DNA of 32,003 nucleotides from Komagataeibacter melaceti. GTDB taxonomy: Bacteria > Pseudomonadota > Alphaproteobacteria > Acetobacterales > Acetobacteraceae. Location: assembly GCF_003403295.1 (NCBI RefSeq), contig NZ_QUWV01000166.1:1-32003 (forward strand), written 5' to 3'. The translations under genes and the position numbers were made by a program. The number at the start of each line of letters is the position of its first letter. The stretch's first letter is position 1. The notes below the pieces were generated by a model that saw only the letters and a program-made list of their open reading frames with translations, was not told the origin of the DNA and ran no database searches. Below, piece after piece: positions 1-32,003 of the stretch.

Positions 1-2
1 CC

Positions 3-2111
3 CCCACCCTCCTTGCCCCGCTGCTTGCCGGTGTCGAGAGCCTGAAGGGTGTCCGGCCCGCCACGGCGCGGCTGCTGGCGCGCGCGGCTTCCGGCCCGCG
101 TGTGATCGACCTGCTGTTCCACCTGCCGGAATCATTGGTGGACCGGCGTTACCGCCCGACCCTGCGCGCGGCGGAAACGGGGCGTATCTGTACGCTTCAT
201 GTCACGGTCACGCGCATCACGCCGCCCCCACCCGGCGGCGCGCGTGGCAGGCGGCCGTGGCGGGTGTTGGTCAGTGACGGCACGGGGGAAGCGGAGCTTG
301 TCTTTTTCTCGCCCCATCAGGCCCGCAGGCTGGAGGCCGGGCAGGAGATATGCGTATCAGGCATGCTGGAGCGTTTTGGCGACCGGCTGAACATGGCCCA
401 CCCGGACCACCTTGTCCCCGCCGCGCGTGCGGGGGAAATCCCGCTGCTTGATCCCGTCTGGCCGCTTACGGCGGGGCTGTTCCCCGGTCAGGTGCGTGCG
501 GCCATACGGGCGGCGTTCGATATTTTTCCCGCCCTGCCCGAATGGCAGGATGCGAGCGTGCTGGCGTCGCGCAAATGGCCGGGTTTCGAGCAGGCGCTGC
601 GCACGCTGCACCGGCCATGCGATTTTCCTGAACTGCTGGAGGGCGATGCGCTGGTGGGCGCGTCCGAACGCGCGCGGGCGCGGCTGGCGTGTGATGACCT
701 GCTGGCCCAGCAGGTTTCCATGGCGCAGGCGCGCAGGCTCAACCGCCTGCGGCCGGGGCGCGCCATCGTGCCCGATGGCAGCCTGCGTGGCGTGGCCCTG
801 TCGCGCTTCGGGCATGAACCGACCACGGCGCAGGTCCGCGCACTGGCGGAAATAGATGCCGACCTTGCCGCACCACGGCAGATGACCCGGCTGCTGCAGG
901 GTGATGTCGGGGCAGGCAAGACGCTGGTGGCACTTCTGGCCATGCTGGGCGCGGTGGAGGCCGGGCATCAGGCAGCCCTGATGGCGCCGACCGAGATACT
1001 GGCCCGCCAGCATCTGGCCACCTTCACCAGACTTTCCCCCGTGCCGGTCGCCTTCCTGAGCGGCAGCGTGAAGGGAAAAGCCCGGCGTGAGGCGCTGGCC
1101 ATGATTGCCGATGGCACGGCGCGGCTGGTCATCGGCACACATGCCCTGTTTCAGGAACGGGTGGTCTTTGCCGATCTGGCACTGGCCGTGATTGACGAGC
1201 AGCACCGCTTCGGCGTGGAGCAGCGCGCCATGTTGGGTGAGAAAGGCCCGCAGACGGACGTGCTGGTCATGACCGCAACCCCCATCCCGCGCAGCCTCCT
1301 GCTGACGCAGTGGGGGGACATGCTGGTCAGTCGGCTGGACGTAAAGCCCGCGGGGCGCAAGCCGGTGCGGACCTCGCTGCATGCGCTGTCGGCCATGGGG
1401 GACCTGCTGGTGGGCATGGAACGCGCGCTGGCGCGGGGCGCGCGGATTTTCTGGGTCTGTCCGCTGGTCAGTGAAAGCGAGACCTGCGACATCGCCGCTG
1501 CCGAGGCCCGGCATGCCGCCCTGGCCGCGCATTTCGGGGCCGAAAGCGTGGGTCTTGCCCACGGGCAGCAGGATATTGCGGTGCGTGAGCAGGCCATTGC
1601 CGATTTCGCGGCGGGAAAGACCCGTATTCTCGTGGCGACAACGGTGATCGAGGTGGGCGTGGACATACCCGATGCTACGGTCATGATTATTGAACATGCC
1701 GAGCGTTTTGGCCTGGCCCAGTTGCACCAGCTACGTGGGCGCGTGGGGCGTGGGCAGGCTGAATCCTACTGCCTGCTGCTGCATGACAGCGCGCTGGGCC
1801 AGACCGCGCGGCGCAGGCTTGCGCTGCTGCGGGAGACGGATGACGGGTTTCTCATTGCCGATGAGGATTTCCGCCTGCGCGGTGGCGGCGACCTGACCGG
1901 GCGGCGGCAGTCCGGCATGCCGGACCTGCGGCTGGCCAGCCCGCTGCATGTGGACATGCTGCTGCGGCTTGCGGCGCAGGATGCGCGGCGCATTGTCGAT
2001 ACCCCGCAGCGCGATGCCTCACCCGCGCTGCGGGCGCGCAGGCCGGCGGTCAGGCTCCTGCTGGACCTTTTCTCGCGTGCGCAGGCGGTGCGGGCGATAC
2101 GGGCGGGGTAG
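3..2111 (+). CDS. recG: ATP-dependent DNA helicase RecG (5' end outside window)
   Basis: RecG is the branched-DNA helicase that remodels stalled forks and Holliday junctions. The reading frame is already open at base 3 (PTLLAPLLAGVESLKGV, the usual RecG N-terminal wedge lead-in), so the GTG at 102 is internal and the true start lies before the window. Visible in order are an OB-fold wedge region (about bases 150-480), Walker A GDVGAGKT near base 900, a DEQH box near 1195, and the helicase C-terminal motif QLRGRVGRG near 1725. About 702 residues are visible, close to the full family length. The stop at 2109-2111 lies inside the 3' end of the convergent tetR-type gene. Function is certain from the motifs; only the start is missing. 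Confidence 0.96.
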   Translation, partial: PTLLAPLLAGVESLKGVRPATARLLARAASGPRVIDLLFHLPESLVDRRYRPTLRAAETGRICTLHVTVTRITPPPPGGARGRRPWRVLVSDGTGEAELVFFSPHQARRLEAGQEICVSGMLERFGDRLNMAHPDHLVPAARAGEIPLLDPVWPLTAGLFPGQVRAAIRAAFDIFPALPEWQDASVLASRKWPGFEQALRTLHRPCDFPELLEGDALVGASERARARLACDDLLAQQVSMAQARRLNRLRPGRAIVPDGSLRGVALSRFGHEPTTAQVRALAEIDADLAAPRQMTRLLQGDVGAGKTLVALLAMLGAVEAGHQAALMAPTEILARQHLATFTRLSPVPVAFLSGSVKGKARREALAMIADGTARLVIGTHALFQERVVFADLALAVIDEQHRFGVEQRAMLGEKGPQTDVLVMTATPIPRSLLLTQWGDMLVSRLDVKPAGRKPVRTSLHALSAMGDLLVGMERALARGARIFWVCPLVSESETCDIAAAEARHAALAAHFGAESVGLAHGQQDIAVREQAIADFAAGKTRILVATTVIEVGVDIPDATVMIIEHAERFGLAQLHQLRGRVGRGQAESYCLLLHDSALGQTARRRLALLRETDDGFLIADEDFRLRGGGDLTGRRQSGMPDLRLASPLHVDMLLRLAAQDARRIVDTPQRDASPALRARRPAVRLLLDLFSRAQAVRAIRAG

Positions 2112-2781
2112 TCTCGGTCATTTCTGGCGCCGCCACGCCCATCAGCGCCGCCGCCTGCGCGAAAAAGAAGGTGGCGAACAGGTCAATCGCCTGTGGCCCG
2201 TGTTCCACCCGCGCGCGCAGCACCGCCCCTTCCCACCCTATCCAGAAATGGCGGGCCAGCCGGTGGCAGAGCTGCTTCTGCGCGGTGGTTGGCGGTGCGT
2301 CGTACGCGCCCAGCAGGCAATCCGCCACGCGCTGTTCCCAGCCCTGCAGAATCGCGCAGAGCTGGATGTTGAACGATTCGGGCAGGATATCGATTTCATG
2401 GCCGAGATTGCCGATCAAGCACCCCCGGCGGAAAGCGTGGCGCTGCATGCCCGCACGTGCGTCATGGACGAAATTCAGCAGTCGCTGGAGCGGCGGGAGC
2501 GCACCATCGGTCAGCCAGCGTTCGATCCGGGCGTTGAAATAGCTGGCGTAACTCTCGATCAGGATCTGGCCGAAAGCCTGCTTGCTGTCGAAGCAGGCGT
2601 AAAAAGAGCCTTTTGAAATTCCGGTGGCGTTGAGCACGTCATCAACGCGGGTGGCGGAAAAGCCCTTTTCGGTCAGCAGTTCCACACCCGCACGCACCAG
2701 CATCGCCCGTGTGCCCTCTGGTGCGCGGGCTGTCTTGGGCGGGCGACCACGACCACGGCGCGGGGGCGATGTATCAGACAT
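2050..2781 (-). CDS. TetR-family transcriptional regulator, AcuR-like
   Basis: This is a predicted DNA-binding repressor of 243 residues. A basic N-terminal stretch (RRGRGRPPK) precedes a TetR helix-turn-helix at about residues 25-70, including GISKGSFYACFDSKQAFG. The ligand domain contains RRGCLIGNLGHE and FWIGWEGAVLRA, segments I recall from AcuR-type regulators that respond to acrylate or other reactive small molecules. The actual ligand cannot be read from sequence. The last ~20 residues are Pro/Ala rich and are encoded antisense to the recG 3' end. No obvious target gene is adjacent; the divergent neighbour is the cold-shock gene across a 375-base gap. The ATG at 2781 fits the N-terminal pattern of the family. 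Confidence 0.85.
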   Translation of the reverse strand: MSDTSPPRRGRGRPPKTARAPEGTRAMLVRAGVELLTEKGFSATRVDDVLNATGISKGSFYACFDSKQAFGQILIESYASYFNARIERWLTDGALPPLQRLLNFVHDARAGMQRHAFRRGCLIGNLGHEIDILPESFNIQLCAILQGWEQRVADCLLGAYDAPPTTAQKQLCHRLARHFWIGWEGAVLRARVEHGPQAIDLFATFFFAQAAALMGVAAPEMTETTPPVSPAPPAHARKGPAGA

Positions 2782-3156
2782 TGCACGATATTCTTACCAG
2801 CTGGAACGCATGTAACGCGGAACGCCCTTCCCATAATGTGTGTCAGTCGCAAAATGCAAGATTAATTGCTGAATTTAATTTGCAGCTTTTCCCATCAGCC
2901 CGCCGTGATCCCCCGCTCACAAAACTGTTCATATGTGAGAATTCTTGTGCAACCAACGGCGGGAATATGCTTTGGTGTTGTTGATGCCGATGCGATTTAT
3001 GCTAGGGTCACCGCAGGACGGAGAATGTTATCCTGAGCCGGGCCGCCTAAACCACGGTAAACGCCAGAAAGGCTGATCTCCATCCTGCAAACGTGCTTTC
3101 ATTCGGTGGTGTTCCCGCAGGGGATATCCGCCACCTAGACCTCGGGATTACGACCG
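2782..3156. other. 375-base divergent intergenic region
   Basis: No convincing protein gene was found here. The tetR-proximal half is AT-rich (about 2840-2960), unlike its surroundings. A possible plus-strand -10 (TATGCT near 2998) precedes a 12-base-arm stem at 3013-3088, described separately as the cold-shock leader. Operators for the TetR regulator would be expected here, but no strong palindrome was identified by eye. Confidence 0.5.
3013..3088 (+). promoter_or_regulatory. Structured 5' leader of the cold-shock gene
   Basis: GCAGGACGGAGA (3013-3024) pairs with TCTCCATCCTGC (3077-3088): eleven of twelve positions pair, with one C-A mismatch. It closes a 52-base interior that can form smaller stems such as GCC/GGC around AGAAA at 3063-3073 and AGCC (3036-3039) with GGCT (3071-3074). 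It lies 70-140 bases before the coding region. Known cspA-type mRNAs have long temperature-responsive leaders, so this is a candidate RNA thermosensor or other regulatory leader. The pairing is seen; the role is inferred. Confidence 0.5.
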
Positions 3157-3840
3157 TTGAGAAGTAACAGGACCGACCGCAGCTCCCGCTCCCCGCGCCG
3201 CGGCGGATTTGACGATGATTTCATGTCATCGCCTTCATTTGGTGATCGCGGCGCCCCGCCGCCCCGCCGTTCCTTTGGTGGCGGAGGTGCCGGTCCCCAG
3301 ATCGTCGCATCCGGCCCGGAGATTGGCGCCACCGTAAAGTGGTTCAACAGCGAGAAGGGCTTCGGCTTTGTCGAGCTGTCCGACGGATCGGGCGACGTGT
3401 TCCTGCACGCCAATGCCCTGAACCCGACCGGACATGCCACGGTAGCGCCGGGCACCACGCTGGTGGTGCAGATTGGCCAGGGCCCCAAAGGTCGTCAGGT
3501 CGCGGCTGTCCTTTCCGTTGACGAGAGCACAGCCCAGCCCGAGCGCCCGCGCGGTGGTTTCGGTGCCGGTGCGCCCGGCCCGCGTGGCGGCTTCTCCCGC
3601 TCCGGTCGTCCCGCCCCTGACCTGTCGCACGCGCAGGACATGCGTGGCACGGTCAAGTGGTACAACGCCACCAAGGGCTTCGGCTTCATCACGCCCGAAA
3701 ACGGCGGCAAGGACATTTTCGTCCACGCTTCCGCGCTGGAACGCTCGGGCCTGTCCGGCCTGACGGAAGGCCAGACGGCAAACGTGCAGGTTGTGGAAGG
3801 CCAGAAAGGCCCCGAAGCAGCTGCCCTGTCGGTGGACTGA
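3157..3840 (+). CDS. Double cold-shock-domain protein
   Basis: This is a predicted single-stranded nucleic acid binding protein with two cold-shock domains joined by a Gly/Arg/Pro-rich linker. CSD1 (about residues 55-125) carries VKWFNSEKGFGFVEL and DVFLHANAL. CSD2 (about 163-227) carries VKWYNATKGFGFITP and DIFVHASAL. Both keep the aromatic RNP1/RNP2 residues. The N-terminal ~50 residues are Arg/Gly/Pro-rich and look disordered. The TTG at 3157 gives the longest frame, with an in-frame stop just upstream at 3136. It has only a weak GGGA ribosome site, and the ATG at 3223 is a possible alternative. Tandem-CSD proteins of about this size are common in alphaproteobacteria. The gene is followed by a strong terminator. 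Confidence 0.9.
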   Translation: MRSNRTDRSSRSPRRGGFDDDFMSSPSFGDRGAPPPRRSFGGGGAGPQIVASGPEIGATVKWFNSEKGFGFVELSDGSGDVFLHANALNPTGHATVAPGTTLVVQIGQGPKGRQVAAVLSVDESTAQPERPRGGFGAGAPGPRGGFSRSGRPAPDLSHAQDMRGTVKWYNATKGFGFITPENGGKDIFVHASALERSGLSGLTEGQTANVQVVEGQKGPEAAALSVD

Positions 3841-3886
3841 TTTCGCGCTCCCCTTCCCCACCCGGGGAAGGATGAACGGATAAAGG

Positions 3887-3922
3887 AACAGGGCCGTCCC
3901 GGTTGGGATGGCCCTGTTTTTT
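3887..3922 (+). terminator. Rho-independent terminator after the cold-shock gene
   Basis: A 14-base-pair stem (AACAGGGCCGTCCC / GGGATGGCCCTGTT, one G-U pair) with a GGTT tetraloop is followed by a T tract. It sits about 45 bases after the cold-shock stop codon. Confidence 0.93.
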
Positions 3923-3980
3923 ATTGCGTACTGCCTTTTTACCAGAAGCTGGTTCAGTCAGCGCCCTGTTGGAAAATGAT

Positions 3981-4060
3981 AAAAGTTTCTGGATGCCGCC
4001 CTTTTTCAAAAAGGCGGCGTTCTCTGAAGCTGTTTGAAAAAAGCCTCACCAAAAATTTTT
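3981..4060. repeat. Cloverleaf-like palindromic element, possible dispersed repeat
   Basis: Outer arms AAAAGTTTCTGG (3981-3992) and CCAAAAATTTTT (4049-4060) pair at ten of twelve positions. They enclose two hairpins: GCCGCC/GGCGGC at 3995-4018 with a TTTTTCAAAAA core, and an imperfect GAAGCT...AAGCCTC hairpin at 4026-4047. The whole could fold as a three-way junction on either strand. It lies just beyond the smpB stop, where it may also end transcription. I recall similar intergenic elements in Komagataeibacter-type genomes, but this is the only copy I see in the window. Confidence 0.55.
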
Positions 4061-4076
4061 GCCAGTCTGAGCGTGG

Positions 4077-4574
4077 TTAATATTCGCGGCCCTTGCTGCG
4101 CAGCAGGCGGGCCTTGTCCCGCTGCCAGTCACGCTCGGCTATGGCATGGCGCTTGTCGGCCTTCTTGCGGCCTTCACCCACGCCAAGCGTCAGCTTGGCC
4201 AGGCCCCGGCTGTTGAAGTGGATGTCCAGCGGCACAAGGGTTACGCCATCGCGTGCGACTTCACCAAGCAGTTTGTCGAGCTGTTTTTTATGCAGCAGCA
4301 GCTTGCGCGGCGCGCGCGGTTCGAATCGGGACAGCACGCCGCCCTGATATTCGGGGATGTAGCTGTTGATCAGCCACAGTTCGCCATTGCGCTCTCCGGC
4401 ATAGGCTTCGTTTATGGTGGCACGCCCCATGCGCAGGCTTTTGACTTCCGGCCCCTTCAGCACCAGTCCGGCCTCCACCGTTTCCACGATGGTGTAATTG
4501 AAGCGGCCCTTGCGGTTCTGCGCGGCGATCCCTGTCGAAATCATGCCGCTGCCGCCCTTGCTTTTGGGTGCCAT
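4077..4574 (-). CDS. smpB: SsrA-binding protein SmpB
   Basis: SmpB binds tmRNA and delivers it to stalled ribosomes in trans-translation. The protein is 165 residues, starting MAPKSKGG from the ATG at 4574. It has the conserved NRKGRFNYTI entry, the ETVEAGLVLKGPEVKSLR core, the EAYA and ERNGELWL segments, and the basic C-terminal tail (GRKKADKRHAIAERDWQRDK), which lies in the mRNA channel. It begins only 4 bases after the dapA stop, so the two are probably co-transcribed. The frame continues upstream into dapA, but that part is antisense-like noise. The tmRNA gene itself is not in the window. Confidence 0.96.
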   Translation of the reverse strand: MAPKSKGGSGMISTGIAAQNRKGRFNYTIVETVEAGLVLKGPEVKSLRMGRATINEAYAGERNGELWLINSYIPEYQGGVLSRFEPRAPRKLLLHKKQLDKLLGEVARDGVTLVPLDIHFNSRGLAKLTLGVGEGRKKADKRHAIAERDWQRDKARLLRSKGREY

Positions 4575-4578
4575 GGGC

Positions 4579-5457
4579 TTAATCCAGCAGCCCGACGGCG
4601 GAAAGCGCGGCCTTGACCTTTTCCCGGCCCGCATCACTGAGCGGGGCCAGCGGCAGGCGGCATGTCTCCCCCATAAGCCCCAGCACGCTTGCGGCGAACT
4701 TGACCGGCACGGGGTTGCTTTCACAGAACAGGGCGTCATGCAGCGGCAGCAGGCGGTCCTGCAGTTCCATGGCTTCCATAGTGTTGCCGTCCGTCCAGCT
4801 CTGCTGCACCTGCGCGCACAGCGCGGGGGCGACGTTGGCGGTCACGCTTATGCAGCCATCGCCACCGGCGGCCAGGAACGAGACGGCGGTGCCGTCCTCG
4901 CCAGATATCTGGTTGAACGGCTTTTTCACCGCCCGGCGCACCAGCAGCGGGCGCAGCAGGTTGGCGGTGGAATCCTTGACCCCGATGATGTTGGGGTGCT
5001 GCGCCAGGCGCGCCATCGTCTCGACCGATATGTCAATGACCGACCGGCCCGGGATGTTGTACAGGATGACGGGGATGCTGATGGCGTCGGCCACCGCCAT
5101 GAAGTGGCGGTACACCCCCTCCTGCGTCGGCTTGTTGTAATAGGGGGTGACGACCAGCACGCCCGATGCCCCGGCCTGTTCCGCCCGCTTCGCCATGGCC
5201 ACGGCCTCGGCAGTGCTGTTGGAGCCCGCCCCGGCTATGACCGGCACGCGCCCCGCCACCGATTTTATGGTGAACTCCACCACTTTTTCATGTTCGTCAT
5301 GCGTCAGTGTCGGGCTCTCGCCCGTGGTGCCGACCGGGACCACGGCGGACGTGCCCTGCTGGACCTGCCAGTCGATAAAGCGGCTCATGGAGGGCAGATC
5401 CAGTGATCCGTCCTCGTTCATGGGTGTGATAAGGGCGGTAATGGAACCCTTGAACAT
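4579..5457 (-). CDS. dapA: 4-hydroxy-tetrahydrodipicolinate synthase
   Basis: DapA condenses pyruvate with aspartate semialdehyde, the first committed step of lysine and diaminopimelate synthesis. The 292-residue product keeps the catalytic set in the expected places: Thr44 and Thr45 in GTTGES, Tyr133 in LYNIPGRS, and the Schiff-base Lys161 in GVKDST. The ATG at 5457 has a good AGGTGG ribosome site and gives the usual N-terminus MFKGSITALITP. A GTG at 5469 in frame is less likely. It is followed at once by smpB. Upstream lie a predicted promoter and two perfect inverted repeats (5491-5545). Confidence 0.97.
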   Translation of the reverse strand: MFKGSITALITPMNEDGSLDLPSMSRFIDWQVQQGTSAVVPVGTTGESPTLTHDEHEKVVEFTIKSVAGRVPVIAGAGSNSTAEAVAMAKRAEQAGASGVLVVTPYYNKPTQEGVYRHFMAVADAISIPVILYNIPGRSVIDISVETMARLAQHPNIIGVKDSTANLLRPLLVRRAVKKPFNQISGEDGTAVSFLAAGGDGCISVTANVAPALCAQVQQSWTDGNTMEAMELQDRLLPLHDALFCESNPVPVKFAASVLGLMGETCRLPLAPLSDAGREKVKAALSAVGLLD

Positions 5458-5490
5458 GGTTGTTTCCACCTGGATCGTGTGTCCTGCTAC

Positions 5491-5562
5491 GCATGTGCCG
5501 GGGGCAGCACATGCTTATATGCCTGTATATGGTACTTATACAGGCTGCGGCACAGGGGGCAA
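5491..5562 (-). promoter_or_regulatory. Predicted dapA promoter overlapped by two inverted repeats
   Basis: On the minus strand a -35-like TTGCCC (5562-5557) and a -10-like TATAAG (5540-5535) are separated by 16 bases. The -10 sits inside the perfect inverted repeat GCCTGTATA (5521-5529) / TATACAGGC (5537-5545). A second perfect repeat, GCATGTGC (5491-5498) / GCACATGC (5507-5514), lies just downstream. The placement suits an operator pair controlling dapA-smpB. Neither hairpin is followed by a T tract on the minus strand, so they are poor terminators for pheA. The regulator is unknown. Confidence 0.45.
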
Positions 5563-5581
5563 AATCTGGCCGCAGCCCTGC

Positions 5582-6427
5582 TCAGCCCGCCTGCCGGAAG
5601 GGAGACCCGGGATAGACGCCCAGTATCTCCTGCTGTTCCGAAAAGAATGAAAGTTCCCGCAGCGCCTCGGCCAGTGGCGGGGCCTCGGGGTGGCCCTCCA
5701 CATCCATCAGGAACTGCGTGGCGGAGAATGACCCCTCCAGCATGTAGCTCTCCAGCCGGGTCATGTTTACGCCTGATGTGGCAAAGCCGCCCAGCGCCTT
5801 GTACAGCGCGCCGGGCTGGTTGTTGACACGGAACAGCAGCGTGGTCAGGAACCCCGGCGCAGGCGGCGGCAGTTCAGCCGGTTTGCGTGACGCGATGTAG
5901 AAGCGCGTGGTGTTATGGGCCGCGTCTTCCACATTGCGGCGCAGGATTTCAAGGCCGTTGAGTTCCGCCGCCAGCGCGGAGGCCACGGCCACATCTTCCT
6001 TGCGGTTCCAGGCCCGCACCATCTCGGCAGCGCCTGCGGTATCGAACTCCACCACCGGCTCCAGCCCGAGTTCAGCGATGATGCCGCGCACCTGCGCCAT
6101 TGCAACGGGGTGGGTATGCACCCGCCGCGCATCGGCCAGCGTGCTGCCCGGCACGCCCAGCAGGCAGTGCTCCACGCGCTGGAAATGTTCCCCCACAATG
6201 AAAAGCCCCGCCTGCGGCAGCAGGGCGTGGATGTCGGGCACGCGGCCCGCAAGGCTGTTCTCACATGCCAGCATGGCCAGTTCGGCACGCCCGTCATGCA
6301 CGGCGGCAATGGCCTGCCCGAAGGTCTGGCATGGCAGGGTTGCCCAGCCGGGGCGGGCCTGCCTGCATGCCAGGTCCGAATAGGCCCCCGGCATGCCCTG
6401 GAAGGCGATAATGCCAGCGCCGCTCAT
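5582..6427 (-). CDS. pheA: Prephenate dehydratase (monofunctional, with ACT domain)
   Basis: It converts prephenate to phenylpyruvate in phenylalanine synthesis. The 281-residue protein has the N-terminal FQGMPGAYSD start and the ACENSLAGRV segment. The catalytic NTTRF motif is at about residues 172-176. A C-terminal ACT domain carries GALYKALGGFATSGVNMTRLES, the usual phenylalanine feedback-inhibition site (GALY and ES parts kept). There is no chorismate mutase domain. Its ATG overlaps the kdsB stop by 4 bases (ATGA), indicating translational coupling. The hairpin-containing gap of about 120 bases separates it from dapA. Confidence 0.95.
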   Translation of the reverse strand: MSGAGIIAFQGMPGAYSDLACRQARPGWATLPCQTFGQAIAAVHDGRAELAMLACENSLAGRVPDIHALLPQAGLFIVGEHFQRVEHCLLGVPGSTLADARRVHTHPVAMAQVRGIIAELGLEPVVEFDTAGAAEMVRAWNRKEDVAVASALAAELNGLEILRRNVEDAAHNTTRFYIASRKPAELPPPAPGFLTTLLFRVNNQPGALYKALGGFATSGVNMTRLESYMLEGSFSATQFLMDVEGHPEAPPLAEALRELSFFSEQQEILGVYPGSPFRQAG

Positions 6428-7179
6428 GCCATCGCTTCCATTAGGGTGCGGGCGCGTTCCAGGTCGGCTGGTGTGTCCACGCCAAACGGCGCGCTGGCAA
6501 TGCGCGCGCAGCCAATGGTCATGCCAGCCTCCAGCGCGCGTAGCTGTTCAAGTTTTTCACGTTTTTCCAGATCACTTTCAGGCAGGCCGACAAAGCGGGC
6601 CAGTGCCGCGCGGCGGTAGGCGTATATGCCCACATGGTGCCATAGCTGCCCCTGCCCCCACGGTATGGGCATGCGTGAAAAATAGAGCGCGCGGGCTGTG
6701 TGCGCCATTTCCCCCGCCGCGTCCTGACCAAAAGCGCAGGCGACCTTGACCACGGATTCAGCCGTGGCCTCGGCCCTGTCCACCACGGGGGCGACAAGGG
6801 TTGCGATATCAAGGCTGCCGTCATCAGCCAGCGGGCGCAGCACGGCCCGCAGGCTGGCGGGGTCCACTCCCGGCAGGTCACCCTGCAGGTTGATGACGGT
6901 GTCATACATGCCTGCCGGGTCCAGTTTCTGGAGCGCGTGCCAGATGCGGTCGGAACCGGAAGGCAGGTCCGGGTCGGTCAGGATGGCGGTGCCACCCGCG
7001 CGTTCTACAACGGTGGCAATTTCCTGCTCGGCGGTGGCGACCGCCACGGGGCCGATACTGGCCGTGCGGGCGCGGTCGAGCACATGCACGATCATGGGGC
7101 GTCCGGCTATGTCGGCCAGCGGTTTTCCCGGCAGCCGGGTCGAGGCCATCCGGGCCGGAATCAGAACAATGGGCTTCAT
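6424..7179 (-). CDS. kdsB: 3-deoxy-manno-octulosonate cytidylyltransferase
   Basis: KdsB activates KDO as CMP-KDO for lipopolysaccharide core assembly. The 251-residue product starts IVLIPARMASTRLPGKPL, the nucleotide-binding signature. It includes NLQGDLPG (metal/CTP region), HVGIYAYRR and LEQLRALE, in family order. The ATG at 7179 gives the canonical MKPIVLIPAR start; the open frame upstream of it does not resemble the family. It is the first gene of a minus-strand pair with pheA. The region 7180-7317 separates it from the divergent cytochrome gene. Confidence 0.96.
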   Translation of the reverse strand: MKPIVLIPARMASTRLPGKPLADIAGRPMIVHVLDRARTASIGPVAVATAEQEIATVVERAGGTAILTDPDLPSGSDRIWHALQKLDPAGMYDTVINLQGDLPGVDPASLRAVLRPLADDGSLDIATLVAPVVDRAEATAESVVKVACAFGQDAAGEMAHTARALYFSRMPIPWGQGQLWHHVGIYAYRRAALARFVGLPESDLEKREKLEQLRALEAGMTIGCARIASAPFGVDTPADLERARTLMEAMA

Positions 7180-7317
7180 GGGATCTGGGTCTGGGCCATC
7201 CGTAATCTGTGCGGCGGCAGGGGCCGTCCGCCGCCCGGCATGCTTCACACAGGGCGCGCGGCAGTCTAGGTAAGGAGCGGTTTTCATGCAACCGTATGGG
7301 AAGGACACCGAAATTCC

Positions 7318-7821
7318 ATGAACAGCGCCAGCCTTAACCAGATCGGGGCGGCCTGCCTCATTGCCGCACTGGCGGTAGGGGCAAGCTGGGGTGTCGCCCA
7401 TACGGCGGTGCCCGAACCGCAGCCAGCCCGGCCCGGCGTCGCCATTCCCCACCCGGCGGCCCCGGCGGGTGCCTCGATTGATGATCTGGTGGCGAAGGCC
7501 AGCGTCGAAAAGGGCCACGCCATTGCCGACCGGCAATGCAGCATGTGCCACAGCCTCGCCCCGCATGGCCCCGCCATTATCGGGCCGGACCTGTTTGGCG
7601 TGTTCGGCACGCATGTGGGTGACATTCCGGGCTATGAATTCTCCGAGGCGCTGAAGGCGCACAAGGACGAGACATGGACCAACGCCACCCTGTCCGCCTG
7701 GCTGACCGCCCCGTCCGATTACGCGCCGGGCACCAAGATGTCCTTTCCGGGCATTGCGTCGGAAACGGATCGGGCGGATGTGATCGCCTATCTGCGCTCC
7801 CTGCATGAGGAGACGCCCTGA
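7318..7821 (+). CDS. Membrane-anchored class I cytochrome c
   Basis: A predicted periplasmic electron carrier of 167 residues. An N-terminal hydrophobic helix (about residues 9-28) acts as signal or anchor and is followed by a Pro/Ala-rich linker. The haem site is C74-S-M-C77-H78. The axial methionine is Met141 in PGTKMSFPG. Features such as GPDLFGVFG are typical of the cytochrome c2/cyt c552-type family of alphaproteobacteria, which commonly feed terminal oxidases. The stop overlaps the hisN start (TGATG), so the two genes are translationally coupled although they belong to different processes. Confidence 0.92.
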   Translation: MNSASLNQIGAACLIAALAVGASWGVAHTAVPEPQPARPGVAIPHPAAPAGASIDDLVAKASVEKGHAIADRQCSMCHSLAPHGPAIIGPDLFGVFGTHVGDIPGYEFSEALKAHKDETWTNATLSAWLTAPSDYAPGTKMSFPGIASETDRADVIAYLRSLHEETP

Positions 7822-8636
7822 TGCCCGCCCTGCCCGCCGGTTTCCCGCGTGATGCCGTGCTGGAGGCCGCCATGGCGGCGGCTGACGTGGCGCGCACGGT
7901 CGTGCTGCCGTTCTTCCGCCGGGGTGTTGGCGCCGATGACAAGCATGACAGCAGCCCCGTAACCATAGCCGACCGCACGGCGGAACGCGCGATTCGGGCC
8001 GTGCTGTCCGAGCGCCTGCCCGGTTTTGGCGTGATGGGGGAGGAATTCGGCCTTGAGGGTGGTGAAAGCCCCTATCGCTGGGTGATCGACCCGGTGGACG
8101 GCACGCGGGCCTTCCTGACCGGGCGGCCGACCTTCGGCACGCTGATCGCCCTGCTGCATGAAGGCGTGCCGCTGCTGGGCGTGATCGACCAGCCGGTTAC
8201 GGGTGAGCGGTGGATCGGCCTGCGGGGCGAGCCGACACGCTTTGTCTCGACCATTACGGGGCAGATCGGCACGCGGCGCTGCGGTGACGTGGCACGCGCC
8301 GAGCTTTCATGCACCGCGCCGGAAATACTCGATGCGCCGCACCGGCCCGGCTTTGACGCGCTGGCGGGCGCGGTCAAACGGACAAGCTGGGGCGGTGACT
8401 GTTATGCCTACGGGCTGCTGGCGCTGGGGCAGATTGACATCATTGCCGAATGTACAATGAAAATATGGGACTGGGCCGCCCTTGTGCCGGTGGTGGAGGG
8501 CGCAGGCGGCTCCATGACCGACTGGGCCGGCCAGCCATTGCGCGCCGATGGTGACGGCACCGTCCTGGCGCTGGGGGATGCCGGGCTTCTGTCCCGCGTA
8601 AGCACCCTGCTTGCCGCGCCCGTTGGCGCGGGCTAA
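7821..8636 (+). CDS. hisN: Histidinol-phosphatase, inositol monophosphatase family
   Basis: It is predicted to remove phosphate from histidinol phosphate in histidine synthesis. The 271-residue protein has the metal-binding motifs of the IMPase fold: GEEFG at residues 73-77, DPVDGTRAFLTG at 90-101, and WDWAALVPVVEGAGG near residues 215-230. The TGRPTFGTLIAL segment resembles HisN-type members more than inositol monophosphatase or CysQ, but substrate preference cannot be settled from sequence alone. It overlaps the upstream cytochrome gene by one base. Confidence 0.85.
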   Translation: MPALPAGFPRDAVLEAAMAAADVARTVVLPFFRRGVGADDKHDSSPVTIADRTAERAIRAVLSERLPGFGVMGEEFGLEGGESPYRWVIDPVDGTRAFLTGRPTFGTLIALLHEGVPLLGVIDQPVTGERWIGLRGEPTRFVSTITGQIGTRRCGDVARAELSCTAPEILDAPHRPGFDALAGAVKRTSWGGDCYAYGLLALGQIDIIAECTMKIWDWAALVPVVEGAGGSMTDWAGQPLRADGDGTVLALGDAGLLSRVSTLLAAPVGAG

Positions 8637-8722
8637 ATGCCTATTCACATTTTCTCTAGCGATGGCGTGGGCGATCGGATAGGGACGAGCCACCTTGACC
8701 GTACAGAGCGGGAGCGTACGAT

Positions 8723-9988
8723 ATGACCAGTCATTCCAACGGCCACCTTTCCCTTCCCAAGGACAAGATCCGTATCCTGCTGCTTGAGGGCATTCACGAC
8801 AGCGCCGTGAACCTGCTGAAGGAAAACGGATACGAGAACGTCACGCGCCTGAAAACGGCGCTGGAGGGCGAGGCCCTGCAAAAGGCGCTGGAAGGCGTGC
8901 ATATTGTGGGTATCCGCTCACGCACGCAGCTGACGCGCGAAGTGATTGAAAAGGCCGACCGCCTGATCGCGATTGGCTGCTTCTGCATCGGTACCAACCA
9001 GGTGGACCTGAACGCTGCGCGTGAGGCGGGTATTCCCGTGTTCAACGCGCCCTACAGCAACACGCGTTCCGTGGCCGAACTGGTCATGGGCGAGATCGTG
9101 ATGCTGATGCGCCGCATCTTCCCCAAATCCGAGGAATGCCATGCGGGCGTGTGGAAGAAATCCGCCACCAATAGCTGGGAAGTGCGCGGCAAGACGCTGG
9201 GTATCGTGGGCTATGGCTCCATCGGTTCACAGCTTTCCGTGCTGGCCGAAGCATTCGGCATGCGCGTGTTCTACTATGATGTGATTGACAAGCTGGTCCA
9301 TGGTAACGCCACGCCGGTCGATACGCTGGAAAACCTGCTGGCCCAGAGCGACGTGGTCAGCCTGCACGTGCCCCAGACGCCCCAGACCAAGGGCATGATC
9401 GGGGAAGCCCAGATCCGCGCGATGAAGAAGGGCTCCTTCCTCATCAACAACGCACGCGGCAACGTGGTGGACCTCGACGCGCTGGCGGCGGCCCTGAAGG
9501 ACGGCCACCTGCTGGGGGCTGCGATCGACGTGTTCCCCAAGGAGCCCAAGCAGGCCGGTGAAGCGCTCGAGACCCCGCTGCGTGGGCTGGATAACGTCAT
9601 CCTGACCCCGCATATCGGTGGCTCCACGGCGGAGGCGCAGGAGCGCATCGGCGTGGAAGTGGCGCGCAAGCTGGTGGAATATTCCGATATCGGCTCCACG
9701 CTGGGTGCGGTGAACTTTCCCACCGTGCAGCTTCCCGAAAACCCGCACGGCACGCGCTTCATGCATGTGCACAAGAACGTGCCGGGCATCATGCTCCAGA
9801 TCAACGAAATCTTCTCCTCCGAATCCTGCAACATCACCGCGCAGTACCTGCAGACGGCGGGAGAGCTGGGTTACGTTGTGGTCGAGGCCGATACCGGCCG
9901 CGATGTGGAGAAGGACAACCGTATCCTTGACCGCCTGCGTGGCCTCAACGGCACGCTGCGTGCGCGCCTGCTCTACAAGCAGGTGTAA
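8723..9988 (+). CDS. serA: D-3-phosphoglycerate dehydrogenase, long form with ACT domain
   Basis: SerA oxidises 3-phosphoglycerate to phosphohydroxypyruvate, the first step of serine synthesis. At 421 residues it matches the E. coli-type form. Visible are the substrate-side IGIRSRTQLT-like segment, the NAD Rossmann motif GYGSIGSQ, and the catalytic Arg in NNARGNVVD. Also visible are the Glu in DVFPKEP, the His in LTPHIGGST, and a C-terminal ACT domain (from about residue 348, HVHKNVPGIMLQINEIF). The ACT domain binds serine in the E. coli enzyme. It is a single-gene unit closed by a strong terminator. Confidence 0.97.
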   Translation: MTSHSNGHLSLPKDKIRILLLEGIHDSAVNLLKENGYENVTRLKTALEGEALQKALEGVHIVGIRSRTQLTREVIEKADRLIAIGCFCIGTNQVDLNAAREAGIPVFNAPYSNTRSVAELVMGEIVMLMRRIFPKSEECHAGVWKKSATNSWEVRGKTLGIVGYGSIGSQLSVLAEAFGMRVFYYDVIDKLVHGNATPVDTLENLLAQSDVVSLHVPQTPQTKGMIGEAQIRAMKKGSFLINNARGNVVDLDALAAALKDGHLLGAAIDVFPKEPKQAGEALETPLRGLDNVILTPHIGGSTAEAQERIGVEVARKLVEYSDIGSTLGAVNFPTVQLPENPHGTRFMHVHKNVPGIMLQINEIFSSESCNITAQYLQTAGELGYVVVEADTGRDVEKDNRILDRLRGLNGTLRARLLYKQV

Positions 9989-10008
9989 GCGGTCTTTTCA
10001 GGTTGTGG

Positions 10009-10046
10009 AAAAGGGGGGCATGTCCGGCGGGCGTGCCCCCTTTTTT
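10009..10046 (+). terminator. Rho-independent terminator after serA
   Basis: A G-rich arm ending GGGGGCATG (to 10022) pairs with CGTGCCCCC (10032-10040) across TCCGGCGGG, with one G-U pair. It is followed by six T at 10041-10046, about 20 bases after the serA stop. Confidence 0.92.
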
Positions 10047-10232
10047 GTCCTGCGTTTTATCCGGTGCTGCGCGGGCGTGGGAACATGGCTCTCCGGTGCG
10101 CTTCATGCTAAGTATGGGATAGGCGTACCGTGAGGTTTCCAGTACGCCATATGGCGGCATACGGGCCGGAAATAGTTAATTTTCAGGGTTTTATAGAGTG
10201 CGCGGTGATGTGGGCCTTCACGGGGGCGACCT

Positions 10233-10739
10233 GTGATCTGGGGTGATTTCCAGGCGGTGATCCAGCTTTCTGCCGGTCTGAATGTCGCCATTCTCAGTTT
10301 TGTCGATATCAGCCTGCCTGCGATCAAGGAACGCAGGCGTGTTTTCGCCAAGGCCCGGCAGGAACTTGAACTGCATCGTGGCGGAACCGAACACCAGCAC
10401 CCTGATGATGCCGAGGCCTATGCGGCGGCGGTGCAGGAAATGGACCGCAAGCTGTTCATGCTATGGCAGGAATCCTCGACCTTCATCCGTGAGGAGGAAT
10501 CCCTCATCCGCTCCACCGGCGTGCTGGGCGTGTTCGGTGCGGTGCTGAGCCTGGGGTTGCTGTGGTACTCCGCTGAGCACTATAGCGGCGAGATCTCGCT
10601 CATGGGGCGGCTGCTGATCGTCCTGTCCTTCTGCTCGCTGCTCGGGGCCTTCCTGATCAATTTCATGACCGCGTCACAGGCGGGCGTGTTCACCAAGAAA
10701 TGCAACACGATCCGCGAGGAAATGCACAAGCGCCTGTAG
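10233..10739 (+). CDS. Small membrane protein of unknown function
   Basis: I do not recognise this 168-residue protein. A mildly hydrophobic N-terminal segment (about residues 5-27) may be a membrane helix. A charged, probably helical region follows (about 30-85, many Glu/Arg/Lys/Gln). Two clear membrane helices then appear: about 90-108 (GVFGAVLSLGLLWYSAEHY) and 122-142 (LLIVLSFCSLLGAFLINFM). A charged tail ends the protein. The GTG at 10233 has an upstream GGGGG ribosome site. It stands alone between serA and the convergent MATE gene, with 25 bases to the latter. No function can be assigned. Confidence 0.65.
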   Translation: MIWGDFQAVIQLSAGLNVAILSFVDISLPAIKERRRVFAKARQELELHRGGTEHQHPDDAEAYAAAVQEMDRKLFMLWQESSTFIREEESLIRSTGVLGVFGAVLSLGLLWYSAEHYSGEISLMGRLLIVLSFCSLLGAFLINFMTASQAGVFTKKCNTIREEMHKRL

Positions 10740-10764
10740 TGCCGGGCTGCCGGGTGCTGTGCGC

Positions 10765-12123
10765 TCAGGGCGTGGACTGGCGGCGCATGCGCCACATGAT
10801 GCGCGTGCCATGCAGCACGAACACCGCCACCAACCCGGTCCCGATGCCGTACCACAGCCCTGTTGGCCCCATGCCGCGATGGAACGCCAGGTACACCCCG
10901 GTGGGAAACCCCACGCCCCAATAACCCAGAATGGCCAGTACCATCGGGATGGCGGTATCCCCCTGCCCGCGCAGGATGCCGGTGGCCACGACCTGTACCG
11001 CATCCGCACTCTGGAACGCGGCCCCCACCAGCAGCAGGCTCAGCGCCATGCGTATGGCGGCGGCGTTATCGGGCAGCGCCATGTCCAGATAGAAACTGAT
11101 GATGTGGTAACGCCCCAGCGCCAGCACCGCCGTGGTGACGCAGGCCAGCACGACGCCCAGAATCATGCCCGCCCATGCGGTGCGGCGGACCATGGCGGGA
11201 TCGCCACGCCCCGTCCAGTAACCGATGCGGATGTTGCATGCCTGCCCCAGCGCCAGATACAGCACGAAGCACTGCATGCCGATGCCCAGCATGATCTGGA
11301 ACGCCGCCAGCGCACTGTTGCCAAGGCGCGCGGCCTCAAGGCTGTTGGCCTGGAACAGTGTCACCTCCGCCATTGCGGCGGCCAGCATGGGCAGGCCGGT
11401 GCGCAGCAACTGCAGCGTATGCCCCCAGTCATGGGCGCGCGGGCGTAGCGCGGTGCGCAGTTCGGGCCTGCGGGCCATGAACCCGAGCATGATGGCCGGT
11501 ATGCACCATAGCGTGATGACCGTAGCGATGGCCGAGCCATGCAGCCCCAGCGTGGGCAGCCCGAACCACCCATGGATGAGGGTCGCGTTGAACACGCCAT
11601 TGACCACCGCGATGACCGGCATGACGCGCATGAGTATGCCCTGCGCCCCCATGACCGGCAGCGCCGTGGTCAGGATGCCCTGCCCCAGCAGCGCGGGCGG
11701 CACGGCCCACATCAGAATGCGGATGAAATCGGTCACTGGTGCGCGGATCGCCTCGGGTTCGTCCATCCACACCAGCAGCGTGTCCACATGCGCAAGGCAG
11801 TACAGTTCCGGCACGCATAACAGCAGCGCCACCACCAGCATGGACGTGATGATCGTGCCAAGGCTGGCATGGTCCTGCCGCCCGCGCGCCTGTGCCAGCA
11901 ATATGCCGCCTGCCTCGATCACGGCGGCAAGGATGGCCGTAAGCGTGAAGAACGTGCCGGTGGCCAGCCCGCCAATGGCCAGCGCCGTCGCACCCAGGCT
12001 GCCCAGCAGCACATCATCGGTCAGGCCCATCAGCATCTGGGCAAACTGTGACAGGCCCATTGGCCCAGCAATGGCAAGAAGCGAACGGAATTCGGCCCGG
12101 AACGGCTTGGTCTGAGGTGTCAT
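10765..12123 (-). CDS. MATE-family multidrug/metabolite exporter
   Basis: A predicted inner-membrane cation-coupled exporter of 452 residues with about twelve hydrophobic helices. The N-terminal half contains LLAIAGPMGLSQFAQMLMGLTDDVLLGSLG, the region that carries the substrate and ion contacts in the MATE family. The mid-protein loop LGLHGSAIAT and the helix-7 onset also match. Substrate is not predictable. The ATG at 12123 (MTPQTKPFRAEF) has an AGGG ribosome site; the frame runs on to 12171 but that extension is not family-like. It is divergent from hsdS across about 170 bases. Confidence 0.92.
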   Translation of the reverse strand: MTPQTKPFRAEFRSLLAIAGPMGLSQFAQMLMGLTDDVLLGSLGATALAIGGLATGTFFTLTAILAAVIEAGGILLAQARGRQDHASLGTIITSMLVVALLLCVPELYCLAHVDTLLVWMDEPEAIRAPVTDFIRILMWAVPPALLGQGILTTALPVMGAQGILMRVMPVIAVVNGVFNATLIHGWFGLPTLGLHGSAIATVITLWCIPAIMLGFMARRPELRTALRPRAHDWGHTLQLLRTGLPMLAAAMAEVTLFQANSLEAARLGNSALAAFQIMLGIGMQCFVLYLALGQACNIRIGYWTGRGDPAMVRRTAWAGMILGVVLACVTTAVLALGRYHIISFYLDMALPDNAAAIRMALSLLLVGAAFQSADAVQVVATGILRGQGDTAIPMVLAILGYWGVGFPTGVYLAFHRGMGPTGLWYGIGTGLVAVFVLHGTRIMWRMRRQSTP

Positions 12124-12294
12124 GAAACCCTGTTGCTGCCCATGACCCGACATGGAGCCATGACAATGCACCCGTGGCGGTATGGCGCGGATGCGTTGCG
12201 TGCAGGGGTTTATACTACTTCATCGCGCCCGGCCAGTCGGGGTTGCGCCAGTTCATGCCTCGACCACGGGGTTGCGCGTGCGTAAAAGGGCGGG

Positions 12295-13449
12295 ATGACA
12301 GCGTGCTGGCCCACTGCCCCGCTTGGCGCACTTGTGGCGTGTCTCGACGCCCGCCGCGTGCCGCTCAACCGCGCCCGGCGCGCACGGCGGCCGGGGCCGG
12401 TGCCCTATTACGGGGCCAGCGGTATTATCGGCCATGTGGATGAAGCCCTGTTCGACGGGCCGCTTGTCCTGCTGGGTGAGGACAGCGCGCCCTTTCTCGA
12501 CCCGATGCGTGATGTCGCGTTTTTTCATGATGGCCCCCTGTGGGCGGGCAATCATGTGCATGTGCTGCGGCCACGCCCGCATGTGGATGGGCGTTTTCTT
12601 GTCCACGCGCTCAATACGCTGGACTACGCGCCGTATGTGGAGGGTACGACCCGCCCCAAGCTGGTCCGCGCACGCATGAACGACCTGCCCGTGCCCTGCC
12701 CTCCCCTGGACCAGCAGCGAAAGATTGCCGATGCTCTGGATCAGGCGCTGCGCCGGATTGGCCGGCAGCTTGGTGAACTGGCCCATCAGGCCGGACTGGC
12801 GCGGGAGCGCGAGGAAGCGGAGATCCTGCATGCCCTTTCCGCAGCACGGGCGGATGGTGGCATCCGGCCCCTTGGTGCGACGTTCAGCATTACGGGCGGG
12901 GGCACGCCATCCACATCCCGCCCTGAATACTGGGGCCGCGATGTGGCGTGGATCACGCCTGCCGATCTGCCCGCAGGGCCGCCTGCGTGGGTAAGCCATG
13001 GCGCGCGTGGCCTGTCATTCATGGGGCTTGCAGCCTGCCGGGCCACGTTGGTTACCGCTTGTGCGCTGGTCATTTCAACCCGCGCGCCGGTGGGGCGTGT
13101 GGGCATGGGGGCCGGGCCACTGGCCGTAAGTCAGGGGTGCAAGGTGCTGGTGCCACGCGGGCAGGATGTGGACCTGTGCTATGCTGCGCTCGCACTCCAT
13201 GCGGCGGGGCCGGAACTGCGCCGCCGCGCGGGGGGCAGCGTGTTTCCCGAGGTTGATACCGCAACCCTTTCATCGCTGGAGATATGCCTGCCGCCACTGC
13301 ACACCCAGCGTGCGGTGGCGCGGGGCATAACGGAACTGCTGGCGGGCTTGCGGGAACAGGACTGCGCGCGTGACCGGTTGGCATCGGTGCTGCGGGAATA
13401 TCGTGTCGCGATCCGCCGTGCCGCCATGGACGGGCACCTGCCTGCGTAA
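12295..13449 (+). CDS. hsdS: Type I DNA methylation specificity subunit
   Basis: HsdS gives target recognition to type I methyltransferases. The 384-residue protein has the full two-half layout. TRD1 (about residues 1-130) contains VPYYGASGIIGHV and LLGEDSAPF. A conserved helical spacer follows (PPLDQQRKIADALDQ, about 137-165). TRD2 (about 195-330) contains GGGTPSTSRPEYWG and WITPADLP, and the second conserved region (LPPLHTQRAVARGI) ends the protein. Two different TRDs imply a bipartite target. The start ATG at 12295 follows an AAGGGCGGG ribosome site. Its partner hsdM lies 1.1 kb downstream, separated by a permease gene, and no hsdR is visible. Confidence 0.92.
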   Translation: MTACWPTAPLGALVACLDARRVPLNRARRARRPGPVPYYGASGIIGHVDEALFDGPLVLLGEDSAPFLDPMRDVAFFHDGPLWAGNHVHVLRPRPHVDGRFLVHALNTLDYAPYVEGTTRPKLVRARMNDLPVPCPPLDQQRKIADALDQALRRIGRQLGELAHQAGLAREREEAEILHALSAARADGGIRPLGATFSITGGGTPSTSRPEYWGRDVAWITPADLPAGPPAWVSHGARGLSFMGLAACRATLVTACALVISTRAPVGRVGMGAGPLAVSQGCKVLVPRGQDVDLCYAALALHAAGPELRRRAGGSVFPEVDTATLSSLEICLPPLHTQRAVARGITELLAGLREQDCARDRLASVLREYRVAIRRAAMDGHLPA

Positions 13450-13548
13450 ACGGGCGCGGATACTTTCTACACCATCTCTTTACGCTCTGCTGTCATAACG
13501 GTTTGTTAAGTGACGTGCAGTGCACCAGAAAAGGAACAGGACAGCCAT

Positions 13549-14601
13549 ATGGATGAAAACCGGAGCCGGACCCAGTACATCGGGACATTTATATTCGTAT
13601 GCGCGGTTCTGCTGTTTTCCGCATGGATTGAACAGTCATTCCTGTTTGCGTTTGTGTGGGGCGGGATACTGAGCATCACGACCTATCCGCTCCATCGCCG
13701 GCTGACCGGGCGTGGCATGGGCACGCGGATGGCGGCCGGGCTGATTGCATCGGGCATATTCGCGCTGCTGGCCGTGCCCATGATCGCCATGGCGGTCCGG
13801 GCCGGGATGGAAGTGCCCTCGCTCATGGCATGGGGGCGTGACGCGCTGCATGAAGGGATTCCCGTCTCGCCGCAGGTTGAGGAAATTCCCCGCTTCGGTT
13901 CGCGCCTTTCGGCATTGTGGCAACGCTACCTGTCGGACCCTGATGAACTGCGGCACTGGACCGGCGTGGCCTCGCGCATGTTCGCCACCAGCGATGGGCG
14001 GGCACTGCCGCACCGGGTTATGGAAATGACGGAAACCTTCGTCATCGCCACGCTGTCCGTCTATTTCTTTCTGGCCGCGTCACAGGCGCTGGCTTCGGAC
14101 ATCCGCGCCGTGGGCCGCCGCTTTCTGGGCGACCGGGCGGGTGATGTCATCTACAACACCGTGGGCGCGGTGCGCGGCACGGTTGCGGGTCTGGTGCTGG
14201 TGGGGCTGGGCCAGGGCGTGCTGGTGGGGGCTGGCTATTTCATTGCCGGAACGCCCCACCCTGCCCTGCTGACACTGCTGACGGCGGTGGTCAGTGTCAT
14301 TCCCTTCTGCGGGCCGGTCCTGCTCTGCGCCACCGTACTCATGACATTTGCGACGAATGGCATGATGCAGGCCATTATCGTGGGGGTGATCGGCACCATT
14401 GCCTATGGCGTGGGGGATCATTTTGTCCGGCCCAAGCTTATTAGCGGCAGCACCAGCATCCCGTTTCTGGCGGTGCTGACGGCCATTCTGGGGGGGCTGC
14501 ATGTATTTGGCCTGCTGGGGCTGTTCATCGGCCCGGCGGTCATTGCGGTCGCCCTGTCGCTATGGCGCACGGCGGCGGAGGAAGAGCGTGCCACGCGCTA
14601 G
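13549..14601 (+). CDS. AI-2E family (PerM-like) permease
   Basis: A predicted polytopic membrane protein of 350 residues. It has N-terminal helices (about residues 9-30 and 50-75), a soluble middle part (about 80-165), then a dense C-terminal bundle with SVIPFCGPVLL, HFVRPKLISG and GLLGLFIGPAVIAV. These are hallmarks of the AI-2E/PerM family, whose members export small molecules or ions. The substrate here is unknown. The ATG at 13549 has an AGGA ribosome site. Its last 14 bases overlap the hsdM start, so it is translationally linked to hsdM. Its position between hsdS and hsdM is unusual. Confidence 0.88.
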   Translation: MDENRSRTQYIGTFIFVCAVLLFSAWIEQSFLFAFVWGGILSITTYPLHRRLTGRGMGTRMAAGLIASGIFALLAVPMIAMAVRAGMEVPSLMAWGRDALHEGIPVSPQVEEIPRFGSRLSALWQRYLSDPDELRHWTGVASRMFATSDGRALPHRVMEMTETFVIATLSVYFFLAASQALASDIRAVGRRFLGDRAGDVIYNTVGAVRGTVAGLVLVGLGQGVLVGAGYFIAGTPHPALLTLLTAVVSVIPFCGPVLLCATVLMTFATNGMMQAIIVGVIGTIAYGVGDHFVRPKLISGSTSIPFLAVLTAILGGLHVFGLLGLFIGPAVIAVALSLWRTAAEEERATR

Positions 14602-16321
14602 CGTGGAAACACCGGGTTCCCTGCTGTCCTCCGCCGGTATCTGGCGTATTGCCGACCTGCTGCGCGGCAGGGTGCAGCCTGCGGAATACGGGCCGGTCAT
14701 CCTGGCCTTTACCGTGCTGCGCCGGATGGAACAGGCACGCGTGCGCCCGGTGATGACGCTGGCGGCGGTCAGTCAGGCCCCGGACAGGCTGGTGGCCCTT
14801 GAAACCCTTCTGTCCCGCCTGCCCTCCGCCGTGCGGGACATCATGGCGCAGCTTGAACTGCTACCCATGGCCCACCGTCTGGCACGCGCGGGTGTGCTGG
14901 AGGGCGTGGTGGCCCACTTCGCGGGGCTGGACCTTTCTCCCCGGCGTCATGGCAGTGAGGCCATGGCGCGACTGTTCGAGGAACTGGTCCATCATTTTAC
15001 CCAAAGCCGGGGAACCGGCGCGCATTATACCCCGCCGGAGGTCACGGACCTCATGGCCGACCTTGTTTTCGCACCCGATACGGCAGGCACGCGCCACGAC
15101 CTGTATGACCCTGCCGCCGGTACCGGCGCATTACTGGGGCGGGCGGCGGACCGGGTTGGCGCGTGTGGCGTGGATGTGCGCCTGTTCGGTCAGGAACTGA
15201 GCGTGCAGTCCTGCGCCCTGTGCCGCGCCGACCTGCTGCTGCGCGGCCAGAAGCCGCATGACATCGTGCATGGTGATACCCTGCTGGCTGATGGACATGC
15301 GGGGCGGCGCTTTGCCCGCATGCTGGCCAACCCTCCGTTCGGGCTGGACTGGCGGCATATCCGCGATGCGATACGGGCGGAACATGGGCGTGGCGCTGCC
15401 GGGCGGTTTGCCCCCGGCCTGCCCCGGGTGTCGGACGGGTCCATGCTGTTCATGCTGCATCTGCTGGCCAAAATGCGCGCCCCCCGGCATGGGGGCGCGC
15501 GTGTGGGGCTTGTAACCCATGCGGCGGCCCTGTGCGGTGGCGGGGCGGAAACGGGAGAGTCCGCCATCCGGCGCTATCTGGTGGATCATGACCTGATTGA
15601 TACGGTCATTGCCCTGCCCACGGACATGTTCATCAATACCGGGATCGCCACCTATATATGGATACTCGATAACAACAGGCCCGCCGCGCGCAGGGGAAAG
15701 GTCCATCTGGTGGACGCATCCCCCCTGTGGCGGCGGACACCGCGCAGCAGCGGTGAAAAGCGCCGTGAAATGACCCCCGCGCACCTTGTCACCATCGTAA
15801 GGGCCTGCATGGCGGCGGATGAGATGGATATTGCCCTGCAGGAGGATGCAGATGGTGCGGCCATGGCATGGTCCCTGCTGCCGCGCGACATGCCGGAAGG
15901 GCAATGGCCCCGCGAGGGGGAGATGGAAGCGCAATCCCCTCCTCACTCTGGCACGGCAGTACGGGATGCTACCGCCAGTGCGGATGGGTGGACTCGCCGG
16001 GCCGGTTTTTCACGCATCGTGGCGGGGCGGGATTTTCTCTACCGCAGTCTGGTAGTCGAACATCCGGCAGGCGAAGGCCCTCCGGCCCGCACGGTTTTTA
16101 CAATAGGCATGAATCAGGACCCGCAGGCTTGGTTCGCCAGCATGGTCCAGCCCCATGACCCCACGGCACGGCTGGACATGACGCGCGCGGCCGTGGGTTG
16201 CGCCATTTCATTTCCACGCTATTTCCACCGGCCCGCGCAGGTGCGTCCGCTGAACGATATCGTGGCGGACATGCGCCGCTCCATGGCGCGGCTTGCCGCA
16301 CTCATGCCCGGGGAGGAGTGA
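14588..16321 (+). CDS. hsdM: Type I DNA methyltransferase (N6-adenine) subunit
   Basis: HsdM transfers methyl from SAM to adenine and works with HsdS. The product is 577 residues. An N-terminal helical domain (LADLLRGRVQPAEYGPVILAF-like, about residues 10-40) precedes the SAM/catalytic domain. That domain has YTPPEVTDLM, motif I DPAAGTG (about 174-180) and motif IV ANPPFGLDW (about 250-258). The C-terminal part ends in an SRIVAGRDFLYRSLVVEHP segment, typical for HsdM. I chose the GTG at 14588 because a GGAGG ribosome site precedes it by 6 bases and homology begins just after. All catalytic motifs look intact. It is convergent with mtnK, with 2 bases between the stops. Confidence 0.92.
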   Translation: MPRASVETPGSLLSSAGIWRIADLLRGRVQPAEYGPVILAFTVLRRMEQARVRPVMTLAAVSQAPDRLVALETLLSRLPSAVRDIMAQLELLPMAHRLARAGVLEGVVAHFAGLDLSPRRHGSEAMARLFEELVHHFTQSRGTGAHYTPPEVTDLMADLVFAPDTAGTRHDLYDPAAGTGALLGRAADRVGACGVDVRLFGQELSVQSCALCRADLLLRGQKPHDIVHGDTLLADGHAGRRFARMLANPPFGLDWRHIRDAIRAEHGRGAAGRFAPGLPRVSDGSMLFMLHLLAKMRAPRHGGARVGLVTHAAALCGGGAETGESAIRRYLVDHDLIDTVIALPTDMFINTGIATYIWILDNNRPAARRGKVHLVDASPLWRRTPRSSGEKRREMTPAHLVTIVRACMAADEMDIALQEDADGAAMAWSLLPRDMPEGQWPREGEMEAQSPPHSGTAVRDATASADGWTRRAGFSRIVAGRDFLYRSLVVEHPAGEGPPARTVFTIGMNQDPQAWFASMVQPHDPTARLDMTRAAVGCAISFPRYFHRPAQVRPLNDIVADMRRSMARLAALMPGEE

Positions 16322-16323
16322 TC

Positions 16324-17556
16324 TTACAGCCCCACTTTTTCTTGCTCGCCCAGATGGCGCAGGAAGTCGCCCAGCGTGCGGATCTGTGCCGTGTGGTCGA
16401 GTATGTAATAGGCAAAGGCCAGCGCCCCCGCGCGGCAGGCCCCGCGCTGGCGTGGGTCGGCAATGACATCGAAATCCGCCGTGTGGGCATAGCCGATGAT
16501 GCGGCGGATGACCTCGGCCGCCGCGAAGCCCATGGTATCAGCCTCGATTTCCTCAAGGAAGGCAAGCTGCGCCGTATGCGCGGCGGGGCCATAGGCCAGT
16601 GGGCGCAATGTGCCAGCGGGTGGGGCCTCATCACGGTTCCATAGCGTCAGGAACTGCGCGTGAAAGCAGGTCCAGAACGCGGCGATGTCACGTATGGTGG
16701 CCGACCGTGCCGTGGCATCGGGCGTTGCGAAATAATGCAGCACCAGATTGCCGACAAACATGCCGCAATCAAACCCGATGGGGCCGTACAGGGCGAATTC
16801 GCCATCTATCACGCGGGTATCATCGGCCTTGGTCATGATCGAGCCGGTATGCAGGTCCCCATGCAGCAGCGCCTGCGGCTGTGACAGGAAGCGTCGGCGC
16901 AGGTTCTCGACCGCAAGCAGCGTGGGCGCGCTGGAGCGGATGTCCAGCACCAGTGGCGTCAGTTCCGGTTCATCCCAGTTATTGCGCGGGTGATCGCGGT
17001 ACGGATGATCGAAGACGAGATCGAGCGTGATGCGTGTCAGCGTGACATTGCGTGCGAAATCGCGTCGGGCGGCGAAAACATCCTCGAACGGCAGGGCAAG
17101 CAGCGATGTGCCGAAGGTCGCGTGGGCGATGAAGGTGCCGATGCGCGGCGCGACATCGGGCCAGTCCACCCCGCGCATGAGGGCACTGCGGTACACCGTA
17201 TGGCCGGACAGGCTTTCCACGATCAGGACATGCAGTACGGGGTCGAAATGCAGAAATTCCGTGGTCAGCCCGCCCACCAGCGGCCGGACCGCGCGCAGCC
17301 ATTCACTCTCGAAATACGTGCGGTCCAGTGGCATCTTCCATGTCGGGTCCACACGGACATAGGGCAGCGACTGCTTGAGGCAGACCTCGCCCGTCGGGCC
17401 GCCCACGATGAAGACATTGTTCAGGTTGCCATCGCTGACCTCATGCACCCGCCACAGGTCAGGTGTGCCGCCAAGGCGCCCGGCCACCACCGGCACGCCC
17501 GAGATCAGGCTGCGGATGCCTGCCGCGTCCAGCGTGTGATAGGTGCTTTCGGTCAT
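16324..17556 (-). CDS. mtnK: S-methyl-5-thioribose kinase
   Basis: MtnK phosphorylates methylthioribose in methionine salvage from polyamine and SAM by-products. The protein is 410 residues, in the family range. It has the choline-kinase-like fold signatures: DGNLNNVFIV near residue 40, VCLKQSLPYVR (ATP-side lysine), the catalytic HGDLHTGSIM near residue 230, and VIDGEFALYGPIGFD (metal-binding Asp/Glu). The ATG at 17556 follows a GGAAAA site; an ATG at 17574 is an alternative. The rest of the salvage pathway (mtnA and others) is not in the window. It is divergent from bfr. Confidence 0.93.
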   Translation of the reverse strand: MTESTYHTLDAAGIRSLISGVPVVAGRLGGTPDLWRVHEVSDGNLNNVFIVGGPTGEVCLKQSLPYVRVDPTWKMPLDRTYFESEWLRAVRPLVGGLTTEFLHFDPVLHVLIVESLSGHTVYRSALMRGVDWPDVAPRIGTFIAHATFGTSLLALPFEDVFAARRDFARNVTLTRITLDLVFDHPYRDHPRNNWDEPELTPLVLDIRSSAPTLLAVENLRRRFLSQPQALLHGDLHTGSIMTKADDTRVIDGEFALYGPIGFDCGMFVGNLVLHYFATPDATARSATIRDIAAFWTCFHAQFLTLWNRDEAPPAGTLRPLAYGPAAHTAQLAFLEEIEADTMGFAAAEVIRRIIGYAHTADFDVIADPRQRGACRAGALAFAYYILDHTAQIRTLGDFLRHLGEQEKVGL

Positions 17557-17714
17557 GTCGTTTTTTCCAGCCATGCGCCGTGGTGGCCGCCCGTGGCGCA
17601 ACCGGGGTACGGTTGCGCAGGAACGGTGGATATGCGACGCTTCCGTATATTTGTCCCGCGGAGGATTATACACGAATCCGGAGTGGCAAAAAGGCAGGTT
17701 TAGGAACGACAGTC

Positions 17715-18200
17715 ATGATCAAAGATCCGAAGGTCATTGAACATCTCAACACCCAGCTTACGAACGAGCTGACGGCCATCAACCAGTATTACCTGCATGC
17801 CCGCACCCTGCGCCACTGGGGCGTGACCCTGCTGGGCAAGAAGGAATACGAGGAATCCATCGAGGAAATGCGCCACGCCGACTGGCTGATCGAGCGCATC
17901 CTGTATCTGGGTGGCCTGCCCAACGTCCAGCGCTACAACCAGATCCTGGTGGGCGAGAATGTTGAGGAAATCCTCAAATGCGACCTGAAGCTGGAAGAAA
18001 AGGCGATCGGTGACCTGCGTGAAGGCATCGCCTATTGTGAAAGCGTGCGCGATTACGTCTCGCGTGATCTGCTGCTCAAGATCCTGGTGAATGAGGAAGA
18101 GCATGAAGACTTCCTTGACCGCCAGTTCGACCTGATCAAGCAGATCGGCATTGAACGCTACATCAAGCTCAACTCCGCCCCCGCGCCGGACCAGGAATAA
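17715..18200 (+). CDS. bfr: Bacterioferritin
   Basis: A haem-containing iron-storage protein that assembles into a 24-mer. The 161-residue product keeps every key residue at its classical number: diiron ligands Glu18, Glu51, His54, Glu94, Glu127 and His130, and the haem-ligating Met52. It should therefore have both ferroxidase and haem functions. The ATG at 17715 follows an AGGA site. It is followed by a strong terminator. The convergent unknown gene beyond it, and fur, suggest an iron-related neighbourhood. Confidence 0.97.
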   Translation: MIKDPKVIEHLNTQLTNELTAINQYYLHARTLRHWGVTLLGKKEYEESIEEMRHADWLIERILYLGGLPNVQRYNQILVGENVEEILKCDLKLEEKAIGDLREGIAYCESVRDYVSRDLLLKILVNEEEHEDFLDRQFDLIKQIGIERYIKLNSAPAPDQE

Positions 18201-18250
18201 CCTTTCCGGCATCTGCCGGTTGCGGCAGGTATCTTAATACCATCATGCAC

Positions 18251-18284
18251 GGGGCCGGATCATTTTCCGGCCCCGTTGTTTTTT
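18251..18284 (+). terminator. Rho-independent terminator after bfr
   Basis: A perfect 8-base-pair stem GGGGCCGG (18251-18258) / CCGGCCCC (18267-18274) with an 8-base loop is followed by GTTGTTTTTT. It lies about 50 bases beyond the bfr stop and just before the stop of the convergent gene. Confidence 0.93.
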
Positions 18285-18927
18285 ATGCCCCATGGGCATG
18301 CGGGGCAGCCCCGCTGTTGGGCCACATGATGCGGGCCGCCGCCATGTCGGCATCGCGCCAGCGCATTGCCGCAAGGCAGCCCGCGCCCACGGGCTGCGTG
18401 TGCGTCACCGGTACGGATGTGGGGTTTGTGCCGACACTTTCACTCCGTTGCCCCTGCGTCCAGCGCAGGCGCGGCACGGGCGCGCGGCCCGCGGTTTCGG
18501 TATTCATGCTCCGGCGCGGAAGCCAGTAGCCCGCGCCGGCCATGCAGGCCCCAAGCTGGGTAATGGCGGCGGCAAAGGGCGAGAGCACGTGATGATGCGC
18601 GAAAATGGGCCGCAACATGCTGCGTACCTCCGCCTCGCGCCCTTCCTGCGCGGCGGCGGCAGCAGCAAGGAAGCGGTTTTCCGTACGGGTCAGCCGGGTT
18701 GCGTTACAGATCGCCACATCCACCGGATCGCACTGATATGTCCGCAGTCGCGTCAGCGCCATGTTGAAGGCGCGGGCGACAATGGCGAAATCCGCCCGGA
18801 AACAGGGCAAGGCCCATCCCGGCATGGCGGATGTTGCGCCGCCGCCACTCAGGCGACGTACGCACCAGACCAGCAGGCGTTCGCTGCACGAGAGATCATT
18901 CATGAAAACTGTCGTGTCGGTCATCAT
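18283..18927 (-). CDS. Protein of unknown function with a Fur-box promoter
   Basis: I do not recognise this protein of up to 214 residues. It is Ala/Arg-rich and lacks a clear signal peptide. It has a moderately hydrophobic stretch (FAAAITQLGACMAGAGYW, about residues 117-134) and a His run in the middle (FAHHHVL). Several cysteines are scattered in the N-terminal half (SCSERLLVWC, LPCF, QCD, IC). The C-terminal third has low complexity and is less gene-like. Starts at 18927, 18924 and 18903 are all possible, and none has a strong ribosome site. A well-formed promoter with a Fur-box-like sequence in its spacer lies just upstream, which suggests iron repression. It lies between bfr and fur. Confidence 0.6.
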   Translation of the reverse strand: MMTDTTVFMNDLSCSERLLVWCVRRLSGGGATSAMPGWALPCFRADFAIVARAFNMALTRLRTYQCDPVDVAICNATRLTRTENRFLAAAAAAQEGREAEVRSMLRPIFAHHHVLSPFAAAITQLGACMAGAGYWLPRRSMNTETAGRAPVPRLRWTQGQRSESVGTNPTSVPVTHTQPVGAGCLAAMRWRDADMAAARIMWPNSGAAPHAHGA

Positions 18928-18974
18928 CCGATCGGGCCATGGCGTGGCCCGCTCCCTGTTGTGTCAGTGAGACC

Positions 18975-19003
18975 GTATTAATGAGAAGGATTATCAATTG
19001 CAA
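18975..19003 (-). promoter_or_regulatory. Minus-strand promoter with embedded Fur-box-like site
   Basis: On the minus strand, TTGCAA (19003-18998) and TAATAC (18980-18975) are separated by exactly 17 bases. The spacer holds, on the plus strand, TGAGAAGGATTATCA (18982-18996). This matches the 7-1-7 Fur consensus TGATAATNATTATCA at 12 of the 14 specified positions. Fur binding here would block RNA polymerase for the minus-strand gene. It lies about 80 bases before the fur start, so it could also autoregulate fur. Confidence 0.65.
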
Positions 19004-19074
19004 TTAAAATCGCCATGGCGGCCCATATATCCCTACTGGACCCCGGCAGACTGTTTGGATTACGTTACATCGCA

Positions 19075-19518
19075 ATGAAAGATGTGACCTGCCCCGATTC
19101 TCCGCTTGCGGATCTGTGCCGTCAGCGTGGCCTGAAGCTGACCGGCCAGCGCCGCACCATTGCGTTTGTCCTGTCCGATAGCGACGACCACCCGGATGTG
19201 GAGGAGCTTTACCGCCGCGCCGTGGCGGTGGACCCGCGCATCTCCATTGCCACGGTGTACCGCACCGTCCGCCTGTTTGAGGAAAATGGAATCCTCCAGC
19301 GCCGCGACTTCGGCGGGGGCCGCGCGCGCTATGAGGTGGCGGATGGGGAACACAGCGATCACTATCATCTGATCGACGCCAGCACCGGCAAGGTGATCGA
19401 ATTCGAAAATGCCGAACTGAACGCGCTGCTGGACAGCATCGTGCGTGAAAAGGGCTACGACCTGGTCACCACGCGCCTGTCCATTGTCGGGCGCAGGAAG
19501 GCGGGCGGGGAAGACTGA
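19075..19518 (+). CDS. fur: Ferric uptake regulator, Fur family
   Basis: A metal-sensing DNA-binding repressor of 147 residues. The N-terminal winged helix includes LTGQRRTIAFVL and ISIATVYRTVRLFEENGIL (recognition helix). The dimerisation domain carries the metal-site segment GEHSDHYHLIDASTGKVIEF. The two CxxC pairs of E. coli Fur are absent, as is usual for alphaproteobacterial Fur/Mur proteins. Some of these respond to manganese, so the true metal is open. The ATG at 19075 (MKDVTCPDSP) fits the family; an earlier ATG at 19015 is in frame but unlikely. A Fur-box-like site lies in the divergent promoter region upstream. Confidence 0.93.
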   Translation: MKDVTCPDSPLADLCRQRGLKLTGQRRTIAFVLSDSDDHPDVEELYRRAVAVDPRISIATVYRTVRLFEENGILQRRDFGGGRARYEVADGEHSDHYHLIDASTGKVIEFENAELNALLDSIVREKGYDLVTTRLSIVGRRKAGGED

Positions 19519-19576
19519 TCCCCGCCATATGACAGGGCACGGCCGCCCTGCCCTGCCCCGCTGCTGCGGGCATGTA

Positions 19577-19924
19577 TCAGCCCTGTTCTTCCGGTGGGGC
19601 CATCCAGTTGGGGTGGCGTCGCTCGATCCATTCCAGCATCCGTGCGCTGACCCGGCGCAGGAACGGCACGTCCTCGGCCAGCAGGATGATGCCCAGCGGC
19701 AGCATCCACAGCCCCAGTATGGGCAGGAAGCCCAGAATCCCACCCACAACCAGCGCGCTGCCCAGAATTCCGCGTAACCATATATGCCCCGGCTGAAGCA
19801 GCCAGCGCATGGCCTGCTCGCCACGCGCTGGCAACCGCCTGAGCAACCGCTCCAGCCGCTGGCGGCGCAGGTGTTCGGCCTGGGCAGGCACTACGGACGG
19901 GGTGGTGGTCGTGGGATCGTTCAT
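19577..19924 (-). CDS. Small membrane protein, PGPGW-like
   Basis: A 115-residue protein with a basic Arg-rich N-terminal region (residues 15-40) and a hydrophobic hairpin (about 50-85, GILGSALVVGGILGFLPILGLWMLPLGIILLAEDVP). The hydrophobic pair resembles the small PGPGW-type putative transmembrane proteins, but the match is by eye and weak. The function is unknown. It is convergent with fur, with about 58 bases between them, and probably monocistronic. Confidence 0.7.
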   Translation of the reverse strand: MNDPTTTTPSVVPAQAEHLRRQRLERLLRRLPARGEQAMRWLLQPGHIWLRGILGSALVVGGILGFLPILGLWMLPLGIILLAEDVPFLRRVSARMLEWIERRHPNWMAPPEEQG

Positions 19925-20187
19925 GTTCAGGACATGGGGTGGCCGTCATCATGCCGCAATAGGCGTGCATGAGCATGAGCGGACCCGATGCCGGTCATGG
20001 CTGTGCGGGATGCAGGCATCCCGTTCCCTGCTCTGGCGTTGGGGCTGTGTATATTCCATCTTTCCCGGCGCGGGACACCATGCGCGGGTCTGGCGGAACG
20101 GGTTTGCGGGTGGACGCCCCGTAGGCCTGCTTGTATGGGAATTTGTCAGAATATACGTTTTTTCGTGCTATATTTCAGGAGCAGTAG

Positions 20188-21852
20188 ATGCCCAGCATAA
20201 GCCCTTTTGCCGGTAAGCCGGTCGATCCGGACCGTCTTGTCAACATTGATGCCCTGCTTGACGCCTACTATACCCGCAAGCCCGACCCGGCTGTCGCGGC
20301 GCAGCGTGTGGCGTTTGGCACATCGGGGCATCGGGGGTCATCACTGAGCACCAGCTTCAATGAGAACCATATCCTCGCGATCACCCAGGCCATCTGTGAC
20401 TATCGCAAGCGCGCGGGCATCGGGGGGCCGCTTTTCATCGGGATCGACACGCATGCCCTGTCGCGTCCCGCGCTGAAATCCGCGCTGGAGGTCTTTGCCG
20501 CCAACGGGGTGGAAACCCGCATCGACGAGAAGGATGGCTATACCCCCACCCCTGTCATTTCGCATGCGATCCTGACCTATAACCGTGACCGCAGTAGCGC
20601 GCTGGCCGATGGCGTGGTGATTACCCCATCGCACAACCCGCCCGAGGATGGCGGCTTCAAATACAACCCCACCCATGGCGGCCCCGCCGATACCGACATC
20701 ACCAAGGTGGTGGAAGCGGCGGCGAATGACTACATCGCCAGAAATATGGAGGGTGTGAAGCGCGTCCCGTATGAAACGGCTCTCGCCTCCCCCACCGTGC
20801 AGCGCCATGACTACATCACACCCTATGTAGCGGATCTGGGTGCGGTGGTGGATATGGACATCATCCGTGACAGTAGCATTTCCATCGGGATCGACCCGCT
20901 GGGCGGGGCCGCGGTTGATTACTGGCAGCCGATCATTGATCGCTACGGCATCAACGCCACCGTGGTCAGCACGGAGGTCGATCCGACCTTCCGCTTCATG
21001 ACGGCGGACTGGGATGGCAAGATCCGCATGGATTGTTCCTCTCCCTACGCCATGGCGCGTCTGGTGGGCATGAAGGACCGCTTCGACATCGCCTTCGCCA
21101 ATGATACCGATGCCGACCGGCACGGCATCGTGTCGGGTCAGTACGGGCTCATGAACCCCAACCACTACCTGGCCACCGCCATCGAGTACCTGTTCAACCA
21201 CCGTGAGAGCTGGGGCGCGAATGCGGGCGTCGGCAAGACGGTGGTCAGCAGCAGCATGATTGACCGCGTGGCCAAGGAGCTTGGCCGCAGGCTGGTGGAG
21301 GTGCCGGTCGGCTTCAAATGGTTCGTGGATGGGTTGTATAGCGGCACGCTCGGCTTCGGGGGTGAGGAAAGTGCCGGTGCCTCCTTCCTGCGGCGCGATG
21401 GCACCGTCTGGACCACGGACAAGGACGGCATCATCCTTGGCCTGCTTGCGGCCGAAATCACGGCCCGCACCGGCCAGACCCCGGGCGCAGCCTATGCGGC
21501 CATGACCGGCCGCCTTGGCACGCCGTACTATGCGCGTATCGACGCCCCGGCCAATCCGGCGCAGAAGGCGCTGCTCAAAAATCTCTCCCCCGAGCAGATC
21601 GGCATTAGCGAACTGGCGGGTGAGCCGATCCTGAGCACCCTGACCCGTGCACCGGGTAATGACGCGCCGATCGGGGGGCTGAAGGTCAAGGCCAAGGATG
21701 GCTGGTTCGCCGCCCGTCCCTCCGGCACGGAAGATGTGTACAAGATCTATGCTGAAAGCTTCAAAAGCGAAGCGCACCTGAAAATGATCCAGACCGAGGC
21801 GCAGGACGCGATTTCTGCCCTGTTTGCCCGGGCGGAAAAACAACACGCCTGA
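20188..21852 (+). CDS. pgm: Phosphoglucomutase (alpha-D-glucose type)
   Basis: It interconverts glucose-1-phosphate and glucose-6-phosphate, feeding UDP-glucose, glycogen or cellulose synthesis. The 554-residue protein has the four family landmarks. These are the N-terminal FGTSGHRG, the phosphoserine loop TPSHNPPEDGG near residue 147, the metal loop NDTDADRHG near 309, and the phosphate-binding ARPSGTEDVYKIYAESF near 510. The GGEESAGASF sugar-binding loop is also present. The ATG at 20188 follows an AGGAG ribosome site. In cellulose-making acetic acid bacteria this enzyme supplies the UDP-glucose precursor, a general inference here. Confidence 0.97.
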   Translation: MPSISPFAGKPVDPDRLVNIDALLDAYYTRKPDPAVAAQRVAFGTSGHRGSSLSTSFNENHILAITQAICDYRKRAGIGGPLFIGIDTHALSRPALKSALEVFAANGVETRIDEKDGYTPTPVISHAILTYNRDRSSALADGVVITPSHNPPEDGGFKYNPTHGGPADTDITKVVEAAANDYIARNMEGVKRVPYETALASPTVQRHDYITPYVADLGAVVDMDIIRDSSISIGIDPLGGAAVDYWQPIIDRYGINATVVSTEVDPTFRFMTADWDGKIRMDCSSPYAMARLVGMKDRFDIAFANDTDADRHGIVSGQYGLMNPNHYLATAIEYLFNHRESWGANAGVGKTVVSSSMIDRVAKELGRRLVEVPVGFKWFVDGLYSGTLGFGGEESAGASFLRRDGTVWTTDKDGIILGLLAAEITARTGQTPGAAYAAMTGRLGTPYYARIDAPANPAQKALLKNLSPEQIGISELAGEPILSTLTRAPGNDAPIGGLKVKAKDGWFAARPSGTEDVYKIYAESFKSEAHLKMIQTEAQDAISALFARAEKQHA

Positions 21853-22430
21853 GTTCGCGTAACTGTTTTCGGCCAGCATGCCGCCCGATGCCCGTTCAGG
21901 CATAATCGTGAAGAGTAAAACCCGCGTTTTTTCTTCCGATCGGGCGGCGGATGCGTCACTATCGACACCATAGCCCAAAGAGGAGGCCGTTATGCGTTAC
22001 CTCATCGACCAGACACGCGAGGGATTTGGCGTCGCGATGCTGCTCGGCATGCTGGCTGTTGAGCGTTTTTTCCGAAAGCAGGCTGTCCGCTGAGAGCGGG
22101 CACGTTATACGGATACGCACTGGATGGAATACCCTTTCTTCCAGCACCGTTACCGCAGGTGTGAGCGGATGCGCGAAATGACGCAGGCCGGGCTGCTGGT
22201 CCGGCGTTGTCCGGTCCTTGTGCGGCGTTGCGGCATAATGCGGCGGCTGACCCCGCGTGAGGGCCAGACTGGCTGGCGCGGGGAAAACCAGTGCTGGACC
22301 CTGCGCGGGTAGCACGGCCTGAACGGCCATGCTGGCATCTATTCCCTATATTTGAAAAATGAGCCTGTCACCGTTGGTAGATCGGGGTTCGCCAGCCCGC
22401 GTGAGTGCGGGACTGGCAAACCTGCCGCCA
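21853..22430. other. 578-base intergenic region between pgm and dhaKL
   Basis: Apart from the 33-codon candidate at 21992-22093, I see only a weak 62-codon frame (22124-22312, Arg/Cys-rich, no good ribosome site). An imperfect inverted repeat, GCCAGCCCGC with GCGGGACTGGC, lies near 22390-22416 between pgm and the convergent dhaKL stop. There is no T tract, so its role as a terminator is unproven. No RNA gene was recognised. Confidence 0.5.
21992..22093 (+). CDS. Candidate 33-residue small protein
   Basis: The ATG at 21992 is preceded by a textbook AGGAGG (21981-21986) with 5-base spacing. The frame reads MRYLIDQTREGFG, a short hydrophobic centre (VAMLLGMLAV), then a basic tail (ERFFRKQAVR) before TGA. 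It could be a membrane-associated small protein. No homologue is recalled; the strength of the ribosome site is the main argument. Confidence 0.35.
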   Translation: MRYLIDQTREGFGVAMLLGMLAVERFFRKQAVR

Positions 22431-24065
22431 TCAGGCCTGCGCCAGTCCTTCCAGCAGGCGGGCCACGGCTTCCGCACCGGGGTCGGGCACGTCGCGTACA
22501 TGCTCACTGGGCACATAGGCGGCGCGACCGGCGCGGGCGCTGTGCATTGTGGTGGTTGAATCCGCCCCCCTACGCGCGGCAGCGGCTACCTGCTGCAGCG
22601 TGCCGCCTTCGGCCAGGGTTTCAAGGGCCGGGTAGAGTGCGTCGATCATGGTGCGATCACCCGGTTTCGCGCCGCCATAATCCATCATATGCGCAAGCCC
22701 GTCGCGCAGGGCCTGCCGCCATGACTGCGTGCTGCGTCCGGCAGCCGAGAACATGATGGCGAACAGCACCCCGCTCGACCCGCCCGCATGCTGGGTCAGG
22801 ATGTTGCCGATTGTGGTCATGAGCTGGTGCGGCTCATTCATGGGCAGGCGGTCAAGGACGGCGGTGATGTCACGCGCCGCCCCGGCGAAGGTGGAACCGG
22901 CGTCGCCATCGCCAATCCGGCCATCCAGTTCATTAAGTGGGGCCTCATTGGCGATCAGCACCTTCGCACCCCGTTCCAGCAATGCGCGCACCACCGGGTT
23001 GTCTGTCGGCGGATAGGGAAAGGCATCGGGCATGTCGGGCATGGGTATGATGGCGGGCTGGCCCATCGGGGCCATGCCCGGCCATGCATGCGGCTGCACG
23101 GGGGCCTCCAGTGCTGCGGTAACGGTCTCGTCCAGCCCGATCAGCGTCAGGGAGAAACCATTCATGTCCAGTGCGGTCATGAGGGGCGCAGGCCCGATCA
23201 CATGCGACACGTGGCGGGCCAGCGGCACATGGCTGAAGGCGTGCAGCAGCAGCGCCATCTCGACCTCCGGCACGCAGCCAAGGTTGTTCAGCAGCACGGC
23301 AAAGCGGGTGCCGGGCGCATCCGTGGGCAGGCTGGCTTCCAGCGTTCCGGCGGCCTGGCGCATCAGTTCGTCCGCCCCCGCAAGGGCGATGCGCTGCGCC
23401 CCGGGTTCGCCATGGATACCCAGCCCCAGTTCCGCCTGATCGGCCCCCAGCCGGCTACTGCGTCCCGGTTCGTAGGGATTGCAGTCTTCCAGCGCCAGGC
23501 CGATGGTGTACATGCGTTTGGTGGCCGTGCGCACGAATTCGGCAACGCGGGCCAGCGGCCAGCCCTGCGTTGCGCCATACCCCGCCAGTTTATGGGCCAG
23601 TACCGTGCCCGCCACGCCGCGTGGGGTGGTGGAATCCGGTAGTGCGACATCATCACCCACGATGACCATTTCGACCTGCCGGCCCAGTGCGCGGGCGCGT
23701 TCGGCCGCAAGGCCGAAGTTCAGCCGGTCGCCGGTATAGTTCTTGACCACCAGCAGGCACCCCGCCTGCCCTGTCGTGGCAAGGATGGCGGCAAGGATCG
23801 CATCGACACAGGGCGAGGCAAACAGTGCGCCGCACACCGCCGCCGTAAGCATCCCCCTGCCCACGAACCCCGCATGAGCCGGTTCATGCCCCGAACCGCC
23901 ACCGGAAATGACCGAGACCTGAGCAGGGTCCGGTGTGCGCTGCATGATGACGCAGGTATCGGGATAGCCATCCAGCCGGCACAAGTGCTGCCCCGCGGCG
24001 GAGCGCAGGAAGCCGTCCAGGGCTTCGGTTACGATTGTCTCGCGCGTGTTGAAAAAACGCTTCAT
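22431..24065 (-). CDS. ATP-dependent dihydroxyacetone kinase (fused DhaK-DhaL)
   Basis: It phosphorylates dihydroxyacetone to DHAP with ATP, bringing glycerol-derived dihydroxyacetone into central metabolism. The 544-residue chain joins two domains. The K domain (about residues 1-330) has ISGGGSGHEPAHAGFVG and ELGLGIHGEPG, whose His binds dihydroxyacetone covalently. The L domain (about 360-544) has DGRIGDGDAGSTFAGAA, the Mg-ATP aspartates. This is the ATP type, not the PTS-coupled split DhaKLM. The ATG at 24065 (MKRFFNTRETIV) follows GGGAGAAG; the frame upstream is not family-like. It probably shares a transcript with the MIP channel gene 124 bases upstream. Confidence 0.94.
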   Translation of the reverse strand: MKRFFNTRETIVTEALDGFLRSAAGQHLCRLDGYPDTCVIMQRTPDPAQVSVISGGGSGHEPAHAGFVGRGMLTAAVCGALFASPCVDAILAAILATTGQAGCLLVVKNYTGDRLNFGLAAERARALGRQVEMVIVGDDVALPDSTTPRGVAGTVLAHKLAGYGATQGWPLARVAEFVRTATKRMYTIGLALEDCNPYEPGRSSRLGADQAELGLGIHGEPGAQRIALAGADELMRQAAGTLEASLPTDAPGTRFAVLLNNLGCVPEVEMALLLHAFSHVPLARHVSHVIGPAPLMTALDMNGFSLTLIGLDETVTAALEAPVQPHAWPGMAPMGQPAIIPMPDMPDAFPYPPTDNPVVRALLERGAKVLIANEAPLNELDGRIGDGDAGSTFAGAARDITAVLDRLPMNEPHQLMTTIGNILTQHAGGSSGVLFAIMFSAAGRSTQSWRQALRDGLAHMMDYGGAKPGDRTMIDALYPALETLAEGGTLQQVAAAARRGADSTTTMHSARAGRAAYVPSEHVRDVPDPGAEAVARLLEGLAQA

Positions 24066-24189
24066 TCTTATGTCTTCTCCCCTGGTGCCATGGCCATGCA
24101 TGGCGGCAGGGCGAATATGGCGGTTAATCAGTTTCAGATAAAACAACGGAGTATGTCACGCACGGGTTGCGCCGCACGCGGGTCGCCCG

Positions 24190-25119
24190 TCAGCCTGCCC
24201 CGGTATCAGGCGGCATGTGGCTGGCGTCATGCGGGGTGACGGTCTTGCGGTGCGGGTCATCGAGTGAGGGCACGCGGCCATGATGGCCAAAATTGACCAG
24301 CCGTGCTTCCAGCAGGTGCAGCTTGCCCAGCAGGTTCATGCGAATGGCCATGACAGCAAGGGAAGCCCCGGCAAACGGCCCCACGACATAAATCCACAGC
24401 CCCGTCCACTGCCCCGCGAACAGGGCGGGCGCGAGCGTGCGTGCGAAGTTGACGCTGTTGCCCGAAAGCCATGCCGTAATCGGGTTCATGATCAGGAAGA
24501 ACAGCCCGCCCGACCATGGTGTGATGAACTTCCAGCGCGGGTGTGCGGCCAGCCAGTACAGCATGGCGATCAGCGCGGCGGTCACGAACATTTCAGACCA
24601 CATGGCCCACCAGATGGAAATCTGCCCATAGGGCACGGTCGCGCCATAGCGCACCGACACCGCCATGTTCCCCCACCATGCCACCAGCCTGCCCGCCTCG
24701 TACACTACGGTCGTGCCAAGGAATGCGCCAATGACCTGCGCGATCATGTAATTGAACGCATCAATCCCGCCAATGCGTTTGGCCAGTGAAAACGCCAGCG
24801 TGACGGAGGGGTTGATATGTGCGCCGCTGACCTTGCCAAACGGCGTCATGGCCGCAGCCGTGCCGGACAGGCCGAAAAACAGGCCGCACAGAGCGGTCTG
24901 TACATAGGGATGGTGTTGCAGCGGGGCCGCAAACGGACTGCCGGAAGCTGTCAGCAGGATGACCGCGCTCAGCCCCAGAATCATGAGGATGGCGGTGGCG
25001 ATCGTCTCACAGAAATACAGTTTCCAGTGGAACGGGTTGTGCGGGTGCGGGTCGCCTGCCAGCGGGCGGTCATGCACATGGATATGCAGGTAAGGCAGGT
25101 GCAGGTGTGGCAGGCGCAT
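24190..25119 (-). CDS. MIP-family channel (aquaglyceroporin-like) with altered NPA motifs
   Basis: A predicted six-helix membrane channel for water, glycerol or related small solutes, 309 residues. The first pore motif reads GAHINPSVTLAFS (NPS instead of NPA). The second reads GNSVNFARTLAPALF (NFA instead of NPA, with the following Arg kept). The N-terminus is unusually His-rich (HLHLPYLHIHVHD, residues 5-17), and the C-terminal tail also contains several His. The ATG at 25119 follows an AGGA site. Its partner gene encodes dihydroxyacetone kinase, suggesting dihydroxyacetone or glycerol entry. The altered motifs leave the substrate open. Confidence 0.88.
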   Translation of the reverse strand: MRLPHLHLPYLHIHVHDRPLAGDPHPHNPFHWKLYFCETIATAILMILGLSAVILLTASGSPFAAPLQHHPYVQTALCGLFFGLSGTAAAMTPFGKVSGAHINPSVTLAFSLAKRIGGIDAFNYMIAQVIGAFLGTTVVYEAGRLVAWWGNMAVSVRYGATVPYGQISIWWAMWSEMFVTAALIAMLYWLAAHPRWKFITPWSGGLFFLIMNPITAWLSGNSVNFARTLAPALFAGQWTGLWIYVVGPFAGASLAVMAIRMNLLGKLHLLEARLVNFGHHGRVPSLDDPHRKTVTPHDASHMPPDTGAG

Positions 25120-25261
25120 GGCCGGTATCCTCGTTTTTGCTACGTAGGGTCCGGCACATGGCAGGGAATGGGGCTATCTCCCGGTGCGGGCCGGCGGTTT
25201 CCGGGACCATAGCAGCCCCCGCACCGGCCGGGTCCGGTTTTGGCACAATCCAGTCATGCCA

Positions 25262-25759
25262 TCACGAATTCGCAATTTCGTCGTCCTGTTCGTCCGGGGG
25301 GATGGAGGCATCGAGTGCGGCCTGCAGGATGTAGGCGGCGGCCATGCGGTCCACCACGGCCTCGCGGCGCTGGCGGGTCATGTCGGCCTCCGCGATCAGG
25401 AAGCGGTTGACGGCGGAGGAGGACAGCCGTTCATCCCACATCGCCGCAGGCAGGCCCGTCAGGTCCGACAGGTTGAGCGTCCAGTCCCGCGCCGCCTGTG
25501 CCGCTGGGCCAAAACCGCCATCGAGCGAGAGCGGCAGGCCAACCACCAGCCCGCCCACGTCCTGCGCGCGGGCGATCTTGCTGATTTCAGCAGCGATGAG
25601 CGAAAGTTTCGTCCGCTTCAGCGCGGTATGGGGCGAGGCCAGCATCAGCCCCACATCCGACAGCGCCACGCCGATCGTCCTGCTGCCGGGGTCAAGCCCC
25701 AGCAGGCGCTGGCTGGGCCGCAGGGCGGCGCGGAGATCGGATATGTTGAACAGGGGCAT
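25262..25759 (-). CDS. ruvX: Holliday junction resolvase-like / rRNA-processing nuclease RuvX (YqgF)
   Basis: A 165-residue RNase H-fold protein. YqgF proteins are implicated in 16S rRNA 5'-end processing and were first proposed as Holliday junction resolvases. The N-terminal GLDPGSRTIGVALSD holds the first catalytic Asp. VVGLPLSLDG and WDERLSSSAVNRFL follow, and the last acidic residue is in DRMAAAYILQ. The ATG at 25759 gives a normal family start. It is divergent from gatC across 76 bases, an arrangement I recall as common in related alphaproteobacteria. Confidence 0.94.
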   Translation of the reverse strand: MPLFNISDLRAALRPSQRLLGLDPGSRTIGVALSDVGLMLASPHTALKRTKLSLIAAEISKIARAQDVGGLVVGLPLSLDGGFGPAAQAARDWTLNLSDLTGLPAAMWDERLSSSAVNRFLIAEADMTRQRREAVVDRMAAAYILQAALDASIPPDEQDDEIANS

Positions 25760-25835
25760 GGTCGGGGCTATGTTCCTCAGCAGGTCCTGCGCCGCAGGAT
25801 ATTCTTCCCCTGTTACGATGGAAAGTTATTGCTTC

Positions 25836-26123
25836 ATGTCGCTTGATCCCGCGACCGTCCGCCGCATTGCCAGACTGGCACGGATTGGTATTGACGAGTC
25901 TGATCTTCAGTCCCTGCAAGGGGAGCTTAACGGGATCCTGGGCTGGGTCGAGCAGCTGAACGAGGTCAATGTCGATGGGGTCGCCCCCATGGTCGGCACC
26001 GGCCACGCCGCACTGCGCATACGTGACGATGTGGTGACGGATGGCGACTGCCGCGAGGCCGTCCTGTCCAACGCGCCCGATGTCGTTGGCCCCTTCTATA
26101 CCGTGCCCAAGGTTGTTGAATAA
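25836..26123 (+). CDS. gatC: Asp-tRNA(Asn)/Glu-tRNA(Gln) amidotransferase subunit C
   Basis: GatC is the small stabilising subunit of the GatCAB complex, which amidates misacylated tRNAs to make Gln-tRNA or Asn-tRNA. The 95-residue product has the family pattern: [48 protein letters not shown], and [17 protein letters not shown] at the end. The ATG at 25836 is chosen from this; an ATG six codons earlier is also open. Its stop overlaps the gatA start by one base. Confidence 0.96.
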
Positions 26124-27610
26124 TGAACCTGACCGAACTTACGATAGCCGACGCCGCCGCCGGCCTGCGCAGGCGCGAATACAGCGCGGTCGAGCTGGTG
26201 CGCGCGCATACGGACGCGATTGCCGCCCTCAACCCGCGCCTGAACGCCTACATCACCACCACGGCCGATGCGGCGCTGGAAGCGGCGGGCCGTGCGGATG
26301 CCGCTCTTGCCCGTGATGAGGCCCGCGCGCTGACCGGCATCCCGCTGGGTATCAAGGACCTGTTCTGCACCAATGGCGTGCGGACCACGGCGGCCAGCAA
26401 TATCCTCAAAAACTTTGTCCCGCCTTATGAAAGCACGGTCACGGCCAACCTGCTGCGCGATGGCGCGGTGTTCGTGGGCAAGACCAACCTTGATGAATTC
26501 GCCATGGGGTCGGCCAACATCACGTCCGCCTTCGGGCCGGTTGAAAACCCGTGGAAGCGCAAGGGCGACGAACAGACCGTCCTGGTGCCCGGCGGTTCCT
26601 CGGGCGGGTCGGCTGCGGCGGTCTCCGCCGGGCTGGCCATGGGGGCGACGGGTACGGATACTGGCGGCTCGATCCGCCAGCCTGCGGCCTATTGCGGTAT
26701 TGTCGGCCTCAAGCCCACCTATGGTCGGTGCAGCCGTTATGGCACAATCGCCTATGCCTCCTCGCTGGATCAGGCGGGACCGATGGCGCGCACCGTGGGT
26801 GACTGCGCCATCATGCTCCAATCCATGGCAGGGTTCGACCCGCGTGACAGCACCAGCGTGGATCGTGACGTGCCGGATTACTCCGCCGCTGTGGGTCGCA
26901 GCCTCAAGGGGCTGAAGGTCGGTATCCCGCGTGAATACCGTGCCGAGGGCCTCTCGACCGAGATCGAGGCGGCGTGGCAGCAGGGCATCGCATGGCTGAA
27001 GGAAGCTGGGTGCGAGATCGTGGATGTCTCCCTGCCCCATACCCGTTATGGTCTGGCCACCTACTATATCGTGGCGCCGGCGGAATGTTCGTCTAACCTC
27101 GCGCGCTATGACGGCCTGCGCTTTGGCGAGCGTGTTCCCGCCCCCACGCTGGACGGAATGTACGAAGCCTCCCGCCGCGCGGGTTTTGGTGCGGAGGTGC
27201 GTCGCCGCATCATGATGGGCACCTATGTGCTTTCCGCCGGGTATTACGATGCCTATTACCTGAAGGCGCAGAAGGTCCGCACGCTGATCCGCCGCGATTT
27301 TACCGAGAGCTTCCAGCAGGTTGACGTATTGCTGACGCCCACCGCGCCAACACCGGCGTTCGGGCAAGGGGAAAAGATGGACGATCCGGTCCAGATGTAT
27401 CTGAACGACATTTTCACGGTGCCTGCCTCCATGGCGGGTATGCCCGCCATGTCCGTGCCCGTGGGGCTGGGCGACACCGGCCTGCCGCTGGGGCTGCAGT
27501 TGATCGGCCGCCCGTTTGATGAGGAAACCCTGCTGGCGGCTGGTAGCGCGCTGGAAAAGGCGGCGGCCTTCACCCACCGGCCTGCCATCCGTGCGGAGGT
27601 GGCGAAATGA
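26123..27610 (+). CDS. gatA: Asp-tRNA(Asn)/Glu-tRNA(Gln) amidotransferase subunit A
   Basis: GatA is the glutaminase subunit that releases ammonia for the transamidation. The 495-residue product has the amidase-signature triad in place: Lys78 in PLGIKDLF, the cis-Ser in GGSSGGSAA (about 157-165), and the nucleophile Ser183 in [15 protein letters not shown]. Its start overlaps gatC by one base and its stop overlaps the gatB start by four (ATGA), so all three subunits are translationally coupled. Confidence 0.97.
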
Positions 27611-29055
27611 GCTATACGATCGAAGGCCGCACCGGCACGTGGGAAATCGTGGTCGGGCTGGAGGTCCATGCGCAGGTCATAAGCCACTCCAAGCTGTTCT
27701 CGGGCGCATCCGCATCCTATGGCGGTGAGCCGAACACCCATGTCAGCCTGGTGGATGCGGGTTTTCCGGGCATGCTGCCGGTCCTGAACCGCGAATGTGT
27801 GGCGCAGGCCATCCGTACCGGGCTGGGTCTGCGCGCGCGCATCAATCTGGAAAGCCGGTTTGACCGCAAGAACTATTTCTATGCGGACCTGCCCACGGGC
27901 TACCAGATCAGCCAGTTCACCCACCCCATTGTGGGTGAAGGCACGGTCGAGATCGAACTGTCCGATGGCACGGTACGTCATATCGGCATTACCCGCCTGC
28001 ATCTGGAACAGGATGCGGGCAAGTCGATCCATGACCAGGACCCGACGCGCTCACTGATCGACCTGAACCGCGCCGGTGTGGCGCTGATGGAAATCGTCAG
28101 CGAACCCGACATCCGCACACCGGAGGAAGCCGGTGCGTACCTGCGCAAGTTGCGCCAGATCCTGCGTTATCTGGGCACCTGCGATGGTAACATGGAAGAA
28201 GGCTCGATGCGTGCCGACGTGAACGTGTCGGTGCGCAAGGCGGGTGAAGCCTTCCGCACGCGCTGCGAGATCAAGAACGTCAACTCCATCCGCTACGTCA
28301 TGCACGCGATCGAGACCGAGGCCGCCCGCCAGGTCGAGGTATGGGAAGATGGCGGCACGGTGGATCAGGAAACGCGCCTGTTCGACCCCGCCCGCAATGA
28401 AACCCGCTCGCTGCGCAGCAAGGAAGACGCGCACGATTACCGCTACTTCCCCGATCCCGACCTGCTGCCGCTGGTGGTAGAGCAGGACTGGGTGGACGAG
28501 CTGGAAAAGGCCCTGCCCGAACTGCCCGATGACAAGCGCGCGCGCTTCCAGAAGGAGTACGGCATCCCCCGCTATGACGCGGGCGTGCTGGTGGCCGAGC
28601 AGGCGATTGCCGATTACTACGAGACGGTGGCGCGGGGCCGCGATGCCCGCCTTGCCGCCAACTGGGTTACGGGTGACCTGTTCGCGGCGCTGAACCGCAC
28701 GGGGCGCACGATTCAGGACAGTCCCATCTCGGCACAGGCGCTGGGTGGCATGCTGGATCTGGTGTCCGATGGCACGATCAATGGCAAGATCGCCAAGGAA
28801 GTGTTCGAGGACATGCTGGAAACAGGTGACAGTGCTGCCGATATCGTGGAGCGCAAGGGCCTGAAGCAGGTAACCGACACCGGCGCGATTGATGCCGCCG
28901 TGGCCGATGTGCTGGCCCGCAATGCGGACAAGGTGGAAGAATATCGCGGTGGCAAGGACCGGCTGTTTGGCTTCTTTGTCGGTCAGGTCATGAAGGCCAT
29001 GGCGGGCAAGGCCAATCCGGCCATTGTGAATGAAGCCCTGAAAAAAGTTTTGTAA
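27607..29055 (+). CDS. gatB: Asp-tRNA(Asn)/Glu-tRNA(Gln) amidotransferase subunit B
   Basis: GatB binds the misacylated tRNA, activates its carboxylate with ATP and completes amidation. The 482-residue protein has the start [13 protein letters not shown], the cradle-domain segments [19 protein letters not shown] and [14 protein letters not shown], and [12 protein letters not shown]. The [17 protein letters not shown] region follows, and a YqeY-like tail ends in [23 protein letters not shown]. It is the last gene of the gatCAB operon. A long inverted repeat follows before tRNA-Ser. Confidence 0.97.
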
Positions 29056-29082
29056 AAAAGGGGCTTCCACGCATTTTAGGGC

Positions 29083-29123
29083 TTTGCAGGGCTGCGCCTA
29101 CAGGCTAAAAGCAGCCCTGCAAA
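29083..29123. terminator. Long hairpin after gatB (terminator without T tract)
   Basis: A perfect 13-base inverted repeat, TTTGCAGGGCTGC (29083-29095) and GCAGCCCTGCAAA (29111-29123), encloses a 15-base loop with a small inner GCCT/AGGC pair. It lies about 27 bases after the gatB stop. The absence of a T run makes intrinsic termination uncertain; it may instead mark an mRNA 3' end. Confidence 0.5.
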
Positions 29124-29135
29124 CGCCGTGTTACT

Positions 29136-29141
29136 TATAAT
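29136..29141 (+). promoter_or_regulatory. -10 element of tRNA-Ser
   Basis: A consensus TATAAT lies 15 bases before the mature tRNA-Ser 5' end. No good -35 hexamer is seen at 16-18 bases upstream, where the post-gatB hairpin lies. Confidence 0.55.
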
Positions 29142-29155
29142 GCGCGCTCTTCGGC

Positions 29156-29248
29156 GGAGGGGTGGCCGAGTGGCTGAAGGCGGCGGTTTGCTAAACCGTT
29201 ATACGATGTCAAGTCGTATCGAGGGTTCGAATCCCTTCCCCTCCGCCA
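29156..29248 (+). tRNA. tRNA-Ser(GCU)
   Basis: A 93-base class II tRNA. The acceptor GGAGGGG (29156-29162) pairs fully with CCCCTCC (29238-29244). The anticodon loop TTGCTAA has GCT at 29190-29192, and there is a long variable arm. The T arm GAGGG-TTCGAAT-CCCTT and an encoded CCA follow. It decodes AGC/AGU. The DNA changes character just after its 3' end, as is common where elements integrate into tRNA genes. Confidence 0.96.
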
Positions 29249-29483
29249 ATCAAATCCAGTAAGTAGTTGTTAAATATATTACTTTTTGGATTTATGGCCT
29301 TTTGGCCCCAAACCTAGCCCCAAATCACTTTTTTATGTCCGTGTATGTTCGATATCGTTCAACCTGTCAGGTTGGGCGATTTTTGCCTTGTACCCATGCA
29401 CCTTCCTTTCCATAATGCCCACGCCGCTACGGTCCCTATCTCCGTTTGTGGTGAATGGCTCGCAGTCCGTCGCGGCACATTGG
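29249..29483. other. AT-rich stretch downstream of tRNA-Ser, possible element boundary
   Basis: The first 90 bases are AT-rich in contrast to the core genome. Two direct copies of GCCCCAAA (29305-29312 and 29317-29324) are spaced 12 bases apart. A frame read on the minus strand across 29333-29542 spans the next tRNA-like gene and is not convincing as a protein. Short repeats beside a tRNA 3' end would suit integrase-binding DNA, but no integrase is visible, so this is a guess. Confidence 0.35.
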
Positions 29484-29560
29484 CGTATGGTGGAGCAGTC
29501 CGGTAGCTCATCTGGCTCATAACCAGAAGGTCGCAGGTTCAAATCCTACCCCTACTACCA
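29484..29560 (+). tRNA. Degenerate initiator-type tRNA-Met(CAU), possible pseudogene
   Basis: A 77-base sequence with the body of an alphaproteobacterial initiator tRNA: TGGAGCAGTCCGGTAGCTC D-arm, anticodon stem-loop TCTGG-CTCATAA-CCAGA, AGGTC variable loop, TTCAAAT T loop and encoded CCA. The acceptor arms CGTATGG and CCCTACT mispair at positions 1 and 5, and the T stem has a C-A mismatch. The three G-C pairs normal for initiators are reduced to two plus one T-A. The decay suggests a relic or element-borne copy rather than the main initiator gene. Confidence 0.7.
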
Positions 29561-29659
29561 ATCGTTCGGCGGATTGCAGTCGGAGTCCTCGTTGGTTGAA
29601 CTCAAGAAGCCATCAGATAGCCGATGAGTCGGTGAGCAGCCGGTGCAGCCAGCGCCAGA

Positions 29660-30292
29660 TCATCGCCGCGCGCCCACGAACGGTACGTCAGGCGCAGGCC
29701 TGACACACTCTCTGACTGACCAGGTATCGACCATCGTCTGCACCCTCCCCCGCAATTCCTCACGGTCAGCAATCAGCCGCGCGGCTTCAGCATGCCGGGC
29801 ATCATCGTTCTGCGCGAAAACGGATGCCTCATAGCCAAGCTGACGCGCCATCTCGACATCCGGCAGGGATGACAGCGGGGCGTAGGCCACCGGCAGGCTG
29901 ACCGTCTGCCCGCGCGTGCGGCTGGCGTCGCCCTCGATCCCGAAGGTGGGCGCGGTAGTGATCGTCCCCACGCTGAACTGCCCGCCCTGCGTGAAGCCGC
30001 CGGACAGTTGCAGCGTCACGTCCCCCGCAATCGTGCCGACCACGGGGTCGGGCGTGTGCTGCGTGCACTGGGCCGCGCGCACCGCCTGCGCAAACCGGGC
30101 CTGCTGCGCGGCCGTCCAGTCACCGGCATGCGAGACCGAAACCACCCCGGCCTGCGCGAGGCTGCTCTGGATGGAGGCCATGGCCTGCGGGATGGTGGTG
30201 TGCACCGGTCCGGGCTGGAGCGCGCACCCGGCCATGCCGAACAGGCTGGCGAGGACGAACACCACCCGGTCGGCCCCATACGGGCCGCTCAT
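29660..30292 (-). CDS. Predicted lipoprotein of unknown function
   Basis: A 210-residue protein. The N-terminal hydrophobic stretch VVFVLASLFGMAGC ends in a lipobox-like MAGC (Cys about residue 23), predicting a membrane-anchored, periplasm-facing lipoprotein. A middle part is rich in Thr/Gly/Val (GDVTLQLSGGFTQGGQFSVGTITT) and looks beta-structured. The C-terminal part looks helical and charged (DDARHAEAARLIADREELRG). I do not recognise the family. Its ATG overlaps the stop of the papain-like gene (ATGA), so the two are translationally coupled and probably act together. The region looks phage- or element-derived. Confidence 0.72.
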   Translation of the reverse strand: MSGPYGADRVVFVLASLFGMAGCALQPGPVHTTIPQAMASIQSSLAQAGVVSVSHAGDWTAAQQARFAQAVRAAQCTQHTPDPVVGTIAGDVTLQLSGGFTQGGQFSVGTITTAPTFGIEGDASRTRGQTVSLPVAYAPLSSLPDVEMARQLGYEASVFAQNDDARHAEAARLIADREELRGRVQTMVDTWSVRECVRPAPDVPFVGARR

Positions 30293-31110
30293 GCCGCGCC
30301 ATCCAGATAGGCATCATTCGCGGCCACCAGCGCCTCCCAGTCCTGCCCCGAGGGCGACAGCATCCCGGCGGGCAGGAGCTGCCGCCATGCCAGCCCGTGC
30401 GCCTCCATGATGCGCGAGCGCACCCAGCGCCATGTAGCTTTCTGCTTCGCGCCCCATGTCAGCAGCGTCACGAGGTCGGTATCCGCCGTGCCGGTGTAAT
30501 CCCACAGCAGCAGGCAGTGGCCGCCCGCGCTGCCCGGGGTAGGGTCGCCGTGGCCTGCGGGGCTGTCCGTATCCCATACCGGCGGCAGGTTGCCGTCCTG
30601 GTCCTGCCACATATCCGCATCTGCCAGTTGCACGCCCAGATAGGCAGCGGACAAGCCGGCCGTGATGTTGCGCACCCCGTTCAGGTCGGCCGGGTCGGCG
30701 CTGCCCCATAGGGGGAACAGCGTCTGTGTGGCCAGAGCATAGCCCTCACGCTGTGCGTATCCCAGCACGTCCACCTCAATCCCGCCATTATCCGTGGCCG
30801 GTTTGCCCGGCACGTAGCCGGTGGAGAGGCTGTAGAACCGCACCGCCGCATCCGTGGTGATCCCCGCCACATCGGAACCGGCCAGCGCCGCCGCGGCGTG
30901 CAGGTGGTTGCCGATACCAGCACTGGTGCAGTCCCCGATCTGGTCATTGCCCAGCATGGCCGGGTGCGGGTCGATATGGCTGCGGTCCAGCCTTGCCGGG
31001 GCCTGCCGGGCCATGAACCCGCGCATGGCGGAAAGATGTGGCTGTCCTGCACGCGTTTGCGCGGGCCGACAGCCTAACTTGCGAATTTGCGCAAATTTGC
31101 GATTTGTCAT
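30289..31110 (-). CDS. Phage-type papain-like protein
   Basis: A 273-residue protein with LGNDQIGDCTSAG near residues 53-65, GGHCLLLWDYTG near 195-206 and LLTWGAKQKATWRW near 216-229. These resemble the Gln/Cys, His and W-G positions of papain-like cysteine peptidases. I recall the pattern LGNDQxGDC...GGHY...VTWGKLQ from unannotated phage and prophage proteins. Peptidase activity is inferred; the usual Asn of the triad is replaced by Thr in TWG. There is no signal peptide. The ATG at 31110 is possible, but an ATG near 31026 or one just after it (MRGFMARQAP) is an alternative. It heads a two-gene unit with the lipoprotein. Confidence 0.7.
   Translation of the reverse strand: MTNRKFAQIRKLGCRPAQTRAGQPHLSAMRGFMARQAPARLDRSHIDPHPAMLGNDQIGDCTSAGIGNHLHAAAALAGSDVAGITTDAAVRFYSLSTGYVPGKPATDNGGIEVDVLGYAQREGYALATQTLFPLWGSADPADLNGVRNITAGLSAAYLGVQLADADMWQDQDGNLPPVWDTDSPAGHGDPTPGSAGGHCLLLWDYTGTADTDLVTLLTWGAKQKATWRWVRSRIMEAHGLAWRQLLPAGMLSPSGQDWEALVAANDAYLDGAA
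31076..31106. repeat. Palindromic GCAAATTTGC cluster at the papain-like gene start
   Basis: The perfect 14-base palindrome AATTTGCGCAAATT lies in a run of three TTTGCG-like units within the first codons of the 31110 frame. If the true start is further downstream, this would be an operator. Otherwise it is coding sequence with unusual symmetry. Confidence 0.35.
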
Positions 31111-31122
31111 GCTGGTTCCAAT

Positions 31123-31150
31123 AAAAAAAGGCGGCTCCGGAGAGCCGCCT
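31123..31150 (-). terminator. Minus-strand intrinsic terminator upstream of the papain-like gene
   Basis: On the minus strand a perfect 8-base-pair stem GGCGGCTC / GAGCCGCC with a 4-base loop is followed by a run of seven T. It would end a transcript coming from the right, yet lies only about 13 bases before the ATG at 31110, and no minus-strand gene is visible to its right. Confidence 0.8.
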
Positions 31151-31187
31151 CGTGGTTACGCAATACGATTGATTGTTCTGATCACTA

Positions 31188-31206
31188 AATACGCTGTTAG
31201 CGTATT
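31188..31206. promoter_or_regulatory. Operator 1 of the BrnT/antitoxin module
   Basis: A perfect inverted repeat AATACGCT-GTT-AGCGTATT. It has the same core as the repeat at 31221-31241, with centres 34 bases apart. Confidence 0.75.
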
Positions 31207-31213
31207 ATTTCCC

Positions 31214-31244
31214 TTGCGCCTTATACGCTTCTAGCGTATAAAAT
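31214..31244 (+). promoter_or_regulatory. brnT promoter with embedded operator 2
   Basis: A -35-like TTGCGC (31214-31219) and a -10-like TATAAA (31237-31242) are separated by 17 bases. The spacer and -10 are covered by a perfect inverted repeat with 9-base arms, TTATACGCT-TCT-AGCGTATAA (31221-31241). A bound antitoxin would block the promoter. The start codon at 31249 coincides with the expected transcription start, suggesting a leaderless mRNA. Confidence 0.7.
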
Positions 31245-31248
31245 ACCT

Positions 31249-31527
31249 ATGACGACAACACACCACGCCTTTGACTGGCACGATGAAAAAAGCGCAGCGT
31301 GCCTCTCCGCCCGTGGTTTCGATTTCATTTACGCCGCCCGCATTTTTCTTGGAGAAGTGATCGAACGCGAAGACACCCGCAAGGATTACGGTGAGACACG
31401 GATTCAGGCAGTCGGGATGATCGAAGGGTGCCGTTACATGGTCGTCTACACACGGCGCGGTGATGTTACATGGATCATCTCCGCGCGCCGCATGCACGAT
31501 AAGGAGTGGAAGAAATGGCAAGAATGA
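31249..31527 (+). CDS. brnT: BrnT-family ribonuclease toxin
   Basis: BrnT toxins have a RelE-like fold and cut RNA to slow growth. The 92-residue protein has the family pattern: FDWHDEKSAACLSARGFDFIYAARIF, then EREDTRKDYGETRIQAVG, RYMVVYTRRGD, and WIISARRMHDKEWKKWQE. The RxxDYGExR and ISARR segments carry the basic active-site residues. There is no ribosome site before the ATG at 31249, consistent with leaderless translation. It overlaps the antitoxin gene. Two matching palindromes lie in its promoter. Confidence 0.9.
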   Translation: MTTTHHAFDWHDEKSAACLSARGFDFIYAARIFLGEVIEREDTRKDYGETRIQAVGMIEGCRYMVVYTRRGDVTWIISARRMHDKEWKKWQE

Positions 31528-31856
31528 CATTAAGCCAGATCGCCCGGCACGGTGGAACCATCGACCGGGACAAGGTAAATGCCACCACAGATGATGATAT
31601 CGACCGTCAGGCCCGTGAGGATGGCACGGATGACACAAGCCATCTGTCCGCCCCATACCCCACACCTGCAACAGTGCGGAAAACCCTGCACATGACCCAG
31701 AAACAGATTGCGGATATGACCGGCATACCTGTGGCGACATGGCGCAACTGGGAACAGGGGCGTGTAGGGCTGGATCCGGCCGTGCAGGCGCTGCTGCGTA
31801 TTCTCGGGCGCGAACCAGATGCGGCGCGTCGGGCACTGGATGTGGCGGCAAAATAG
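31515..31856 (+). CDS. XRE-type antitoxin paired with BrnT
   Basis: A predicted DNA-binding antitoxin of 113 residues. The N-terminal part is acidic (TDDDIDRQAREDGTDD) and probably wraps the toxin. The C-terminal helix-turn-helix (MTQKQIADMTGIPVATWRNWEQG) is followed by LDPAVQALLRILGREPDAARRAL. This is the HTH antitoxin type often found with BrnT toxins, not the ribbon-helix-helix BrnA of Brucella. I chose the ATG at 31515, with AAGGAG 8 bases upstream; GTG 31506 and ATG 31524 are also in frame. It probably binds the ATACGCT palindromes upstream of brnT. Confidence 0.87.
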   Translation: MARMTLSQIARHGGTIDRDKVNATTDDDIDRQAREDGTDDTSHLSAPYPTPATVRKTLHMTQKQIADMTGIPVATWRNWEQGRVGLDPAVQALLRILGREPDAARRALDVAAK

Positions 31857-31918
31857 CGCGGATGCCATATCCTTCCCGATCATCCGATGGTTCTAGCAGA
31901 GAACTCGCATATGGCGGT

Positions 31919-32003
31919 ATGAGGATGCTTTACGCTTACCCGGTCGATCTGGAGACCAATCCGGACGGCACCATCACGGCTTCATTCGAGGGGCTGCCGG
32001 GGG
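31919..32003 (+). CDS. HicB-like antitoxin, 5' fragment (runs off window)
   Basis: Twenty-eight residues are visible: MRMLYAYPVDLE, then NPDGTITASFEGLPG. This is the start of a HicB fold (YAYPVxL..DGxxxxxFxxLPG). No hicA precedes it in the 60 bases after the antitoxin gene, so a partner, if any, is downstream (hicBA order). The start could be 31919 or 31925. Confidence 0.7.
   Translation, partial: MRMLYAYPVDLETNPDGTITASFEGLPG

Follow-up and report, generated by a model that had tools for sequence, protein, structure and literature searches.

A conserved, probably solitary Type I adenine methyltransferase of Komagataeibacter with its subunit genes on either side of a permease gene

In Komagataeibacter, whose members are well-known cellulose producers, the specificity (hsdS) and methylation (hsdM) genes of a Type I DNA methyltransferase lie on either side of a gene for a PF01594 (AI-2E/YdiK-like) permease, and no restriction subunit is encoded with them. 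Judged from sequence, the locus most probably specifies a solitary (orphan) adenine methyltransferase that sets a regulatory or housekeeping mark, with the permease as a neighbour. The analysis centred on a window of 32,003 nucleotides from K. melaceti (the whole stretch of DNA analysed), and extended to 18 other genomes of the genus.

All three genes lie on the plus strand, and profile matches bear out their initial annotation as hsdS, an AI-2E-family permease gene and hsdM. The hsdS gene (12295-13449) encodes 384 residues with two Methylase_S (PF01420) stretches (92 bits), the permease gene (13549-14601) scores 94.2 bits against PF01594 for a cut-off of 34.3, and hsdM (14588-16321; 577 residues from GTG 14588) matches N6_Mtase (PF02384; 160 bits) and HsdM_N (27 bits). 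The open reading frame list starts the permease at GTG 13510, which is possible; ATG 13549 is the likelier start, since three of the four orthologous frames of another genus begin at the corresponding position and one Komagataeibacter genome (G309) has an in-frame stop just before it. The interval between hsdS and the permease (13450-13548) is short in the window's genome. As first described, the flanks are ordinary genes: a MATE exporter gene (10765-12171, minus strand), divergent from hsdS and part of the context rather than of the enzyme, and mtnK (methylthioribose kinase; 16324-17673, minus strand), convergent with hsdM and above the cut-off of TIGR01767 (348 bits). For the MATE gene, the two dN/dS pairs involving G306 (1.4 and 0.39) rest on 46 residues of a cut gene and are not meaningful. 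A scan of positions 12000-16500 found no sigma-70-type promoter (0.6 in shuffles) and seven terminator-like sites (2.8 in shuffles), one of which, a weak one, lies at the end of hsdS (13442-13459).

The usual Type I arrangement, with hsdM and hsdS adjacent and M before S, is not seen at this locus. The reversed order with a membrane gene in between was found in 18 of the 19 Komagataeibacter genomes; it is therefore an old arrangement, and chance is excluded as the source of the gene order. A chance insertion had been one of the two explanations first offered; the layout is no recent accident, and a recent insertion of the permease was rejected because the order is genus-wide. Nor is the permease usually absent from between S and M, a possibility raised at the outset, as it separates them in all 18 genomes that have both. 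Such a locus is described nowhere among the literature matches listed (titles and abstract openings, on Komagataeibacter methylation and restriction-modification, AI-2E with hsdM, and orphan Type I enzymes). The state preceding the locus was not found when the flanks were sought in eight other genomes of the family; among four g73 genomes, mtnK was present in three (E<=1e-30) and the MATE gene in none (E<=1e-60). In gene trees of 16 of the 19 genomes (G222, G300 and G306 being omitted for a missing, broken or cut gene), the main clades agree, though not all splits do: S shares 10 of 13 splits with the flanks, M shares 9 with the flanks, and S and M share 8 with each other.

The reading frame is open in 18/18 genomes for hsdS and in 17/18 for hsdM, and dN/dS (NG86, 11 chosen pairs) is 0.18-0.28 for HsdS and 0.15-0.26 for HsdM, with dS up to 0.71. 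Conservation within a lineage under purifying selection, a trait of orphan methyltransferases, is thus observed in 18/19 genomes, with dN/dS of 0.15-0.28 in the 11 chosen pairs. The enzyme is dispensable: S and M have both gone from G222, by two separate deletions which left the permease frame open, and HsdM is frameshifted in G300 (the K. europaeus LMG 18890 assembly), where a sequencing error may be responsible.

In Type I systems generally, no part tends to vary more than the specificity subunit. In the HsdS of this locus, divided by us into TRD1 (residues about 1-135), a spacer (136-192), TRD2 (193-335) and a C-terminal spacer (336-384), the target-recognition domains (TRDs) are the most conserved parts, with a mean column identity over 18 genomes of 0.80 versus 0.50 in the spacers; with the true position included, 4 out of the 384 circular shifts give as large a difference. 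Mean pairwise identity is 85% for TRD1 and 76% for TRD2, and regional dN over gene dS (35 pairs) is 0.125 and 0.204, respectively, as against 0.43 in the spacers; these sums cover pairs with a dS of 0.1-0.7, G300 being left out for HsdM. The canonical systems of the genus show the opposite. Among nine canonical HsdS in four families, selected by us as having M or R in common, HsdM is 92-96% identical and HsdR 95-97% (two families compared), while HsdS is 31-64% identical and the TRD blocks mostly reach 0.10-0.40; one pair (L110/L111) shares TRD2 (0.75-0.90) and differs in TRD1. The nine came from 12 stretches, of which L113 and L118 had no family partner and L115 was the orphan locus of G308. 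This contrast between conserved and variable TRDs points to a fixed target, and hence to an orphan regulatory methyltransferase. The assignment as HsdS agrees with a structural model whose best Foldseek match is the HsdS 1yf2, with HsdS structures at the top of the list: two TRDs and two helical spacers are recognisable from the PF01420 stretches and the model, in which the long helices (138-185 and 335-378) and TRD2 are modelled and TRD1 is not confidently so (pLDDT about 25-40).

HsdM carries the SAM-binding and catalytic motifs of Type I systems, DPAAGTG and NPPF in the window, and DPA(A/V)GTG and NPPF are kept in 18/18 genomes, in agreement with the intact catalytic motifs noted at the outset. 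Sequence searches of the PDB returned only distant matches for HsdS and HsdM, too remote to predict a target from; those of HsdM were EcoR124 M and other HsdM. Relatives whose HsdM is 36-38% identical over nearly its full length are canonical Type I systems with the same subunit types (L047-L052, L110 and L111); all eight loci examined, two of them inside the genus and six from as many of the 41 genomes of other genera with a match, are M-S-R, and thus, unlike the orphan locus, have HsdR and place M before S. At the junction of the permease gene and hsdM (14576-14601), the 14-base overlap originally reported holds for the start at GTG 14588, which follows a Shine-Dalgarno-like GGAGGA site within the end of the permease gene and precedes its stop; this start is inferred, the first in-frame ATG being at 14501. 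With starts so assigned, the junction measures -14 in two and +3 to +13 in 15 of the 17 genomes with an unbroken hsdM. So tight a junction suggests coupled translation, and hsdM looks translationally coupled to the permease gene.

Such coupling, and the position of the permease between S and M in every genome that has both, would suit a reading in which the permease works in a methylation-linked system, hsdM and permease being made together so that, for example, an envelope signal sets methylation. We nevertheless regard this as improbable. The permease has an orthologue in 19/19 genomes, including G222, where its frame is open although S and M are both gone; in K2G30 S and M are open despite an apparent nonsense codon in the permease gene; and in another genus the permease occurs with neither S nor M within 17-18 kb (4/4 genomes). 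Permease on the one hand and S and M on the other are lost or broken independently; the permease is probably no part of the enzyme, and we rejected it as an essential part. Moreover, while the contact between permease and hsdM is conserved, that between hsdS and permease is not, the interval being occupied in 11/18 genomes by a GNAT gene (6/18) or by an intact or broken antisense phosphoesterase-like gene (5/18). The permease of K2G30 shows no relaxation (dN/dS 0.07-0.12), so its nonsense codon is either recent or an error, while the pairwise values of G222 (0.07-0.11) are no proof of later selection, as they also cover the period preceding the loss of these two genes. As for function, the permease scores 114 bits against the NCBIfam YdiK model, far below the cut-off of 305, and its membership of PF01594 does not imply AI-2 transport.

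Alternatively, the locus could provide the modification part of a functioning restriction system that borrows its HsdR from elsewhere in the genome, a very improbable explanation here. At the locus itself, four HsdR queries, including one truncated sequence, gave no match at E<=1e-8 in the window or in the stretches taken from the 18 other genomes, which upholds the reported absence of a restriction subunit, and at none of these 19 loci is HsdR encoded with M and S as in Type I systems. On other contigs, the window's genome does encode two further Type I systems that are complete (C210, M-S-R; C151, R-M-S), other complete ones exist in several genomes, and some HSDR_N match exists in 18/19 genomes. 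Yet HSDR_N finds no match in G308; in G135 the only one is a 380-residue protein with part of the domain, and in G309 a similar match lies in a 387-residue frame. This short protein type occurs twice in G222, which is without S and M. In these three of the 18 genomes with S and M, neither a full-size HSDR_N protein nor any HsdS outside the orphan locus was found, so the orphan reading, for which a cognate HsdR elsewhere had been named as one possible refutation, still stands, and a partner HsdR elsewhere was rejected on gene content. In addition, HsdM aligns with that of C210 only over residues 110-382, at 37% identity, and the conserved TRDs are unlike those of the genus's defence systems. 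By gene content, then, the enzyme would be without a cognate nuclease, as an orphan methyltransferase is. That the locus is the eroding remnant of a Type I system, merely not yet lost, is less probable still: the complete loss in G222, the frameshift in G300, the missing R and the poor conservation of the spacers and of HsdM region 401-470 (dN over gene dS 0.43-0.50) might suggest it, but the frames open in nearly all genomes, the low dN/dS at appreciable dS and the HsdM motifs kept throughout argue against it, and a pseudogene was rejected on the open frames and dN/dS.

A solitary methyltransferase, as the initial annotation had supposed in the first of its two alternatives, is thus supported as far as sequence can support it, by a conserved and open locus with no R and conserved TRDs. 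The enzyme is expected to be an M2S1 trimer placing m6A on one bipartite sequence. Its ancestor would have been an M-S-R restriction system that lost R, and whose M and S came to flank the permease earlier than the divergence of the sampled Komagataeibacter species. Selection since then would have kept the target-reading domains constant, for which reason the mark is most likely genome-wide, serving gene regulation or other housekeeping, rather than defence. The permease is probably a neighbour with a use of its own; its gene would provide hsdM with transcription and couple its translation, while hsdS is probably expressed separately. One might extend this to a two-transcript switch, with HsdS made from its own unit and HsdM coupled to the permease. 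The M:S ratio, and through it the extent of methylation of a fixed, genus-wide target, would then depend on the conditions that control the permease; we consider this unlikely.

Lineage-conserved methylation marks without a nuclease are made by CamA as well as by Dam and CcrM, but these three are single proteins and not an M + S complex with a bipartite target. The working principle of Dam and CcrM is the same as that proposed here (PMC8287963). That source also describes three E. coli systems in which Type I methylation is without regulatory effect. Comparable by its description is MamC/MamS (formerly HsdM Rv2756c and HsdS Rv2761c), found in the Mycobacterium tuberculosis complex. It is likewise an orphan pair of Type I subunits, M and S, that lacks a functional HsdR and whose genes, judged from their locus numbers, also lie apart; the portion of the account used here mentions no permease in the split, and reports, for the mycobacterial system only, a further S fragment (Rv2755) and loss-of-function alleles among isolates (PMC7591249).

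The near genus-wide retention of this enzyme without a DNA-cutting partner, and with TRDs that have hardly changed, suggests a mark for the cell's own use, not for defence; that no part of HsdS is better conserved than its TRDs is what would be expected if the mark itself were useful. The contrast between TRDs and spacers is a simple sequence test which could reveal further Type I enzymes that have taken on a regulatory role. For Komagataeibacter, a shared m6A mark is a testable claim, with G222 as a natural genome lacking S and M and K2G30 as a possible permease mutant for comparison, and the orphan enzyme may matter for the transformation of strains of this genus.

Open reading frame listing and profile matches placed hsdS at 12295-13449, a PF01594 permease gene ending at 14601 and hsdM ending at 16321, all on the plus strand, where the initial annotation had put them; the neighbours are the MATE exporter and mtnK described there, each encoded on the minus strand. 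The draft genome from which the window comes, as contig C81, totals 3.49 Mb, and start codons throughout are inferred. The permease most likely begins at ATG 13549, 99 bases past the end of hsdS, because a matching start occurs in three of four orthologous frames of another genus and genome G309 has an in-frame stop just upstream. For hsdM, the likely GTG at 14588, preceded by a GGAGGA-like site inside the permease end, fits the 14-base overlap originally proposed, while the first in-frame ATG (14501) would give an overlap of 101 bases.

Conservation of this gene order, suggested earlier as a check, was borne out. With one draft assembly searched per species, in which genes may be hidden, the permease was found in all 19 Komagataeibacter genomes (own included; 84-100% identity), and 18 of these carry HsdM directly 3' and HsdS 5' of it, the sole exception being G222. 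On the hsdS side, MATE is present in all 19 (in G306 a contig end cuts it); on the hsdM side, mtnK is present in 18, the G300 contig stopping before it. Among 299 family genomes drawn, 47 had an HsdM match at E<=1e-40, and only 6 of them, all from this genus (7 genus genomes in the draw), exceeded 50% identity. Named relatives of the window's HsdM comprised twelve Komagataeibacter records (61-68% identical), which were not added to our numbered genomes because most of them are probably the same assemblies, and three Streptomyces records matching weakly (26-32% over part). Trees of hsdS, hsdM, the permease and the flanks have 8-11 of 13 splits in common, so that some recombination may have occurred.

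The hsdS-permease interval is variable. It measures about 60-220 bases in 6 of the 18 genomes, holds a same-strand GNAT gene in 6 (as a listed open frame in 5 and only as a DNA match in stretch L088) and an opposite-strand phosphoesterase-like gene in 5 (two nearly full-length matches without a stop, three broken or partial), and consists in one genome of 258 bases with neither gene. The phosphoesterase-like gene scored 24.6 bits with Metallophos_2, under the cut-off of 27. The site harbors a GNAT acetyltransferase in one clade and the antisense gene in another (L085 8133-8627; L046 7675-8205). Among the 17 genomes with an unbroken hsdM, and with the hsdM start taken as the one nearest the conserved beginning, the permease-hsdM distance is -14 in two (the window and G060) and lies between +3 and +13 in the remaining 15; the coupling of hsdM to the permease is best taken to be a matter of gene expression.

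The alternative that the permease is a working part of the methylation system, also raised initially, is not supported: in three cases the two come apart. Compared with G135, G222 (L080, contig C20, 7700-11400) lacks roughly 1.07 kb from hsdS and 1.51 kb from hsdM through two separate deletions, with junction overlaps of 19 and 5 bases and short ends remaining, and its permease keeps an open frame (pairwise dN/dS 0.07-0.11, a value also covering the time before the loss). Conversely, K. xylinus K2G30 (L058/L045) carries a single nonsense codon in the permease, with hsdS and hsdM open. In g73, another genus of the family, four genomes carry the permease orthologue (62-63% identical) with no HsdS, HsdM, MATE or mtnK homologue in the 17-18 kb stretches that contain it; three of the four have a distant HsdM at another site. 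For these reasons, S and M act as a single functional unit and the permease as a second one. In g73 (L103-L106), the orthologue lies a few kb from frames matching window positions 26123-29055, and the adjoining frame, judged by its start, is presumably a UDP-glucose dehydrogenase.

As initially claimed, the locus lacks a restriction subunit: four HsdR queries (one cut) gave no match at E<=1e-8 in the stretches of the 19 loci. Away from the locus, 18 of the 19 genomes have HSDR_N matches, and the genome of the window carries two complete Type I systems at other sites; no HSDR_N match was found in G308, G135 has only one 380-aa protein with part of the domain, and G309 a similar partial match in a 387-aa frame. 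In these three genomes the only Methylase_S matches are both halves of the locus hsdS. The 380-aa protein type (L125, L126, L127) occurs once in G135 and twice in G222, which has neither S nor M; in G135 there is no HsdS match in its vicinity, and in G222 there is none anywhere in the genome. Similar matches occur in other genomes of the genus. All eight more distant HsdM relatives examined (36-38% identical) sit in M-S-R loci, so loss of R and separation of the genes look derived; two of these loci are within the genus, and the others come from 6 of the 41 genomes with a match outside it, one of the six having an in-frame TAG in its HsdM.

The enzyme itself looks functional. The motifs DPA(A/V)GTG, NPPF and H(Y/F)TPPE are present in 18/18 HsdM, in line with the intact-looking catalytic motifs noted before; HsdS is open in 18/18 and HsdM in 17/18, with a frameshift in G300 (K. 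europaeus LMG 18890). In 11 chosen pairs, dN/dS ranged over 0.18-0.28 (HsdS), 0.15-0.26 (HsdM) and 0.03-0.18 (permease), and pooling 146 permease pairs gave 0.13. The conserved part of the orphan HsdS is its target-recognition domains (TRDs): with domain limits set by us from Pfam matches and the alignment, mean column identity over 18 HsdS was 0.80 in TRDs versus 0.50 in spacers, a difference reached by 4 of 384 circular mask shifts, true position included, and mean pairwise identity was 85% for TRD1, 76% for TRD2 and 50-52% for spacers. In contrast, nine canonical HsdS from four families of the same genus, chosen for a shared M or R, displayed the opposite pattern (TRD blocks mostly 0.10-0.40, central spacer blocks up to 0.95), except for the L110/L111 pair with a common TRD2 (0.75-0.90). 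This contrast is the stronger because the canonical pairs are closer by HsdM (92-96% identical) than the orphan ones. The orphan HsdS still shows distant similarity to canonical ones: over residues 1-368 its identity to the L118 HsdS is 30%, and over residues 9-136 its identity to the L116 HsdS is 36%. Clear TRD replacement was seen in canonical systems L107, L108 and L109, where three different HsdS lie beside M and R that are 93-97% identical.

Overall, the orphan methyltransferase reading, one of the two offered initially, is also favoured here: most likely, the locus encodes an M2S1 enzyme whose target is held constant by selection and which serves as a genome mark. Because it is conserved without a nuclease, the mark may have a regulatory role. 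Type I methylation can be silent, as three E. coli systems left gene expression unaffected (PMC8287963). The nearest described case that we found is the orphan Type I pair MamC/MamS of M. tuberculosis, whose M and S genes, to judge by their locus numbers, also lie apart (PMC7591249). New here are the inverted HsdS conservation pattern, the genus-wide persistence and the permease within the split.
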